From Candidatus Fluviicola riflensis (GTDB taxonomy: Bacteria; Bacteroidota; Bacteroidia; Flavobacteriales_D; Crocinitomicaceae), in the NCBI GenBank assembly GCA_002243285.1, contig CP022585.1, positions 620,001-684,000 of the forward strand: a stretch of 64,000 bases of DNA, written 5' to 3'. This document shows, piece after piece, positions 1-64,000 of the stretch (its first letter is position 1; each line of letters opens with the position of its first letter). The notes under the pieces are model-generated. The model did not search any database. It was given only the letters and a program-made list of their open reading frames with translations, and was not told the origin of the DNA. The position numbers and the translations under genes were made by a program.

Positions 1-60
1 AGTTGGGTTCAATTGATCAGCGATGGTACAAGTTGGAATATTTTAGGAATGTACTGGTAG
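1..60 (+). CDS. 3' end of an unidentified gene (partial)
   Basis: Reading frame 1 is open from the first base to a TAG at 58-60 and encodes 19 residues ending in GTSWNILGMYW. The short W/G/Y-rich end resembles the last beta strand of surface or tail-fibre-like proteins, but this is too short to name. A hairpin terminator follows 30 bases later, which supports this being a true gene end. The start lies left of the window. Confidence 0.45.
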   Translation, partial: SWVQLISDGTSWNILGMYW

Positions 61-87
61 TAGTAGGCCGCAACATTCGCTAAAACA

Positions 88-127
88 GCAAAACCCGAAA
101 GAACAGTCTTTCGGGTTTTGTTTTTTA
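88..127. terminator. Bidirectional intrinsic terminator
   Basis: A 12-bp perfect stem (91-102 with 107-118, loop ACAG) is followed on the plus strand by TGTTTTTT. On the minus strand it is followed by a weaker T-rich stretch. It sits between two convergent genes, the partial gene ending at 60 and the ferredoxin gene ending at 144. Confidence 0.85.
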
Positions 128-143
128 TGTATTTCGGGATTAG

Positions 144-467
144 CTATTCAGCTTCAGGAGCAAGGCGTAAAACGATCCCGTCAATTTCTTCCGTGATGGG
201 GATCTGACAGCCCAAACGACTGTTCGGTTTTACAAAAAAAGCCTGGTCCAACATATCAAGTTCCGCATCGCTTTGCTCTTCCAATTGATGATCCGATTCC
301 AGGTAACATTGACAAGTCGCACACATTGCCATCCCGCCACATTCGCCTTTTACCGGCAATTCATACGATCGGCACAACTCCATGATGTTCATGTTCATAT
401 CGGTAGGTGCGAGCAATTCGTGTGCTTCGCCCTCGCGATCGATAATGGTAACGGTAATGTCTGCCAT
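144..467 (-). CDS. 2Fe-2S ferredoxin, adrenodoxin type
   Basis: A 107-residue soluble electron carrier. The start is set at the ATG of MADITVTIID; a further six in-frame codons upstream are poorly supported. The cluster ligands are C43, C49, C52 and C87, the Cys-x5-Cys-x2-Cys...Cys spacing of adrenodoxin and Isc-type ferredoxins, followed by the usual acidic C-terminus. It presumably passes electrons to cytosolic redox enzymes or Fe-S assembly; the partner cannot be told because no reductase or isc gene is adjacent. It is transcribed leftward, away from the SGNH gene, across a 284-base gap that holds an 11-bp phased repeat. Confidence 0.9.
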   Translation of the reverse strand: MADITVTIIDREGEAHELLAPTDMNMNIMELCRSYELPVKGECGGMAMCATCQCYLESDHQLEEQSDAELDMLDQAFFVKPNSRLGCQIPITEEIDGIVLRLAPEAE

Positions 468-644
468 GATTTTTATTTTTGGCAAAAGTAAGGAATTAGT
501 GTGGTTACGTTAACAATAGAACAAAGCAAATTGATTCTTGAAATCTCAACGGCAACAGCGTCTGAGCTTGAACCAATCATTATTCCTGTGAAATGCTCTG
601 GAAACCTTGTAAATAAAGGGACACAGGGACAGCGACGGAACTCC

Positions 645-699
645 CCCGTACTTCACCCATAGATGTCCCATATATAACCCATATATAACCCGTATCCGG
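645..699. repeat. Five phased 11-bp CCC repeats
   Basis: Five consecutive 11-base units each begin with CCC: 645, 656, 667, 678 and 689. Units 3 and 4 are identical (CCCATATATAA); units 1, 2 and 5 vary after CCC. On the other strand the units read as TATGGG-ended blocks. The period is close to one helical turn. The repeat lies between the SGNH gene (ends 752) and the ferredoxin start. Confidence 0.75.
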
Positions 700-751
700 T
701 AAACCAAAAATGAGGCTGTGAATCCTTGAAATCCTATCACTCCATCGGAGA

Positions 752-2065
752 TCAATACTTCACCTCATACTGATGCAATACCCACTGTGCATCCAGCGTC
801 AGCATCTCTTCCACGGAAATGTTTTTCTCAGCAGCTTTCTGAGCAATATTCTTCATCCAGTTTTGATCACCGCGCATACCTTGCTTGAAAAACTCCAGTC
901 GGCGGTTGTAACTGTCATCCAGGTAGCTTTTGGTAGCCGGATCGCGCAGTAATTGTTCTGTCTGCTCGATGAAGCCCCAGCCTAAGTTGGAAAGGTTGGC
1001 TTCCGTAGCGAGGATGATGATCACGTCGTGTTTGGCAAGCTGTTCTTTCAGGTCCAGTTGGTAAGCAAACACGGGTGAATAAGAGCTTTCGGGGAATACT
1101 TCACGGTTATACGACAAGAAATGATAATCGGTAAAATATTGGTAATAGAACCGGTCAATTCCCCAAAAATAACTATCGGCAATCGCCAGCACCGGGAGTT
1201 TTGATTTCTCTTTTGGAGCAACAATTTTCGTGGTCGGATATCCCATCTTTGGCAGCGGCGGATCCTTCATAAGGTTCAGCAATACCAATAAATCGATGTC
1301 AGTATCATGTGCCGGTTTTTCAGCTGCGGTGGTCCAGCTGCGATCTATAAGATCAATACCATACAAATGCTCCATGTATTTCGTGATGGAATCGGTAGCA
1401 AGCGCCGAGCCGTAATGGCTCCAGTGAATTCCATATTTTGCCATCAACGGAAAATGCGAGTTCTCTTTTTCGTTCTTTAAATAGTGAAACAGATCAATGG
1501 TATGAATTCCCTGCGATTTCATTTCATTTAAATAACCCCGGATGTTCGTATTAAAACCCGGTAACGGTGTGCCTTTTGGCAAATGTTCAGGAAAGAACGA
1601 AGCTTTCCCCGGGGCAAATACCACAATCACCGATTTGTGATACGGGGCCAGCTTATCCTGTATAAATCGCAGTTTATTCACCTTGTCTTTGATGGATACA
1701 TCACCGATATAGTCGCGGCCAAGATAAGCTTCAAGGTGTTTCTGGTCATATAAATAACCATTTTGGCCCATAAAAACGGTACTCGCATGGATGATATCAA
1801 AACACGAATAGTCAATCTGGTGATGCAAACGAATCAATGGTTCCCTGAAACCGACATGTTCCATTAAATAACGCTCTTCGTGTTTTTGGTAACTTCCGTC
1901 CAGCCAATTGGAAACAGTCAGTTTTGTTTCGGGCAATTGCTGAATATAACCGTTCAAGGGTTTCAATTCAAATACCGGAAATAAGGTTTGGACCAACGGC
2001 AAAAACAGCACGATCATGATCATGACCAATAAGCTTTTTCGCAATATGCCGGAACGCTTTTTCAT
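752..2065 (-). CDS. AlgJ/AlgX-like SGNH hydrolase-fold acetyltransferase
   Basis: A 437-residue protein with one N-terminal membrane anchor (about residues 10-30) and a periplasmic SGNH-like domain. Visible motifs fit the AlgJ/AlgX/DltD-type partner of MBOAT acyltransferases: H214-W-S-H217-Y-G carries the expected histidine, and A-D297-S298-Y carries a candidate nucleophile. It would move acetyl groups delivered across the membrane by the MBOAT protein onto an exported polysaccharide. Its ATG overlaps the MBOAT stop by one base (TGATG), so the two are translationally coupled. The substrate is unknown: no alginate, cellulose or other polymerase gene is in view. Confidence 0.8.
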   Translation of the reverse strand: MKKRSGILRKSLLVMIMIVLFLPLVQTLFPVFELKPLNGYIQQLPETKLTVSNWLDGSYQKHEERYLMEHVGFREPLIRLHHQIDYSCFDIIHASTVFMGQNGYLYDQKHLEAYLGRDYIGDVSIKDKVNKLRFIQDKLAPYHKSVIVVFAPGKASFFPEHLPKGTPLPGFNTNIRGYLNEMKSQGIHTIDLFHYLKNEKENSHFPLMAKYGIHWSHYGSALATDSITKYMEHLYGIDLIDRSWTTAAEKPAHDTDIDLLVLLNLMKDPPLPKMGYPTTKIVAPKEKSKLPVLAIADSYFWGIDRFYYQYFTDYHFLSYNREVFPESSYSPVFAYQLDLKEQLAKHDVIIILATEANLSNLGWGFIEQTEQLLRDPATKSYLDDSYNRRLEFFKQGMRGDQNWMKNIAQKAAEKNISVEEMLTLDAQWVLHQYEVKY

Positions 2066-3489
2066 CAGAACTGGAAATAAATGAACGGATTAAAATCGCC
2101 TGCAACCAAAAAACTGGCAGAGAGAACCAGGAGGACAAAACTCGCGAAAGTGGCAATCAAATGGCCCGAATCTGTTTGTTTATCAGTGTACAAAGCTGTT
2201 TCCAGGTAGCGTCCGATTTTCAAAATTCCCGCGAACGAAAGCACGGCCGCCACGATGAAGAAAACGTAGAATTTGGTATCGAAGATCACCGGAGTCACTA
2301 CATCGTTTGGCAACAGCTGCCCGAAATACGTAAAGGCCGCATCAAGTCCTTTCGTGTGGAAAAACACATAACCGGTTACCACAATCATGAAGGTAATCGC
2401 GATCCGTAGAATTCGGCCAACGCGCTCATAGAATTTCAGTAAAAACAAACGTTCCAGGATCATGAAAATCCCATGATAGATGCCCCAGAACACAAAATTC
2501 CACGAAGCGCCGTGCCACAATCCCGACAACAGGAACACCAGTCCCAGGTTGAAATACAAGCGTTTTTTCGAACTAACGCGATTGCCGCCCAACGGAATGT
2601 ACAGATAGTCTTTCATCCATTTTCCCAGTGAAATATGCCAACGTGTCCAGAACTCTGTAATGGAGGTCGAGATGTAAGGACTGTTGAAGTTTTCCGGAAT
2701 CGTAAATCCGAGCATTTTGGCCAGTCCGATTGCCATATCTGAATAGCCGGAAAAGTCAAAATACAACTGAAATGCGAACGCAAATAATCCGAACCAGGCC
2801 GTAAAAGCGTCCAGCTGCAGGAAATCCATTTCGAAAATGATTTTCGTATAAAGGCCTATTTGATTGGCAATCAGCACCTTTTTCGCCAGCCCGATGCAGA
2901 ACTGGTAAAAACCGTTGAGCCGGTTGTCAGTCGTTTCGAAAGCCGACCGGTCTGTAATCTGATGAGCAATAGTCCGGTAGGGGATAATAGGACCAACAAT
3001 CAGCTTGGGAAAGAGCAAAATATAAAGCAGGTAGTTGAAGAAATTATCGAGCGGTTTCTGATCGCCACGGTAAACATCCAGCGCGTAAGTGATGGACTCA
3101 AACACGAAAAACGAAATCCCTATGGGAAGCGCAATTTCTGTCCATCCAATAGTCTGAACTCCAAGTTGATATAGGAGTTCATTGAAACCCTCAACAAAGA
3201 AATTAGCATATTTGAAAACCGCTAATAACCCGATATTCAACGCCAGCGAAACAATGAGAATTCGTTTCTTTTTCCGGGCATCACTCTGCTGGCTCATCCA
3301 CCTGACCAAGTAAAAATCAATCGCAGTAGTAGCCAAAAGAAGGAAGATAAAACGGGGAGCTCCCCAACTGAAAAAGAAAATACTGGCTAGCAAAAGCACG
3401 GGATTCTTCAGCTTTTTTCCAACCGAAAAATACACCAAAAGGAATATCGGTAAGAAATACACCATGAAGTAGCTGCTGCTGAAAACCAT
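2065..3489 (-). CDS. MBOAT family O-acyltransferase (AlgI/DltB-like)
   Basis: A 474-residue polytopic inner-membrane protein with about ten hydrophobic segments. Family motifs are clear: FWTRWHISL with H285, and LSGLWHGASW with H326, the invariant catalytic histidine of MBOAT enzymes. The length is normal for AlgI/DltB relatives. It carries an activated acyl (usually acetyl) group across the membrane to the SGNH partner encoded immediately downstream. The gene pair forms a two-gene leftward operon. A 20-bp perfect inverted repeat lies about 100 bases upstream of its start and may affect expression. Confidence 0.9.
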   Translation of the reverse strand: MVFSSSYFMVYFLPIFLLVYFSVGKKLKNPVLLLASIFFFSWGAPRFIFLLLATTAIDFYLVRWMSQQSDARKKKRILIVSLALNIGLLAVFKYANFFVEGFNELLYQLGVQTIGWTEIALPIGISFFVFESITYALDVYRGDQKPLDNFFNYLLYILLFPKLIVGPIIPYRTIAHQITDRSAFETTDNRLNGFYQFCIGLAKKVLIANQIGLYTKIIFEMDFLQLDAFTAWFGLFAFAFQLYFDFSGYSDMAIGLAKMLGFTIPENFNSPYISTSITEFWTRWHISLGKWMKDYLYIPLGGNRVSSKKRLYFNLGLVFLLSGLWHGASWNFVFWGIYHGIFMILERLFLLKFYERVGRILRIAITFMIVVTGYVFFHTKGLDAAFTYFGQLLPNDVVTPVIFDTKFYVFFIVAAVLSFAGILKIGRYLETALYTDKQTDSGHLIATFASFVLLVLSASFLVAGDFNPFIYFQF

Positions 3490-3588
3490 GCTTGTTTTTT
3501 GATGAGAACGAATATACTATTTTTCAGTTGTAAGAAAAGAGCATTGAATAATCAAGATAATTTTGGGGTATAAACCAGTTCGAAAAAT

Positions 3589-3651
3589 CCGACGTAATAT
3601 TGCAAATTCACGGGGGATTGTTTGATATGCCAATTTGCAATATTACGTCGG
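3589..3651. repeat. 20-bp perfect inverted repeat
   Basis: The arms at 3589-3608 and 3632-3651 are exact reverse complements (outer ends CCGACGTAAT and ATTACGTCGG), separated by a 23-base loop. On the minus strand the second arm is followed by ATTTTTCG, so it could act as a terminator, but the stem is long and AT-rich compared with the ordinary terminator at 3684. It lies upstream of the MBOAT gene. Confidence 0.8.
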
Positions 3652-3683
3652 TTTGTTCTTTCGTGAACGGGCTTTCTATTCAA

Positions 3684-3712
3684 AAGAAAAACCTCCTGTC
3701 AACGACAGAAGG
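3684..3712 (-). terminator. Intrinsic terminator of the PKD-protein gene
   Basis: A 9-bp stem (3692-3700 with 3704-3712, one G-U pair, 3-base loop) is followed on the minus strand by TTTTTC. It begins 25 bases past the stop codon. Confidence 0.85.
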
Positions 3713-3737
3713 CTCTTCACTATAAGTTGATTGAAAT

Positions 3738-6707
3738 TTACTGTTTCACAAAAGTCAAAACACCGGTTCCGCCGGCATGTGTCACACGGACTTTGTAGAA
3801 TCCAGCTGACCATTCAGCTACATTCACCTCTGTTTCTTTACCCGAAAGATCGTGATTCGACCAAACAATCTTTCCGGTCAAGTCGGTCACTTCGAGCGTT
3901 GCGTGCTGCAATTCCGAAGAGAATGCAATATGCAATACATCTTCCGTTGGATTCGGATAAGCGTTCAAAACAAATTGTCCTGTTTCAATGATACCATTCA
4001 CGTCAACAATTACCTGCTCACAAGTTGTATCAGTTTCTCCGCATGTATTCATTACAATCAGGCAAATAGTGTAGGTGCCTTCTGCTGCGTATACATGTGT
4101 CGGATTTTGCTGTGTGCTGGTATTTCCGTCGCCGAAATCCCAGGAATAGGAATCAGGACTCCCGGATGACTGTTCTGTGGTTTGTACTGTGAGATCAACG
4201 CTTGTAACGGTGAAATCTGCAATGAGTGTTCCACAAACGGTAACCGTTTGGCAGATCGTGTCGCTGTAACCACAGGTATTAGAAGCAATCAGGCAAACAG
4301 TATAAACACCTGCCGATGCATACAAATGTGTCGGATTTTGCTGATTGGAAGTGTTTCCGTCACCGAAGTCCCACGCCCATGTATCCGCATTGGCACCCGA
4401 CTGGTCTGTGAAATCAATGGAAAGCCCGTTGGATAATGTTGAGTAACCTGCAACCGGGTTTTGACATACGGTTACCGATTGACAAATGGTGTCGCTGTTT
4501 CCGCAATTGTTCTGCACAATGAGACAAACAGTATAAGTACCCGGCGTTCCGTAATTATGCTGCGCATTTTGCTGGGTGGAAGTATTTCCATCGCCGAAGT
4601 CCCATGCCCATGTGAGCGGATTCCCGCCGGACAGGTCTGTAAAATCAACTGAAAGCTCATCGTGAGTTGTACTGTAACCCGCTGTTGGGGTGCTGCAAAC
4701 AGTAACGATCTGGCAAATCGTATCGTTGTATCCGCAGCTGTTTTCCGCGATCAGGCAAACGTTATACGTACCTGATGTTGCATATGTGTGAGAAGGATTT
4801 TGCTGCGTGGAAGTGTTTCCGTCACCAAAATCCCACATCCATGAATCGGTTGTTCCTGTGGACATATCAGTGAAATCAGCCGTCAGATCATTCTCTGCTG
4901 AAGCATAGGCAGCCACTGCGTCGTCACAGATAGTAACTGTATGGCAACTATCGTCACTTCCGCAAGGTGTACTTGTTGTGAGGCAAACCGTGTAAGTTCC
5001 CGGTGCAACGTACGTATGCTCCGGATTTTCTTCTATACTGGAGTTTCCGTCACCGAAATCCCATGACCATGATTGGCCAGGACCGGTTGAATTACCTGTA
5101 AAAGCAGCATCCAGATGATCTGATGTTTCTGAGAAAACAGCTACAGGAAGTCCTGAAAATCCGTTAATCGTAGCGCGAATCAATAAGTCTTTTGTAGCAT
5201 TATCACGGTATTCTCCCCATCCGTTGTCTAGAATTTCGTAATTCCTGCGCGAATGCGGACCTGCGGTTTCCGTTCCCAGGAAAATAGTTGTTCCGCCTTG
5301 AAGCCAGACTACGTAAAATCCGCCATCGTTCATTGTAACAGACGGTGTAACGTTTACCGTGTTCCATGAAGCTGAAATAACAGATGCGGAAGCTGCTGTT
5401 TGGGTGAAAAGCAATGTGCCCGGCGCTCCGTTTGCACCGTCATCGTCATACACTTGTGCAATGAAACCATCGCTCACATTGGAACTGATGTAGTATTGCA
5501 GCGCAGTAATACTATACGGATAAACAGGTGGAGCATAATAAACCGCTATACCGTCATCATTGGCACCACCATTCCAGTTTTGTGAACCGTCAGGTGCATT
5601 TCCCGTAACATAACTTAATGTCATTACCGGATCACAAACGTTTACAACTTCCAGCTCGGTTTCGTTGGTATTGTTTGCAGCGTTAATGTCCTGTGAATTT
5701 GTGAGTGTGGACCTGAACATATATTGTCCGGTGGTTGACGGTGTCCAATCAACCGGAAACACATAAATACTATCATCGCCTGCTGTCAGGGTCGGTATTG
5801 TTCCGGATGAAGTATGCTCCGTTACCAAGACTGAGTTCAAAACAGTTGCCTGAAGGTCGATCATCGTGGTAACGTCTGTATTACCGACATTTTTATAATC
5901 ACTGACCAACGTATACGGAACCGATGACGGCATGAAAATCGCTTTGTTTTCGGTATTGGTATTCCAGTTTGGCAGTATATCCTGGATACTCATCAGCACC
6001 ACCGGAGGATATTCGAACCGGATCACATAGTTGGAAGGTACAACAGCATCGCTGAATACCTGGAGGCCGATAGTGCCGTTACTGTTCTCAATTCCAACGG
6101 TCATATCCACACAGCCTCCGTTGTTCACAAAACCACCGCCGATCGTACCATACTGGTAAGTAATCGAGCTGTCAGCCGCACATAAAATTACCTGGAACGT
6201 GTTTCCACCCGACCAGCCCGGCGCATTCACCGACCAGAAAGGAACATCGATGTAGGAAATCACACACGAATCAAGGTTGTTGGTCCAGTATTTTACCTGC
6301 CCGATATTTCCGGCTCCGGTAAAATTGAGGTCACTCATGAAAGGAGCCAGAACATTATCTGCTCCACCCCCAGCCGGGATTCCCGGAAAGCAGGCAGCTA
6401 CGTTCGATACATTATTAAAACTCATCCAGCCGTTGGAACCGATTTTCAACTGGGAATAATCGTTCCAGTAATAATGGAAGTTAAAACCCACATTGATCAT
6501 TCCGGCAGCGGAATTGTCATCGGCCAATCCGGTTACTGTTTGTACACCTGGCCTTGCGGTTATATCGATCCAGTTAAAGGCCGGACCGCCTGCATCGACA
6601 GAAGTAATCCAGGTATAACCGTAGGCATCAGGCCCCCCGGCAGCAAAACTTTTTGAAGCAAATAGCAAAACGATCATTGCCAATAAGATAGTGTAGCTTT
6701 TTTTCAT
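3738..6707 (-). CDS. Secreted multi-PKD protein with T9SS type A sorting tail
   Basis: A 989-residue exported protein. An N-terminal Sec signal peptide (about 1-22) is followed by a roughly 490-residue region without a clear family match. Five PKD domains of about 77 residues (roughly 515-900) each contain WDFGDGN and end in a conserved cysteine pair. The last ~85 residues begin NAYPNPTEDVL and form a type A T9SS C-terminal sorting domain. It should be exported by the Gld/Por machinery encoded at 18-27 kb and attached to or released from the surface. PKD repeats usually serve as spacers or in adhesion; no catalytic motif is visible. It is transcribed alone. A -7-like TACCTTTA lies about 20 bases upstream. 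Confidence 0.9.
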   Translation of the reverse strand: MKKSYTILLAMIVLLFASKSFAAGGPDAYGYTWITSVDAGGPAFNWIDITARPGVQTVTGLADDNSAAGMINVGFNFHYYWNDYSQLKIGSNGWMSFNNVSNVAACFPGIPAGGGADNVLAPFMSDLNFTGAGNIGQVKYWTNNLDSCVISYIDVPFWSVNAPGWSGGNTFQVILCAADSSITYQYGTIGGGFVNNGGCVDMTVGIENSNGTIGLQVFSDAVVPSNYVIRFEYPPVVLMSIQDILPNWNTNTENKAIFMPSSVPYTLVSDYKNVGNTDVTTMIDLQATVLNSVLVTEHTSSGTIPTLTAGDDSIYVFPVDWTPSTTGQYMFRSTLTNSQDINAANNTNETELEVVNVCDPVMTLSYVTGNAPDGSQNWNGGANDDGIAVYYAPPVYPYSITALQYYISSNVSDGFIAQVYDDDGANGAPGTLLFTQTAASASVISASWNTVNVTPSVTMNDGGFYVVWLQGGTTIFLGTETAGPHSRRNYEILDNGWGEYRDNATKDLLIRATINGFSGLPVAVFSETSDHLDAAFTGNSTGPGQSWSWDFGDGNSSIEENPEHTYVAPGTYTVCLTTSTPCGSDDSCHTVTICDDAVAAYASAENDLTADFTDMSTGTTDSWMWDFGDGNTSTQQNPSHTYATSGTYNVCLIAENSCGYNDTICQIVTVCSTPTAGYSTTHDELSVDFTDLSGGNPLTWAWDFGDGNTSTQQNAQHNYGTPGTYTVCLIVQNNCGNSDTICQSVTVCQNPVAGYSTLSNGLSIDFTDQSGANADTWAWDFGDGNTSNQQNPTHLYASAGVYTVCLIASNTCGYSDTICQTVTVCGTLIADFTVTSVDLTVQTTEQSSGSPDSYSWDFGDGNTSTQQNPTHVYAAEGTYTICLIVMNTCGETDTTCEQVIVDVNGIIETGQFVLNAYPNPTEDVLHIAFSSELQHATLEVTDLTGKIVWSNHDLSGKETEVNVAEWSAGFYKVRVTHAGGTGVLTFVKQ

Positions 6708-6770
6708 GTTGATTTATTTTGAAGCCGTAAAGGTAGAAAAAAGCGATTGAAGAGAAAAAGTTGTTTACTT

Positions 6771-6893
6771 CTCCCACAGAATACACAGATTGTGCTCGGC
6801 TAACGCCCTCGCTTGAATTTAGCTGATTACTGTTGGTGTTTTACCATTGAGCGCTGCCGTTAGGAGCGCAAAAATCTGTGCATCTGTGGGGAG
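6771..6893. repeat. Dispersed intergenic inverted-repeat element, copy A
   Basis: The outer arms CTCCCACAGAATACACAGATT and AAATCTGTGCATCTGTGGGGAG are near-perfect inverted repeats. Inside are GCTCGGCTAACGCCCTC and GCGCTGCCGTTAGGAGCGC, which partly pair with each other, so the whole element can fold as one long hairpin. The inner and right-hand parts recur almost identically in copy B at 57883-57997. It lies in the 363-base gap between groEL and the PKD gene, which otherwise holds only the groESL terminator. Confidence 0.85.
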
Positions 6894-6934
6894 TTCTCTT
6901 TTGTTGTTTTTGATCAGTCATGGGTTTGGTTAGG

Positions 6935-6971
6935 GTAAAAAACAAAAGCCGCCAGCCAAAGGCTGACAGCT
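6935..6971 (-). terminator. Intrinsic terminator of groES-groEL
   Basis: An 11-bp stem with two G-U pairs (6947-6957 with 6961-6971, loop of 3) is followed on the minus strand by TTTGTTTTTT. It lies 100 bases past the groEL stop. Confidence 0.8.
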
Positions 6972-7070
6972 TCTTTTATATATTGCCGTTCCGTTCTATC
7001 CTCAACATAACATCAAGGGAAGAAGGCCCGAGAAACCCAACGCACCGAAGCGCATTGAGTATAAATCCAA

Positions 7071-8723
<1,653 letters not shown>

Positions 8724-8727
8724 TTAA

Positions 8728-9006
8728 TTATCCGATAATTCCGTAAACGTCAGACTCTTTCATGATCATGTAAGTCGTGCCGTCTAATTTGATTTCCGTT
8801 CCTGCATATTGTCCGTACATTACGGTATCGCCAACTTTTACAGTCATCGGTTCGTCTTTTTTGCCATTTCCGGCAGCAATAACTTTTCCACGTAAAGGTT
8901 TTTCCTTTGCTGTATCCGGAATGATGATACCACTTGCGGTAACTTGCTCTGCCGGCGCCGGTTCAATCAGAACCCTGTCTGCTAAAGGTTTAAATGTTGT
9001 AGACAT
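8728..9006 (-). CDS. groS: Co-chaperonin GroES
   Basis: A 92-residue lid of the GroEL chamber. The start is placed at [12 protein letters not shown], where homology begins; 21 more in-frame codons upstream are not GroES-like and lie in the promoter region. The mobile-loop region and the C-terminal beta strand ending [10 protein letters not shown] are intact. It is the first gene of the groESL operon and is separated from secG by a terminator. A TGCCAA...TTGGCA inverted repeat at 9060-9078 and a GTTGC/GCAAC repeat at 9035-9047 sit in the upstream region and could be regulatory, but neither matches a known heat-shock operator. Confidence 0.98.
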
Positions 9007-9108
9007 ATTCGAAATATTTAGAAATTTAAAGTTTGTTGCTTCGCAACTGTCGAAGATTGTGCCAAGCACGCTTTGGCAGTCATTTTTTCAGTTTTGGAAC
9101 CAAATGCA

Positions 9109-9142
9109 CAAAAAAATGTCAGTATGCGTGACATACTGACAT
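9109..9142 (-). terminator. Intrinsic terminator of the lptE-TPR-secG operon
   Basis: An 11-bp perfect stem (9116-9126 with 9132-9142, 5-base loop) is followed on the minus strand by TTTTTTTGTG. It lies about 20 bases beyond the secG stop and separates secG from groES. Confidence 0.88.
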
Positions 9143-9164
9143 TCAAATATCGTTTGGATAAAAC

Positions 9165-9497
9165 CTATCTTGTTGGAGTCGGTGTGTTCCCGTTTCCTTG
9201 AGTACCGGTGTTTCCACCTTGTCCACCCGGTTGTTCTGTTCCTGTTTCCCCACCTCCTGGACGTTCTGTTTTTTCCGGAGTCATCATTATTGTAAGTGCA
9301 ATACTCAAAACCATGATAGTTGCAGCCAGTGACCAGGTTGATTTCTCGATGAAATCGTTTGTACGTTGTACGCCACCCAATTGCTGAGCTGCACCAAAAT
9401 CAGAAGACAAACCTCCACCTTTCGGGTTTTGAACAAATACGACAACTACGAGTAAAATACTCGCTAAAATGATGATGATTGAAATGAGACCTGTCAT
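9165..9497 (-). CDS. secG: Protein translocase subunit SecG
   Basis: A 110-residue two-helix membrane protein that assists SecYEG in protein export. The first transmembrane segment (about 3-22) is followed by the family motif FVQNPKGGGLSSDFG, then the second segment (about 55-75). The C-terminal tail is a low-complexity Gly/Thr/Gln/Pro stretch typical of Bacteroidota SecG. It starts 2 bases after the TPR-like gene, so they are cotranscribed. The order lptE-TPR-secG-groES-groEL is characteristic of Flavobacteriia. Confidence 0.95.
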   Translation of the reverse strand: MTGLISIIIILASILLVVVVFVQNPKGGGLSSDFGAAQQLGGVQRTNDFIEKSTWSLAATIMVLSIALTIMMTPEKTERPGGGETGTEQPGGQGGNTGTQGNGNTPTPTR

Positions 9498-9499
9498 TG

Positions 9500-10465
9500 T
9501 TATGATGTTATTTTTTTCTTTAATTCTTCAATTCGGACTGCAAATAAAAGCTTTTTTTCCGGAAAAGCCAACATCAATTGATGATAAACATGAATTGCTT
9601 TCGGATAATTGCCTTGGGCAGCGTAAATTTTGGCCAATGTCTCCGAAACAGGGATGGTTTCCTCGTCTAAACTTTCCTTCGCTTTTTTGGGCGGAGAAAA
9701 GAATTCGGTTTTTCCGCGGCTGATCGTTGGTTCTTCTTTGATGAAATGCTCGATGATCTCGTCAACTTTACGTTTTTCCGGAGTTTTAGCAGTCGGTTCG
9801 CTTGGTTTCTGACCAGTGCTTTTGAGCCATGAAGTAAACGAACGTTTTTCTCCTGGTTCGTGGTGTTCGGTCCAATCAGTTTCAGATGCCGGTTCCGCTT
9901 CAGGTTCTGAAGGAACAATTTCTTCAGCCTGTTCTTCTTTCTGCAACTCAACAACCGGTGCTTCCGTTTCCGAAATGTCGAAATGCTGCTCTAATGTAAA
10001 TGCTTCGGTAATTGTCTCGAAATCGGATGAAACTGTCGGTTCAACAACTGGTTCCGGCGATTCTTTCGTTTCGCTTTCCGGTGTGAATTCAATTGATTCA
10101 TCAGCCGGTTCTTCTTTTTCTTCCGGAATAACTTCCGATACAGGTTCCTGAAACACAATTACTGGTTCGGTTTCTTCTGTCTCAGCAATCGTTTCCGGTG
10201 TTTCAGTAACAACCAAATCAGCTGAGACTTCTCCCGAAGAATTGATCAGCTGGTACAACTGCGCACGATCGTTCAACCGGTAAGCATGTTGCTGTAAAGC
10301 CGTGTCCAGGTCAATCGATTTTCCGTTGGCCAATGCCGTGAGATAAAGCAATGAAAAAACCGCCGCGTACGGATGCTTTTCGCTCAGCGCCTTTAAAGCA
10401 GGAGCATCAGCCAGTGTTAACACCGCCGGATTTGAAATGGATTGTGAAACCTGTTCCAGATTCAT
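9500..10465 (-). CDS. Conserved TPR-like protein between lptE and secG
   Basis: A 321-residue protein with no signal peptide. The N-terminal ~90 residues are helical and the middle (about 90-200) is a Glu/Pro/Val/Thr-rich disordered linker. The C-terminal ~60 residues (ETLAKIYAAQGNYPKAIHVYHQL) look like one or two TPR units. The function is unknown. Genes of this type recur at this position in Flavobacteriia, which suggests a link with envelope biogenesis, but that is inference from position. It is tightly packed with lptE upstream (3-base gap) and secG downstream (2-base gap). Confidence 0.85.
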   Translation of the reverse strand: MNLEQVSQSISNPAVLTLADAPALKALSEKHPYAAVFSLLYLTALANGKSIDLDTALQQHAYRLNDRAQLYQLINSSGEVSADLVVTETPETIAETEETEPVIVFQEPVSEVIPEEKEEPADESIEFTPESETKESPEPVVEPTVSSDFETITEAFTLEQHFDISETEAPVVELQKEEQAEEIVPSEPEAEPASETDWTEHHEPGEKRSFTSWLKSTGQKPSEPTAKTPEKRKVDEIIEHFIKEEPTISRGKTEFFSPPKKAKESLDEETIPVSETLAKIYAAQGNYPKAIHVYHQLMLAFPEKKLLFAVRIEELKKKITS

Positions 10466-10468
10466 AAC

Positions 10469-10978
10469 TTACCAGTTTGAGCGTAATTTATTAATGACAT
10501 CCTGCACAATTTGCTGATTGATCAGTTCCAGTAACTGGCTTTCAACATCCGACAACTGCTGCGAAGCATCATAATCGGCAAACCGTGTGCTGGTCATTTG
10601 CATTTTTTCCAATCCTTTGGTAGGGGTAATAATCACAAAACTAACCGAAACAGTAAGCCTGTTTTTCTGAGCATTATCACCGTCGGTAACGGCTTGCGGA
10701 GTAGTATTGTAACTGTTTACCGTTCCTGAGATCTGTACCGCAGAATCATTCGTTTCCGTAAGCATTTTCAGTCGCGTATTGTTCTGAACACCGGTTCTTA
10801 TTGATTCGGTAAGTGTAGCATTGTAATTGGCAGGAGCAGTAGCCGCGTTTAGTTCAAGCGGAGTAACGTAAAAATCCTTCCATTCTTCCGGCATACTGTC
10901 GTCCACAAAACCGACGCGCGTTGGCCAGCAACTGCAAAGCGATCCCAAAACAACGATTATCATTAAGTATTTTATCAT
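10469..10978 (-). CDS. lptE: LptE-family LPS-assembly lipoprotein
   Basis: A 169-residue outer-membrane lipoprotein. The signal peptide ends in a lipobox-like GSLCSC, giving lipidation at C15 or C17. It continues into the LptE-type fold, with two helices flanking a beta sheet (SISGTVNSY-like and RLTVSVSFVI strands) and a C-terminal helix ending INQQIVQDVINKLRSNW. In the family, LptE plugs the LptD barrel and helps insert lipopolysaccharide. It is the first gene of the lptE-TPR-secG run. Its upstream region carries a long hairpin with heptamer repeats (see 10988-11064). Confidence 0.85.
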   Translation of the reverse strand: MIKYLMIIVVLGSLCSCWPTRVGFVDDSMPEEWKDFYVTPLELNAATAPANYNATLTESIRTGVQNNTRLKMLTETNDSAVQISGTVNSYNTTPQAVTDGDNAQKNRLTVSVSFVIITPTKGLEKMQMTSTRFADYDASQQLSDVESQLLELINQQIVQDVINKLRSNW

Positions 10979-10987
10979 ATATTATGT

Positions 10988-11064
10988 AATTGAAAATGTA
11001 AAATGTAAAATGTAAAATTGAAAAGGAGAGTTCTTCTAACCTTTTCAATTTTACATTTTCAATT
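10988..11064. repeat. Long AT-rich hairpin with heptamer repeat upstream of lptE
   Basis: The left arm (10988-11026) and right arm (11040-11064) are inverted repeats sharing AATGTAAAATTGAAAAGG. The left arm also holds three tandem copies of AAAATGT that the right arm lacks. The element fills most of the 96-base gap between the sigma54-activator stop and lptE, and its repeats end about 10-40 bases before the lptE start. Confidence 0.75.
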
Positions 11065-11074
11065 AATAATTCGT

Positions 11075-12319
11075 TCAGCCATTAATATCATACTCCTTAA
11101 TCTTCCGGTACAATGTTCGTTCCGAAATCCCTAGTTCCTCCGCAGCATGTTTTCTACGTCCACGGTGCTTATCCAACGCCTTCTGAATCAATTCCTTTTC
11201 GCGGTCTTCCAGCGATAATGATTCCTGTACTTCTTCGTGAATCTCAAAATCTTCCGTCTGATCTTCCATGCGGTAAGCCGGAGCCGGTTCTACTTTTGCC
11301 GGAGCACTCGGTAATAAGCGCGGTTCAGCAATTCCAACATCGCTGTACATACGATTTACCATCGCCGCCTGGTCATTTGATAAACTAAAATCGCCCTGCT
11401 GATTCAGCAATTCAACCACCAGTTTTTTCAAATCGTTCAGGTCGTTTTTCATGTCGAACAAAAACTTGTACATCAACTCACGCTCATCAAATTTTGTTTC
11501 GTGCGCACCAACCACCGACGGAAATTGTTCTTCCGGATCGGGCAGGTATTGCTGTAAACGCAACAAATCGATATCTCGTGTTTGCTCGATCACTGAAATT
11601 TGTTCTACGAGGTTCTTTAGCTGACGAATGTTTCCGGGCCAATGGTATGAATTCAGTAATTCTACTGCGTCGGCACTGAGTTTGATCGTCGGCATGCGGT
11701 ATTTGTCGGCAAAATCGCTGGCAAACTTGCGAAACAACAGGTAAATATCTTCATTTCTGCTGCGAAGCGGCGGCAAAGCAATTGGAACAGTACTCAAACG
11801 GTACAATAAATCTTCGCGGAATTTCCCCGAGGAAATGGCGCGCTGCATATTCTCATTGGTCGCCGCAACAACACGAACATTTGTTTTAATCACCTTCGAT
11901 GAACCCACACGGATAAATTCTCCGGTTTCCAGTACACGTAACAGGCGAACCTGTGTTTGCATCGGTAATTCTGCCACTTCATCCAGGAAAATAGTTCCGC
12001 CGTCTGCTACTTCAAAATAACCCTGACGACTGCCTGTAGCTCCGGTAAATGAGCCCTTTTCGTGGCCAAATAATTCCGAATCGATCGTTCCTTCCGGAAT
12101 GGCACCACAGTTGACTGCAATGTATTCGGCATGCTTGCGTGAACTCAATTGGTGAATCACCTGTGGGATGATTTCCTTTCCCGTTCCGCTTTCTCCGGTC
12201 ACCAAAACCGAAATATCCGTTGGGGCAACCTGGATGGCTACTTCCAGTGCGCGATTGAGCAGCGGAGCATTTCCGATAATCCCGAATCGTTGTTTGATCT
12301 GTTGTACGTTCATGCTCAT
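11075..12319 (-). CDS. Sigma54-dependent transcriptional activator, AAA+ type
   Basis: A 414-residue bacterial enhancer-binding protein. There is no receiver or sensor domain: the AAA+ module starts near residue 15 with Walker A GESGTGKE (about 42-49), the sigma54-contact loop GSFTGA (89-94) and Walker B GGTIFLDE (107-114). The C-terminal Fis-type helix-turn-helix ([20 protein letters not shown]) binds DNA. A variable region of about 70 residues links the two. The loop is GSFTGA rather than the usual GAFTGA. It overlaps miaB by four bases (ATGA), so it is co-translated with it. Its targets are unknown. Confidence 0.93.
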
Positions 12320-13773
12320 GAGACCACTAATTTAGCAGGTTCTTCCACTTGTTCGCCAATCAGCGTAGCCGACGTGCATTCTTTTATTTTTACCCAAACG
12401 TAATCGCCTTTTTTGGCTGTTCCTTTCGGGAAAACCACCTTGGTGTTGCGCTCGTCACGGCCCATCAGATCGTCTTCCGATTTTTTGGAAACGCCTTCGA
12501 TCAACACTTTATGAACTTCACCGATCTGACGTAAATTATTCGCCAGTGAATGACGCAATTGGTTCGCAATGATCTCATCCAAACGACGGCTTTTTAGTTC
12601 CTCTGTCACATCGTCTTCAAACTTACGTTCTGCCAGTGTTTTTGGGCGTTCTGAGTATTTATACATGTAAGCGAAATCAAATTGCACCTCATTTTGAAGT
12701 GAAAGTGTCGCCTGGTGTTCTTCTTCTGTTTCACCGCAAAATCCCACGATAATATCCGTTGAAATCCCGCAATTCGGTAAAATACGTCTGATCGCAGCAA
12801 TTCGGTCCAGATACCATTCACGGCTGTAACCACGATTCATACGCTGCAACACATCCGAATGCCCTGATTGCACCGGCAGGTGAATGTACGGACAGATATT
12901 ATCGTACTTTGCCATCACTTCCAACACTTTGTCGGTCAGGTCTTTTGGGTGCGAAGTCGAAAAACGAATACGCAGATCCGGGTGAACCTGCGCCACCATT
13001 TCCATTAATTCCGCGAAATCGGTGGTCGGTTCGTTTTCGTCTTTCACAACGCCTTTACTGCTCATGTTCCAGCGGTAACTGTCAACGTTTTGTCCCAAAA
13101 GCGTTACTTCCCGGTAGCCGCGATTAAATATATCGGTACATTCCTGGACAATCGTATGCGGATCACGCGAGCGCTCTCTTCCGCGGGTAAACGGAACCAC
13201 GCAGAACGAACACATATTGTCGCATCCGCGGGTAATCGAAACGAAACCTGAAATCCCGCCTTCATCCAACCGGATCGGAGAAATATCACCGTACGTTTCT
13301 TCGCGCGACAGCAACACGTTTACCGCTTTCTGGCCACCATTTACTTCGTCTATCATCCCCGGTAATTCGCGGTAAGCATCGGGGCCGGCCACCAAATCAA
13401 CCAGTTTTTCTTCTTCCAGTAACGATTGTTTCAAACGCTCGGCCATACAGCCCAATACGCCAACAACCAGTTTAGGCTGTGCCTTTTTTTGTTTTCGGAA
13501 TTCAGTCAAACGTTTGCGAACACGCATTTCTGCATTATCCCGAATGGAACAGGTGTTGATCAGAATCACATCAGCTTCTTCCGAATTCCGGGTCGTCGAA
13601 TAACCTTCTTTCGCCAGAATGGAAGCAACCACTTCACTATCCGAAAAATTCATGGCACAACCGTAACTTTCAACATAGAGCTTCTTGGTACCAGCAGAAT
13701 TTCCGTCTAGTACCAACGCTTCTCCTTGTTTTCCTTCGTCAATTATTTTGTTGTTGCCGTGATCGTCAACCAT
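12316..13773 (-). CDS. miaB: tRNA-2-methylthio-N6-isopentenyladenosine synthase MiaB
   Basis: A 485-residue radical-SAM methylthiotransferase that modifies A37 of tRNAs reading UNN codons. The N-terminal cluster ligands are C39, C75 and C109; the radical-SAM motif is C184-x3-C188-x2-C191 in [11 protein letters not shown]; a TRAM domain ends the protein. The length is slightly above average because of a ~28-residue N-terminal extension. A clear promoter lies just upstream (see 13798-13828). It heads the leftward block miaB - sigma54 activator - lptE - TPR - secG. Confidence 0.97.
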
Positions 13774-13797
13774 TGTGTGCTGCGTTTAGAGTGCGTG

Positions 13798-13828
13798 CAA
13801 AAATAGCGTTTTTTCAAGATCATGTCAA
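13798..13828 (-). promoter_or_regulatory. miaB: Bacteroidota-type promoter of miaB
   Basis: On the minus strand TTG (13828-13826) is followed after 20 bases by TATTTTTG (13805-13798), matching the TTG-N17-23-TAnnTTTG consensus. The miaB start is 24 bases further on. Confidence 0.6.
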
Positions 13829-13920
13829 AATGTCAGTCTTAAGTTTTAACGGTTTTTTAGAAGTTGTTCCAATCCACACGAAATGATTTTTTCAAATGAA
13901 CGATTGAAAACATGATTTCA

Positions 13921-14020
13921 GTCACAGAATACCGGATTTCACAGATAAAATCCGACTTTCAAATGTTGATGAATATACTGGCATATATCAATATCTCTGA
14001 AATTCTGTGCGATCTGTGGC
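13921..14020. repeat. Diverged relative of the dispersed inverted-repeat family, copy C
   Basis: The element starts GTCACAGAATACCGG and ends TTCTGTGCGATCTGTGGC, the same end signature as copies A and B, but the arms pair poorly and the inner CCGTTAGG block is absent. The rest of the 494-base miaB-topA gap holds only the two divergent promoter regions. Confidence 0.45.
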
Positions 14021-14196
14021 CAATAGTTGTATTTCGCTAATAAACTTTATGAGCTAACTCAAATTCACTCTATATAATAAGGTATCAAAGTCCGATTTAG
14101 AGAAGATTTTAATTTTTTTTCGCTCAGAAGTAAATTTATCCGACAAAATAAACTATCGTTTAAAGGAGCTCCGAACAATCAATAGCAACCTGCTGT

Positions 14197-14227
14197 TTGT
14201 TTTTTGAAATGAAAACTTCTTATTTTG
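14197..14227 (+). promoter_or_regulatory. topA: Candidate topA promoter
   Basis: TTG at 14197-14199 is followed after 20 bases by TTATTTTG (14220-14227), a 7-of-8 match to TAnnTTTG. The topA start codon is 40 bases downstream. Confidence 0.4.
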
Positions 14228-14267
14228 CACCGCTTTATCGTTTGAAGCCGTTTAATGTTATACCTGC

Positions 14268-16634
14268 ATGAGCAAAAACTTAGTAATAGTGGAGTCACCT
14301 GCGAAAGCAAAGACTATCGAAGGATACCTCGGAAAAGATTTCATTGTGAAGTCGAGTTTTGGCCACGTAAGGGATCTGGCATCAAAAGGCCTTGCGATTG
14401 ATATAGAAAACAATTTTCTGCCAGATTACGAAGTTAGTTCCGATAAGAAAGCGATTGTCGCAGAATTGAAAAAATTGACCAAAGAGGCAGAAGTTGTATG
14501 GCTCGCAACGGATGAGGACCGCGAGGGAGAGGCTATTTCCTGGCACTTATATGAAACGCTTGGTCTGTCCAAAAAGGAAACCAGACGAATCACTTTCAAT
14601 GAAATTACCAAAACCGCGATTTTAAAAGCAATTGAAAAACCGCGCGAAATCAATAAACCATTGGTAGATGCCCAACAAGCCCGTCGTGTATTAGACCGTT
14701 TGGTAGGTTTTGAATTGTCGCCTGTGTTGTGGAAAAAAGTACGTCCGAGCTTGTCGGCTGGTCGTGTACAATCGGTAGCTGTGCGCCTGATTGTAGAACG
14801 TGAAAAGGAAATCATGAACTTCTTGTCGGAAAGTTATTTCCGCGTTGCAGGTTCTTTCCTCAAAGGAAAAGAGAGCATCAAGGCAGAGGTGAGCAAGCAT
14901 TTCGGAAGCGATACCGAAGTAGAAGGATTCCTAACCGAATGTGGAAATACAACATTTTCCGTGCTGGATGTGCAAACCAAACCGGCTAAGAAAACACCGG
15001 CCGCTCCGTTTACAACTTCAACCCTGCAGCAGGAAGCCAGTTTGAAACTCGGTTACTCCGTTTCACGGACGATGCAGGTGGCGCAGCGCTTATACGAAGC
15101 AGGACGCATCACTTACATGCGTACCGATAGTGTGAATTTATCGGAAACCGCGATGTTGGGTGCCGAAACTGAAATCAAATCAGCTTACGGAAATCAATAT
15201 AGCAATCCTACAAAATACGCAACAAAAAGTGCCAACGCACAGGAAGCTCACGAGGCCATTCGTCCGACAGATTTCGGGTTGCATAGCCTCACCGGTGGCG
15301 ATTCGGATGAAGTGCGTTTGTATGATTTGATTTGGAAACGCGCCATTGCTTCTCAGATGAGCCACGCACAACTAGAGCGCACTACTATTTCCATCGGGAA
15401 TGAAAAATTACCGGAAATTTTTGCAGCCAAAGGTGAAGTCATCAAATTTGATGGATTCCTGAAAGTATATCTTGAAACCTCGCTTGAGGATGATGAAGAC
15501 GGTGAATTATCCGGATTATTGCCGGCTGTTACCGTTGGTGAAAAACTGGATGTACAGTTTATTCGGGCTACACAGCGTTTTTCCAGGGCTCCTTCGCGTT
15601 ATGTGGAGGCAGCATTGGTGAAAAAACTCGAAGAATTGGGAATCGGCCGTCCTTCAACATACGCGCCAACGATCTCAACCATTCAGAAGCGTGGTTACGT
15701 AGAGAAAAAAGAACGCGAAGGTGAAGAACGCGCTTACCTCGTGCTTGATTTGAAAGGAACTGAAATTGTTCGTGAAACCAAAACGGAGATCACAGGTCGC
15801 GATAAAAACAAACTCTTCCCAACCGATATCGGTATGGTAGTGACCGATTTCCTCAAAGAGCATTTTGAACATATCATGGATTACCATTTCACAGCAGAAG
15901 TGGAAGGCCAGTTTGATGAAATCGCACACGGCAAGATAGAATGGACCGATATGATCCGCAAATTCTACAACCCGTTCCACGAAAGTGTAGAAGATACCTT
16001 GGAGCATTCGGAACGCGCTACAGGAGAACGAATTCTGGGTGTGCATCCTGTTTCCAATAAAAAGGTACTGGCACGCATCGGGCGTTTTGGTCCAATGATC
16101 CAGGTCGGTGATGAAAAGGAAGACGGTGAAAAGCCTCAGTTTGCATCCTTACATGCTTCCCAGTCCATTCATACCATTACGTTGGAAGATGCGCTTGAGC
16201 TATTCAAATTGCCTCGCGTACTGGGCGAATTGGAAGGTGAAACCGTGAAAGTGAATGTTGGGCGTTTCGGTCCTTATATCCAATTGGGGAAATTGTTTGT
16301 TTCCCTGAAAAAGGAAGATGATCCGATGCAGATTCAATTGGACCGTGCTTTGGAACTTATTGTTGAAAAACGCGAGGTAGAAGCCAATCGTTTGATCAAG
16401 GATTTCCCTGAAAACAAGGAAGTGCAATTGCTCAACGGCCGTTACGGAGCTTACCTTAAAATTGGAAAAGACAACTTTAAATTACCAAAGGGTACCGAAG
16501 CTGCTTCGTTAACATTGGAACAATGTCTTGCTATTGCAGCAGATCCGGCCAATGCCCCGAAAAAGAAACCCGGAGCGCGTAAAGCACCTGCTAAAAAACC
16601 TGCTGCCAAAAAGCCTGCTACGAAGAAGAAATAA
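14268..16634 (+). CDS. topA: DNA topoisomerase I
   Basis: A 788-residue type IA topoisomerase that relaxes negative supercoils. The N-terminal Toprim domain carries the metal site ATDEDREGEAI (about 80-90). The catalytic tyrosine is Y283 in RITYMRTDS. The C-terminal part has no Cys4 zinc fingers. Instead it has two GRFGP(M/Y)IQ-type repeats and one GRYGAYLKIG repeat, then a ~30-residue Lys/Ala/Pro tail (KKPAAKKPATKKK). This arrangement is usual in Bacteroidota. It is transcribed alone and followed by a strong terminator. Confidence 0.98.
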   Translation: MSKNLVIVESPAKAKTIEGYLGKDFIVKSSFGHVRDLASKGLAIDIENNFLPDYEVSSDKKAIVAELKKLTKEAEVVWLATDEDREGEAISWHLYETLGLSKKETRRITFNEITKTAILKAIEKPREINKPLVDAQQARRVLDRLVGFELSPVLWKKVRPSLSAGRVQSVAVRLIVEREKEIMNFLSESYFRVAGSFLKGKESIKAEVSKHFGSDTEVEGFLTECGNTTFSVLDVQTKPAKKTPAAPFTTSTLQQEASLKLGYSVSRTMQVAQRLYEAGRITYMRTDSVNLSETAMLGAETEIKSAYGNQYSNPTKYATKSANAQEAHEAIRPTDFGLHSLTGGDSDEVRLYDLIWKRAIASQMSHAQLERTTISIGNEKLPEIFAAKGEVIKFDGFLKVYLETSLEDDEDGELSGLLPAVTVGEKLDVQFIRATQRFSRAPSRYVEAALVKKLEELGIGRPSTYAPTISTIQKRGYVEKKEREGEERAYLVLDLKGTEIVRETKTEITGRDKNKLFPTDIGMVVTDFLKEHFEHIMDYHFTAEVEGQFDEIAHGKIEWTDMIRKFYNPFHESVEDTLEHSERATGERILGVHPVSNKKVLARIGRFGPMIQVGDEKEDGEKPQFASLHASQSIHTITLEDALELFKLPRVLGELEGETVKVNVGRFGPYIQLGKLFVSLKKEDDPMQIQLDRALELIVEKREVEANRLIKDFPENKEVQLLNGRYGAYLKIGKDNFKLPKGTEAASLTLEQCLAIAADPANAPKKKPGARKAPAKKPAAKKPATKKK

Positions 16635-16655
16635 TTTTAATTTTGAATAATACTT

Positions 16656-16693
16656 AAAGTGCAATTGCAGTTAACTGTAGTTGCACTTTTTTG
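16656..16693 (+). terminator. topA: Intrinsic terminator of topA
   Basis: A 15-base stem with one mismatch (16656-16670 with 16675-16689, loop TTAA) runs into TTTTTTG. It starts 21 bases past the stop. Confidence 0.88.
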
Positions 16694-16782
16694 TTCCCTG
16701 CTCCGAAGTGACTGAGGAATGAAGTCTACTTCGGAGGAGTTATTCACCATCCTTTCTTCATTCTTAATTTTACCGTTCGTTT

Positions 16783-16809
16783 TTTGGCGCAACATCACCA
16801 GTATCTTTG
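16783..16809 (+). promoter_or_regulatory. Candidate promoter with -7 element TATCTTTG
   Basis: TTTG (16783-16786) and TATCTTTG (16802-16809) are separated by 15 bases, slightly short of the usual spacing. The -7 element overlaps the alternative TTG start at 16807, which supports the ATG at 16825 as the real start. Confidence 0.5.
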
Positions 16810-16824
16810 CTTCAAATACGCGTA

Positions 16825-17982
16825 ATGAAAGACCTTTCGATATATTTTAGCCCGTTGGTGCAAGAGAACGAATATCCTGCTGACACTATCGGATCAATGA
16901 TATTGGCAAACAATCAACACGGTTTTCCGGAAATTGGAGAAAGCGGATTGGCGCTTATTTACGTACCCGAATTCAGGAACGGAAAGCCTGAATTACACCA
17001 GCAAACCGATGATCGTTTCCGTGAAGCATTTTACAACTATTTCCCGGGAATGCTTTGGAATCAGGCAATATATGACCTCGGAACGTTACTTCCGGGCGAA
17101 CGGGTAGAGGATACCTATTTTGCTTTGCGTCAGGTGGTTGCCGAATTGGTGAAGAGAAAAATCATACCCATTATAATAGGCGGAACCCAGGATCTCACTT
17201 ATGCGATGTACCAGGGCTACGAAGAATTGGAGCAGCTCATCAATGTCATGAGCATCGATTATAAGCTCGATTTAGGCGATCCCGACCAACCTGTCAGCAA
17301 AGATGCTTTTGTGAACAAATTGCTGATGCACCGCCCGTGCTTTCTGTTCAATTATTCGATTTTGGGTTATCAGGCACCATTTGTCCGGCAATCCGAAATC
17401 GATTTGTTCGAGAAACTCTATTTCGATGCCGTTCGTTTGGGTGAATTTGTTTCCGATCCACGCATTGCCGAACCGCTTTTACGCAATTCCGATTTATTGT
17501 CCATTGACCTGCAGGCCGTTAGGGCATCCGATTTTCCCGGCGACCATTACCGGAATCCAAACGGGTTTTACAACCATGAACTTTGTCAGCTGGCCCGTTA
17601 TGCCGGAATCAGTGATAAATTAACTTCCCTGGGAATTTTCAACCTGCTTCCGGGAAATCTGAGTGAACTGTCTCACCAGGAAGTTGCGCAGATTATTTGG
17701 TACTTCATGGATGGCGTTTCTCAACGAATGAGTGATTTTCCTATCGGCTCCAAAAAAGAATATATCCGGTTCACTGTCTTTATGGAAGAAATAAAACACG
17801 ACCTTGTTTTCTTTAAAAGCAATAAGTCCGATCGCTGGTGGATGGAAGTGCCTTATCCACCCAAAGAAGGGAATAAATATGAGCGCCATCACTTGGTTCC
17901 ATGCAATAAAAGTGACTATGATCTGGCCCTTGAAAATGACATTCCGAACCTTTGGTGGAAAACTTATCAAAAATTAGGGTAA
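16825..17982 (+). CDS. Arginase/formimidoylglutamase-family protein
   Basis: A 385-residue member of the ureohydrolase superfamily, starting at MKDLSIYFSPL. The central core has the family order of strands (IIPIIIGGTQDLTYAMYQG, VMSIDYKLDLGD, LLSIDLQAVRASDFPG). Several of the metal-binding His/Asp residues of true arginases are replaced: GGxHD is GGTQD and DxHxD is DYKLD. It may therefore be inactive or act on something other than arginine or formimidoylglutamate. A gene of this kind lies between topA and the gld cluster in many Flavobacteriia. The cellular role is unknown. Confidence 0.8.
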   Translation: MKDLSIYFSPLVQENEYPADTIGSMILANNQHGFPEIGESGLALIYVPEFRNGKPELHQQTDDRFREAFYNYFPGMLWNQAIYDLGTLLPGERVEDTYFALRQVVAELVKRKIIPIIIGGTQDLTYAMYQGYEELEQLINVMSIDYKLDLGDPDQPVSKDAFVNKLLMHRPCFLFNYSILGYQAPFVRQSEIDLFEKLYFDAVRLGEFVSDPRIAEPLLRNSDLLSIDLQAVRASDFPGDHYRNPNGFYNHELCQLARYAGISDKLTSLGIFNLLPGNLSELSHQEVAQIIWYFMDGVSQRMSDFPIGSKKEYIRFTVFMEEIKHDLVFFKSNKSDRWWMEVPYPPKEGNKYERHHLVPCNKSDYDLALENDIPNLWWKTYQKLG

Positions 17983-18170
17983 CCTTTTTTAAATTCCGAC
18001 ATATAAGCACAGCATGTTAATATTCGGTTATCTTCAACAAATGATTGTGGAAAACTGATCAAGTAATTAATAAAAAGTTTTTATTGTTCCGAAAAATACT
18101 TATTTTAGTCGCCAATTGGCTAAAATTTGTTAAAGTCAGAAAAGTAAATACCGTACTAAGTACACTGTTT

Positions 18171-19112
18171 ATGAAGAAAAGATTACTCGCTCTATCAACA
18201 TTGATGTTTGCATCAGTAGGAGTATTTGGTCAACAAGATATGGCCTTAACGCACTTTTTCTACAACAAAATGTTGTTTAATCCAGGTGCTACCGGAATTG
18301 ACGAAGGGATTTGTGGATCGTTGCTTTACCGTAATCAATGGGATAAAGTAAGTGGTGCGCCAAATTCAGCGACGTTTAATGCTGAAGCCAATATTGAACG
18401 CTGGTTTCCTGCCGGTGTCGGTATTACGTTTGCGCATGATGCAATCGGTTTTAACCGCCAGAATAATTTCGCGCTAAACTACTCGCAGCACGTTACAACC
18501 AGTGTAGGTACTTTGGGTATCGGTGTGGGATTGGGCTTTATGAACTTCGGTTTGAATCCTACATGGGTCCCGCCAACAACAAATTTTGATCCTACCTTAC
18601 CTGCCAGTAGTTCTGCAACAGCATTTGACCTGAATGCGGGGCTTTACTGGAAAGGAACAACGCAGCCTTATTATATCGGTATTTCATCGACTCACTTATC
18701 TGCTCCGATTTTGGCGCAAACTTCCAGTTTGTTAGCTAGTCCTGCTGTAAATTACAATACGGCGCGTCACTATTACTTTATGGGAGGTTATGTTTTCGAA
18801 GAATTAGGTCCGGGTAATCTGGATATTCAGGCGTTAGTTCAGTCCGATTTGGTAAAAACGTCATTTAATTTGAACGCACGATACATTGTCAATAATCAAT
18901 TTTACGGAGGTTTAGGTTACCGTTCATCGGATGCTGTATCTGTTATGGCAGGATTTATTCCATGGCCTGGAGCAGCAATCAGCTACTCTTATGACCTTAC
19001 GTTGAACAAATTATCAAATGTATCGAGAGGTACGCATGAGGTTGTTGTGAAGTACTGTTACTACCTTCCACCGCCACCACGTACGGTATCAAATCACCCA
19101 AGATGGTTGTAA
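18171..19112 (+). CDS. porP: PorP/SprF-family T9SS outer-membrane protein
   Basis: A 313-residue beta-barrel protein. The start is placed at MKKRLLALSTLMF, which begins a signal peptide cut after VFGQ; the frame is open 126 bases further upstream but without signal-like sequence. It has the family hallmark HFFYNKMLFNPGATG and alternating beta strands to the end. PorP works with PorK/GldK and PorN/GldN in the T9SS outer-membrane complex, and in Porphyromonas porP also directly precedes porK. It lies 115 bases upstream of gldK, which has its own promoter. Confidence 0.92.
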   Translation: MKKRLLALSTLMFASVGVFGQQDMALTHFFYNKMLFNPGATGIDEGICGSLLYRNQWDKVSGAPNSATFNAEANIERWFPAGVGITFAHDAIGFNRQNNFALNYSQHVTTSVGTLGIGVGLGFMNFGLNPTWVPPTTNFDPTLPASSSATAFDLNAGLYWKGTTQPYYIGISSTHLSAPILAQTSSLLASPAVNYNTARHYYFMGGYVFEELGPGNLDIQALVQSDLVKTSFNLNARYIVNNQFYGGLGYRSSDAVSVMAGFIPWPGAAISYSYDLTLNKLSNVSRGTHEVVVKYCYYLPPPPRTVSNHPRWL

Positions 19113-19188
19113 AATCAAAAAAAAATTAAAAATCTTTGTAACCATTTTTTGAACGATTCCGTTATATCGAAAATATTGATCCTGTAGA

Positions 19189-19220
19189 TTGTTAGTGATA
19201 GACCCGGAGTTGTAAATTTG
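19189..19220 (+). promoter_or_regulatory. gldK: Promoter of the gldK operon
   Basis: TTG (19189-19191), 21-base spacer, TAAATTTG (19213-19220), an exact match to TTG-N17-23-TAnnTTTG. The gldK ATG follows 7 bases later, so the leader is extremely short. Confidence 0.65.
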
Positions 19221-19227
19221 AACTAGA

Positions 19228-20766
19228 ATGAAAAAACTGTTGTTAATCGGTTTAATTGGGACCTTCTTGGCTGCTTGTAGTTCGCGTAGCGGACACTTGA
19301 CAGGAGTACTAGGTCGACGCGTATATCAACCAGAGATTCCTCTCGGTATGGTATATATTCCATCGGGTTCTTACAATATGGGAGAGAACGATCAGGATGT
19401 TCCATTTTTGCACCAGACACGTGCGAAGACGGTATCCGTTCAGGCTTTCTATATGGACCAGACGGAAATCACCAACAATGAGTATCGTCAATTCGTTGAG
19501 TGGGTCAAAGATTCAATTGCACGTGAATTAATTTATTCAGGTGTGGAAGAAGATGATGATGCCGCGGATTTCATCAACTATGCCGACGATTATTTCGACG
19601 GAGTAGAGATGGTAGAGTTTGATCCTGCCAATCGTGATGAGAACCGTGCTCAGTTTTCGCTCAATTGGGATCGGAAGTTCTCTTACGAAGATGAAGAATA
19701 CCTTCCGTTGTTGGCAGATATGTATTATCCGCAGGCAGAACGTTTTTACAAGCGTCGTGATATCGACACACGTAAGTTGATCTTTAAGTACTATTGGATC
19801 GATTTCAGAGAAGCTGCCCGTCGTGGCCGTATCGATATTGTGCCAAATGGTTACGATAATCAAGGTAACAAAGTTGCCCAGGAACACCGTGAATTGAATA
19901 CGCCTCCACATCCGTTTACGGAAGAACCGCAAGGTCAGGATGCCGATTTCGGTTACTTCAATAAAAAAGGCCAGAACAATGCCATTCGTGGTCATGCAGA
20001 TCGTCAGCGTTTTATCATTGATGAGGCAATCCAGGTATTCCCGGATACATTGTGTTGGGTGCGTGACTTTACCTATTCATTCCACGATCCAATGACTAAT
20101 ATGTATTTCTGGCACCCTGCTTACGACAACTATCCGGTTGTTGGTATCACATGGGTTCAGGCAAAAGCATTCAGTGTTTGGAGAACACAATTGCTCAACA
20201 CATGGTTGGTTGCAATGGGTGATTTATTTGTAAATGATTTCCGTTTGCCTACAGAAGCAGAATGGGAAAGAGCAGCTCGTGGAGATTTGAATAACTCACC
20301 TTACCCTTGGGGAGGCCCATACATTCGTAACGAATCAGGTTGTTTCCTTGGGAACTTTAAGCCGATGAGAGGGCGTTATTTTGAAGATGGTGGTTTTCAC
20401 ACGGTAAAAGCATACTCTTATAACCCGAACGGTTGGGGACTTTACTGTATGGCAGGAAACGTGTCCGAATGGTGTGAAACTGCTTATGACGAATCAATGT
20501 ATGAATTCTCACATGACTTGAATACAGAATACCGTTATGACGCAATGGACTGGGATCCGCCTTCAATGAAACGTAAAGTTTTGCGCGGTGGTTCATGGAA
20601 AGACATCGGTTATTACTTGCAGACATCAACTCGTACCTACGAGTATCAGGATACAGCCAAATCGTACGTCGGGTTCCGAAATGTGATGACTCACTTGGGA
20701 CGTGGTGGACGTGAATTCTCTAAAGAGGGTGGCGAAGAAATTCGTAGCGATATCCAACTTCGCTAA
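19228..20766 (+). CDS. gldK: T9SS/gliding lipoprotein GldK (PorK)
   Basis: A 512-residue outer-membrane-associated lipoprotein. The lipobox LAAC places lipidation at C17. The rest is a formylglycine-generating-enzyme/sulfatase-modifying-like fold (VYIPSGSYNMGENDQ, FYMDQTEITNNEYRQF, FRLPTEAEWERAARG, MAGNVSEWC, VLRGGSWKD). In GldK this fold is structural: with GldN it builds the periplasmic ring of the type IX secretion machine. Cysteines are few and the enzyme active-site pair is not evident. It is the first gene of gldKLMN. Confidence 0.97.
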   Translation: MKKLLLIGLIGTFLAACSSRSGHLTGVLGRRVYQPEIPLGMVYIPSGSYNMGENDQDVPFLHQTRAKTVSVQAFYMDQTEITNNEYRQFVEWVKDSIARELIYSGVEEDDDAADFINYADDYFDGVEMVEFDPANRDENRAQFSLNWDRKFSYEDEEYLPLLADMYYPQAERFYKRRDIDTRKLIFKYYWIDFREAARRGRIDIVPNGYDNQGNKVAQEHRELNTPPHPFTEEPQGQDADFGYFNKKGQNNAIRGHADRQRFIIDEAIQVFPDTLCWVRDFTYSFHDPMTNMYFWHPAYDNYPVVGITWVQAKAFSVWRTQLLNTWLVAMGDLFVNDFRLPTEAEWERAARGDLNNSPYPWGGPYIRNESGCFLGNFKPMRGRYFEDGGFHTVKAYSYNPNGWGLYCMAGNVSEWCETAYDESMYEFSHDLNTEYRYDAMDWDPPSMKRKVLRGGSWKDIGYYLQTSTRTYEYQDTAKSYVGFRNVMTHLGRGGREFSKEGGEEIRSDIQLR

Positions 20767-20830
20767 GAATAAACAACAAACAATTACAAACAAAAGTCTT
20801 TAGTTTAAACCTAAAAAAAACAAGAAAACT

Positions 20831-21643
20831 ATGAAACCAGGAAGTAAAGGATGGAAAAAGTTTATGGCGAAACTCTATGGTTTCGGTGCGGCAGTCGTTA
20901 TCGTTGGAGCTTTGTTTAAAATTCAACACTGGCCGTTTGCGGGAGAGATGTTGATTGTAGGTCTTGGTACAGAAGCCTTGATCTTTATCTTCTCGGCATT
21001 TGAGCCAATTCACGAAGATCCGAATTGGGAACTTGTATATCCTGAACTTGCTTTAGGACACAGTGATGATTTAGATCACGATGCACTTCCTGCAACTCGC
21101 GGTGGAGGTCGTGGAGGTAATGGAATTACTGATCACTTAGACAAAATGCTTGAAGAAGCAAAAATCGATGGTCAGTTGTTAGAGCGCCTTGGCGACGGTA
21201 TGCGCGCCTTGGGTGAAAATGCTGCTCAATTAAAAGGTGTTACTTCTGCTGCTGCTGCAACAGATTCTTATGTATCTTCTTTGCAAGCTGCATCTGATAA
21301 AGTGTCATCATTGTCTGAAGCTTACGAGAGAGCGTCTGTGTCAATCTCAGGTATGACTTCAAATACACAAGAAGGTGAATCATTCGGTGAGCAAATGCAA
21401 AAAGTTTCTAAAAACCTTGCTGCATTGAACAACGTATACGAATTACAATTGAAAGGTTCATCAGCTCACCTTGAGGCTACTGAGAAATTCCAGGGTCAGG
21501 TAACTGAAATGATGAAAAACTTGTCTGATTCAGCTGAAGATACTCGTCTGTACAAAGAGAACATGGCTATGTTGTCTAAAAACCTGACTGATCTTAACTC
21601 CGTTTATGGTAACATGCTTAAAGCTATGACGATCTCGAGATAA
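20831..21643 (+). CDS. gldL: T9SS/gliding motor inner-membrane protein GldL (PorL)
   Basis: A 270-residue motor protein with two N-terminal transmembrane helices (about 13-30 and 38-58) and a long cytoplasmic helical, coiled-coil domain. The proton-pathway acid is visible as E48 in GLGTEALIF, and the TM1 end carries K30 and H33 in ALFKIQHWPF. A pentamer of GldL surrounds a GldM dimer and uses the proton gradient to turn it, powering T9SS export and gliding. It lies 64 bases after gldK and 62 bases before gldM. Only one gldL is present, although gldM and gldN are duplicated. Confidence 0.97.
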   Translation: MKPGSKGWKKFMAKLYGFGAAVVIVGALFKIQHWPFAGEMLIVGLGTEALIFIFSAFEPIHEDPNWELVYPELALGHSDDLDHDALPATRGGGRGGNGITDHLDKMLEEAKIDGQLLERLGDGMRALGENAAQLKGVTSAAAATDSYVSSLQAASDKVSSLSEAYERASVSISGMTSNTQEGESFGEQMQKVSKNLAALNNVYELQLKGSSAHLEATEKFQGQVTEMMKNLSDSAEDTRLYKENMAMLSKNLTDLNSVYGNMLKAMTISR

Positions 21644-21705
21644 GACCTCGTTTTTTAATTAGTTGTTGAACATTCAGAATGTAAACGAATAAAATTTAAT
21701 AGATC

Positions 21706-23472
21706 ATGGCAGGAGGAAAAGAAACCCCAAGACAGAAGATGATCGGTATGATGTACTTGGTATTAACAGCGCTTTTGGCGTTGAACGTATCCAAGTCTAT
21801 CCTCGATGCTTTTGTTGCGATTGAAGAGAATACACAAAAGTCGAATATTGCTCAGTTAGATCGTGGTAATGGATTCAAAGGTGATGTAACATCTGAGATC
21901 AGTACAACGAAAGGACCTGAAAATGAACTCAAACTCAAAAAGCTGAAAAAGATTTTGGCTCAAATGGAAGAGGTCGACAAAATTACAGCTACAATGATCC
22001 AGGAGATCGATAAGATTAAAATTGAAATCTTAAAGGAATCTGGTGAAGATGTTGCTAAAATGAAAAACAACGATGAAGAAACCATCATGTGGGCTAAAGG
22101 TGAAGGTTGTAAACCTGCCAGAATGCACTTGATGGCTGTACAAGCAAAAGACCAGTATGATATTCCAATGCACCATATCGTTGGTGAGGATATCAAGGCT
22201 CCGACAGGAGAAGGTAAAAAGCTTTGGGCAGATTTCAATAATTATCGTGCAAAATTGGTTGAAGTTGTAGGTTCGTATGATAATTTCTCTATTAAGCCGG
22301 CAGCTATCAATGATTTTAAGGACAACAATGATTTGGCTCTTAAGGTTGATAAGATGATTCTTTCTTCAAAAGCGAATATCAAGCGTGATGAAAATGGAAA
22401 AGTTTTAGACCTGGGTGAAGATGGTCAGGTATTGAAGGACATCTACATCAACCTTACCAAACCTGAGCGTGTGAAACAACACGATTTGGATGGTGTTCAC
22501 TGGATTGGTGCAACGTTTGACCACTCGCCGCTTGTTGCCGCAGTAGCTTCGTTGTCATCTATGCAACAAGATATCTTGTCTGCTCGTGCAATGGCACTTG
22601 CCCACTTGAAATCTAAAGTTTCTACAGGTGAATACTCGTTCAACAAAATTGTTGGTTTGGCTTATGGACCTGCTATTGCAACTGCCAATGAAGAAGTTGA
22701 AGTAAAAGTAATGATGGCTGCTTTTGACTCGGATAACCAACCTACCGTTACTTACGGTGGTAGTTCATTCCAGGGTACTGATGGTCATTATATCATTAAA
22801 ACAAAAGCTGGGTCAAGTGATATGAACTTGACAGGTACGGTTTCAATTAAAAACAAAGCAGGTGTTGCTAAAACTGAGACTTGGAATCATACGATTAAAG
22901 TTATGAAACCCCAGGGAACAGTTTCACTTCCTGAAATGAACATGTTATACCGTGGTTATAACAACATCATCGAAGGTGTGGCTTCTGGTTACGATGAAAC
23001 GGTACTTAGCGGTAGCGGTGTTACTTTGTCAAAACAAGGAACACAATACATCGGTCGTGTTACAGGAACTGGTCGTGAGGCTTCAATTTCTATCTCAGGA
23101 AGAAACAATGTTACCAAGAAAACACAGCAACTCGGAGTATTCAAATTCCGTGTGTCTAACTTGCCTCCACCGTCTTTGTACCTAGGTACATTGTCAAGTG
23201 GCTCTACTGCAGGTTCTTCAGCTGTGAAAGCGATGAGTGCATTGTTCATGAAGTATCCACCGGAAATTCCGTTGAAAGCTTCATTTGAAGTTGGTACTTG
23301 GGAAGTTTCTGTATCAGGAGCTCCAAGAACAGTTCAAGGTTCAGGTAAATCATTGTCACCTGAAGCACTTAATTTGATCAAACAGGCAAAACCAGGAAAT
23401 ACAGTTAGTATCTCCGGTAAATTTAAGGGGCCAAACTCCGGATTTGCTGCTTGTGTGATCAAGGTACAATAA
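21706..23472 (+). CDS. gldM: T9SS/gliding motor protein GldM (PorM), first copy
   Basis: A 588-residue inner-membrane protein with a short cytoplasmic N-terminus (MAGGKETPRQKM), one transmembrane helix (about 13-32) and a long periplasmic region. In known structures this region forms four domains as a dimer that reaches the GldK/GldN ring. Conserved landmarks include HWIGATFDHSPLVAAVASLSS and IMKPQGTVSLPEMNMLYRGY. It is about 70 residues longer than the well-studied Flavobacterium johnsoniae GldM. It sits 21 bases upstream of gldN, clearly in one operon. Confidence 0.97.
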   Translation: MAGGKETPRQKMIGMMYLVLTALLALNVSKSILDAFVAIEENTQKSNIAQLDRGNGFKGDVTSEISTTKGPENELKLKKLKKILAQMEEVDKITATMIQEIDKIKIEILKESGEDVAKMKNNDEETIMWAKGEGCKPARMHLMAVQAKDQYDIPMHHIVGEDIKAPTGEGKKLWADFNNYRAKLVEVVGSYDNFSIKPAAINDFKDNNDLALKVDKMILSSKANIKRDENGKVLDLGEDGQVLKDIYINLTKPERVKQHDLDGVHWIGATFDHSPLVAAVASLSSMQQDILSARAMALAHLKSKVSTGEYSFNKIVGLAYGPAIATANEEVEVKVMMAAFDSDNQPTVTYGGSSFQGTDGHYIIKTKAGSSDMNLTGTVSIKNKAGVAKTETWNHTIKVMKPQGTVSLPEMNMLYRGYNNIIEGVASGYDETVLSGSGVTLSKQGTQYIGRVTGTGREASISISGRNNVTKKTQQLGVFKFRVSNLPPPSLYLGTLSSGSTAGSSAVKAMSALFMKYPPEIPLKASFEVGTWEVSVSGAPRTVQGSGKSLSPEALNLIKQAKPGNTVSISGKFKGPNSGFAACVIKVQ

Positions 23473-23493
23473 GAGAATTTAAAACTAAGAAAG

Positions 23494-24492
23494 ATGAAAC
23501 GTTTACTAATCTGCGCAATGGTTGCACTATCTGGAGTAGCCTTGGCACAACCGGAGATCAATGGTGGTCCTGTGAATGTTCCCTACGATGGGGTCGTTGA
23601 TGGGGTCTACATTACTGAGCATATTCCTACGAAGCGCATGATTCCTTATGAGTTTGTTCGCGAAGCGGATGTAACTTGGAGTAAGCGTGTGTGGCGTGTA
23701 ATCGACATGCGTGAGAAAATCAATCATCCGATCTATTTGCCGTTCGATTACTACGATCCGCAAAACAATTGGGTGCGTAACTCTTCACGCTGGTCACTTT
23801 GGACGATCATGAAACACCACATCCTTAACGGAGATTTGGACATGTTCTCGCCGGATAATCCCTACGATTATACCATGCGCGATGGCGATCAGTTCAAATA
23901 CCCGATCGTTCCTGAAGAAGGTAAAAGCTATTATACGGATTCAGTTTTCCGTGGAACAGCTTTCCAATACCTTGGGAAATTAGGTCCGCAGTCTACTACA
24001 CCTATCGCAAACGAATATGGTGAGGATTCAGTGATCTATTTGCCGGATGGAACAACAGAATACGTATATCCTCCACGTGATACTACCTGGATTCTGTCGA
24101 AAGACATCGTTCAGTACCGTATCAAGGAAGATTGGTTTTTCGATAAGGAACGTTCTGTATTGGATACTCGTATTTTGGGGATTGCTCCGGTAACTTACCT
24201 GAAAGACGATAACAACCAGATTTTGGGTCTACGTGAAACGTTTTGGTTATACTTCCCGCACTGTCGTTATATCTTCAATAACTACTTCGTTTACAATGAG
24301 CAAAACGACGCTCAATGGATGAGTTTTGATGACATGTTCTGGAAACGGCAATTCAGTAGTACAATCTACAAGGAAAGTAACGTTTTTGATCGTGAGATTG
24401 AGTCGTACCGTACAGGTGTTGATGCATTGATGGAATCGGAGAAAATTACCGAGGAAATCAGGTTGTTTGAACACGACGTATGGAACTTCTGA
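23494..24492 (+). CDS. gldN: T9SS/gliding ring protein GldN (PorN), first copy
   Basis: A 332-residue periplasmic protein with a Sec signal peptide (about 1-18, ending ALAQ). It carries the DUF-type GldN core (VREADVTWSKRVWRVIDMRE, PFDYYDPQNNW, FFDKERSVLDTRILGIAP, CRYIFNNYFVYNEQNDA). It forms the periplasmic ring with lipoprotein GldK and receives the GldM shaft. It is the last gene of gldKLMN and ends at a strong terminator. A second, closely similar gldN follows 141 bases downstream. Confidence 0.97.
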   Translation: MKRLLICAMVALSGVALAQPEINGGPVNVPYDGVVDGVYITEHIPTKRMIPYEFVREADVTWSKRVWRVIDMREKINHPIYLPFDYYDPQNNWVRNSSRWSLWTIMKHHILNGDLDMFSPDNPYDYTMRDGDQFKYPIVPEEGKSYYTDSVFRGTAFQYLGKLGPQSTTPIANEYGEDSVIYLPDGTTEYVYPPRDTTWILSKDIVQYRIKEDWFFDKERSVLDTRILGIAPVTYLKDDNNQILGLRETFWLYFPHCRYIFNNYFVYNEQNDAQWMSFDDMFWKRQFSSTIYKESNVFDREIESYRTGVDALMESEKITEEIRLFEHDVWNF

Positions 24493-24510
24493 TTTGACGA
24501 AAAATACTTG

Positions 24511-24545
24511 AAGCCCTTCTATAGCAATGTAGAAGGGCTTTTTTG
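24511..24545 (+). terminator. Intrinsic terminator after gldKLMN
   Basis: An 11-bp perfect stem (24511-24521 with 24530-24540, 8-base loop) is followed by TTTTG. It separates the canonical gld operon from the extra gldN. Confidence 0.9.
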
Positions 24546-24572
24546 TGTTCGGAACTTTGGGATTTACCCTTG
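24543..24572 (+). promoter_or_regulatory. Candidate promoter of the second gldN
   Basis: TTG inside the terminator T-run (24543-24545), 19-base spacer, then TACCCTTG (24565-24572), which matches TAnnTTTG at 7 of 8 positions. The second gldN starts 61 bases downstream. Confidence 0.4.
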
Positions 24573-24633
24573 TAACGATTTTATTTCCTGGCGTTTAATA
24601 AATACCTAAACAGCAATTTAAACCCTCAGAGAA

Positions 24634-25629
24634 ATGAAAAAAGCACTAACCATCGTTGCAGTGTCCCTGGCTGGGATCGCTGCTGCACAATGCACCATTA
24701 ATGTCGGTCCGGTGAATGTCCAACGGGCAGGAGTGATCGACGGAGTTTATCTGCCCGAAAACATCCCAACCAAACGATTGATTCCCTACGAATACGTTCG
24801 TGAAGCTGACGTAGTTTGGAGCAAACGGGTCTGGCGCGTGATCGACATGCGCGAAAAGATCAATCATCCACTGTATTTACCGTTCGATTATTACGATCCA
24901 CAGAACAACTGGATCAGCAATTGTACGCGCTGGTCACTTTGGACGATCCTGAAGTACAATGTCCTGCACGGAAGCCTGGATATGTTTTCACCGGATAATC
25001 CATACGATTATTCAATGCTGGATGGTGATCAATTTAAATATCCGATTGTTCCCGAAGAAGGAAAGAATTATTATACGGATTCGGCTTTTCGGCAAACAGC
25101 TTTTCAGTATCTGGGAAAGTTAGGTCCGCAGCCAACCGTTCCTTATCAGGATATGTATGGTGATGATTCCACGATTATAGTCAATGGAATTCCGGAGTTT
25201 GTCTATCCTCCACGTGATACAACTTGGATTATGTCGAAAGATATAGTGCAATATCGTTTAAAAGAAGACTGGTTTTTCGACAAGGAACGTTCTGTAATGG
25301 ATGTGCGCATTTTGGGCATTGCACCGGTAATTTACCAAACAGATGAGAATAACCAAATCCTGGGTTTGAGAGAAGTCTTCTGGCTTTATTTTCCGCATTG
25401 CAGATATGTGCTGAATAACTATTTCGTTTACAATGAACACAATGATGCGCAATGGATGAGTTTCGACGATTTGTTTTGGAAACGTAAATTCAACAGTATC
25501 GTTTACAAAGAAAGTAATGTCTTCGACCGAAACATAGAATCGTACCGTACCGGTGTTGATGCTTTGATGGAATCGGAGAAAATCACCGAAGAAATGCGAA
25601 CATTTGAAAGTGATGTCTGGAATTTTTGA
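24634..25629 (+). CDS. gldN: GldN paralogue, second copy (GldO-like position)
   Basis: A 331-residue periplasmic protein with a signal peptide ending AAAQ. It aligns end to end with the GldN encoded just upstream; by eye about three quarters of residues are identical, including the C-terminal YRTGVDALMESEKITEE block. Differences concentrate in the mature N-terminus and around residues 170-190. Flavobacterium johnsoniae also has a gldN paralogue (gldO) right after gldN, partly redundant with it; whether this copy is orthologous or a separate duplication cannot be told here. It has its own upstream terminator and candidate promoter, and a terminator after it. Confidence 0.95.
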   Translation: MKKALTIVAVSLAGIAAAQCTINVGPVNVQRAGVIDGVYLPENIPTKRLIPYEYVREADVVWSKRVWRVIDMREKINHPLYLPFDYYDPQNNWISNCTRWSLWTILKYNVLHGSLDMFSPDNPYDYSMLDGDQFKYPIVPEEGKNYYTDSAFRQTAFQYLGKLGPQPTVPYQDMYGDDSTIIVNGIPEFVYPPRDTTWIMSKDIVQYRLKEDWFFDKERSVMDVRILGIAPVIYQTDENNQILGLREVFWLYFPHCRYVLNNYFVYNEHNDAQWMSFDDLFWKRKFNSIVYKESNVFDRNIESYRTGVDALMESEKITEEMRTFESDVWNF

Positions 25630-25651
25630 TACTTATTCCAGCTTTTTCAAG

Positions 25652-25685
25652 AATCCCTTTCCGCTTCGGCAGAGAGGGATTTTTC
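25652..25685 (+). terminator. Intrinsic terminator between second gldN and second gldM
   Basis: The outer stem AATCCCT/AGGGATT (25652-25658 with 25675-25681) encloses a small inner CCG/CGG hairpin and is followed by TTTTCG. It implies partial or full transcriptional separation of the two paralogues. Confidence 0.7.
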
Positions 25686-25760
25686 GTTTAAATAGAAGTC
25701 AATCAGTTACTTTCTTTTTTCTCTGCATTCTGCTGCTATAAACCCAATAAATCAACAATC

Positions 25761-27500
25761 ATGGCAGGAGGAAAAGAAACACCCAGACAAAAGATGATCG
25801 GAATGATGTATCTTGTATTAACCGCGCTACTGGCGTTGAATGTATCTAAAACCATTTTGGATGCTTTCGTTGCCATCGAAGAAAACATTCAAATCGCCAA
25901 CGAAAATGAATGGCAGCGCGGCGATGAAAAACTATCGGAACTAAAAGCAAGCGCTCAGGATGCAACTGTTCCCGAAACACAGGCGAAAGCGAAGAAATTG
26001 CTCAAAACAATTGAACAGATTGATCGCATGACAGCTGAGCGAATTCGTGAAATAGATGCGCTGAAAATCGAAATTCTGAATGCGTGCGATGAAGACACCA
26101 AATCGTTCGGTTCCAAAGAAAGTATTCTTGTGACGAAAAGCCAGGAAGATTCCTTGAAACCAATTCGCATGAGATTGGAACAGGTGCAAAACAAGGAAGC
26201 ATATGATGAACCGATGCGGATTCTGATCGGTGAAGACATTACCCGCCCAACTGGAAAAGGAATGACTTTGTGGAATAATTACAACAACTTCCGTGGTCAA
26301 CTGACAGAAATGGTAGCCAATTCCAATCCTTCCGATGGAGGGAAGTATTTTTTCAAAGCACCTAAGATCAATAGCTTTAAAGATCAAAAGGATTTGTGGG
26401 CTCAAATCACGAAATCGATCAAAGCGTCGAATGTGCACCCGGATGACCAGGAAGCGATCAAAAAAATCTATGCAGCGCTTACTAAGCCCGAACGTGTTGA
26501 AATGCAGGACGTCAAAAATGTTCACTGGGTCGGAAAAACGTTTGATCACGCGCCTTCAGTAGCTGTTTTGGCATCATTGTCTTCGTTGCAGAAAGAAATC
26601 CTCACCGCTAGAGCCGATGCTGTTTCCCTGATTCGTCAGCGTGTGGGCGGCGGCGAATATTCGTTTACCAGAATCATTCCACTGGCTTATGGCCCTGAGA
26701 TCGCAAACGCAGGTGAAGAAGTGGAAATCCAGGTACTCATGGCAGCTTATGATGGGGACAGGAAACCGACGATTACCGTAAATGGTGGCACATTGCGTGA
26801 AACCCGAGAAGGAAAGGGATACGTTACCGCACGTGGATCGGGAAGCGAAATACATTTGTCGGGAACGATCACGATTACCAACAAATCAGGAATTCCGAAA
26901 ACATTACCCTGGGAGAAAAACATCAAGATCATGAAACCACAGGGAACTGTTTCGCTACCTGATATGAACGTTTTGTACCGAACTTATGATAATAAGGTAC
27001 AAGGCGTTGCTTCAGGCTACGATCAAACCATTCTGACTGGAGCAGGAGTGAACCTGATCAAGTCGGGGAACCAATATATTGGACGTGTGAATACAACCGG
27101 CCGAACGGCAACGATTAAGATCTCGGGTAAAAATAATGCGACAGGGAAAACGGAATCGTTGGGAACGTATACGTATCGGGTGATGAATTTACCGAAACCG
27201 TCGCTGTACCTCGGATCGATTGAAAATGGTGCGACAGCTGACAAACCGAGCATTAATTCATCAAGAATGTTAAATGTTCGTTATCCGGAAGGAATTGCAT
27301 TGGAGGCAAAGTATGAAATTGCTTCCTGGGAAATCCAAGTAGGCAATTCACCAAGATCTGAAAGAGGAACAGGGAAAGTATTGACTGAAGATGCATTACG
27401 TTTATTAAAACAGGCACGTCCGAATGACAATATCTCGATTACGGCGAAATTTAAAGGGCCAAATAACGGATTTATCGGAAGCACGATCAAAGTACGCTGA
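25761..27500 (+). CDS. gldM: GldM paralogue, second copy
   Basis: A 579-residue protein with the same plan as the upstream GldM. The first ~45 residues are almost identical, including the single transmembrane helix, and HWVGKTFDHAPSVAVLASLSS and IMKPQGTVSLPDMNVLYRTY are conserved. The periplasmic body has diverged much more than the GldN pair, with roughly half the residues identical by eye. The near-identical membrane helix should still fit the single GldL pentamer, so this protein could replace or mix with the first GldM. Its gene order relative to the second gldN is the reverse of the main operon. No promoter is obvious in the 75 bases after the preceding terminator. Confidence 0.95.
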   Translation: MAGGKETPRQKMIGMMYLVLTALLALNVSKTILDAFVAIEENIQIANENEWQRGDEKLSELKASAQDATVPETQAKAKKLLKTIEQIDRMTAERIREIDALKIEILNACDEDTKSFGSKESILVTKSQEDSLKPIRMRLEQVQNKEAYDEPMRILIGEDITRPTGKGMTLWNNYNNFRGQLTEMVANSNPSDGGKYFFKAPKINSFKDQKDLWAQITKSIKASNVHPDDQEAIKKIYAALTKPERVEMQDVKNVHWVGKTFDHAPSVAVLASLSSLQKEILTARADAVSLIRQRVGGGEYSFTRIIPLAYGPEIANAGEEVEIQVLMAAYDGDRKPTITVNGGTLRETREGKGYVTARGSGSEIHLSGTITITNKSGIPKTLPWEKNIKIMKPQGTVSLPDMNVLYRTYDNKVQGVASGYDQTILTGAGVNLIKSGNQYIGRVNTTGRTATIKISGKNNATGKTESLGTYTYRVMNLPKPSLYLGSIENGATADKPSINSSRMLNVRYPEGIALEAKYEIASWEIQVGNSPRSERGTGKVLTEDALRLLKQARPNDNISITAKFKGPNNGFIGSTIKVR

Positions 27501-27504
27501 TCAT

Positions 27505-27562
27505 ATTGTAAAATGAAAAGTAGGGATGAGTCGGGATTCGCCTCTACTTTTCATTTTACAAT
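27505..27562. terminator. Long AT-rich hairpin after second gldM
   Basis: Two perfect 19-base arms (27505-27523 and 27544-27562, sharing AAAATGAAAAGTAG) are separated by 20 bases. It starts 5 bases past the gldM stop, so a terminator role is likely, though the stem is long and AT-rich and there is no clean T-run. Confidence 0.6.
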
Positions 27563-27576
27563 TTCAATTAACTGCG

Positions 27577-27584
27577 TACCTTTG
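27577..27584 (+). promoter_or_regulatory. -7 element TACCTTTG of the ABC-F gene
   Basis: An exact TAnnTTTG ends 3 bases before the ATG at 27588. The transcript would be leaderless, or translation would start at the next ATG, 27597. No clear -33 TTG is visible. Confidence 0.5.
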
Positions 27585-27587
27585 CGC

Positions 27588-29537
27588 ATGCTTGTAATGG
27601 AAAAACTGGGAATTCACTTCCCACAAGGGTATTTGTTTAACGATTGTTCGGCGCAGGTCAACACAGGAGATCGTGTCGGTTTGGTGGGGAAAAACGGCGC
27701 AGGAAAGTCAACGCTGATGCGTCTGATTGCTCAATGGGAAGTTCCTACGAATGGCCAGATACACCGTCAACGCGGACTCGAAGTCGGATTTCTGACGCAA
27801 GATATCGAAATTGACACAAGCTCAACCGTATTTAATTATCTCTATTATTCCAACGAAGAATTGAACGGTTTGCGTTCAAGTATCGATTCCATTAATCATG
27901 ATTTGGTGAGCAGGACCGATTACGAGGAAGAAAGTTACCTGAATTTATTGGATGAACTGAATGCCGCCAACGACCGTTTCGGCTTGCTGGAAGGTTATCA
28001 ATGGGAAGAAAAAATCGCGGCAACGCTCACCGGACTTGGCTTTGGACTGGATGACTTCGAAAAACCGTTGGAATCGTTTTCCGGTGGATGGAAAATGCGC
28101 GCCGAATTAGCTAAAATTCTGGTGAATCAACCCAATCTATTGTTGCTCGATGAGCCGACGAATCACCTGGATATCCTTTCGATCCAATGGCTGGAAAATT
28201 ACCTTTCGCGCTTTGAAGGAGCGGTGATTGTGATTTCGCACGACCGGTTGTTTTTGGATAATGTGACCAACAGAACGTGGGAAATTTCCCAGGGAAAAAT
28301 TCTCGATTTCCCCTTTGCTTATTCACGCTACAAGGAACAGCGTGCCGAAGATATGGAACGCCTGACTGACGCGAAAAAACAACAGGATAAAGACATTAAA
28401 CACACGCAGGAACTGATCGATAAATTCCGTGCGAAAAAGAATAAGGCAGCTTTTGCTCAATCGTTGATCAAAAAACTCGAGCGTACCGAACGCATCGAGA
28501 TTGACAACGATATGGTGGCGCGAATGAATATCTTCTTCCCGCTCAATGTTCAGCCCGGAAAATGGGTAATTGAAATGGACAGTTTGGGGAAAGCGTATGA
28601 ACAAAAACGCTTGTTTCGTGATATTTCCCTGACAGTTGGTCGTGGTGAAAAAATTGCTTTGCTCGGGCCGAATGGTGTGGGTAAATCTACTTTGTTCAAA
28701 TGTTTGATGAAGGAGATTGATCACGACGGAAAAGTAGAATTAGGACACAATGTGAAAATCACTTATTTCGCGCAGGATCAGGCCGAACGATTGGATAAAA
28801 ATAAAACGGTATACGAAACTGTTGACGATGTCGCTGTGGGTGATGTGCGCAAAGATTTGCGTTCTATCCTTGGTGCTTTCCTGTTTTCAGGTGAAGATGT
28901 CGATAAAAAAGTAGCGGTACTTTCCGGAGGTGAACGCACACGACTGGCTTTGTGTCAGCTGTTATTGAGTCCGTCGAATGTGTTGATCCTGGATGAACCA
29001 ACAAATCACCTGGATATTCAAAGCAAGCAGGTGTTGAAAACGGCGTTGCAGAAATACGAAGGAACGTTTTTGATCGTATCGCACGACCGCGAATTTTTAG
29101 ATGGTTTGACCAATCGAATCTGGGATATTGAAAACCAGACCTTGAAAATTCACCATTTCAGCGTGCAGGAATATCTGGTACGTAAAATGGAACAACAATC
29201 CGGGAAAACTCCTGCGAAGCTGGCTCCAAAACCGGTTGAAAAGATTGTTGTGGAAATGGCACAACCTGAAACAGCTATCTCAAACGATGATCGCAAAGAA
29301 TTGAAACGCCAGCGCACGCAACTGACCAATAAAATCAAGCAGCTGGAAGAGCAAATCAGTCGCTTTGAAAAGGAAGTAGAGCAATTAAACGACCAGATGA
29401 GCACCATGGATTTTGCCGATGTGGAAGCAACAGCTCCAGTATTAAAAGCTTTCGAACTGGCGAAATCGAACCTCGACCAAAGCACAGAAGCCTGGATGGA
29501 AGCCAGTGAAAACCTTGAAACCATACCTGTACTATGA
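27588..29537 (+). CDS. ABC-F family ATPase (ribosome-associated)
   Basis: A 649-residue soluble protein with two ABC cassettes and no membrane segments. The start at MLVMEKLGIHF is chosen because homology begins there; an upstream in-frame start lies inside the gldM terminator hairpin. Cassette 1 has Walker A GKNGAGKST, signature FSGGW and DEPTNHLD. The linker is long and charged. Cassette 2 has GPNGVGKST, LSGGE and a second DEPTNHLD. The C-terminus (about 560-640) is a coiled coil like that of Uup/YheS-type proteins. ABC-F proteins act on ribosomes in translation quality control or antibiotic protection; the subtype is undetermined. It overlaps the next gene by four bases. Confidence 0.93.
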   Translation: MLVMEKLGIHFPQGYLFNDCSAQVNTGDRVGLVGKNGAGKSTLMRLIAQWEVPTNGQIHRQRGLEVGFLTQDIEIDTSSTVFNYLYYSNEELNGLRSSIDSINHDLVSRTDYEEESYLNLLDELNAANDRFGLLEGYQWEEKIAATLTGLGFGLDDFEKPLESFSGGWKMRAELAKILVNQPNLLLLDEPTNHLDILSIQWLENYLSRFEGAVIVISHDRLFLDNVTNRTWEISQGKILDFPFAYSRYKEQRAEDMERLTDAKKQQDKDIKHTQELIDKFRAKKNKAAFAQSLIKKLERTERIEIDNDMVARMNIFFPLNVQPGKWVIEMDSLGKAYEQKRLFRDISLTVGRGEKIALLGPNGVGKSTLFKCLMKEIDHDGKVELGHNVKITYFAQDQAERLDKNKTVYETVDDVAVGDVRKDLRSILGAFLFSGEDVDKKVAVLSGGERTRLALCQLLLSPSNVLILDEPTNHLDIQSKQVLKTALQKYEGTFLIVSHDREFLDGLTNRIWDIENQTLKIHHFSVQEYLVRKMEQQSGKTPAKLAPKPVEKIVVEMAQPETAISNDDRKELKRQRTQLTNKIKQLEEQISRFEKEVEQLNDQMSTMDFADVEATAPVLKAFELAKSNLDQSTEAWMEASENLETIPVL

Positions 29538-30331
29538 CAAGTGGAATTATTTGTAAAATGAAAGTGGAGCATGGCTCACCCATTCGATATACACTGGAAT
29601 TGGAAACACCGGTTGCTATGAATGACTACATCGGTCAGCACATTCGCATGGAATGGGCGGGAAAGATTGTGTGTACCAATTGTGGGAAAACCACGAAAAA
29701 TTCCTTTGGACAAGGATTCTGTTACCCGTGTTTCACGTCAGCACCGCAAGCTGCACCCTGCATTATTTCTCCGGAATTGTGTCGGGCGCATTTGGGCGAA
29801 GGCCGGGATGTGGAATGGGAACAACAGCATCACGATCAGCCACATGTAGTTTATCTGGCTGTGTCGGATACCGTAAAAGTTGGTGTGACACGCGCCGAAC
29901 AACGTATGACACGCTGGATGGACCAAGGCGCGCACGCAGCTATTGTGTTGGCAGAAACGCCGAACCGATTTACCGCCGGAACGATAGAAGTTGCACTGAA
30001 ATCGGTGATGACTGACAAAACCAACTGGCAGCGGATGCTCAGAAACGAGATCAATTATGACATTGATCTGATTGAAGAAAAAGGCATGGCAGAAGACGCA
30101 TTACCGTTCGACCTACGCGATTTTGTTTCCGGCGAAGATGACATTGTTACGTTCAATTATCCGGTACTGCAATTTCCCACAAAAGTGAAAAGTGTTAGTT
30201 TTGATAAAACACCTGTTATTACAGGGAAATTGGTTGGGATCAAGGGACAATACTTATTGTTTGAAGATCAATCAGTGATCAACATGCGCAAACACACGGG
30301 ATACGAAATTAGCTTTTCGTCCGTTGAATAA
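29534..30331 (+). CDS. DUF2797 protein
   Basis: A 265-residue cytosolic protein. The N-terminal part carries a zinc-binding pattern CTNCGK...CYPC (residues about 47-66). The middle (VVYLAVSDTVKVGVTRAEQRMTRWMDQGA) looks like a GIY-YIG-type fold without obvious nuclease residues. These features match the DUF2797 family, whose function is unknown. The start overlaps the ABC-F stop (ATGA), so the two are translationally coupled; a role near translation would be a guess from context. Confidence 0.85.
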   Translation: MTSGIICKMKVEHGSPIRYTLELETPVAMNDYIGQHIRMEWAGKIVCTNCGKTTKNSFGQGFCYPCFTSAPQAAPCIISPELCRAHLGEGRDVEWEQQHHDQPHVVYLAVSDTVKVGVTRAEQRMTRWMDQGAHAAIVLAETPNRFTAGTIEVALKSVMTDKTNWQRMLRNEINYDIDLIEEKGMAEDALPFDLRDFVSGEDDIVTFNYPVLQFPTKVKSVSFDKTPVITGKLVGIKGQYLLFEDQSVINMRKHTGYEISFSSVE

Positions 30332-30464
30332 GAAAACATAAAATGGCAGGTAGCTGACACTTCGTCACGTGAAATGACTTCAAATAACTAAAATTTCCAT
30401 TTCGCACGATTATTGTGAAGCAAATCCTGCTAATTTTAGCCATAATTAGAAAAACGACTTAAAA

Positions 30465-31133
30465 ATGTTTGACAAAAACGAATTTCACAAATACGCGACA
30501 AAGCATGCCGGCATTTCCAGTATGCATTTAGAAAGTTACATCGAGTCTTCATTAACTCCTTATATCATCGAAGAACGTCATCTGAATATGACTCAAATGG
30601 ACGTGTTCTCTCGTTTGATGATGGACCGCATTTTGTTCTTAGGAACCGGAATCAACGATCAGGTTGCGAATATTATCAACGCACAATTGTTGTTTTTGGA
30701 GTCAGTAGACGCAAAGAAAGACATTCAAATTTACCTGAATTCACCAGGCGGTTCGGTTTATGCCGGATTGGGAATTTATGACACAATGCAGTACATCAAA
30801 CCGGATGTTGCTACGATTTGCACAGGGATGGCCGCTTCAATGGGAGCTGTATTGATGTGTGCAGGTGCGGAAGGAAAACGTTCGGCATTGAAACACTCGC
30901 GTGTGATGATCCACCAACCGTTGGGAGGCGCTCAGGGCCAGGCTTCTGATATCGAAATCACCGCTCGTGAGATCCAGAAACTGAAAAAAGAATTGTACAC
31001 TATTATCGCGAATCACTCGAAACAAACCTATGAAAAGGTATGGGAAGATTCGGATCGTGATTACTGGATGACAGCTGAAGAAGCGAAGGCTTACGGAATG
31101 GTAGACGAAGTTTTGCTTCGCAACCCGAAATAA
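30465..31133 (+). CDS. clpP: ATP-dependent Clp protease proteolytic subunit ClpP
   Basis: A 222-residue serine protease that forms a two-ring, 14-subunit chamber fed by ClpX. The catalytic triad is visible with standard spacing: S125 in GMAASMGA, H150 in VMIHQP and D199 in DRDYWM. The N-terminal ~30 residues form a propeptide-like extension. The upstream 133 bases contain a weak -7-like TAATTTTA at 30431. clpX follows 70 bases later, with an intervening terminator hairpin and its own promoter. Confidence 0.98.
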   Translation: MFDKNEFHKYATKHAGISSMHLESYIESSLTPYIIEERHLNMTQMDVFSRLMMDRILFLGTGINDQVANIINAQLLFLESVDAKKDIQIYLNSPGGSVYAGLGIYDTMQYIKPDVATICTGMAASMGAVLMCAGAEGKRSALKHSRVMIHQPLGGAQGQASDIEITAREIQKLKKELYTIIANHSKQTYEKVWEDSDRDYWMTAEEAKAYGMVDEVLLRNPK

Positions 31134-31143
31134 CCTACATTTG
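31113..31143 (+). promoter_or_regulatory. clpX: Promoter of clpX inside the clpP end
   Basis: TTG (31113-31115), 20-base spacer, TACATTTG (31136-31143), an exact match to the Bacteroidota consensus. It overlaps the last codons of clpP. A transcript starting near 31150 would carry the 31157-31187 hairpin in its leader. Confidence 0.55.
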
Positions 31144-31156
31144 TAATTGATTTACT

Positions 31157-31187
31157 AAGTCATCCGCCTCAGGCGGATGACTTTTTT
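31157..31187 (+). terminator. Terminator-like hairpin between clpP and clpX
   Basis: A 12-bp perfect GC-rich stem (31157-31168 with 31172-31183, loop of 3) is followed by TTTTTT-like sequence. It ends 16 bases before the clpX ATG and downstream of the clpX promoter, so it may act as an attenuator as well as the clpP terminator. Confidence 0.85.
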
Positions 31188-31203
31188 GTCCTTAAAAAAA
31201 ACT

Positions 31204-32421
31204 ATGTCAAAAAAAGAAGCATCCTGTTCTTTTTGCGGTCGGCCACGTAACCAGGTAGGTTTGTTGATCGCCGGATTGTCAGGTCATATTTGTGATCATT
31301 GTATCGTGCAAGCTCGCTCTATTGTTGATGAAGAGTTGGTTTCTGCACCCAAAGATACAGCTCCTGTAAACCTGCTGAAACCGGCAGATATCAAGGGAAA
31401 ACTGGACGAATACGTGATTGGCCAGGAAGACGCTAAAAAAGTGCTTTCCGTGGCAGTTTACAATCATTATAAGCGATTGAATCACGTAAAAGCGGACGAT
31501 GTTGAGATTGAAAAATCGAACGTGATTTTGGTGGGACGAACCGGAACCGGAAAAACCCTATTGGCCAAAACCATCGCAAAAATGCTCAATGTGCCGTTCT
31601 GTATTGCCGATGCAACCGTTTTGACGGAAGCCGGTTATGTAGGAGAAGACGTTGAAAGTATCTTGTCACGTTTACTGCAAGCGGCTGATTACAATGTTCA
31701 GGCGGCTCAGCACGGAATCGTATTTGTGGATGAGATCGATAAAATCGCACGTAAAAGTGACAATCCGTCGATTACCCGCGATGTTTCCGGAGAAGGCGTG
31801 CAGCAGGCTTTGCTGAAATTACTGGAAGGTTCGGTTGTCAATGTTCCACCTCAGGGCGGACGAAAACATCCGGAGCAGAAAATGATCCAGATCGACACGA
31901 AAAATATTCTTTTTGTTTGTGGTGGAGCATTTGACGGTATTGAGAAAATCATTGCCCGTAGAATCAACACCAATACAATTGGGTTTGGCCAGGCGCCGAC
32001 AGAAGAAATTGACGGTGATAATTTCCTGAAATACATCAATCCAACCGACGTAAAAGCGTTTGGATTGATTCCGGAATTGATCGGTCGTTTCCCGGTATTA
32101 ACGTATTTGGAACCGTTGGAAGCGAAGAGTTTGAAACGCATTCTTACAGAACCGAAAAACGCATTGATCAAACAATACACGCGTTTGTTCGATATCGACA
32201 ATATTCGCCTGACATTTGATGGCGATGTGCTTGATTTCATTGTAGAAAAAGCCATCGACTTTAAATTGGGGGCCCGTGGATTGCGTTCTATTTGTGAAGC
32301 AATTCTGACGGATGCGATGTATGAATTACCATCGAAAAAAGAAAAAGAATTCCGTGTGGAACTGGCGTATGCCAAAGCACAATTCTCGAAATCGAAGTTA
32401 GCGCGATTGAAGGTAGCCTGA
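31204..32421 (+). CDS. clpX: ATP-dependent unfoldase ClpX
   Basis: A 405-residue AAA+ hexamer that unfolds substrates and feeds them to ClpP. The start is placed at [11 protein letters not shown]; an in-frame start 27 bases upstream lies within the terminator hairpin. The N-terminal zinc-binding domain uses C8, C11, C30 and C33. The AAA+ module has Walker A GRTGTGKT and Walker [10 protein letters not shown], the pore-loop segment GYVGEDVE, and sensor-2 GARGLRS. It is transcribed downstream of clpP and followed by a clear terminator. Confidence 0.98.
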
Positions 32422-32443
32422 CGAAGACAAAATAATATTCAAG

Positions 32444-32482
32444 AATCCCCTTCTGTACAATCCGGAAGGGGATTTTTTTTAA
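32444..32482 (+). terminator. clpX: Intrinsic terminator of clpX
   Basis: A 10-bp perfect stem (32444-32453 with 32465-32474) is followed by TTTTTTTT. Confidence 0.92.
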
Positions 32483-32509
32483 TCTTTACTTTTTAAACCA
32501 AAATGCAAC

Positions 32510-32974
32510 ATGATAACACTACAACCTACAGAAGATTACAAGCTTATTGCCGAACTGAACGAAGAAGTACAGGAATTGCATGCAAGTTTATACCCAAATG
32601 TGTTTAAACCGTATAATAACGTAACCATTGAGCATGCTCTGAGAAAAATGATTAGCGGACTGAACTGTTATGCTTTTCTTGCATTTCAGGATGGTACTCC
32701 TATCGGTTATATGATTTTGTTGGTAAAAGAACAACCTGAAAATGCATTTACGTTTGCACGTGAATCGCTTTACATTGATCAAATCTGTGTGCTGAATGAG
32801 TACCAGAGAACCGGAGTGGGGAGTTTAATGATGGAGCGGGCTGAAAGACTGGCAAAAGAATTGGATATGAACAGGGTTGAACTGGACCATTGGACAGCGA
32901 ACACTGTTTCAGCGGCTTATTTTCGTAATAGAGGCTATACGCTTTACAGGGAACAGTTGTACAAGGAAATTTGA
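32510..32974 (+). CDS. GNAT family N-acetyltransferase
   Basis: A 154-residue acetyl-CoA-dependent acyltransferase of unknown substrate. The central strand IDQICVLNEYQRTGVGSLMMERAERLA contains the acetyl-CoA pyrophosphate loop Q/R-x-x-G-x-G. The C-terminal VELDHWTANTVSAAYFRNRGYTLYREQLYK block is typical of the fold. It is the first gene of a rightward run that continues with a second GNAT 5 bases downstream and a DinB gene. Confidence 0.88.
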   Translation: MITLQPTEDYKLIAELNEEVQELHASLYPNVFKPYNNVTIEHALRKMISGLNCYAFLAFQDGTPIGYMILLVKEQPENAFTFARESLYIDQICVLNEYQRTGVGSLMMERAERLAKELDMNRVELDHWTANTVSAAYFRNRGYTLYREQLYKEI

Positions 32975-32979
32975 TATGC

Positions 32980-33480
32980 ATGGATTTTGAACTCAGACCC
33001 TGGTCGCTGGATGACTTGCCAGGCCTCGTCAAATATGCTAACAACAAAAACATTGCCCGGTTTATGACCGATGGTTTTCCATTTCCGTATACCGATGAAA
33101 ACGGCAGAGCTTTTATTGCAATGGCGACGGCCAATAAACCGGCAAACATCTTTGCTATCGTTGTAAACGGCGAAGCAGCAGGCGGAATCGGGATTCATCC
33201 GCTGAGTGATATTTACCGGAAAAATGCCGAATTAGGTTATTGGCTGGCAGAACCTTTTTGGGGAAATAAGATCATTACGCACGCAATAGTAAAAATGGTT
33301 GCTTATACTTTTGAAACCTTTGAGATTGATCGTATCTTCGCTAAACCCTTCGGTTCCAATGCGGCATCGCAACATGTACTCGAAAAAGCCGGATTTATAC
33401 TGGAAGGAAAGTTTGAAAAAACGATCATCAAGAACGGTGAGTTGGAAGATGAATTGGTATACGCAATCAGGAGGTCATGA
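32980..33480 (+). CDS. GNAT family N-acetyltransferase, RimJ/RimL-like
   Basis: A 166-residue protein starting at MDFELRPWSLDD (ATG); the frame also allows a TTG three codons earlier, overlapping the previous gene. The pattern AELGYWLAEPFWGNKIITHAI and FAKPFGSNAASQHVLEKAGF matches the RimJ/RimL group that acetylates protein N-termini, antibiotics or small molecules. It is unrelated in sequence to the GNAT just upstream. It overlaps the DinB gene by four bases (ATGA). Confidence 0.88.
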   Translation: MDFELRPWSLDDLPGLVKYANNKNIARFMTDGFPFPYTDENGRAFIAMATANKPANIFAIVVNGEAAGGIGIHPLSDIYRKNAELGYWLAEPFWGNKIITHAIVKMVAYTFETFEIDRIFAKPFGSNAASQHVLEKAGFILEGKFEKTIIKNGELEDELVYAIRRS

Positions 33481-33923
33481 AAGAATTACGTTTACGATTA
33501 GATCATTTGCTGAATGAAACAGGCCGGTTCATCAAACTGGCCAGCGATGAAGAAATGGAATACAAACCGTCTTCATTAAAATGGTCGAAGCGCGAAATTC
33601 TCGGACATTTGATTGACTCTGCTGTAAATAATTTACAACGGTTCACTGAAATTCAGTTTCAACCGAAACCTTTTAAAATCAAGACGTACGACCAGAAAGC
33701 TTTGGTAAAAGCCAACAACTATCAACATTCTGATACTACGTCATTGTTAACGCTTTGGCTGGCACTCAATGAACGAATCGGCGATTTGATGGAACTGCAA
33801 ACCGAAACCACGTTGACATACACGATTGAATTGAACGATGGAACGATAAAAGATCTCCGGTTTTTAATGACCGATTATGTGGATCATTTGGAGCATCATG
33901 CCGGACAATTGGTATCAAAATAG
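33477..33923 (+). CDS. DinB-superfamily protein
   Basis: A 148-residue four-helix-bundle protein. The expected metal ligands of DinB/YfiT-type enzymes are present: a histidine in EILGHLIDSA and two in VDHLEHHAGQL. Relatives are thiol-dependent transferases or damage-related proteins, but the substrate here is unknown. It is translationally coupled to the RimJ/RimL-like gene upstream. The next gene begins 55 bases later and is probably transcribed from the same run. Confidence 0.85.
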   Translation: MKELRLRLDHLLNETGRFIKLASDEEMEYKPSSLKWSKREILGHLIDSAVNNLQRFTEIQFQPKPFKIKTYDQKALVKANNYQHSDTTSLLTLWLALNERIGDLMELQTETTLTYTIELNDGTIKDLRFLMTDYVDHLEHHAGQLVSK

Positions 33924-33978
33924 GAGGATTTGGCTGAAATTTTGCTTCTTTGTAATATAAAATAAACCAAGACCTGCA

Positions 33979-34917
33979 ATGATGAAATCAATAGTACTAG
34001 TCCTTTTGTTACTGAATACTGCTTTTTCGTTTAGCCAATCGGCTGAAGAATGTTACAAATCCGCACGAAAAGAATCGGCTTCGGACAACAATAAGTCGGC
34101 CCTGAAATGGATTGATAAAGCCATCGCAGTTGATCCGAACAATGAAGAATATTATGATTTTAAAGGTCTGATTTTAACTGAACAAGGTGAATCTCAAAAG
34201 GCATACGATGCATTTAGTATGGGAATTGCGATCAATCCGAAGGCTTCGTACATCTACTTGAATCGGGGAAATTTATTTTTGGGTACCATGCAATTTGAAG
34301 ATGCAGTAGCCGATTTTACACAATCCAGTATTGTGGCTGAAACTGATTCTGCAAAGTATTCGGCTATTATGAACCGTGCAGCAGCAAAGTTGCAAATTCG
34401 TGAATTCGAAAGTGCTTATGAAGATCTGATGAAATGCTATGCTTTCGATTCTACTGATTTAGGAACGTTGACAAATCTTGGTGCTGTATGCGATGAAATC
34501 GGCAGAGGTGATGAAACATTGAAGTACCTGTTAAAGGCGGTTGAAATTGATCCGAGTTATTACGGAGCGTACGGAAACATCGGCTTTAAGTACCAGGAAA
34601 TGGGTGAGTATCAAAAAGCGATTGAATATTGTGATATTGTATTGAAATTTAGTCCGGACGATCCCATTGGTTTAAGTAATAGAAGTTACAATAAACTGAT
34701 GCTTGGTGATGCGAAAGGAGCCATGAAGGATATCGAAAAATCGATCAAACTATATCCGTTAAATTCCTATGCTTACAAGAATCGGGCATTGATTCAGCTT
34801 AAAAACGGTGATACCGAAAAGGCGTGTGCCGATTTATTAATGGCCATTGAAAAAGGATTTACTGAAACATATGGTCAGGAGGTCAACGAACTGATTGATA
34901 AGCACTGCAAGCACTAA
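33979..34917 (+). CDS. Exported tetratricopeptide-repeat protein
   Basis: A 312-residue protein (starting MMKSIVLVL, or MKSIVLVL one codon later) with a signal peptide ending AFSFSQ. It consists of about seven TPR units, recognisable by AIAVDPNNEEYYDFKGLI, AISINPKASYIYLNRGNL, AVEIDPSYYGAYGNIGFKYQE and similar blocks. It is probably a periplasmic or outer-membrane scaffold; no enzyme domain is visible. It ends 14 bases before the YdeI/OmdA gene. Confidence 0.85.
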   Translation: MMKSIVLVLLLLNTAFSFSQSAEECYKSARKESASDNNKSALKWIDKAIAVDPNNEEYYDFKGLILTEQGESQKAYDAFSMGIAINPKASYIYLNRGNLFLGTMQFEDAVADFTQSSIVAETDSAKYSAIMNRAAAKLQIREFESAYEDLMKCYAFDSTDLGTLTNLGAVCDEIGRGDETLKYLLKAVEIDPSYYGAYGNIGFKYQEMGEYQKAIEYCDIVLKFSPDDPIGLSNRSYNKLMLGDAKGAMKDIEKSIKLYPLNSYAYKNRALIQLKNGDTEKACADLLMAIEKGFTETYGQEVNELIDKHCKH

Positions 34918-34931
34918 CGAAACTTTCGTTG

Positions 34932-35417
34932 ATGGAAAACAAGCTCTACACAGTTGAAAAAGAAGAAGGAAGCCGATTCTTTATCGTGCTTGATAATGCA
35001 TTGGGAGAATCGCTGACGGCCAATGGCAATAAGCGCATTGTCTGCACACTAAACGATACAGATTCATTTCATGCGGCGTTGACGAACAAAAAAGGCGTGG
35101 GTTATTGCGTTTACATTCGCGGAGCTTTAGGTAAAGAATTGAAACTCCAGGAAGGTGCTGAAATTCGTGCGCGGGTTGTAATTGATGATTCTCCAAACCA
35201 ATTTGAAATGCCCGAAGAATTGGAAGAAGTGTTGCGCAGCGACGCGGAAGCAGATGAAATTTTTCGTAGTCTGACACCCGGAAATCAACGCGGATTGATT
35301 TATTTGGTAACACAAGTGAAGTCCAGCGATAAACGGATTGAACGGGCTTTGCACGTGGCAACCTGCATTAAAATGGGAATAAAAGCACCACAACTGGTTA
35401 TGAAATCAAATCGCTGA
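34932..35417 (+). CDS. DUF1905 + YdeI/OmpD-associated (OmdA) protein
   Basis: A 161-residue cytosolic protein. The first ~90 residues match DUF1905 (GGYSVYI-like strand VGYCVYIRGALGKEL and DDSPNQFEMPEEL). The end carries the OmdA signature LTPGNQRGLIYLVTQVKSSDKRIERALHVA. Members have been linked to bacteriocin or stress protection, but the mechanism is not established. It is followed one base later by a methyltransferase gene, so the two are cotranscribed. Confidence 0.85.
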   Translation: MENKLYTVEKEEGSRFFIVLDNALGESLTANGNKRIVCTLNDTDSFHAALTNKKGVGYCVYIRGALGKELKLQEGAEIRARVVIDDSPNQFEMPEELEEVLRSDAEADEIFRSLTPGNQRGLIYLVTQVKSSDKRIERALHVATCIKMGIKAPQLVMKSNR

Positions 35418-35418
35418 T

Positions 35419-36060
35419 ATGGAACCAAACAAAACCACCATCGCAGTAGGGATCTTCGATAAACTGGCGAATCTTTACCAGGAACGATTCATGGATGTAA
35501 GCCTGTACGCTGATTCTTTTCATACATTTTGTAATGCAGTTTCAGAACCCGATGCCAGTATTTTGGAAGTCGCTTGTGGGCCTGGAAACAATACCCGTTT
35601 TTTACTGGATATTCGTCCTGATTTTAAAATCCATGGCACCGATTTAGCACCTGCAATGCTGGAACTGGCACGTCAAAACAATCCGGAAGCGGTGTTTAGT
35701 TTGTTGGATTGTCGTCAAATAAACACACTCAATCAGCAGTTTGATGCTATTCTGTGCGGATTTGCTTTTCCTTACCTTTCGAAAACGGAAGCGATTCAAT
35801 TCATCAATGATGCTTCGACGCAACTTTTACCGGGTGGCATTCTCTACATCAGCACGATGGAAGACGATAATTCCAAATCGGATTGGCAGGCCGGAAGTAC
35901 AGGCGACAAGATATTCATGAATTACCACGAAGCCGGTTATTTGATCCCAGCGCTTGAATCAGCCCGATTTAACCTTATTTACGAAGATCGGAAACGGTAT
36001 GTTTCAGGTGAAAAACCGGTGACCGATTTGATCCTGATTGTGCGAAAAACAGTTTCGTAA
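35419..36060 (+). CDS. Class I SAM-dependent methyltransferase
   Basis: A 213-residue enzyme with the Rossmann-type SAM-binding motif I ILEVACGPGNNTRFLL (about 47-62), the acidic motif II HGTDLAPAMLELA and motif IV FDAILCGFAFPYL. The substrate cannot be deduced. It is the last gene of the rightward run that begins at the first GNAT. It converges on the leftward gene at 36065 with only four bases between stops and no visible terminator. Confidence 0.88.
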   Translation: MEPNKTTIAVGIFDKLANLYQERFMDVSLYADSFHTFCNAVSEPDASILEVACGPGNNTRFLLDIRPDFKIHGTDLAPAMLELARQNNPEAVFSLLDCRQINTLNQQFDAILCGFAFPYLSKTEAIQFINDASTQLLPGGILYISTMEDDNSKSDWQAGSTGDKIFMNYHEAGYLIPALESARFNLIYEDRKRYVSGEKPVTDLILIVRKTVS

Positions 36061-36064
36061 TTAA

Positions 36065-37018
36065 TCAGATTCGATAATCGAGCGCTATTTTTATGCCTAC
36101 CATATACTTCGGCAATTCGGGATAATTCCCCAAAATGAAATCAAGTAAACGATATTCTGCAAATACCAGCACAGGTGTCCGGCCAATACTTACAAACGTT
36201 CTGAAATCGGTAAATTGGTGTAAGCCGCTGTCCACAATTTTGGTGTTCCCGGCAAATCTGCCCACGTGTTTAAACGCAAACGGAAAATTATAACGGGCTC
36301 CCAAATCGATCATCAATCCTTTTACCGGAAAATGATCCTGTTGTTGATTCTTAAGCGTAAAACGGATTTTAGCTTCCGGACTTAAGTATAAATAGTTGTA
36401 ATATTCATAACGCTTATCAAATTGCGGAGCATCGAAAAATGCAGTGTCTTTGGCAAAACTGCTGTGGGTGATTCCGACGCCGGCACCCACAATCACGCCG
36501 ACATGCTTACTGAAACTGTACCAATAACTGAACGAAGAAGCGATTGAAACAGAAGAAGTGACCGCCGGATTGTTTTCCGTCCATTGATTGTTGAAATACC
36601 CCAGTTCAAACTGGTTTTCCATGCGTTCGGTGACAATCAGGTCATTTGTTTCCGGATCAATATCACAATATTTTCCATCGGCATACAGGTCAATACTTAA
36701 GACTGTTGCCTGATCTTTTTGAATGGTAAAACGACATTGATAAACCAACGTGGAATCGGGTTCGGTGTTGCTCCATTGAAGCTGGTAATCGCCTGGTAAA
36801 AGCGAATCTATACTGGTTTCCCCGCTTTGCCATTCAACCATCACCGTTTTATTTAGCGAAGTTGCCTCGTTAAAAACATGAAGGGTGTAATACGTTGTGT
36901 CATCGTAATCTCTGTCATCAAAGTTGTTATAATCGGAAATAGATAGAGTTAATTTTCCGGTTTGACTGAACCCGAAAAAAGCAGAAGTGAAAAACAACAG
37001 GATTAGAACGATTTTCAT
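36065..37018 (-). CDS. Exported protein of unknown function, probable beta-barrel
   Basis: A 317-residue protein starting at MKIVLILLFFTSAFFGFSQ, a clear signal peptide (about 1-19). The N-terminal half contains beta-rich segments resembling an Ig-like domain (residues about 20-120). The C-terminal half has alternating strands with aromatic ends and a final VGIKIALDYRI, consistent with an outer-membrane barrel. No family is recognised. It is transcribed alone, divergent from the LytTR regulator gene across a 285-base gap in which nothing else was seen. Confidence 0.75.
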   Translation of the reverse strand: MKIVLILLFFTSAFFGFSQTGKLTLSISDYNNFDDRDYDDTTYYTLHVFNEATSLNKTVMVEWQSGETSIDSLLPGDYQLQWSNTEPDSTLVYQCRFTIQKDQATVLSIDLYADGKYCDIDPETNDLIVTERMENQFELGYFNNQWTENNPAVTSSVSIASSFSYWYSFSKHVGVIVGAGVGITHSSFAKDTAFFDAPQFDKRYEYYNYLYLSPEAKIRFTLKNQQQDHFPVKGLMIDLGARYNFPFAFKHVGRFAGNTKIVDSGLHQFTDFRTFVSIGRTPVLVFAEYRLLDFILGNYPELPKYMVGIKIALDYRI

Positions 37019-37303
37019 GGCGATCAAATTAGAAGGCTAAATAACGTAATTTAAAGCGGTTTCCAATCTTTTCTTTTATTCATAAAAACGGTTACCGATT
37101 TAGCGGGCTGTTTTGCGCCATCATTTTCACCTTAAAAAAATGCGGTTTCACACTTCTAAAAATCAAGTTGATACAATCAATCCCGGAAATGTACCTGCAT
37201 TTTGTTGACATTTGCTTAAACCAAAATACGATGAAACGTTTGATCATTTTGACGGATAATCAAATTGTTCTTAATATTAGTGTCCATAAATCCTTTTGCT
37301 GAG

Positions 37304-38062
37304 ATGACGGTTTTTATTATTGAGGACGAACCACTTGGTTTGGAGCGGCTGAAAGAACAATTACTTTCCATTGATCATGATATTGAGATTGTCGGTGATG
37401 CCGATTCAATACAGTCTTCAGTCGAATGGCTGAAGGAAAATACACCTGATTTGATCCTGATGGACATCGAGCTTTCCGACGGGCAATGTTTTGAGATTTT
37501 CAAACAGGTAAAAGTCACTTCGGCAGTTATTTTCACCACTTCTTATGATGAATTTGCACTACAGGCATTTAAGGTAAACAGTATTGATTATTTATTAAAA
37601 CCGATTCGAAAAACCGAATTGATGAGCGCATTTGACAAATACCAATCGCTAAAAGACCGATTTAGCGGAGCCGAATTTTCGATTGATAAACTCCTTGAAC
37701 AATTGCGGCCGGATATCAAAACATTTCGTAACCGCTTCCTGGTAAAACAAGGTCAGAAATTGGTGAGTATAGACGTGATCGAGATTGCTTATTTCTATTC
37801 TGACGAGCGTGTTGTGTTCTTCAAAACATGGAATAATCAGCGTTATATCGTAGATTATAACCTCGAAGAAATAGAAGCGATGCTCGACCCTAACGAATTC
37901 AATCGTGTCAATCGCGGGTTCATCATTCACATTAAATCGATTTCGGAAATTCACAGTCATTTCAATGGAAAGCTTAAGCTGATCCTTAAACCTCATTCGG
38001 AGAAAGATGTAATCGTGAGTCGTGAAAATGCCATGAACTTTAAAATTTGGATAGGAAAATGA
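37304..38062 (+). CDS. LytTR-family response regulator
   Basis: A 252-residue regulator starting at MTVFIIEDEPLG. The receiver domain (1-~120) has the acidic pocket EDE (7-9), phospho-acceptor D54 in DLILMDIEL, the switch T/S in FTTSYDEFA and the conserved lysine in YLLKPIRK. The C-terminal LytTR DNA-binding domain (about 150-250) is recognisable by NRFLVKQGQKLVSIDVIEIAYFYSD and FNRVNRGFIIHI. It is the only regulator in a cluster with three sensor kinases, which start 46 bases downstream. Confidence 0.95.
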   Translation: MTVFIIEDEPLGLERLKEQLLSIDHDIEIVGDADSIQSSVEWLKENTPDLILMDIELSDGQCFEIFKQVKVTSAVIFTTSYDEFALQAFKVNSIDYLLKPIRKTELMSAFDKYQSLKDRFSGAEFSIDKLLEQLRPDIKTFRNRFLVKQGQKLVSIDVIEIAYFYSDERVVFFKTWNNQRYIVDYNLEEIEAMLDPNEFNRVNRGFIIHIKSISEIHSHFNGKLKLILKPHSEKDVIVSRENAMNFKIWIGK

Positions 38063-38108
38063 TGGCGGATTTTTGCGAATTCCTATTGCTTACATGTTGT
38101 TGATGTAG

Positions 38109-39125
38109 ATGATAAAACCCCTTCATATTATCTGTTTTTTCAGTTTGATGCTGACATTGATTTCATTATTGTCAAATTGGGGTTTCTATTTTTCAGGTTC
38201 ATTACTGCTGGCAGTTGTCTGGATCCTGGTTACACTGTTTCGTTGGGTGCTCATTTTGTGGTTAGACCATAAAATCATCGATTTTTTTCAAACCAAATAT
38301 CCGGCACTGAACCAACTTCGAAAACGCGCTTTTTTTTCGATTCCGAGCATGGTTTTCACGACTTATTTCCTGATTCTTGCTCATGAATTGATCAAAGGAT
38401 TGTTGATTTTTGATGATCTCAGCGTATTCAATCAACCAACGCTCACACTTTACCTGATCGGTTCGGTGTTGATTAGTTTGATCATCCTTCCGACGTTCGA
38501 AATGCTGTTTTCGGAAAAAGTATCGCAGCGCATTCTTCTCGAGAACCTGGAGTTGAAACGAAGAAACCTGCAAGGTCAGTACGATACGTTGAAAGGGCAG
38601 GTAAATCCACATTTTTTGTTTAACAGCCTCAATTCACTGGCTGGATTGATCAAGAAAAAACCGCAGTTAGCCACGTATTTCGTAGATGAAATGGCTTATG
38701 TGTACCGGTATCTGCTGAAAAGCAATGAACACAATAAGGTAACGCTGAAAGAAGAACTGAAATTTGCGCACGCTTATTTTCATTTGCTGCGAACGCGGTT
38801 TGAAGATGGTATTCAGCTGGAAGTAGATTTACCGGAAAACAGGCAAACGAGTTATATAGCTCCGCTTACGCTCCAGATTTTGATCGAAAATGCAGCCAAG
38901 CATAACATTGTTTCGAAAAGCAATCCCATCGTTATTCAAATTACCCTGGAAGGCAATTATATTGTGGTAAAAAACAACGTACGCAAAAAAAACAGTTTGG
39001 TTGAAACGACCAAAACCGGGCTTGCCAATATTGTTTCGAAGTATAAATTATTGGGTGCTTCAGAAGTGGAGGTATTGGAAGAAGAAACGGATTTTACAGT
39101 TAAAATTCCCCTGCTGAATGAATAA
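38109..39125 (+). CDS. LytS/YehU-type sensor histidine kinase, copy 1
   Basis: A 338-residue kinase with four N-terminal transmembrane helices (residues about 5-140) and almost no extracellular domain. The His_kinase domain has the phospho-acceptor H168 in GQVNPHFLFNSLNSL and the N-box TLQILIENAAKHNI. The nucleotide-binding G-boxes are reduced (KNNVRKK then KTGLANIVSKY), as in many Bacteroidota LytS relatives. It is first of three tandem paralogues behind a single LytTR regulator; copy 3 is its closest relative in the cluster. Confidence 0.93.
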   Translation: MIKPLHIICFFSLMLTLISLLSNWGFYFSGSLLLAVVWILVTLFRWVLILWLDHKIIDFFQTKYPALNQLRKRAFFSIPSMVFTTYFLILAHELIKGLLIFDDLSVFNQPTLTLYLIGSVLISLIILPTFEMLFSEKVSQRILLENLELKRRNLQGQYDTLKGQVNPHFLFNSLNSLAGLIKKKPQLATYFVDEMAYVYRYLLKSNEHNKVTLKEELKFAHAYFHLLRTRFEDGIQLEVDLPENRQTSYIAPLTLQILIENAAKHNIVSKSNPIVIQITLEGNYIVVKNNVRKKNSLVETTKTGLANIVSKYKLLGASEVEVLEEETDFTVKIPLLNE

Positions 39126-39140
39126 ATTTACTATTGTAAA

Positions 39141-40154
39141 ATGCTGAAAATAAAACACATTATCTATTTATTCGCGCTGGTGTTACTTTACATCAACGCG
39201 TCGAATAGTGATTACTATTTTTCGGGTTCCACTTCCGTCACCATCGGCTGGATCGTGGTGTTGGTCATCCAATGGCTTGCTGTTTTATGGTGCGACAGCA
39301 AAATTGTTCACTTCCTGCAAATGCGTTACCCGCGTTTGGACCAGATGAAAAAGCGCACGTTGTTTGCTACACCGGCAATGATCGTAAGCACTTATTTAAT
39401 CATCCTGATCACCGATTATACCGGCGAGTTCATTATTTTTTCACGAACGGAACTGAGTTGGGGAGAAGTTGGTGCGATTAGTAATCTCATCGGTTCATTT
39501 TTGATCACAATCATCATTTTGCCGCTTTTTGAAATGATCTTTTCCGGAAAGGTTTCGCAGCGGATGATCCTGGAGAACGAGGAATTGATCCGCCGAAACT
39601 TGCAGGGACAATACGATACACTGAAAGGTCAGGTGAATCCGCACTTTTTGTTTAACAGCCTCAATTCATTGAATAGCTTGATTCTCAAGGATTCGGATAT
39701 GGCGGTTGAATTTGTCTACGAAATGGCTTTTGTATACCGTTATCTGCTGAAAAGCAATGAATACGACAAAGTACCCATCCAGGAAGAGCTGGCTTTTGCC
39801 GAAGCATATTTCCACCTGCTAAAAACACGTTTCGGTGAAAATATTGTGTTGAATATCGAAGTGCCCGAAAGCGAGCAGGATACCTACATCGCACCTTTGA
39901 CATTGCAGATTTTGATTGAAAATGTGGTAAAACACAATGTTATTTCGACAGATGTGCCGATTGTGATCCGCGTAACAGTAAACAAAGACAGTTTTGTGAT
40001 CGAAAACAACGTGCGGAAAAAGATCTATTCAATCGATACCACCAAAACCGGATTGGCGAATATTGCAGCGAAATATAAATTGCTGGAAGCACCCGAAATT
40101 GAAGTCATAGAGCAGCCGGGCCATTTCACCGTTAAAATACCGTTGTTAAAATGA
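39141..40154 (+). CDS. LytS/YehU-type sensor histidine kinase, copy 2
   Basis: A 337-residue paralogue with the same layout: four transmembrane helices, H168 in GQVNPHFLFNSLNSL and N-box TLQILIENVVKHNV. It is the most diverged of the three, both in the membrane part and in the ATPase region (VIENNVRKKIYSIDTTKTGLANI). It begins 15 bases after copy 1, so it is in the same operon. The dimer interface and the catalytic core remain similar enough that mixed dimers are possible. Confidence 0.93.
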   Translation: MLKIKHIIYLFALVLLYINASNSDYYFSGSTSVTIGWIVVLVIQWLAVLWCDSKIVHFLQMRYPRLDQMKKRTLFATPAMIVSTYLIILITDYTGEFIIFSRTELSWGEVGAISNLIGSFLITIIILPLFEMIFSGKVSQRMILENEELIRRNLQGQYDTLKGQVNPHFLFNSLNSLNSLILKDSDMAVEFVYEMAFVYRYLLKSNEYDKVPIQEELAFAEAYFHLLKTRFGENIVLNIEVPESEQDTYIAPLTLQILIENVVKHNVISTDVPIVIRVTVNKDSFVIENNVRKKIYSIDTTKTGLANIAAKYKLLEAPEIEVIEQPGHFTVKIPLLK

Positions 40155-40223
40155 TCCTATTGCGGATGAAACAACAAACTTAAATCGAATTGACTGTCAA
40201 AAAAGAAAATAACCTTCAAAACC

Positions 40224-41237
40224 ATGCTGAAACCAATACACGTTATTGTCTTTTTCACCTTATTTCTGAGCCTGACAACATTGACCGGTCACCCGGATTA
40301 TTATTACGCACGTTCACCTTTGGAATCAGTAGAATGGACGTGTTTGGTCGCTGCTCAATGGTGGTTCCTTGTATGGCTCGACCATAAGATCATAGATGTT
40401 TCCCAAACCAAATATCCCTCTTTGGACCAGCTTGGCAAAAGAGTGCTGTTTTCGTATCCGCTGATGCTTTTTTCTTCTTACATCATTATTGTTTCTTTTG
40501 ATTTTTTGGGAGCGATATTCATTTTCGGTGATCATTATTTCATCAATATTCCGGCTTTCATCGCCAATTTTATCGGTGCTATATTGATTAGTATCATCGT
40601 TTTACCGACGTTCGAAATGCTGTTTTCCAAAAAAGTATCGCAGCGAATTGCGATGGAAAATCTGGAACTGAAACGCCGGAATCTGCAAGGCCAATACGAC
40701 ACATTGAAAGGGCAGGTGAGTCCTCACTTTTTGTTTAATAGCCTCAATTCGCTAGCTGGATTGATAAAGAAAAATCCGGAACTGGCGACATCTTTCGTGG
40801 ATGAAATGGCGTATGTGTATCGTTATCTTCTTAAGAGCAATGAACAGAATAAAGTGACATTAAAAGAGGAACTAAAATTCGTACAGGCCTATTTTCATTT
40901 GTTGAAAACGCGTTTTCAGGACGGGATTCAACTGGAAACTGATTTGCCGGAAGAGGATGAAACCATCTTTATTGCGCCGCTGACATTGCAGATCCTGATT
41001 GAAAATGCTGCCAAACACAACATTGTTTCCAAAAAACGACCGATCATTATTCGGATTATACTCGAAGATGGTTGCATTGTGGTGAGAAATAACATCCGCA
41101 AAAAGACCAACCTGATGGAATCGACCAAAACCGGGCTGGCCAATATCGTTTCAAAGTACAAACTCCTGGCAAACGACGATATTGAAGTGTTGTCGGAAAG
41201 CGATTGTTTTACGGTTAAAATTCCGGTACTGGGTTAG
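40224..41237 (+). CDS. LytS/YehU-type sensor histidine kinase, copy 3
   Basis: A 337-residue paralogue, very close to copy 1 across the kinase domain (LAGLIKKNPELATSFVDEMAYVYRYLLKSNEQNKVTLKEELKF-type similarity continues for long stretches). H168 is in the same register, but the motif reads QVSPHF rather than QVNPHF. The N-box TLQILIENAAKHNI is intact. It starts 69 bases after copy 2 and ends the cluster; a dispersed inverted-repeat element follows 11 bases later. Confidence 0.93.
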   Translation: MLKPIHVIVFFTLFLSLTTLTGHPDYYYARSPLESVEWTCLVAAQWWFLVWLDHKIIDVSQTKYPSLDQLGKRVLFSYPLMLFSSYIIIVSFDFLGAIFIFGDHYFINIPAFIANFIGAILISIIVLPTFEMLFSKKVSQRIAMENLELKRRNLQGQYDTLKGQVSPHFLFNSLNSLAGLIKKNPELATSFVDEMAYVYRYLLKSNEQNKVTLKEELKFVQAYFHLLKTRFQDGIQLETDLPEEDETIFIAPLTLQILIENAAKHNIVSKKRPIIIRIILEDGCIVVRNNIRKKTNLMESTKTGLANIVSKYKLLANDDIEVLSESDCFTVKIPVLG

Positions 41238-41248
41238 CGTAAAGAGGG

Positions 41249-41377
41249 TTCCCACGAATTCACTTCCATCTGAGACGGCTGCGTGTCTAATGAACACACT
41301 GGCAATTATAACATACGTAATCTATCAACAATAATGCGAGTCCGTTAGGCGAGCTGTAATTCGTGCATTCGTGGGAA
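41249..41377. repeat. Dispersed inverted-repeat element, copy D
   Basis: The ends TTCCCACGAATTCAC and ATTCGTGCATTCGTGGGAA are inverted repeats. An inner CCGTTAGGCGAGC block echoes the CCGTTAGGAGCGC of copies A and B, although the arm sequence differs. It lies between convergent genes (kinase copy 3 and the orphan ORF) in a 350-base gap. The rest of that gap holds the palindrome at 41389 and nothing else recognised. Confidence 0.65.
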
Positions 41378-41388
41378 ATAAAAAAGTG

Positions 41389-41400
41389 CCGACTAGTCGG
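41389..41400. repeat. Perfect 12-bp palindrome CCGACTAGTCGG
   Basis: A two-fold symmetric sequence just right of copy D, overlapping a TCGGGACGCAT string that also occurs in the PiT terminator hairpin. It could be an operator or a remnant hairpin; no function is assigned. Confidence 0.5.
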
Positions 41401-41587
41401 GACGCATTATTAAATCTAATGGGAACTAACCAATAAAGCCCATTGAAAGTTCGCATTTGATCATATTACTTTCTTACTACTACACTATTTTGTAACACAA
41501 TTGATGCGTTCCTCTCAACGGGCTTCGTTTTCCCATCGAAATCTACTGCTAACTAAAAACGATGAGAAATGGTTTATCAGGGGTTGG

Positions 41588-42028
41588 TTATCTGTTTCGT
41601 CTCAATAAGCTCATTTTGTTTGTTTTAAGCTGAATGTTACCTGGTGGCACATACAAAATTCCGGACTCGATCAGTTGGTTTCCTATCAATTTCAGATTGA
41701 TATACCGCATTTGCGATTCGTTCACAAAAATCGTGATAGCCGAAACAGATTGTTTCTGATTAAGGGTGAGTTTTACAAGAATCTTTTCTGACGAAAGACA
41801 AATAAAAAACCGTATATCACTTGAATATCTTGCCATTGGCTGAAGAATGAGTTTGCTTGAATTTGCCCGAATCATCAGCAATAAATAATACCAAACGTCT
41901 GTTCCTGCCACGCGAATCACTTCGTAATCAAGTAAAAGTATGATAGATTTAAAATCCCCGATCTCAAAATAATGCTTCAACCGTTTCAGGAAGTAATGTT
42001 GAACAGATGTGGATCGTTTAAACTTCAT
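41588..42028 (-). CDS. Orphan ORF of unknown function
   Basis: A 146-residue product if started at the ATG of MKFKRSTSVQHYF. It is basic and rich in Ile/Leu/Lys, with no signal peptide or strong transmembrane segment. The C-terminal AITIFVNESQMRYINLKLIGNQL faintly resembles the last strands of NTF2/SnoaL-like domains attached to some ECF sigma factors, but this is weak. It stands alone between element D and the GT39 gene. It may be a small gene, a fragment, or non-coding. Confidence 0.4.
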   Translation of the reverse strand: MKFKRSTSVQHYFLKRLKHYFEIGDFKSIILLLDYEVIRVAGTDVWYYLLLMIRANSSKLILQPMARYSSDIRFFICLSSEKILVKLTLNQKQSVSAITIFVNESQMRYINLKLIGNQLIESGILYVPPGNIQLKTNKMSLLRRNR

Positions 42029-42240
42029 AGTGCAAAGCAAAAGTGAATACACATGATTCAAAACAGGTTAATGCTCAAACAGGATAATTTACGTACTGAA
42101 GTGTCAGAATATTAGAACAAAACGTTGGTTTAGAGTGTGATTTGTAAAAATAAACTGTCACGTAATTTGATTGAGTGAATCTGTGGCTAAAATTTGTAGA
42201 CGTCCTTATTCCAGGTTTAGGTAAAAGCTATACTGTGGAA

Positions 42241-43635
42241 TCACGGCATTTTCCAAACGGCAACATCACGGGTTTCCCCGATTTTTTCGAACGGTAGGTC
42301 AATTGTCCACACGCGTTTATCGATCACAATGTACTGGCCGCCAAACGAACGAACCTCCAGCATTTTTTTTGCATCGGTAATTTCCGTTGGTTCCAGTGAC
42401 CATCCTTTTCGGTGATACCAATACATCCATTCCGGATTGGGGCCCGAATGAATAATGATCTTTTTGCCTTTTGGAACGAGTTGGTTTACTTGTTGTTCGA
42501 GCGTAAGTTTGTAGCGCACTTCATCTTTCACACGAAAGTCTGAAACCTGGTTGCCAATTCCTTCGGCAGCTATTAGGATCAGAAGCGCAATAGCCAATCG
42601 TTTGTCCATTTTCTGTAGGCCCAGAGCAGCTATAACAGCCATTACAGGAACAAATGGCAGCACGTAATAATTGTGTGTCGGGAAAACCGTTCCCGTTTTG
42701 ATCGCAAATACAAAAAAGATCACTGAAAGTGTTATTATTCCGGCTAACGTCAGTCGATTCTTGCGATAAGCAAGCCAAATGATCCCGGTTAAAATGGGTA
42801 ATAAAACAACATACGAACGCAACGCACCGAAATAAACCTGTGCAGCAAAATCTCCCCAAAGCGGAGCTATTTCAGCTAATCCTTCCGCAATTCCTTTCGG
42901 AAAAAAGAGGGTGAAATGGTACGTATCCACCAAATGTGGAACCCAAACAAAATACCACCAGCCGATAATCATGCTCGCAATCCCAACGGCTATGGTAACG
43001 GTAGCTTTGACCTGAATCCGAATCGATTTATTCATCCACAACGGAATGATCAATCCGAAAAGGAAAACCGCCGGAATTTTGCACAATCCACCCAACGTGA
43101 TTAAACAAAATGCAAGCAGTAATTTCCACCAATTTTGTTGATCGATGTACCGCTGAAACCAGTAAATTCCGATAATTACCAGCGAAACCGCAAACGTATC
43201 AGGCATGCATTTGCGGGAAAAAGCCAGCCAAAGTGAGGTGAGAAAAATCACGGTTGCGTACCAAGCCGTTCGTTCGTTCCACCAGCGTTTGCACAAATGA
43301 AAAAAAGCAATTACTGCCAGTGAACTGATCACAAGATTGATCAATCTACCGTACCAATGTGCTTCACCGAAAAGCATCGAGCATCCGGCAATAAGCGATT
43401 GAAAAAACGGAAATTCCGAACCGATGATCCCGGTGCGCTCACCACCCATGTCCACAACCGGGTAGAAATAGGAAAACGAACCTTCCGACATATTCCGGGC
43501 CATCATGTTGGTGAGCGTTTGCCGCCAACTGTGCCAGGTTTCAAGCGGTGGAAGGGTGATTCCAATCAAACGAATCAGGAAAAAACCGAGTACGAGACCG
43601 TAAATGCTGCAGAGTTTCGACCAGGCTTTTTTCAT
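42241..43635 (-). CDS. GT39/ArnT-like membrane glycosyltransferase
   Basis: A 464-residue polytopic protein with about eleven transmembrane segments. The first periplasmic loop holds the GT-C acidic/aromatic features (PPLETWHSWRQT and GGERTGIIGSEFPFFQSL), and the ending is a soluble ~90-residue domain. These features fit the dolichyl-phosphate-mannose/ArnT superfamily that transfers sugars from lipid-linked donors to proteins or lipid A. The acceptor is unknown. It starts 1 base after the trmB stop, so the two are cotranscribed leftward. Confidence 0.8.
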   Translation of the reverse strand: MKKAWSKLCSIYGLVLGFFLIRLIGITLPPLETWHSWRQTLTNMMARNMSEGSFSYFYPVVDMGGERTGIIGSEFPFFQSLIAGCSMLFGEAHWYGRLINLVISSLAVIAFFHLCKRWWNERTAWYATVIFLTSLWLAFSRKCMPDTFAVSLVIIGIYWFQRYIDQQNWWKLLLAFCLITLGGLCKIPAVFLFGLIIPLWMNKSIRIQVKATVTIAVGIASMIIGWWYFVWVPHLVDTYHFTLFFPKGIAEGLAEIAPLWGDFAAQVYFGALRSYVVLLPILTGIIWLAYRKNRLTLAGIITLSVIFFVFAIKTGTVFPTHNYYVLPFVPVMAVIAALGLQKMDKRLAIALLILIAAEGIGNQVSDFRVKDEVRYKLTLEQQVNQLVPKGKKIIIHSGPNPEWMYWYHRKGWSLEPTEITDAKKMLEVRSFGGQYIVIDKRVWTIDLPFEKIGETRDVAVWKMP

Positions 43636-43636
43636 A

Positions 43637-44317
43637 TCAATGAATGCGGAATGAACAATATTTGATCACAGAACCTTTGGCGGTAAACAGCTGTTCGTAA
43701 TGTGTTTTGATATGCAGGATTTCGCGAATGGTCGGATCAAGGTCTTCGGGAAGTGATTTGTACAAATCCCAGGTCAATTCCAGCAAATCGTAACCATGTT
43801 CCTTAATTTCTGCTTCAGTTGACTCAAACAACACATCGCTATCGGTTTTCAGGTGCACCAATCCGTCTCTTTTCAAAATCGTTTTATAACGATTGATGAA
43901 TTGCTCCGACGTAAGGCGTTTTCGGGGTTTGGCCGGTTGCGGATCAGAAAATGTCAGCCATATTTCGTCAACCTCGCTGGCATCAAAATACGTTTCAATA
44001 AAATCAATCTTCGCCCGGAGGAAAGCAACGTTGTTCAATTCTTCATCCAGCGCCTCTTTCGCACCTACAAAAATACGGGCGCCTTTTATATCAATTCCAA
44101 TAAAATTGCGTTCGGGATAATGACGCGCCAATCCGGTGGTATATTCGCCTTTTCCACAACCCAATTCCAGTACAATCGGATTTTCGTTTTTAAAATAATC
44201 ACTTCTCCATTTGCCTTTCAACGGAAAATTGTTCCGCGTTTCGGGGTCGAGCGTAGGTTCGAAGACATTGTTCCATGCCTTCATTTCAGCGAATTTCCTG
44301 AGTTTATTCTTTGCCAT
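43637..44317 (-). CDS. trmB: tRNA (guanine-N7-)-methyltransferase TrmB
   Basis: A 226-residue SAM-dependent enzyme that makes m7G46 in tRNA. The start at MAKNKLRKFAEM is chosen because homology begins there; 17 codons further upstream are not conserved. It has SAM motif I LELGCGKGEYTTGLA, the acidic FIGIDIKGARI, and the TrmB hallmark IWLTFSDPQPAKPRKRLT with catalytic Asp. A TATTTTTG -7 element lies 12 bases before the start on the minus strand (44336-44329). It is upstream of and coupled to the GT39-like gene. Confidence 0.96.
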   Translation of the reverse strand: MAKNKLRKFAEMKAWNNVFEPTLDPETRNNFPLKGKWRSDYFKNENPIVLELGCGKGEYTTGLARHYPERNFIGIDIKGARIFVGAKEALDEELNNVAFLRAKIDFIETYFDASEVDEIWLTFSDPQPAKPRKRLTSEQFINRYKTILKRDGLVHLKTDSDVLFESTEAEIKEHGYDLLELTWDLYKSLPEDLDPTIREILHIKTHYEQLFTAKGSVIKYCSFRIH

Positions 44318-44328
44318 AATCTTATCGA

Positions 44329-44336
44329 CAAAAATA
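44329..44336 (-). promoter_or_regulatory. trmB: -7 element TATTTTTG of trmB
   Basis: An exact TAnnTTTG on the minus strand, 11 bases before the trmB ATG. No -33 TTG at normal spacing was seen. Confidence 0.45.
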
Positions 44337-44444
44337 GAAAAAAGACACTGTTTCCTGTTCATAAACATTTCGGGCGATTTTTGTTGAAATATTAGTTGTT
44401 GAGCAACACATTGATTAATTTTACCCTTCTAAATTAAAAACAGT

Positions 44445-46448
44445 ATGTCCAAACAGCATCACCACGCGTTGTCTTTTGCGGGGTTGATTATCACAGTCGG
44501 TATCATTTTCGGAGATATAGGTACCTCACCGCTTTATGTATTAAAAGCGATTACGAATTCGGAACCGTTGAGAGATGCCCATGGTCATTTGGTTTATTTA
44601 AACGGTCACACGATAGAGCGCGGTAAACAAATCACCGAACAGTTGATTTTAGGAGCATTGTCGTGTATTTTTTGGACATTAACGCTACAAACTACTATCA
44701 AATATGTCATTGTTACGTTACGTGCTGATAATAAAGGTGAAGGAGGAATCTTTTCATTGTATACATTGGTTCGTCGCCGTAAAAAATGGTTGGTAATCCC
44801 GGCAATGATAGGTGGAGCAGCTCTATTGGCCGACGGGATTATTACACCTCCGATTTCTGTGTCTTCGGCTATAGAAGGATTGGCGGGTGTAAATAATAGT
44901 ATTCCTATTTTGCCCTTGGTAGTTGGGGTTCTGATTTTTATTTTCGTAATCCAGCAATTCGGAACCAAGTTCATAGGTAAGGCTTTCGGACCTGTGATGG
45001 TAGTTTGGTTTTTGATGCTGGGAATCTTGGGTGTTTATGGTTTATCATCCAATCTTGGTGTTTTTAAGGCACTCAATCCTTATTATGCGTATGATATTCT
45101 GACACACTATCCGCAAGGATTTTGGCTACTTGGAGCGGTTTTCCTGTGTACGACCGGAGCAGAAGCTTTGTATTCCGATTTGGGACACTGTGGTCGCGAA
45201 AACATTAGAGTTAGCTGGATTTTTGTAAAGGCGATGTTGGTGATCAATTATTTTGGACAAGGAGCTTTCCTCTTGGCCAACCACAACAATGGTTATATTA
45301 ACGAAGAAAATCCGTTTTATATGATGGTGCCTGATTGGTTTAAGGTTCCGGCTATTATCATTGCAACGGCAGCTGCAATTGTGGCTTCTCAGGCATTGAT
45401 TTCAGGCTCATTTACGCTGATCAATGAAGCCATCCGTCTGAATTTGTGGCCACGAGTGAAGGTGAATTTCCCGTCGGATATCAAAGGACAGTTGTACATT
45501 CCTTCGGTCAATTGGTTTTTACTAATCGGTTGTTTGGGGGTTGTTTGGTTCTTCGGTGAATCAGCCAATATGGAGGCCGCCTACGGTTTGTCTATTGTGT
45601 TGGCAATGATTAGCACCTCCATTCTATTGATTTTCTACATGGCCAGAAAACACTGGAATCCGATTTTACGCTATAGCATGATCGCCGTGTTTTTTATCAT
45701 CGAAGGTGGTTTCGCAGTTGCGCAAATCGAGAAATTTCCCGAAGGCGGTTATGTTACCATAAGTATTGCGACACTTTTGATCGGGTTGATGTTTATCATT
45801 TTCAAAAGCAAAATCATTCGTACCAGCTACCTCGAGTTTGTGAAAATCAAGCATTACTTACCGTTGCTGCAAAAATTATCTATCGATGACCAGATTCCAA
45901 CTTACGCAACACACCTGGTTTATCTGACAAGTGCCGACAAAGTCGATGAGGTGGAATCGAAGGTGTTTTACTCTATTTTGGAACAGCAACCCAAACGTGC
46001 TGAACGTTATTGGTTTGTACACGTGCAAACAACCGATGAACCGTATACAATGGAATACAAGGTGACCAAGCACGATGAGAACGATTTGATCCGTATCGAC
46101 TTTAAACTCGGATTCCGGATTCAACCGAAGTTAGATACGATGTTCAAACAAGTGGTTGACGAAATGGTGCAAGCGAAGGAAATTGAGATCAAGAGTCGCT
46201 TTGCCTGCGAGTACCACCACGGTGATCACATCGGCGATTTCCGTTTTGTGGTGATTCGTAAATTCCTCTCAAACGACAACGAATTGCCCTGGTTCCAGAA
46301 GATCATCATGAACATGTATTTCTTCATTAAAGGATTGAGCTTGACGGAGAAAAATGAGTTTGGCCTCGACCCGAGTTCATTCGTGGAAGAGAAATTTCCG
46401 TATGTTTTATCGAAAGCCGCTCCGCTCGAATTGAAGCGTACCAATTAA
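44445..46448 (+). CDS. kup: KUP/HAK family potassium uptake protein
   Basis: A 667-residue K+ symporter. The N-terminal signature GIIFGDIGTSPLYVLKAI is diagnostic, followed by twelve hydrophobic segments (GGIFSLYTLVRRRKKW, LLADGIITPPISVSSAIEG) to about residue 470 and a ~190-residue cytosolic tail. The length is normal. It takes up potassium driven by protons. It starts a rightward run with a glycosyltransferase 7 bases downstream and a WG-repeat gene after that; the functional link is not evident. Confidence 0.96.
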   Translation: MSKQHHHALSFAGLIITVGIIFGDIGTSPLYVLKAITNSEPLRDAHGHLVYLNGHTIERGKQITEQLILGALSCIFWTLTLQTTIKYVIVTLRADNKGEGGIFSLYTLVRRRKKWLVIPAMIGGAALLADGIITPPISVSSAIEGLAGVNNSIPILPLVVGVLIFIFVIQQFGTKFIGKAFGPVMVVWFLMLGILGVYGLSSNLGVFKALNPYYAYDILTHYPQGFWLLGAVFLCTTGAEALYSDLGHCGRENIRVSWIFVKAMLVINYFGQGAFLLANHNNGYINEENPFYMMVPDWFKVPAIIIATAAAIVASQALISGSFTLINEAIRLNLWPRVKVNFPSDIKGQLYIPSVNWFLLIGCLGVVWFFGESANMEAAYGLSIVLAMISTSILLIFYMARKHWNPILRYSMIAVFFIIEGGFAVAQIEKFPEGGYVTISIATLLIGLMFIIFKSKIIRTSYLEFVKIKHYLPLLQKLSIDDQIPTYATHLVYLTSADKVDEVESKVFYSILEQQPKRAERYWFVHVQTTDEPYTMEYKVTKHDENDLIRIDFKLGFRIQPKLDTMFKQVVDEMVQAKEIEIKSRFACEYHHGDHIGDFRFVVIRKFLSNDNELPWFQKIIMNMYFFIKGLSLTEKNEFGLDPSSFVEEKFPYVLSKAAPLELKRTN

Positions 46449-46455
46449 CAATTTC

Positions 46456-47445
46456 ATGAGGCCCGAACACATCACAGGAAAAACGGTGTTGTACGGTTGT
46501 CTCGACTGGGGAAGTGGTCATGTTGCGCGCTCCATACCGCTGATGCAGCAACTGGTGAGTCAGGGAAACAGGTTGGTTGTGCGTTGTACGAAAGAGCAAC
46601 AGCATATTTTTGAAACGTATGATATTCCGGCTGTTTACATTCCGGCAAGTGCATTTTCCTTTCGGTTTAAGGGCGATGGTAATTTCACCCGTGAAATGCT
46701 CCGCAATGTGTTTCGGTTCCGGAAAGCAGTAAAAGCAGAACGTCGTGAAACACAAGAATTGGTTTCAAAACATCAAATCGATATCATTGTTTCCGATCAT
46801 CGTTATGGTTTGGTTGACTCAAACATCACTTCTGTATTTGTGACACACCAGGTTCAATTGCCGCCTGGATCCGGGTTTTTTGCGCAATGGATGCACCGCA
46901 AATGGATGAGCCGATTTTCTGTTTGTTGGGTGATGGATGATCAACAACACCGATTGGCCGGAAAATTAAGTGAGCTTCCTAAAAGAAAAGAAATCGAATT
47001 TCATTTCATTGGTCATTATTCGCGTTTTAGTGCTTCAGAGATCAATGAACTTCCGGATACGGTAGTCGGAATTGTGAGCGGTCCTGAGCCGTATGCAAAA
47101 CAGCTCTTTGATTTGCTTTTACAACAAGCATTGTCTGAGAAGCGCTCCTGGACCATCGTTTCACCGGCTTATGTAGTAACGATTATTCCGCCTCATGTTC
47201 GTTTGATTCATGATGACTGGATAGCAGCCGATGAGGTCATTAAAAGAGCATCTCTGATAATTTCCCGAAGCGGTTATACGACTTTGATGGATTTAAAAGT
47301 GCTGAATAAGACTGCACTGCTGTTGGCAACCCCCGGACAAACAGAGCAAATGTATTTAGCAGAACACCTAAAACTGAAGAATGTAACAATCATTTCTAAA
47401 GCAGAAGCGATCGAAGGTATTCTCAGAAATCAATTTTCAAATTAA
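46456..47445 (+). CDS. GT-B fold glycosyltransferase-like protein
   Basis: A 329-residue cytosolic protein. The N-terminal YGCLDWGSGHVARSIPLMQQLVSQGN resembles the GxGH acceptor loop of MurG-type enzymes. The C-terminal SLIISRSGYTTLMDL...LATPGQTEQMYLAEHL resembles their UDP-sugar-binding end. It belongs with the proteins annotated as conserved hypothetical glycosyltransferases in Bacteroidota; donor and acceptor are unknown. It starts 7 bases after kup. Confidence 0.8.
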   Translation: MRPEHITGKTVLYGCLDWGSGHVARSIPLMQQLVSQGNRLVVRCTKEQQHIFETYDIPAVYIPASAFSFRFKGDGNFTREMLRNVFRFRKAVKAERRETQELVSKHQIDIIVSDHRYGLVDSNITSVFVTHQVQLPPGSGFFAQWMHRKWMSRFSVCWVMDDQQHRLAGKLSELPKRKEIEFHFIGHYSRFSASEINELPDTVVGIVSGPEPYAKQLFDLLLQQALSEKRSWTIVSPAYVVTIIPPHVRLIHDDWIAADEVIKRASLIISRSGYTTLMDLKVLNKTALLLATPGQTEQMYLAEHLKLKNVTIISKAEAIEGILRNQFSN

Positions 47446-47450
47446 AATAG

Positions 47451-48698
47451 ATGGTTAACATAGTGAAAGGGTTGATTATAGTGTCAACCATTTTAGTTTC
47501 TCTGCCGCTTTTCGGGCAGAATGAGATGATGATCCCATCCAAAAAGGGACAATTATGGGGCTTCTCAGATACATTGGGTGTTTTGAAAATCCCGGCAATA
47601 TACGATACCGTTTATTTCTTTGAAGATGGAGAAGCCAAAGTGGTGAAGAACAAATTGTCGGGCTATATAAATCAGCAACATAAAGTAATCATTCCGTGCT
47701 CGAATAACAGTTGCAAGCGGATTCAGTTCAATGTTCAGGTAAATGATTTAGTTGTTCGGAAATCTCATTACCTGATAAAAAGAAATGGTAAATACGGCAT
47801 ACTTGATCATACGAATACACTGAAACTTGCTCTCATATATGATCACGTCCAAAAGTTGGATTCAGATTTTTTCTTAGTCAAAAGAAACAAGTTGTATGGC
47901 TTGATTAAACGAGTTAATGAAGAGTATAAACTGATCATTCCGATCTCTTATTTATCAGTTAAAACACATGAGTTTGATGGCTATATCGCGTGTGAAAAGA
48001 CGGATGGAGGAATGAGTTACTTTGATTTTTCAGGTAAGCTGATACCGGATTTCTCCGATTTTATTAACAGGAATGAATATGCTACGGTCGAAGCAGCACC
48101 TACTGATTTTAAGTCAACTCCCAGGTATTCAATCTATAAAAAAGAAGGTAAAACAGGTTTGGTGAAATATGATGGTCGAAAAAATGGAGATACTATTCCA
48201 TTCTTGGCTGACTCTATTCTGGATGTAAGCTATTTAAATCAATACAGTTACTTAATTGTGATGAAAGATGATAAATGGGGAGTGATTTCGGATAATGGAC
48301 TTGTTTTACTTGAGTTTGAGTACGATTATCTTCACTACAAGAATGTTTCATTGTATGCTTCGAAACCATTTGATCATCTATTTAGCGCAAAAAAAGCTGA
48401 CAAATGGGGGCTGGTCGCAAATAATAAAGGGAATCCATTACAAACAAAAGTTCTGATCGATTTTGAATGCGATACATTGATTGAGTTTGGCCGGGATTTT
48501 CTAATTGTGAAACAACAAGAAAATTATGGCGTGTATAATAAGGCCATTTATCAATGGAATACAACATTGAAATACAAGAAGATTTCTCCCGATTGGGTTT
48601 ATAGCAGAATGGATTTAATTTTGTTTTACGTACAAACTCAGCAAGGTGATTGGATTTATGTTGACAAGAACGGAAGAGAATATTATGCTGCTTTCTAA
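47451..48698 (+). CDS. Exported WG-repeat protein
   Basis: A 415-residue protein with a signal peptide ending PLFGQ (about 1-24). It is built of repeated WG-type units (KKGQLWGFSDTLGVLKIPAIYDTVYFFEDGEA, RNGKYGILDHTNTLKLALIYD, KDDKWGVISDNGLVLLEFEYDYL). WG repeats form beta-propeller or beta-solenoid-like surfaces; the role is unknown. It lies 5 bases after the glycosyltransferase. It converges on the kinase gene at 48715, with 16 bases between stops. Confidence 0.85.
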   Translation: MVNIVKGLIIVSTILVSLPLFGQNEMMIPSKKGQLWGFSDTLGVLKIPAIYDTVYFFEDGEAKVVKNKLSGYINQQHKVIIPCSNNSCKRIQFNVQVNDLVVRKSHYLIKRNGKYGILDHTNTLKLALIYDHVQKLDSDFFLVKRNKLYGLIKRVNEEYKLIIPISYLSVKTHEFDGYIACEKTDGGMSYFDFSGKLIPDFSDFINRNEYATVEAAPTDFKSTPRYSIYKKEGKTGLVKYDGRKNGDTIPFLADSILDVSYLNQYSYLIVMKDDKWGVISDNGLVLLEFEYDYLHYKNVSLYASKPFDHLFSAKKADKWGLVANNKGNPLQTKVLIDFECDTLIEFGRDFLIVKQQENYGVYNKAIYQWNTTLKYKKISPDWVYSRMDLILFYVQTQQGDWIYVDKNGREYYAAF

Positions 48699-48714
48699 CC
48701 GAACCCACGTTAAA

Positions 48715-49800
48715 TTACTTAATCTGAATCCCTCGTGAAGATACGAGCGTATTAGCGCCACCTTTATAACGATCCAACGAAAATGTAAACGTACTGCCGA
48801 TTCCAACGGTACTGCGCACCGAAATGGTTTGATTGTGTGAATCCAGGATATGTTTCACGATGGCCAACCCCAAACCTGAACCGCCTTCGTTGCGGTTTCG
48901 GCTTTTTTCGACACGGTAAAAACGTTCGAACAACCGCGGAATGTGCTTTAAATCGATTCCCGGGCCGTTATCGGAGATTTCAACCGTTACGATGTCATCT
49001 ACTTCGTAAAAGCGCACCAGTGTTTCGCCACCATCATTTCCGTAGGTAATTGAATTTCCGATGAGATTGGTAAATACCTGCGCGATTTTCCCACGGTCGG
49101 CTTTCACCATCAAAGCATTGTTGTATTCTTTGGAAAAACGCACCGAAATGCCTTTTTCCTGGGCTTTCATTTCGAAGCTTTCGATTACTTCGCGGGCCAG
49201 GTCACGAATGTCGAACGGGCGAATTTCGAGCTTCAGTTCGTTTACTTCCAGTTTGGTCAATTCATCCAGGTCTTCCAGAATGTGAGTCATGCGATCAATG
49301 GCTTTGGCAGCACGTTCCAGAAAGATGCGGTTGACTTTATCGTCCTCCAAACCGCCTTCCAGCAATGTTAGTACATAACCCTGAATGGAAAAAACGGGAG
49401 TTTTTAACTCGTGCGCCAGGTTTCCGAGAAATTCCCGTCGAAATTTATCCTGTTCTTTCAGCTGAACGATTTCGGTTTGTTTTTCCTCGGCCCATTCTTT
49501 TGTTTCCAATTCTGCCTGTCCGATTACGTCATCGGTCATGGTCATTGTGAAACTGTCGCCCCCGGTCATTTTTCCCTTACGGATGGAACGGTACAGGATT
49601 TTCAGTCGTTCATGGATAAACCGTTTTACCAAGAGGTAAAACACCAGAAAAGCACCGACACCAACACCGAACGGAAATGCAAAAAATGCCCATCCCGGCA
49701 GCGGATGCAAGAAGTGAACCAGCAGCACTACCAACAGCGTTAGCAGTCCCAATAAGAAACTGCCACCAAGTACGATAAAAATGGGATTGCTGCTTTTCAC
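48715..49800 (-). CDS. PhoR-like sensor histidine kinase
   Basis: A 361-residue membrane kinase with two N-terminal transmembrane helices (about 8-28 and 38-58) and a very short periplasmic loop. A linker leads to HisKA with H130 in FLGNLAHELKTPV, and then the ATPase domain with N-box NLIGNSITYG, G1 DNGPGID and G2 GGSGLGLAIV. The start is GTG, sharing its G with the TAG stop of the regulator gene. The pair resembles PhoB/PhoR. The signal is unproven; context points to a nutrient response. Confidence 0.92.
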   Translation of the reverse strand: MKSSNPIFIVLGGSFLLGLLTLLVVLLVHFLHPLPGWAFFAFPFGVGVGAFLVFYLLVKRFIHERLKILYRSIRKGKMTGGDSFTMTMTDDVIGQAELETKEWAEEKQTEIVQLKEQDKFRREFLGNLAHELKTPVFSIQGYVLTLLEGGLEDDKVNRIFLERAAKAIDRMTHILEDLDELTKLEVNELKLEIRPFDIRDLAREVIESFEMKAQEKGISVRFSKEYNNALMVKADRGKIAQVFTNLIGNSITYGNDGGETLVRFYEVDDIVTVEISDNGPGIDLKHIPRLFERFYRVEKSRNRNEGGSGLGLAIVKHILDSHNQTISVRSTVGIGSTFTFSLDRYKGGANTLVSSRGIQIK

Positions 49801-50480
49801 TATTCTGAGAATGTATAACCGACACCTTTGATAGTACGAATATACGATTCTCCTAATTTTTCGCGTAGTTTTCTGATGTGAACGTCGATGGTGCGTTCAC
49901 CTACGATGGTTTCATCGCCCCAAACGGTTCCTAAGATCTGTTCGCGGGTAAAGACTTTTCCCGGACGAGAAGCGAGTAGTTCGATGAGTTCAAATTCTTT
50001 TTTCGGCAGTTGAACTTCCTGACCTTCTAAAAGTACCAGGAAACGTTCACGGTTTACGGTAATTTTGGATGTTTCAATGGTTTCGGAATGTTTGCGGTTT
50101 GCTCTGCGAAGCAATGCTTCCACTTTACTGATCAGTAACCGCGGACGAATGGGTTTTGTGATGTAATCATCAGCGCCGGCTTCAAATCCTGCTACCTGGG
50201 AGTAATCTTCGGAACGGGAAGTAAGGAACGCGATCAGTGGCTGGGCTAGTTGAAGCTCCTTGCGAATCATGTGGCATGCTTCTATGCCATCCATGCGGGG
50301 CATCATTACATCCATCAGGATTAAGTCAGGAGAATGTTTCTGTGCCATTTCGACTCCTTCGAGTCCGTTTGACGCGGTTAAAACTTTGTAGCCCTCGCGT
50401 TCAAGATTGTATTGAAGGAATTCCAAAATATCTTGCTCGTCGTCTACCAAAAGGATTGTGTTTGCTTTGTTTTGTTGCAT
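49800..50480 (-). CDS. PhoB-like OmpR-family response regulator
   Basis: A 226-residue regulator. The receiver has acidic pocket DDE (13-15), phospho-acceptor D57 in DLILMDVMMPRMDG, and TSRSED/KP switch residues. The C-terminal winged helix (about 125-226) has the OmpR-type VFTREQILGTVWGDETIVGERTIDVHIRKLREKLG. Its stop overlaps the kinase start by one base (TAGTG). It lies 177 bases downstream of the beta-helix gene, with an intervening terminator, so it has at least partial independence. Confidence 0.95.
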   Translation of the reverse strand: MQQNKANTILLVDDEQDILEFLQYNLEREGYKVLTASNGLEGVEMAQKHSPDLILMDVMMPRMDGIEACHMIRKELQLAQPLIAFLTSRSEDYSQVAGFEAGADDYITKPIRPRLLISKVEALLRRANRKHSETIETSKITVNRERFLVLLEGQEVQLPKKEFELIELLASRPGKVFTREQILGTVWGDETIVGERTIDVHIRKLREKLGESYIRTIKGVGYTFSE

Positions 50481-50597
50481 GTTCTTAGAGGAATTCTACC
50501 CCACAAAGGTATTTTTGAAACGTAGCAGTAACTTTACAGTTAGGTTATTAAATAATTAATTAAATCAAGGGGATATTATCAAATCATTAACTTGTAT

Positions 50598-50632
50598 CAA
50601 AAAGAAAAACCGCCCTGAAACAGAGCGGTTTT
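50598..50632 (-). terminator. Intrinsic terminator of the beta-helix gene
   Basis: A stem of 12 pairs with one mismatch (50606-50617 with 50621-50632, loop AAA) is followed on the minus strand by TTTTTCTTTTT. Confidence 0.85.
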
Positions 50633-50656
50633 GATGAATGCGAAGTTTGGATACTT

Positions 50657-52285
50657 CTATTTTGCGACTACTAATTTAATTGTCTGGTTGTAACCGTTTG
50701 AAGAGATTACAGCAGTGTATAAACCTGCATTTAAATTGTTTGATGAAAACAATACCGTGTTTGCACCAGCATTCATATTTCCGTTGAAAATAGAAGCTAC
50801 CTGTTTACCTGAAAGGTCATACAATGCGATCACAACATCAGCGCTGTTGTTCAATGTTACAGCAACAGTAGCTTCCTGGTTCATTGGGTTTGGATAAACA
50901 CCAACGGAACCGATTGCCGTTACTTCATTCAAACCGATGAAACCACCCTGGAATTTAGCATCTGTAAATGAAGCACCGGTTGCAGCAGCAGAACCTGCAG
51001 TCAAACGAGCATCAGGAGTTGTTCCAAGCGCTGTAAAGATGTCTACCCAGTTAATTTGAGCTACTGTAGTTGTAGAGTCATTGTTATCCGTGCTGAAGAA
51101 GTTATTGTAGAAAGAACTTGTTGCAGTAATTGCATTTGTTCCGGCTGTGTAACCTGCAAGAATGTTGTTTGCGAATACAGCTGAATCATTTACAGTGTAG
51201 TTATCTTCTGTTGAAGCACCTTCGATAGAAAGACCTTTTTCCCAACCTGTTGATAAAGAGTTGAACAACGATACAGAAGAGTTACGACGTAAACGGAAAG
51301 ATTTTTCGAATTTCTCACCACCAGGTAATACAACTGACCCGTCAGACAATGGACCTACAGTGGTAATGTTTGACAAAATAGGAGCAGTTAATGGTTGTGC
51401 ACCTGAACCTGTACCGTCATTGTCACACTCGAATGTGTTTGAATCACCTGCAGCATCAGACAGATCAGGGTCACGGACAATAAGACCGAATTGAATACGA
51501 CCACGGAAACCGAAATCCATATCAAAATCGTCATCCAAACCGCGGTAAGCGATCAGGTGTCTGCAATCAACCGTTCCACCGAACCACTCGAATGAATCAT
51601 CACCTGAAAATGATACTTGTACATAGTCGATTTCAGTTTGGTTACCAACAGAACCGAAAGTCAAACCGTTGATTTCTTTGTTTGGTTGCAAGGCAATACC
51701 GGCAAATTCGATACGTACATATTTCATTACACCAGAATTGTCGTCGTCATCAGTTCCACCGAATTCAGTATCTGTGCTTGGAGCGATACCTTCGATGTTA
51801 GCAATTCCACCAGGTTGGTTGTTGATCCCTTTTCCTAGTAGTACAACTCCACCCCAGTCACCTTCTGCACGGTTACCGACAGATTGGTTAGATGTAAACA
51901 CAATAGGATTGCTTGATGTACCTTCTGCCATGATTTTAGCACCTTTGGTGATAATCAATGAACCTTGAGTAGCGCCGTCACCACGGATAATTGTTCCTGC
52001 AGCAATAGTCAACGTTGCGTTGTTTTTTACATATACCTTATTTTGCAAAAGAACCACCCCGCTCCATGTAACATCAGCAGTGATGTCTGTTGAAACAGTT
52101 GTGTTGGTTGCAGGATAAACTGTGTTTTCAGGATCGAAATTTGCCCATCCGGAAGTCCAGTCAGTTGCCGGTGTATTGTCCGTTACAGGAAATGCGCCCT
52201 TGTACGAAGTTGCCGTCCAAAAGGCTTGTGCTTGTGCAGCACCTGCGATTAAAATCGTTACTAAACTTAAATAAAAATGTCTCAT
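50657..52285 (-). CDS. Surface beta-helix protein with T9SS type A sorting tail
   Basis: A 542-residue exported protein with a signal peptide (about 1-20, ending AQAQA). The body has right-handed parallel beta-helix features (TLTIAAGTIIRGDGATQGSLIITKGAKIMAEG, GDWGGVVLLGKG, FSGDDSFEWFGGTVDCRHLIAYRGLDDDFD). The last ~78 residues start VGVYPNPMNQEATV, the T9SS sorting domain. Proteins of this kind are often encoded next to a TonB receptor in Bacteroidota, as here, 208 bases upstream, suggesting joint nutrient capture. An exact -7 element TACCTTTG lies on the minus strand at 52318-52311. Confidence 0.9.
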   Translation of the reverse strand: MRHFYLSLVTILIAGAAQAQAFWTATSYKGAFPVTDNTPATDWTSGWANFDPENTVYPATNTTVSTDITADVTWSGVVLLQNKVYVKNNATLTIAAGTIIRGDGATQGSLIITKGAKIMAEGTSSNPIVFTSNQSVGNRAEGDWGGVVLLGKGINNQPGGIANIEGIAPSTDTEFGGTDDDDNSGVMKYVRIEFAGIALQPNKEINGLTFGSVGNQTEIDYVQVSFSGDDSFEWFGGTVDCRHLIAYRGLDDDFDMDFGFRGRIQFGLIVRDPDLSDAAGDSNTFECDNDGTGSGAQPLTAPILSNITTVGPLSDGSVVLPGGEKFEKSFRLRRNSSVSLFNSLSTGWEKGLSIEGASTEDNYTVNDSAVFANNILAGYTAGTNAITATSSFYNNFFSTDNNDSTTTVAQINWVDIFTALGTTPDARLTAGSAAATGASFTDAKFQGGFIGLNEVTAIGSVGVYPNPMNQEATVAVTLNNSADVVIALYDLSGKQVASIFNGNMNAGANTVLFSSNNLNAGLYTAVISSNGYNQTIKLVVAK

Positions 52286-52310
52286 TTTCTTTATATTGAT
52301 TTATTTAGGG

Positions 52311-52318
52311 CAAAGGTA
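52311..52318 (-). promoter_or_regulatory. -7 element TACCTTTG of the beta-helix gene
   Basis: An exact TAnnTTTG on the minus strand, 25 bases before the start codon. No consensus -33 element was found at normal spacing. Confidence 0.5.
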
Positions 52319-52431
52319 TTCCGGGTATCTATTCTTAACATAAACATCAGGTTACACTTACCTTATTATTGCATTATCCGAATATTAACAAGTACTTATA
52401 AAAAAACAAGCTTTTCGCCAGGAGCGTTTCT

Positions 52432-52472
52432 GTAAAACAAAAGGGTGATTTTCCGATTGAAACCACCCTTTC
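52432..52472 (-). terminator. Intrinsic terminator of the TonB-receptor gene
   Basis: A stem pairing AAAGGGTGATTTTCC with GAAACCACCCTTT (one mismatch and a bulge) is followed on the minus strand by TTGTTTT. It starts about 22 bases past the receptor stop. Confidence 0.75.
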
Positions 52473-52493
52473 CGGTATTGTATTCAGAATAAA

Positions 52494-55343
52494 CTAAAAC
52501 TTATAGTTCAAGCTGATTGAAAGTGTTTGACCGAAGGTAGTTTCCTGCCATCTGTTGTCTACTTCTTTGTTGTATTTCTTATTGTTGTTCAAATCCTGGT
52601 AGAAAACCAAATCTTGAGCAAGGATGTCTTTAACACTAATTTTTAACTGGAATTTTTCGCGGAACGTTTTTGTAAACTGCAAATCGATTACATTACGTGA
52701 GTTTTCCCAAACATCCGGTTCCTGCACATTTCCTACGATGAAAATACGACGGCCAATCACGTTGTATGAGGCGTTTACCGTCCATTCTTTTGTTGGGTGT
52801 TCGTATTGTAAGCCGGCATTGATGATGTAAGGTGATTGACCTTGTAACGGACGGGAATCTCCGTTAGCACCGTTGATTTCACTCACGTCAACTTCCGAAC
52901 GAATGATGGATAAGTTGGTGTACAAGGTTGTTTGGGATAAGAACTTGCTTTCTTTGTTTTTTGAGAACACATCTAATTTGACACGGTACTCGGTTTCAAA
53001 ACCGTAGCTTTTAACAGCATCAACATTCGTATAATACAATTCGTTTCCTCCTGATACTCCCGGACGATTGATCAATTCGATGGCATCTGTGAAATCTTTA
53101 TAGAAAGCCGAAACGGTAAACAATTGACCGTTGCCAATAAAAAATTCGTAACGTGCATCGAAGTTGTCAATTACCGTACGGCGAAGATTCGGGTTTCCTG
53201 AAAGAATGTTATCGAGTGCAAAATTATAGAAGGCAAACGGTGCCAACTCACGGAATTCAGGACGTGAAAGTGTTCTGGAGTAGCTCAGACGAACCTGCAT
53301 TCGTTTATTGATCGAATAAATCAGGTTCAATGAAGGAAGGATATCAACTACGGTTGTGTCAATTTGGCGGTCAACATTTGAACCTGCTTCCGTGTAGTTG
53401 AACAATTGCTTGTAGGATTCCACACGAGCTCCACCGACCATTCTGAATTTTTTCAAAATTTTGGTATCAAACATCGCATAACCTGCATGCAATAATGATG
53501 AGGCGAAATAACTATCGCTCACTTTGGTTGCTTCTTCCAGTTTGAAACCACCTAAACCATTTTCCTGCAATCCAAGGTGTGAAGGATCGAAAATTTCGTC
53601 TTCAGGCAACGAAAGTAAACTGTTATCGAAATCCACAGAAGATGTTTTGTACTTGGAAAAACCAAAATTGCGGGCCGTGAAATCACGATCACGGTATTGT
53701 TCGAAACCTCCTACTTTAAAGATGGTAGCAATTTTAGATAATTCCCAGGGAATCGATAAGTCGTACTTAAAGCTGTAAATTTTTTCTTTGGTATTTGACC
53801 AGAACATGTTTCCAGCAGCAGTAGGAATGGTACCGTTGTTTTGAATAATGGCATAATATTCTTCGTTCGGGTCGTTTTCGGTAAGTGCCGATTTTTGGTA
53901 CACCACGCGACGCATGTTCGGGATAGAACGTTCTACATTACTGTAACCACCAACCCAGCTGAATTTCAAGCCTTCTTTTTTGAAATCGTGATCTCCTTCC
54001 AGCTGGCCTGTGTAAAGGTTGTTTTGGGTAAACCAACGGTTAGATGATTTTTCATACTGATGTGGATCGCTGTCCATTTCACGTACACCTCTACGGATAT
54101 TTACGCGATCTTCCGTATTGATACTGTATAAATTGTTGAAGGAAATAGTGTTGCGGTTGTTGAGTTCGTAGGTTAAATTGAACATTCCGCTATTCAGCAG
54201 ACGCTGTGAATAAACCGTATCAATAAGTTCGGTTTTCTGTACCACACCTGCTGCCTGTTCTTCAAATTCGCGACGGATGTTTTGGCTGGTAGAAAGATTG
54301 TTTTGATAAGTGTAGGCAAACATAACTCCCAGGTTGCGTTTTGCCACTTGAAAATTATGACCGATACCATATTGTAAATTGAGTGCGGGCAATGCTCTGC
54401 GATCTGTTATGCTCCAGCTTGGTGTCATCAGTTTGGCATAATTGGCTTTTTCGCTTGCTGACAAAGTGCTGTAGGTTTCTGAATTCGGTAATCCGTCGGG
54501 TAACTGACGCGCGCCGTTGTCTACACCGGCCCAGTCCATAGAACTACCTTCATACGTTTGGAAATTTTTAAACGTAGTGAGTGTGTTAAATGAGGTTCCT
54601 ATTTGCAGGCTTTGGAAATTCTTTTCGGTTGGTGCTTTAGTATTAATCGTAATCACACCTCCGGCAAATTCGCCTGGCATTTCCGGTGTTGCGGTTTTAG
54701 TGATGGTAAGATTGTCGAGCATATTGGAAGGGAAAATATCAAAAGCAAAAGCCTTGCGATCACTCTCTGTACTTGGTAACGGTGCTCCGTTGATGTAAGC
54801 CATATTATAACGGTCACTTAAACCACGAATCACTACAAATCGGTTATCCTGCACACTGGCTCCGCTCACGCGTTTTAGTACATCGTTTACTTTTGAATCG
54901 CCGTTTTTGGCCATTCCCTCAGCTGTGATTCCGTCTTTTACGCTGGCGTCTTCTTTCATTTCCTTGTTCAACCCGATGTCGCCACCTTTATCAACTTTGA
55001 AAACGAATTCAAATTCGTCAAGCGTATCTGCCTTCGGTTCACTCATAGCATACGAAACATTCACCGAGCTGTTCAATACTTCAATTCCTGTAATGGTGTC
55101 GGTACTGTAACCCTCCATTCTGAAAACCATACTGTAGGTCCCGTTACTGATTTCGCTGAAGGAATAATTTCCATCAAAATCAGTTTGAACAGCTTGTTTT
55201 GTTTCCAACAGGAAAACATCAGCAAAAGGAACAGTGGCTCCACCTTTCTTTTCGGTGACCACACCGTAAATTTTGTGCGTTTGGCCAAGAGTCTTGAAGG
55301 CGAACAACGAACCGATTGCGAGAAGAATAACTGAGAATTTCAT
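52494..55343 (-). CDS. TonB-dependent outer-membrane receptor
   Basis: A 949-residue receptor with a signal peptide ending TLGQ, a carboxypeptidase-regulatory-like domain (about 22-105, GVVTEKKGGATVPFADVFL), a plug domain (about 125-240, VVIRGLSDRYNMAYINGAPLP) and a 22-stranded barrel ending in SISLNYKF. Such receptors import scarce nutrients with TonB energy; the substrate cannot be read from sequence. It heads a leftward set with a T9SS beta-helix partner and a PhoB/PhoR-like pair. The start is preceded by a near-consensus -7 GAACTTTG on the minus strand at 55370-55363. Confidence 0.93.
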   Translation of the reverse strand: MKFSVILLAIGSLFAFKTLGQTHKIYGVVTEKKGGATVPFADVFLLETKQAVQTDFDGNYSFSEISNGTYSMVFRMEGYSTDTITGIEVLNSSVNVSYAMSEPKADTLDEFEFVFKVDKGGDIGLNKEMKEDASVKDGITAEGMAKNGDSKVNDVLKRVSGASVQDNRFVVIRGLSDRYNMAYINGAPLPSTESDRKAFAFDIFPSNMLDNLTITKTATPEMPGEFAGGVITINTKAPTEKNFQSLQIGTSFNTLTTFKNFQTYEGSSMDWAGVDNGARQLPDGLPNSETYSTLSASEKANYAKLMTPSWSITDRRALPALNLQYGIGHNFQVAKRNLGVMFAYTYQNNLSTSQNIRREFEEQAAGVVQKTELIDTVYSQRLLNSGMFNLTYELNNRNTISFNNLYSINTEDRVNIRRGVREMDSDPHQYEKSSNRWFTQNNLYTGQLEGDHDFKKEGLKFSWVGGYSNVERSIPNMRRVVYQKSALTENDPNEEYYAIIQNNGTIPTAAGNMFWSNTKEKIYSFKYDLSIPWELSKIATIFKVGGFEQYRDRDFTARNFGFSKYKTSSVDFDNSLLSLPEDEIFDPSHLGLQENGLGGFKLEEATKVSDSYFASSLLHAGYAMFDTKILKKFRMVGGARVESYKQLFNYTEAGSNVDRQIDTTVVDILPSLNLIYSINKRMQVRLSYSRTLSRPEFRELAPFAFYNFALDNILSGNPNLRRTVIDNFDARYEFFIGNGQLFTVSAFYKDFTDAIELINRPGVSGGNELYYTNVDAVKSYGFETEYRVKLDVFSKNKESKFLSQTTLYTNLSIIRSEVDVSEINGANGDSRPLQGQSPYIINAGLQYEHPTKEWTVNASYNVIGRRIFIVGNVQEPDVWENSRNVIDLQFTKTFREKFQLKISVKDILAQDLVFYQDLNNNKKYNKEVDNRWQETTFGQTLSISLNYKF

Positions 55344-55569
55344 GTACTATAATTTAACGATGCAAAGTTCTCTCAGAATCATTAGAATGAGGTTAACCTG
55401 ACTTTACCAGATTGTTAATTAGAAACTCGATTTAGTACGTTTTTTCATGCGTGACTAATGCTGTGTTAATATTGAGATAACATATAACTAACAATGGTTA
55501 ATGATCCGTTCAAACCGGGGCGCTAAATCACGTTGAAACGTTAATGAAATGTGATCGTTCTGCATTTTG

Positions 55570-55577
55570 TATTTTTG
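55570..55577 (+). promoter_or_regulatory. truA: -7 element TATTTTTG of truA
   Basis: An exact TAnnTTTG ends 6 bases before the ATG at 55584, again implying a very short leader. Confidence 0.5.
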
Positions 55578-55583
55578 CATCCT

Positions 55584-56318
55584 ATGTCTGAACATCGATT
55601 TTTTGTGGAGCTGGCTTATGACGGAACGGCTTATGCAGGTTGGCAACGTCAGCCCAACGCCCGATCCGTGCAGGAAACGTTGGAACAGCAATTATCGAAA
55701 TTGTATAGCGGAACGGAAGTTCCGGTAACAGGTTGCGGCAGGACGGATGCGGGAGTTCACGCACATTTTTTCGTAGCACACGTTCATTTACCGGAAGGAA
55801 TTGATCTGACTGAATTGAAGCACAAACTCAATAAGATGTTGCCGAACGACATTGCCGTTTTTCGGATCTATCCGGTTTCGATGGACATGCATGCACGTTT
55901 TCAGGCAAGCTCGCGCACATACCGTTATTATTTGCACCAGGAAAAAAATGTATTCCTGAAAAACAGTTTGTTTTTCCCGAGAGCGCTCAACTTTGACCGG
56001 ATGAATGAGGCGGCGAAGTATTTTCTGGGTAAACAGGATTTTACATCGTTATCAAAATTGCATACCGATGTAAAAACGAATATCTGCACCGTTTCCGAAG
56101 CCGTTTGGAAACAGGAGGGAAGCCAGTGGTATTTTGAAATTACTGCCGACCGGTTTTTGCGCAATATGGTACGGGCAACCGTTGGAACGTTACTGGATGT
56201 AGGAATCGGGAAACTGGAACCGGAAACGATTCTGACGATTCTGGAGGCAAAGGATCGCCGCGAAGCCCGGCATTCTGTTGATGCACATGGGTTGTTTTTG
56301 TGGCGCGTTACCTATTAA
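55584..56318 (+). CDS. truA: tRNA pseudouridine(38-40) synthase TruA
   Basis: A 244-residue enzyme that isomerises uridines in the tRNA anticodon arm. The start at MSEHRFFVELAYDG is the conserved one; 11 upstream codons overlap the promoter. The catalytic aspartate is D55 in GCGRTDAGVHA; the FRYY-like ASSRTYRYYLH segment and RFLRNMVRATVGTL are conserved. It is transcribed alone. Its stop lies at the edge of a long inverted-repeat element that separates it from convergent tyrS. Confidence 0.97.
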   Translation: MSEHRFFVELAYDGTAYAGWQRQPNARSVQETLEQQLSKLYSGTEVPVTGCGRTDAGVHAHFFVAHVHLPEGIDLTELKHKLNKMLPNDIAVFRIYPVSMDMHARFQASSRTYRYYLHQEKNVFLKNSLFFPRALNFDRMNEAAKYFLGKQDFTSLSKLHTDVKTNICTVSEAVWKQEGSQWYFEITADRFLRNMVRATVGTLLDVGIGKLEPETILTILEAKDRREARHSVDAHGLFLWRVTY

Positions 56319-56532
56319 TTTTGAATGTTGAATTTTTGATGTTGAATTGGGATTTGCCAAAATTCAACAAAGCATAGTGTTAAACCACAATCATTGTTTG
56401 ATGCAGTATTTTTGATAAAACCGGCATTTGAATATTGATCATCTTTCTCTATTAATAAGATTCTCATTTAGAAGACGGAACCGGATTTTACCGAAAACCG
56501 CATTCAAAATTCAACATCAAACATTCAAAATT
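56317..56532. repeat. Long inverted-repeat element between convergent genes
   Basis: The left end AATTTTGAATGTTG and a following TTGATGTTGAATT are mirrored at the right end as AATTCAACATCAA and CATTCAAAATT, with about 150 bases between. It spans nearly the whole truA-tyrS gap and may terminate both. A related element occurs at 58779-59014. Confidence 0.65.
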
Positions 56533-56534
56533 AT

Positions 56535-57815
56535 TTACTCTGCAACAACAATAAAATTCGTTGATTTTCCTTTGCCAATCAAAATGTATTTATCATTGAT
56601 GAGGTAAGACGCATCTACCATCAATCCTTCCTGGACCTTTTCTTTGTTCACCGAAATCGCGTTTCCTTTCAGTTCGCGTTTGGCCTCGCCGTTGGAACTC
56701 AAAAAACCGGTACGTGATCCCAATAATTCAACGATGGAAATTCCTGCCGATAAATCAGCTTTGGTTACTGTGGCTTGTTTTACGCCTTCAAATACGGATA
56801 GAAAGTCGCGTTCGTTTAACTTTTTCAGATCGTCTGTTGTCGATTTTCCGAACAAAATATTAGTAGCTGCAATAGCTGCTTCCAACGCTTCTTTACCATG
56901 TACACGCTCAGTTACTTCTTCCGCCAGCGCGCGTTGCATAGTGCGTAAATGTGTTGCCTGATTGTGTTCCGCTTCAATGGCTTCAATTTCCGCTTTCGAT
57001 TTCAGCGAGTAGAAACGCATCAGTTTCGGAATATCAGCATCGGTTGTTTTGAGCCAGAATTGGTAAAACTCGTATGGTGATGTTTTTTCGGCATCCAGCC
57101 AAACGGTTCCTGATTCGGTTTTCCCGAATTTTCCGCCGTCGGCTTTCGTCAATAACGGACAAGTAAAAGCATATGCCTCACCGCCGGCTTTTTTGCGAAC
57201 CAATTCAGTTCCGGTGGTGATATTTCCCCACTGGTCAGAACCGCCGAACTGTACTTTTACATTATTGTTTTGGTACAAGTGCAGGAAATCGTAACCTTGT
57301 AATAATTGGTAGGAGAACTCTGTGAACGAAATACCGGTTTCGATGCGTTTTTTCACCGAATCTTTGGCCATCATATAATTGACGGTGATGTATTTCCCCA
57401 CATCGCGAATGAATTCCAGGAACGAAAAATCTTTCATCCAGTCGTAATTGTTCACCAATTCGGCTTTATTTTCGCCGTTTTCAAAATCAAGGAAACGTTT
57501 CAATTGTTTTTCGACTGAGGTTACGTTGTGTTGCAATGTTGCTTCGTCAAGCAGATTTCTTTCAGCCGATTTTCCTGACGGATCGCCCACCATTCCGGTA
57601 GCGCCGCCCACAAGTGCAAACGGTTTGTGTCCACCCAATTGAAAGTGTTTCAATAACATGATCGGCAATAAATTACCAACGTGCAGCGAATCGGAAGTAG
57701 GATCGAAGCCCACATAACCGGCCGTCATTTCTTTGAGCAGTTGTTCTTCCAGGCCGGGCATGATATCCTGAATCATTCCTCTCCAGCGCAGTTCCTCGAT
57801 GACGTTGTGTTGCAT
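56535..57815 (-). CDS. tyrS: Tyrosyl-tRNA synthetase
   Basis: A 426-residue class I synthetase that charges tRNA-Tyr. The HIGH motif is HVGNL at 45-49, the KMSKS-type loop is KFGKTESG, and the tyrosine-binding pocket residues appear in YGFDPTSDSLH and QFGGSDQWGNI. The C-terminal S4 RNA-binding domain is present (about 355-426). A TATTTTTG -7 element lies on the minus strand at 57840-57833, 17 bases before the start. It is the only gene between two inverted-repeat elements. Confidence 0.98.
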   Translation of the reverse strand: MQHNVIEELRWRGMIQDIMPGLEEQLLKEMTAGYVGFDPTSDSLHVGNLLPIMLLKHFQLGGHKPFALVGGATGMVGDPSGKSAERNLLDEATLQHNVTSVEKQLKRFLDFENGENKAELVNNYDWMKDFSFLEFIRDVGKYITVNYMMAKDSVKKRIETGISFTEFSYQLLQGYDFLHLYQNNNVKVQFGGSDQWGNITTGTELVRKKAGGEAYAFTCPLLTKADGGKFGKTESGTVWLDAEKTSPYEFYQFWLKTTDADIPKLMRFYSLKSKAEIEAIEAEHNQATHLRTMQRALAEEVTERVHGKEALEAAIAATNILFGKSTTDDLKKLNERDFLSVFEGVKQATVTKADLSAGISIVELLGSRTGFLSSNGEAKRELKGNAISVNKEKVQEGLMVDASYLINDKYILIGKGKSTNFIVVAE

Positions 57816-57832
57816 GTTATTGAATTTGTGTG

Positions 57833-57840
57833 CAAAAATA
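57833..57840 (-). promoter_or_regulatory. tyrS: -7 element TATTTTTG of tyrS
   Basis: An exact TAnnTTTG on the minus strand, 17 bases upstream of the tyrS ATG. No TTG at the normal -33 distance. Confidence 0.45.
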
Positions 57841-57882
57841 GCGCTTTCAAGTTATTTCTATGTCTCACCACAAAATTGTTTC

Positions 57883-57997
57883 CCACAGATCCACAGATTT
57901 AGCTCGGCTAACGCCCTCACCACAATTATTTACATTTAGTGGTACAAATAAACACCATGCGCTGCCGTTAGGAGCGCAAAAATCTGCGCATCTGTGG
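57883..57997. repeat. Dispersed inverted-repeat element, copy B
   Basis: The arms CCACAGATCCACAGATTT and AAATCTGCGCATCTGTGG pair with two mismatches. Inside, GCTCGGCTAACGCCCTC is identical to copy A. The right-hand 39 bases starting GCGCTGCCGTTAGGAGCGC differ from copy A at only one base. It lies between divergent tyrS and yhhQ, in a 307-base gap whose remainder holds only promoter-like sequence. Confidence 0.85.
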
Positions 57998-58122
57998 TAA
58001 ATAAAAAGCGTATTGGCCAGCCGATACAGAATTACCATTAAAATTTTGGTGCAAAATCAATTTCTGATGCCCAATGAACAATCTCGATGTATATTTAGAT
58101 CGTAATCAGAACTGAAGAACGC

Positions 58123-58782
58123 ATGCTTCAAACCCGAAAAGAGATTGTTTTTGTGACCATGGCTGGTATTTTTATTACCAGTGCGATTGTTGCCGAACTG
58201 ATATCCTGCAAAACCGTAGATTTCGGTCTTTATCCTGTTATCGCCGGAATTGCGCCGTGGCCGGTGGTGTTTTTGCTCACCGATGTCATGAACGAATACT
58301 TCGGGAAACAAGCTGTTCGCCGACTGAGTTGGATTACCTGCGGATTGATCGCTTTTTGTTTTTTGATTGTATTTCTGGCGGTTCAATTGCCCACAGCTGA
58401 AGGCTCGTATATGTCTGATGCCGAATTCAGGAAAGTATTCGGTGGTTCGTTACCAATTATGATTGGAAGTATTACAGCGTTTATGCTTTCGCAACTGATT
58501 GATGTGTACTTGTTTAGCTTTTTCAGCAAACTCACAAAAGGAAAAATGATCTGGCTGCGCAGTACCGGGTCAACCGTTATTTCTCAGTTAGTCGATTCAT
58601 ATACCGTACTCATTATCGGGTTTTGGATTCCGGGAGTTTTCACAATCGATCAGGTGTTGATTTTCGGGATCACCGGGTATTTAACGAAACTGGTAATCGC
58701 TGTTGGATTAACGCCGTTGATCTATGTGATGCATTATGCGGCGAAATCTTTACTCGGGGAGAAACCGAAGGTTTCTTCTTAA
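58123..58782 (+). CDS. yhhQ: Queuosine-precursor transporter, YhhQ family
   Basis: A 219-residue polytopic membrane protein with about six transmembrane helices. The family pattern is present: AELISCKTVDFG, PWPVVFLLTDVMNEYFGKQAVRRL and STVISQLVDSYTVLIIGFW. YhhQ-type vitamin-uptake-like transporters import preQ0/preQ1 for queuosine synthesis; no queuosine gene is nearby, so specificity is inferred from family only. It is transcribed alone, with a -7-like TATATTTA about 35 bases upstream. Confidence 0.9.
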   Translation: MLQTRKEIVFVTMAGIFITSAIVAELISCKTVDFGLYPVIAGIAPWPVVFLLTDVMNEYFGKQAVRRLSWITCGLIAFCFLIVFLAVQLPTAEGSYMSDAEFRKVFGGSLPIMIGSITAFMLSQLIDVYLFSFFSKLTKGKMIWLRSTGSTVISQLVDSYTVLIIGFWIPGVFTIDQVLIFGITGYLTKLVIAVGLTPLIYVMHYAAKSLLGEKPKVSS

Positions 58783-59014
58783 TGTTGAGTGCTTAATGTT
58801 GAATTGGATTTCACCTCTTTTATATGAAGTTTCCTTCTGTACTTAAAAATGATTTGTGTTGGGGAAATGAAACGGATTTTCACCTGAACTTTCATCCAAC
58901 ACCATGTCTATGTCTGCCTTTGGCGTGATCAAAAATCAAGCATCAAAAATTATTCAGGACAAAAGCTCTTCGAATTTTGGAAACACCAATTAAAAATTAA
59001 GCATTCAAAATTCA
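58779..59014. repeat. Inverted-repeat element between convergent yhhQ and gldA
   Basis: The left end TTAATGTTGAGTGCTTAATG and right end CCAATTAAAAATTAAGC / CATTCAAAATTCAAAC are imperfect inverted repeats built of TTGAAT- and TTAAT-like words, similar in style to 56317-56532. It spans almost the entire intergenic gap and starts at the yhhQ stop. Confidence 0.55.
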
Positions 59015-59023
59015 AACTTCGCG

Positions 59024-59926
59024 TTAGCGAGTAAGTTCCTTAAACACTTCCTCCAGTGATTTTTCCTCAATACGAAGCGTAATCAACAACAGGTTATTTT
59101 GCTGCGCATAAATCGCGATCAGTTTTCGTAAGTCTTCCGTTCCCTGGCTTTCGATCAGGAAGGTTGTATCAGTGACTTTCTGCACTTTCGAAACACCCGG
59201 TATTTTCTGCAGAACGTTTTTGGAAATAGCTCCATCGAATTCGGCGTAAATAACCTGCTGGCCAACTTCATGCTGCAATTCGCTTGCACTGTTGTCTGCT
59301 ACGATTTTCCCTTTTTTGATGATGATCACACGGTCGCAAATGGCTTCTACTTCCTGCATGATGTGCGTTGAAAGCATCACTGTTTTTTCTTTCCCGATGG
59401 TTTTGATCAGCTGGCGGATTTCCACCAATTGATTGGGGTCCAAACCAGAAGTCGGTTCATCCAAAATCAACACATCCGGGTTGTGAATAATAGCTTGTGC
59501 CAAACCGACACGCTGACGGTATCCTTTGGAAAGCATCCCGATTTTTTTGTTCTGTTCCACGTCCAATCCAACGAGGTTGATCATGTCTTTCACACGATCT
59601 CTTACCTTATCCATTTTGTAGATTTTCGCTACAAATTCCAGGTATTCTTTTACATACATGTCCAGGTAAAGCGGATTGTTCTCAGGAAGATAACCGATGC
59701 GTTTACGCGTTTCAAGTGATTGTTCTTCCACACTCATTCCGCAGACATTTACAAGGCCTTCCGTTGCCGGAATAAAACCAGTAATGATCTTCATGGTGGT
59801 CGATTTCCCGGCACCGTTCGGACCTAAGAAACCAACAATTTCACCTTTTCCGACGCTGAAAGAGATATCGTTGACCGCCGCTTGCGCACCGTAATACTTG
59901 GTAAGATTTTTTACTTCAATGGACAT
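59024..59926 (-). CDS. gldA: Gliding-motility-type ABC transporter ATPase GldA
   Basis: A 300-residue ATPase starting at MSIEVKNLTKYYG; the 21 upstream codons are not conserved. It has Walker A GPNGAGKST (35-43), signature LSKGYRQRVGLA, Walker B VLILDEPTSGLD and switch STHIMQEVEAICDRV, then a ~90-residue C-terminal domain. The sequence pattern throughout is that of GldA, which works with membrane proteins GldF and GldG; neither is adjacent here. A one-mismatch -7 element TATCTTCG lies upstream on the minus strand (59953-59946). It is divergent from rsgA. Confidence 0.85.
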   Translation of the reverse strand: MSIEVKNLTKYYGAQAAVNDISFSVGKGEIVGFLGPNGAGKSTTMKIITGFIPATEGLVNVCGMSVEEQSLETRKRIGYLPENNPLYLDMYVKEYLEFVAKIYKMDKVRDRVKDMINLVGLDVEQNKKIGMLSKGYRQRVGLAQAIIHNPDVLILDEPTSGLDPNQLVEIRQLIKTIGKEKTVMLSTHIMQEVEAICDRVIIIKKGKIVADNSASELQHEVGQQVIYAEFDGAISKNVLQKIPGVSKVQKVTDTTFLIESQGTEDLRKLIAIYAQQNNLLLITLRIEEKSLEEVFKELTR

Positions 59927-60036
59927 GTGTTGTACTTTGAGCCACGAAGATAACGATTCGAATTTGAATGTGGTTGGGTGGGGACGCATTTCGACTTCAC
60001 TTCGTTTCGCTCAATGCCGGGAACTGGTAATCTTGT

Positions 60037-60044
60037 TATCTTTG
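60037..60044 (+). promoter_or_regulatory. rsgA: -7 element TATCTTTG of rsgA
   Basis: An exact TAnnTTTG ends 4 bases before the rsgA ATG, implying a leaderless or nearly leaderless transcript. Confidence 0.5.
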
Positions 60045-60048
60045 CTTC

Positions 60049-61002
60049 ATGTCTCAAATAAAAGGGAAAGTTTTAAAATCTACCGGAAAGTGGTACCAGG
60101 TAATGCTCGAAGACGGAAGTCAGATCGATTGCCGGATTCGCGGGCGTTTGCGACTGGAAGGATTGCGTACGACCAATCCGATTTCGGTAGGTGATGTAGT
60201 GCTGATCAGCGAAAAGTTCGATGAAGAAGGCAAAGGCGTAATTGAGGATTACGAACATCGTCGCAATTACATTGTGCGAAAAAGCACGAATCTAAGTAAA
60301 CAGTCGCACATTCTTGCAGCCAATGTTGACCGTGCTTATTTATTGGTCACGCTGAAACATCCTGAAACACATACGGTGTTCATCGACCGGTTTTTGGTGG
60401 CGGCAGAATCGTTTCGGATCGAGACCACTCTTTTGTTCAATAAAATTGATTTACTAACCGAAGATGAGCGTTACGATCTGGAAGCAATCATGGATATGTA
60501 CCGTGTAATTGGTTACCGTTGCGAAGCTATTTCGGCTTCCAACCAGGAGAATATTGATTTTTTACGCGAAGAAATTTCAGGAAACCAGGTGATGATCGCC
60601 GGACATTCCGGAACCGGAAAAAGCACGTTGGTCAATGCACTTGATCCGAATCTTGATCTGCGGATCGGGGAGATTTCCAATGCGCATCAACAAGGACAGC
60701 ATACAACTACGTTCGCCGAAATGCATCCGTTGCAGTCGGGTGGATTTATCATTGACACGCCGGGCATTCGCGCGTTTGGGATTGTGGATCTTGACAAGGA
60801 AGTGATTTCTCATTATTTCCCTGAAATGCGCGCCCTGATCGGAGAATGCAAATTTCATAATTGTCAGCATATCAACGAGCCGGGTTGCGCGGTGAAAGCA
60901 GGCGTAGAAAACGGCACTATTTACGAATCACGCTACTGGACCTATATGCAGCTCATGACCGGCGATGATCAGGATGTTCACCGAAGAAATAAACATACAT
61001 GA
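60049..61002 (+). CDS. rsgA: Ribosome small-subunit-dependent GTPase RsgA
   Basis: A 317-residue circularly permuted GTPase that checks late 30S assembly. An N-terminal OB domain (1-~75) precedes motifs in the permuted order G4 NKID (131-134), G1 GHSGTGKST (185-193) and G3 DTPG (236-239). The C-terminal zinc site uses C267, C272, H274 and C280. It heads a rightward operon: its stop overlaps dtd by four bases, and mazG follows. Confidence 0.97.
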
Positions 61003-61451
61003 GACTGGTTATTCAACGTGTGTCAGAAGCTTCGGTAACGATTGACGGAAACGTTCGCGGAGTCATTGGAAAAGGATTTCTCATTTTGATTGGCATTGAA
61101 AGCACCGATACACAAGACGATGTGGAATGGCTGGTGCAAAAAACCGTCAACATGCGCATTTTCTCTGACGATGAAGGAAAGATGAATTTGTCGTTGAATG
61201 ATGTTTCGGGCGAATTACTGGTAATCAGCCAGTTTACGTTACACGCGTCGACCAAAAAAGGAAATCGTCCGAGCTTTATTCAGGCCGCAAGGCCAGAAAC
61301 GGCTGTTCCGTTATATGAATCGTTTGTGAAAGGCTGTAAGCTGGCGGGAATAAACAACGTCGAAACCGGAATTTTCGGCGCTGATATGAAAGTCGCGTTG
61401 ATCAACGATGGACCGGTAACAATTGTTATTGATTCAAAAGAACGGAACTAA
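60999..61451 (+). CDS. dtd: D-aminoacyl-tRNA deacylase
   Basis: A 150-residue homodimeric editing enzyme that removes D-amino acids (and glycine from tRNA-Ala) from tRNAs. The start [17 protein letters not shown] and the two signature motifs SQFTLHAS and [10 protein letters not shown] are intact. The ATG overlaps the rsgA stop (ATGA), and the TAA stop overlaps the mazG ATG (TAATG). Both neighbours therefore share one transcript with it. Confidence 0.97.
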
Positions 61452-61789
61452 TGGAAAACGATCTGACTCTTAAAGCAGCGCAGGCACTGGTTGATCAATG
61501 GATCACAACCATCGGCGTGCGCTACTTCAATGAACTCACCAATATGGCTATGCTCACCGAAGAAGTCGGCGAAGTGGCGCGGATTATTGCCCGGAGATAT
61601 GGTGAACAAAGTGAAAAAGAAAGCGACAAGAATAAAGATCTCGGCGATGAAATGGCGGATGTGTTATTCGTGCTGATTTGTTTAGCCAATCAAACCGGGG
61701 TGGATTTGGAGGAAGCGCTAAAACGTAACCTGGAAAAGAAAACGAACCGGGATAAGGATCGGCATTTGAATAATGAAAAGCTGAAATAA
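61451..61789 (+). CDS. MazG-family nucleotide pyrophosphohydrolase
   Basis: A 112-residue all-alpha NTP pyrophosphohydrolase. The metal-binding helices are visible: MLTEEVGEVARIIAR (EExxE) and LGDEMADVLFVLICLA (ExxD). It probably hydrolyses non-canonical NTPs to NMPs. It is the last gene of the rsgA-dtd-mazG operon. It converges on the Nudix gene across a 90-base gap in which no clear terminator was found. Confidence 0.92.
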   Translation: MENDLTLKAAQALVDQWITTIGVRYFNELTNMAMLTEEVGEVARIIARRYGEQSEKESDKNKDLGDEMADVLFVLICLANQTGVDLEEALKRNLEKKTNRDKDRHLNNEKLK

Positions 61790-61879
61790 AACACAGTTAT
61801 CTGTTGATTTTCAGGCCTCCTTTTTGAGCGTGAGTTTTTCCGTAATATTGCGGGATTACTGAATTTAACCCACTTATAA

Positions 61880-62314
61880 TCAGTAAGTTTTGCTCAGTTT
61901 ATCCGCTACAACCTTATCCACCGGAAACGTCAATTGGTCAGGCGAAAGATCTTCGCAGTTCACCCATCTGAAAACTTCATAATCACCCGTTTCGGGTTTG
62001 GGATTGCACTTAATCACAGATAAATCCGGAACATGAACACGGTAATAAACCGAGATCAACTGGTCGTTTTCAGCGAAGGCCGACTGCTGAAAAAAATCGG
62101 TAAGGTAATACAAATCACCGGCTGTAATTTCAATTCCCAATTCCTCCTGAAATTCACGTTTGAGACAATCGATGATTCCTTCGCCCCATTTCAAACCGCC
62201 GCCAGGAAACTTGGTATAAGCGTATCCATTCCGACGTTCATCGGCCAGCAATACATCATTACGCTCATTGAAAAGCAAGCCGTAAACCCGCAGATTGAAT
62301 TGTTTGACAGACAT
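61880..62314 (-). CDS. Nudix hydrolase
   Basis: A 144-residue hydrolase of nucleoside-diphosphate derivatives. The Nudix box runs from G38 through KREFQEELGI (about 38-60) with all canonical acidic residues. The substrate is not predictable. It starts 6 bases after the stop of the gene upstream at 62321, so the two are cotranscribed leftward. Confidence 0.92.
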   Translation of the reverse strand: MSVKQFNLRVYGLLFNERNDVLLADERRNGYAYTKFPGGGLKWGEGIIDCLKREFQEELGIEITAGDLYYLTDFFQQSAFAENDQLISVYYRVHVPDLSVIKCNPKPETGDYEVFRWVNCEDLSPDQLTFPVDKVVADKLSKTY

Positions 62315-62320
62315 TCGAAA

Positions 62321-62713
62321 TTATTGTTCCAGGATAGCCGTAATGTTTGGCTTAAAGTACAATTCCGACTTCAATACTTTTCCATCTTCGCGGTAAATCG
62401 GCTGGCCGTTTGCATCCAGTTTACTCATGTTCGAGCGTTGAATTTCCTGGAATACTTCGGCGATTTTGTGCTGTAATCCGTGTTTCAAAATGGTTCCGCA
62501 CAAAATATACAACTGATCACCCAACGCATCGGCAATTTCAACTAAATCACCACGCTGCGCCGCTTCGAGGTATTCTTCGTTTTCTTCCTTCATCAGGTTG
62601 AAACGCAGGGCTACTTCAGCCTCAGTTAACTGAGCGGTCGGTTCGTAATTATTGGAGATATTGAATGCATTGTGAAATGCTTCCACGGCTTGAATGGTTT
62701 CCTGAAGTGTCAT
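62321..62713 (-). CDS. All-alpha NTP pyrophosphohydrolase (PRA-PH/MazG-like)
   Basis: A 130-residue protein starting at MTLQETIQAVEAFHNAF; 28 upstream codons are in frame but not protein-like. The metal-binding helices are MKEENEEYLEAAQ (ExxEE) and EIADALGDQLYILCG (ExxDxxxD), the pattern of phosphoribosyl-ATP-pyrophosphatase/MazG-type enzymes. It is unrelated in detail to the MazG at 61451. It is upstream of the Nudix gene, forming a two-gene nucleotide-sanitation unit. Confidence 0.85.
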   Translation of the reverse strand: MTLQETIQAVEAFHNAFNISNNYEPTAQLTEAEVALRFNLMKEENEEYLEAAQRGDLVEIADALGDQLYILCGTILKHGLQHKIAEVFQEIQRSNMSKLDANGQPIYREDGKVLKSELYFKPNITAILEQ

Positions 62714-62807
62714 GTGTTGTTGTTTTGACAAAAGTAAGATTTTTAGTGTTGTGATGTAGGCTAGGGACGCATCAGAATCTCCACATAACAGTATCAAAAT
62801 CTAAGGA

Positions 62808-62840
62808 CAAAAAAGTAAGCTCGGGACGCATCCCGAGCTA
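62808..62840 (-). terminator. Intrinsic terminator of the PiT gene
   Basis: A 9-bp perfect stem (62818-62826 with 62831-62839, loop CGCA) is followed on the minus strand by TTACTTTTTTG. The stem-loop contains TCGGGACGCAT, which recurs elsewhere in the window. Confidence 0.8.
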
Positions 62841-62874
62841 TACACAACAATCTAAAATATAATATGAAATAGTT

Positions 62875-64000
62875 CTATGACTTAAAGAACAAACAAATGT
62901 AATACACACCTGCAGCCAATACAGCCGATACCGGAATTGTAAGGATCCATGCCCAAAGTAGGTTGATCGTTACACCCCAGCGAACCGCGCTTAAACGTTT
63001 GGTTGCCCCAACCCCGATAATGGAGCCGGTAATGGTATGCGTAGTAGAAACCGGAATACCGAATTGCGATACGGTAAACAACGTTAACGCACCTGCTGTT
63101 TCTGCACAAACACCTTCCAGCGGAGTTACCTTGGTGATCTTGGTTCCCATTGTTTTCACAATTTTCCATCCTCCCATCAAGGTTCCCAAACCGATCATCA
63201 AATAACACATAAAGGCAATCCAGCCCGGCATGGTGTCACTGTTGACTTTGGTCTCCATTTTGTAACCGCTGAGCAACTCACCTGAATTTTCGTCCACGTA
63301 GTCAGCAAAGAAACCTGCATTCGTGTATTCGCGATTAACCTCTTTTTTGCTAAAAATCAGTTCCTCGGTTTTGTAATCATGCACTTCTTTTCCTTTGGTA
63401 TATACCAAAAGTGGTTTCAATTCATTACTTGCAGTTTTAAAATCAGCTTTATCCTCTTTCAATGACAGCAAAAATGGATTTTTAGGATCTGCTTTCGGGT
63501 TCAATTTCTCGTCTTCAAACAAGGTCTCGTCAGCTGTCATGTCAATGATGTCTTTCCCATCCTGGTAAATAACATGCCCGTTAACTTCGGTTTTCTTCGG
63601 AGAGAATTTCTTGGTTTTCCCCGTATCGTCCTTGTACTTGATTTGCACCACTTCGGCTACCGTAAGGTAAGACGGCAGTGTATCATTGACTTCACCGTTT
63701 CGGATAGCATTGGAGTAAACGATCAGTGCGGCGCAGATAATACCCATTACTTTTTGCGAATCGGCACCACCATGACCCAATGAAAAGGCTGCTGAAGACA
63801 ACAATTGCAAACGTTTGTACATGGTCGATTCTTTCATAGCCGACTGGCGCTTGCCGTAAAATATCTGGTAACCGGTGTAGGTTAGCAAGAAAACACCCAG
63901 GGTTCCTGCGATGATCCAGATCATGATCGGTTTCAAATCGATGAAATCTTTGTAGTACCAGGATGCCCAAACTGTTAAAGCTGAAAGTCCGGTTGCCCAG
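62875..64000 (-). CDS. PiT-family inorganic phosphate transporter (3' part)
   Basis: At least 375 residues are encoded; the frame stays open to the right edge, so the start lies outside the window. Helical segments flank the visible PiT motifs: SLGHGGADSQKVMG near the middle and PLEGVCAETAGALTLFTVSQFGIPVSTTHTITGSIIGVGATK near the C-terminus. Between them is an unusually long hydrophilic insert of about 115 residues. It would import phosphate with protons or sodium. It ends at a hairpin terminator. Confidence 0.9.
   Translation of the reverse strand, partial: WATGLSALTVWASWYYKDFIDLKPIMIWIIAGTLGVFLLTYTGYQIFYGKRQSAMKESTMYKRLQLLSSAAFSLGHGGADSQKVMGIICAALIVYSNAIRNGEVNDTLPSYLTVAEVVQIKYKDDTGKTKKFSPKKTEVNGHVIYQDGKDIIDMTADETLFEDEKLNPKADPKNPFLLSLKEDKADFKTASNELKPLLVYTKGKEVHDYKTEELIFSKKEVNREYTNAGFFADYVDENSGELLSGYKMETKVNSDTMPGWIAFMCYLMIGLGTLMGGWKIVKTMGTKITKVTPLEGVCAETAGALTLFTVSQFGIPVSTTHTITGSIIGVGATKRLSAVRWGVTINLLWAWILTIPVSAVLAAGVYYICLFFKS

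What the first reader, a model, noticed from the sequence alone, without database searches (positions are those of the whole stretch)
24634..27500. Second gldN-gldM pair beside a single gldK and gldL
Seen: after a normal gldKLMN operon come a second full-length gldN (about three quarters identical by eye) and a second gldM (about half identical), but no second gldK or gldL. Known: GldL/GldM form the rotary motor and GldK/GldN the ring of the T9SS; Flavobacterium johnsoniae has a partly redundant gldN paralogue, gldO, in the same place. A paired extra gldM is not something I recall as standard. Inference: the nearly identical transmembrane helix of the two GldM copies suggests both fit the one GldL, so the cell may build alternative shafts and rings, with the periplasmic body specialised.
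Basis: partly seen in the sequence, partly recalled or inferred. Interest (0 to 1): 0.75.

Follow-up and report, generated by a model that had tools for sequence, protein, structure and literature searches.

The report
One secretion motor, two drive shafts
These water bacteria keep a second, apparently separately controlled copy of the drive shaft and of a ring part of their protein-secretion motor beside a single motor barrel, so one motor may be able to run with exchangeable shafts, which I found no report of anyone testing.

Summary
The window (Fluviicola, Crocinitomicaceae) carries gldK-gldL-gldM1-gldN1, then a full-length gldN2 (78% identical to N1) and gldM2 (50% to M1). The complete genome has one GldL and one GldK over cut-off. 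It is no strain quirk: at least 43 of 155 family genomes (at least 90% complete; 11 genera) hold two full-length GldM, and all 43 have one GldL over cut-off. In a phylum sample, 100 of 104 genomes with a GldM match show one.

Terminator-like hairpins follow gldN1 in 18 of 18 gaps examined and gldN2 in 16 of 18, none lies in K-L or L-M1 gaps; weaker codon bias suggests lower expression. (2) Both second copies are under purifying selection. (3) The first periplasmic domain (D1) has two old types. Either can be a congener's only full-length GldM, while D2-D4 follow other histories, so copies probably recombine. (4) gldN2 was re-made repeatedly from gldN1.

Most likely: alternative, conditionally made shafts and ring subunits for one GldL motor. 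A fixed M2-N2 unit is weakly supported. Function is untested.

The parts
18174..19112 (+). PorP/SprF-family outer-membrane protein upstream of gldK
   Evidence: TIGR03519, E 7e-56
19228..20766 (+). gldK, only copy over cut-off in the genome
   Evidence: TIGR03525 557 bits
20831..21643 (+). gldL, the only GldL match of the genome
   Evidence: TIGR03513 248 bits
21706..23472 (+). gldM1 (588 aa), alpha-type D1 domain
   Evidence: TIGR03517 207 bits; D1 tree
23494..24492 (+). gldN1 (332 aa), slow-evolving copy
   Evidence: TIGR03523 167 bits; tree
24510..24541 (+). terminator-like hairpin after gldN1; ends the gldKLMN1 unit
   Evidence: 14 pairs plus T tract; fold of 24493-24560 z -5.05; found again by my script; 18 of 18 homologous gaps
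24634..25629 (+). gldN2 (331 aa), second GldN
   Evidence: TIGR03523 171 bits; 78% to gldN1; dN/dS 0.03-0.05
25651..25682 (+). terminator-like hairpin after gldN2
   Evidence: my script, -17.4 kcal/mol; fold of 25630-25700 z -3.63; not flagged by the standard scan; 16 of 18 homologous gaps
25761..27500 (+). gldM2 (579 aa), second GldM, beta-type D1 domain
   Evidence: TIGR03517 217 bits; model pLDDT 89.6, best PDB matches PorM/GldM; dN/dS 0.06
27505..27562 (+). long hairpin after gldM2
   Evidence: fold of 27501-27575 z -7.42; its inner part 27517-27550 passes my script but not the standard scan; 18 of 25 homologous gaps
27588..29537 (+). ABC-F ATPase gene that often bounds the locus in relatives; neighbour, not part of the system
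   Evidence: gene orders

Best explanation
[quoted passage not shown] They are made from their own transcription units, probably at lower or conditional levels, and work with the single GldL barrel and single GldK. Shown by sequence: two intact, selected copies; one GldL; conserved terminator-like breaks; two old D1 types, each of which occurs as the only full-length GldM in some congener; conflicting histories of GldM domains. Inferred: that the breaks stop transcription, that GldM2 enters the GldL pentamer as a homodimer and builds an alternative trans-envelope arm, and that the mix of shafts and rings is changed, perhaps to serve the large load of secreted proteins in these genomes.
For: One GldL over cut-off in 43 of 43 two-GldM genomes. 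GldM residues 1-30: median 100% identity between within-genome copies (the 34 pairs are listed, residues 1-42 range 76-100%). Window against G112: M2 dN/dS 0.056-0.064, N2 0.033-0.046, M1 0.05, N1 0.006. Terminator-like hairpins in gaps of 10-400 nt: K-L 0/33, L-M1 0/34, M1-N1 2/31, N1-N2 18/18, N2-M2 16/18, N1-M2 7/7; scrambled gaps give 3.4, 2.8 and 0.8 for the last three. Codon bias weaker in N2 than N1 in 12 of 14 chosen loci and in M2 than M1 in 13 of 14; dS higher in N2 and M2 than in M1 and N1 where it could be computed. The only full-length GldM is alpha-type in G030 and G046, beta-type in G118, all Fluviicola and 99% complete. T9SS C-terminal-domain candidates: median 257 in 15 two-GldM genomes, 179 in 15 one-GldM genomes.
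Against: No expression, secretion or motility data. No promoter signal above chance before gldN2 or gldM2 over the family, so read-through from the operon is possible. Copies come and go: at least 12 changes for M2 and 13 for N2 on an 88-locus tree, so they are dispensable in many lineages. Second gldM copies are frame-broken in two incomplete drafts, L049 and L050. The cargo correlation uses first-look candidate counts and hand-picked genomes, is not corrected for kinship (9 of 15 two-copy genomes are Fluviicola) and shrinks to 58 against 51 per Mb (p 0.03). Counter-examples are G075 (261) and G082 (225) with one full GldM. The 14 codon-bias loci share descent and are not independent.
Confidence: 0.5

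Rival explanations
1. Partial redundancy of the GldN/GldO kind: the second copies are back-ups or dosage copies with no distinct job, kept by occasional benefit.
For: F. johnsoniae gldN and gldO are partly redundant (stated in PMC9127263, passage). N2 is repeatedly re-made from N1 (one clade rejected, p 2e-46). Gains or losses are frequent. Paralogue divergence profile is close to the orthologue profile.
Against: M1 and M2 differ at half their residues, and the two D1 types are found on both sides of splits between several genera, with M2 dN/dS near 0.06 in the window's pair. I would not expect pure back-ups to be kept so long while so divergent.
Confidence: 0.25
2. Mixed assemblies: GldM1 and GldM2 form a heterodimer inside one GldL pentamer, and GldN1 and GldN2 share one ring.
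For: The GldM N-terminal helix is the same in both. GldM works as a dimer in a GldL pentamer (5:2, PMC10202324, passage). Strand-swapped dimer contacts lie in D2-D3 (PMC5790014, passage), where copies have median identities of 56 and 59%. In F. johnsoniae the GldM periplasmic domain contacts both GldN and GldO in two-hybrid tests (PMC8986121, passage).
Against: Terminator-like breaks and unequal codon bias do not fit a fixed 1:1 partner. Either type occurs alone in congeners. Residues 43-75, just after the membrane helix, are only 13% identical in the window pair.
Confidence: 0.13
3. Reservoir for variation: the second copies matter mainly as donors, so that GldM domains can be exchanged by gene conversion.
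For: D1 and D2-D4 give conflicting trees. A sharp identity switch inside GldM of G124 (L049) and a milder one in L042. N copies group by lineage.
Against: Purifying selection on N2 and M2 as proteins and their own transcription breaks point to use as genes. L049 comes from a draft genome of 83% completeness and could be an assembly chimera.
Confidence: 0.07
4. Relaxed, decaying duplicates.
For: gldN2 is broken by a stop in G031 and cut down to a stump with a stop in G091. Second gldM copies are frame-broken in the drafts L049 and L050, where the ABC-F gene is broken too, so sequencing errors are possible. N2 evolves faster than N1.
Against: dN/dS 0.03-0.06 for the window's N2 and M2; elsewhere 0.042 for N2 (1 pair of 6 computable) and 0.025-0.052 for M2 (2 of 6). 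No stop lies in the matched span of any GldM match listed (150 rows listed).
Confidence: 0.05

Closest known systems
GldO of Flavobacterium johnsoniae (GldN paralogue next to gldN)
   Same: An extra GldN gene directly beside gldN (PMC9127263, passage).
   Different: No extra gldM is mentioned beside it in the passages I saw. Here N2 genes do not form one clade even within the family. GldO itself was not fetched or placed in a tree.
GldLM / PorLM 5:2 rotary motor of the T9SS
   Same: Same families, same operon order, same N-terminal helix; GldM2 model matches PorM 7cmg and GldM 6ey4.
   Different: The passages I saw describe one GldM per GldL; here two GldM share one GldL. Leone et al. 2018 (PMC5790014, passage) mention in passing 'other extra orthologues of porM' in F. 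johnsoniae, citing a paper I did not see.
Motors with several inner subunits for one barrel (MotA with several MotB)
   Same: PMC9389320 (section 8 read in full) notes more MotB than MotA and suggests specialised variants assembling on demand, untested.
   Different: That paper reports no such excess for GldLM. The present case would be an example in the GldLM branch.

Membership tests
GldM/PorM (TIGR03517), for gldM2 | Score over the curated cut-off | tested here: met
   216.6 bits, cut-off 180
GldM/PorM (TIGR03517), for gldM2 | N-terminal membrane helix with the invariant residues of the family | tested here: met
   Residues 1-30 identical to GldM1; R9, Q10, K11, Y17, N27 and others invariant in the 60 rows of A5
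GldM/PorM (TIGR03517), for gldM2 | Helical D1 plus three beta domains | tested here: met
   AlphaFold2 model pLDDT 89.6, pTM 0.57, helices then strands; Foldseek best hits 7cmg and 6ey4, E to 1e-21, but single-chain TM-scores only about 0.3-0.4, I think from bending between domains
GldM/PorM (TIGR03517), for gldM2 | C-terminal D4 domain by sequence (PF12080) | tested here: inconclusive
   Not matched in GldM2 at 1e-3; GldM1 matches below the gathering score; strands are predicted there
GldM/PorM (TIGR03517), for gldM2 | Works with GldL to drive secretion | not testable with these tools
   Needs deletion and complementation
GldN/PorN (TIGR03523), for gldN2 | Score over the curated cut-off | tested here: met
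   171.2 bits, cut-off 85.9; PF19841 E 2.4e-64
GldO | GldN paralogue adjacent to gldN | tested here: met
GldO | Common descent with F. johnsoniae gldO | not tested
   GldO sequence not fetched; polyphyly of N2 inside the family makes it unlikely

The most novel reading that the evidence does not exclude
A single ion-driven motor barrel (GldL) is served by two interchangeable, separately regulated drive shafts, so the cell re-programs one rotary secretion machine by swapping its axle and ring subunit; the shafts keep two ancient membrane-proximal (D1) types and trade their outer domains by recombination.
Probability: 0.35. Interest if true: 0.8.

Novelty: new variant of a known kind. Interest (0 to 1): 0.6.

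Why it matters
The T9SS motor descriptions I saw (passages) treat GldM as one gene product. A family in which one GldL faces two divergent GldM, with each D1 type able to be the only one, gives natural experiments on what the shaft must do, on GldL-GldM and GldM-GldN recognition, and on whether secretion and surface movement can be split. It would also be a case in the GldLM branch of inner-subunit exchange, proposed for MotA/MotB but reported there as absent for GldLM (PMC9389320). Annotation by the standard models hides it, because both copies get the same family name.

Tried and rejected
Recent gene conversion as the reason for the identical GldM N-terminus: rejected, 19 of 41 identical residues use different codons. 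M2 and N2 as a co-evolving pair: no correlation of D4 divergence with N1/N2 divergence (rho -0.12, p 0.59, n=22); D1 and D2 even correlate negatively (rho -0.44, p 0.04; rho -0.57, p 0.006). Joint gain and loss is only suggestive: 24 loci with both, 51 with neither, 10 with M2 only, 3 with N2 only (88 of 104 loci had enough sequence); 11 independent pairs, N2 going the same way in 5.5 and the other way in 0.3 on average, median p 0.06. Special divergence of any GldM segment between copies: medians differ by at most 4 points from those of M1 orthologues. Promoters for gldN2 and gldM2 by the Bacteroidota consensus (recalled, not from a call): score 9 of 10 or more in 1 of 18 and 0 of 18 gaps, expected 1.4 and 2.0; the one hit is the window's own gldN2 gap, so a promoter there is possible. 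Genes inserted between the copies gave no common theme.

Limits of the counts. The 43 two-GldM genomes are a lower bound, because one search lists matches only down to about 1e-181. The phylum survey uses one GldM domain model, which matches this family weakly, so second copies there can be missed. Loci were scored for M2 and N2 at the locus only; in the 88-locus tree I set M2 as present by hand in L062, L187 and L066 (second gldM far off or on another contig), while L113, scored as absent, turned out to have a second gldM on another contig. Gaps outside 10-400 nt were not scanned for hairpins: 4 of 22 N1-N2, 4 of 22 N2-M2, 5 of 12 N1-M2, 3 of 28 M2-ABCF and 3 of 34 M1-N1. The scrambling moves blocks of two bases. 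Trees dropped rows: 24 of 157 GldM rows, 36 of 143 GldN rows, 35 of 157 (recounted); one search left out six loci and added 13 chosen one-GldN loci. All trees are quick searches with SH-aLRT only. In one search, five of six N2 and four of six M2 dN/dS pairs could not be computed.
Full report
WHAT IS THERE. The window lies in a complete 4.55 Mb genome (G000:C1:620001-684000). Its genus is Fluviicola: the congener genomes G112 and G096 have contigs of the same length as the records named Fluviicola sp. (JARWZO010000030) and F. chungangensis (NZ_VLPL01000003). The + strand reads topA, a formimidoylglutamase-like gene (both names recalled from the look of the proteins), PorP/SprF, gldK, gldL, gldM1, gldN1, gldN2, gldM2, an ABC-F ATPase, clpP (name recalled). 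All six T9SS genes gldK to gldM2 score over their curated cut-offs. N1/N2 are 78% and M1/M2 50% identical. Genome-wide there is one GldL match and one GldK over the cut-off.

HOW COMMON. In the order, 245 genomes of at least 90% completeness were searched with a GldM profile made from family members. Of the 155 in the window's family (my count of the rows), at least 43 have two full-length GldM matches, in 11 genera. All 43 have one GldL over the cut-off; their further GldL matches are weak fragments. In a phylum sample of 392 genomes, 104 match the GldM N-terminal domain and 100 of these show one copy. The exceptions are the window genome, G262 of the same order (second frame 417 aa), G679 (439 aa) and G596 (230 aa). 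Two GldM in one locus also occur in two other families of the order, in G231 and G293. In others a second GldM lies elsewhere in the genome or on another contig: the seven f11 genomes tested, G204 and G237. On the tree two of the f11 ones (the two fetched) and that of G237 stand apart as an older branch. Of the 43, 25 have two full-length GldN by my reading of the rows and 18 have one; gldN2 is broken in G031 and a stump in G091. None of the 10 one-GldM genomes in that call has two full-length GldN, but the set was hand-picked. Three Fluviicola genomes lack the pair: G030, G046, G118.

GENE ORDER AND TRANSCRIPTION. Over the loci with a gldL (120 of 140 locus entries) the usual orders are L-M-N (64), L-M-N-N-M (29), L-M-N-M (10) and L-M-N-N (4), duplicate and contig-cut loci included. 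A hairpin followed by a T tract was sought in gaps of 10-400 nt of two-gldM loci: K-L 0 of 33, L-M1 0 of 34, M1-N1 2 of 31, N1-N2 18 of 18, N2-M2 16 of 18, N1-M2 7 of 7, M2-ABCF 18 of 25. The same gaps scrambled give 3.4, 2.8, 0.8 and 3.0 for the last four. In the window, the gaps after N1, N2 and M2 fold with z -5.05, -3.63 and -7.42, against 0.53 and 0.62 for K-L and L-M1. My script finds a hairpin plus T tract in all three and none in K-L, L-M1 or M1-N1; the standard scan flags only the first. So gldKLMN1, gldN2 and gldM2 look like three transcription units. Promoters could not be shown. Effective codon number is higher (weaker bias) in N2 than N1 in 12 of 14 chosen loci and in M2 than M1 in 13 of 14. 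Synonymous divergence from G112 is 1.0-1.4 for N2 and 1.0-1.1 for M2, against 0.22 for N1 and 0.44-0.45 for M1, and 0.7-1.0 for the ABC-F gene. Both fit lower expression of the second copies than of the operon; this is inference.

SELECTION. Window against G112: dN/dS is K 0.014, L 0.02-0.03, M1 0.05, N1 0.006 (one method), N2 0.03-0.05, M2 0.06. Second copies evolve faster but are held. The first 42 residues of the two GldM differ at one place, yet 19 of the 41 identical residues have different codons: selection on the protein, not recent copying. Residues 1-30 have a median identity of 100% between copies (34 pairs). A model of GldM2 (pLDDT 89.6, pTM 0.57) shows the long first helix, a helical D1 and beta domains, and its best PDB matches are PorM and GldM, at low single-chain TM-scores.

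HISTORY OF GldM. On D1 alone (residues 43-305 of M1; 122 rows, 262 columns) the copies of the clade that includes Fluviicola split into two types: alpha (47 rows, SH-aLRT 95) and beta (28 rows, 98); on 46 rows the beta set has 92. The window's M1 is alpha and M2 beta. Of nine Fluviicola loci with two intact copies, six (F. chungangensis among them) have alpha in both slots; the window and G112 have alpha then beta; L042 (probably F. taffensis) has beta then alpha. L052, L053 and L118 of other groups have beta in both. Crocinitomix relatives keep a separate M1 and M2 split on full-length GldM. D2-D4 disagree with D1: on 46 rows they reject the beta set as one clade (AU p 0.003), and D1 rejects the five window, G112 and G124 copies as one clade (p 0.0001), although D2-D4 put those together with weak support (42). 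Windows along L049_M1 are nearer to beta copies up to about residue 375 and 76-90% identical to the window's alpha M1 beyond. L049 is a draft genome. The groups in these tests were named after seeing trees, so p values are optimistic.

EACH TYPE CAN STAND ALONE. G030 and G046 have one GldM, alpha; G118 has one full-length GldM, beta, plus three proteins of about 220 aa that match only the D3-D4 end. Outside the genus, the genomes of L114, L120 and L106 (completeness not told) have one GldM match, beta. L113's genome proved to have a second GldM and is not counted. This is the best evidence that a beta GldM like the window's M2 is a competent motor subunit.

HISTORY OF GldN. N2 copies do not form one clade (26 N2 of 65 rows; AU p 2e-46). 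In many lineages N2 sits beside its own lineage's N1 on a longer branch; in Fluviicola proper the N2 of eight loci form their own clade. Either repeated duplication at one spot or gene conversion explains this; I cannot tell which.

ARE M2 AND N2 A PAIR? Presence is associated over 88 loci (24 both, 51 neither, 10 M2 only, 3 N2 only), but on the tree the evidence is only suggestive (median p 0.06). PorM-D4 alone binds PorN in two-hybrid tests (PMC5790014, passage), yet D4 divergence does not follow GldN divergence.

CARGO LOAD. A review states at least 230 potential T9SS effectors for F. taffensis (PMC10202324, passage). In 30 chosen genomes the first look for the T9SS C-terminal domain gives a median of 257 candidates with two GldM (n=15) and 179 with one (n=15), p 1e-4 without correction for kinship, and 58 against 51 per Mb, p 0.03. 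In Fluviicola: 238-292 in nine two-GldM genomes against 105, 118 and 226 in three with one. G075 (261) and G082 (225) go against it. This is a lead, not proof.

MECHANISM. Most likely, GldM2 forms homodimers in the same GldL pentamer and reaches the ring, giving a second, conditionally made arm; GldN2 is an alternative ring subunit. Shown by sequence: genes, selection, one GldL, terminator-like breaks, either D1 type alone in congeners. Inferred: assembly, regulation, use. Rivals: GldO-like redundancy, heterodimers, a recombination reservoir, decay.

LITERATURE. Searches for gldM with gldN, gldO, paralog, Fluviicola, two copies and duplicat, GldLM and paralog, porM and gene duplication, Crocinitomicaceae and type IX secretion, gldN, gldO, redundant, pentamer, gene conversion, and gldM1, gldM2, second gldM, two gldM (first 10 of 18 papers listed) showed me no paper on a second gldM beside gldKLMN. 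Most hits I saw as listings only. I opened passages of PMC10202324, PMC9127263, PMC8986121, PMC5790014, PMC5445135, PMC5395568, PMC12239597, PMC11354047 and PMC5714932 and section 8 of PMC9389320 (other passages). Only open-licence papers are held. One sentence in PMC5790014 mentions extra porM orthologues in F. johnsoniae.

Noticed in passing
L059:8915-10036 (G000 2.237 Mb, - strand); also G118:C101 and C44, G689:C40, G127:C30, G144:C30, G075:C14: Proteins without the GldM membrane helix that match only the D3-D4 end of GldM: 373 aa with a signal-like N-terminus (by eye) in the window's genome (PF21602 just below its gathering score; TIGR03517 E 2.7e-9), about 200-225 aa in others, three in G118. 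Possibly soluble GldM-tip proteins.
   Followed up: partly
L060:8321-10173 (G000 2.408 Mb, - strand): A GldN-like protein with a MORN-like N-terminal part (below gathering score) beside a GldK-like (FGE-sulfatase fold) gene, with no GldL or GldM match in the 18.9 kb fetched: a divergent second ring-like pair.
   Followed up: partly
L056:8996-9834: Two tandem 139-aa secreted-looking proteins between gldN2 and gldM2 in G023; by eye like the GldM end domain, but no Pfam match.
   Followed up: partly
L161, L163, L165: T9SS loci of more distant relatives with two to four GldN-like genes in a row and one GldM.
   Followed up: no
L054:11134-13584 and L046:9032-10528: Genes inserted between the copies: by eye an FG-GAP-like, cargo-like protein (816 aa) in the g18 group, and aminotransferase-like frames on the other strand in F. 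chungangensis.
   Followed up: partly
L189 (G004): Two M-N pairs about 8 kb apart with many small genes between, instead of M-N-N-M.
   Followed up: no
L175 (G263), L184 (G246), L179 (G237): Unlinked second GldM of other families of the order, standing apart in the tree with no gldL beside them.
   Followed up: no
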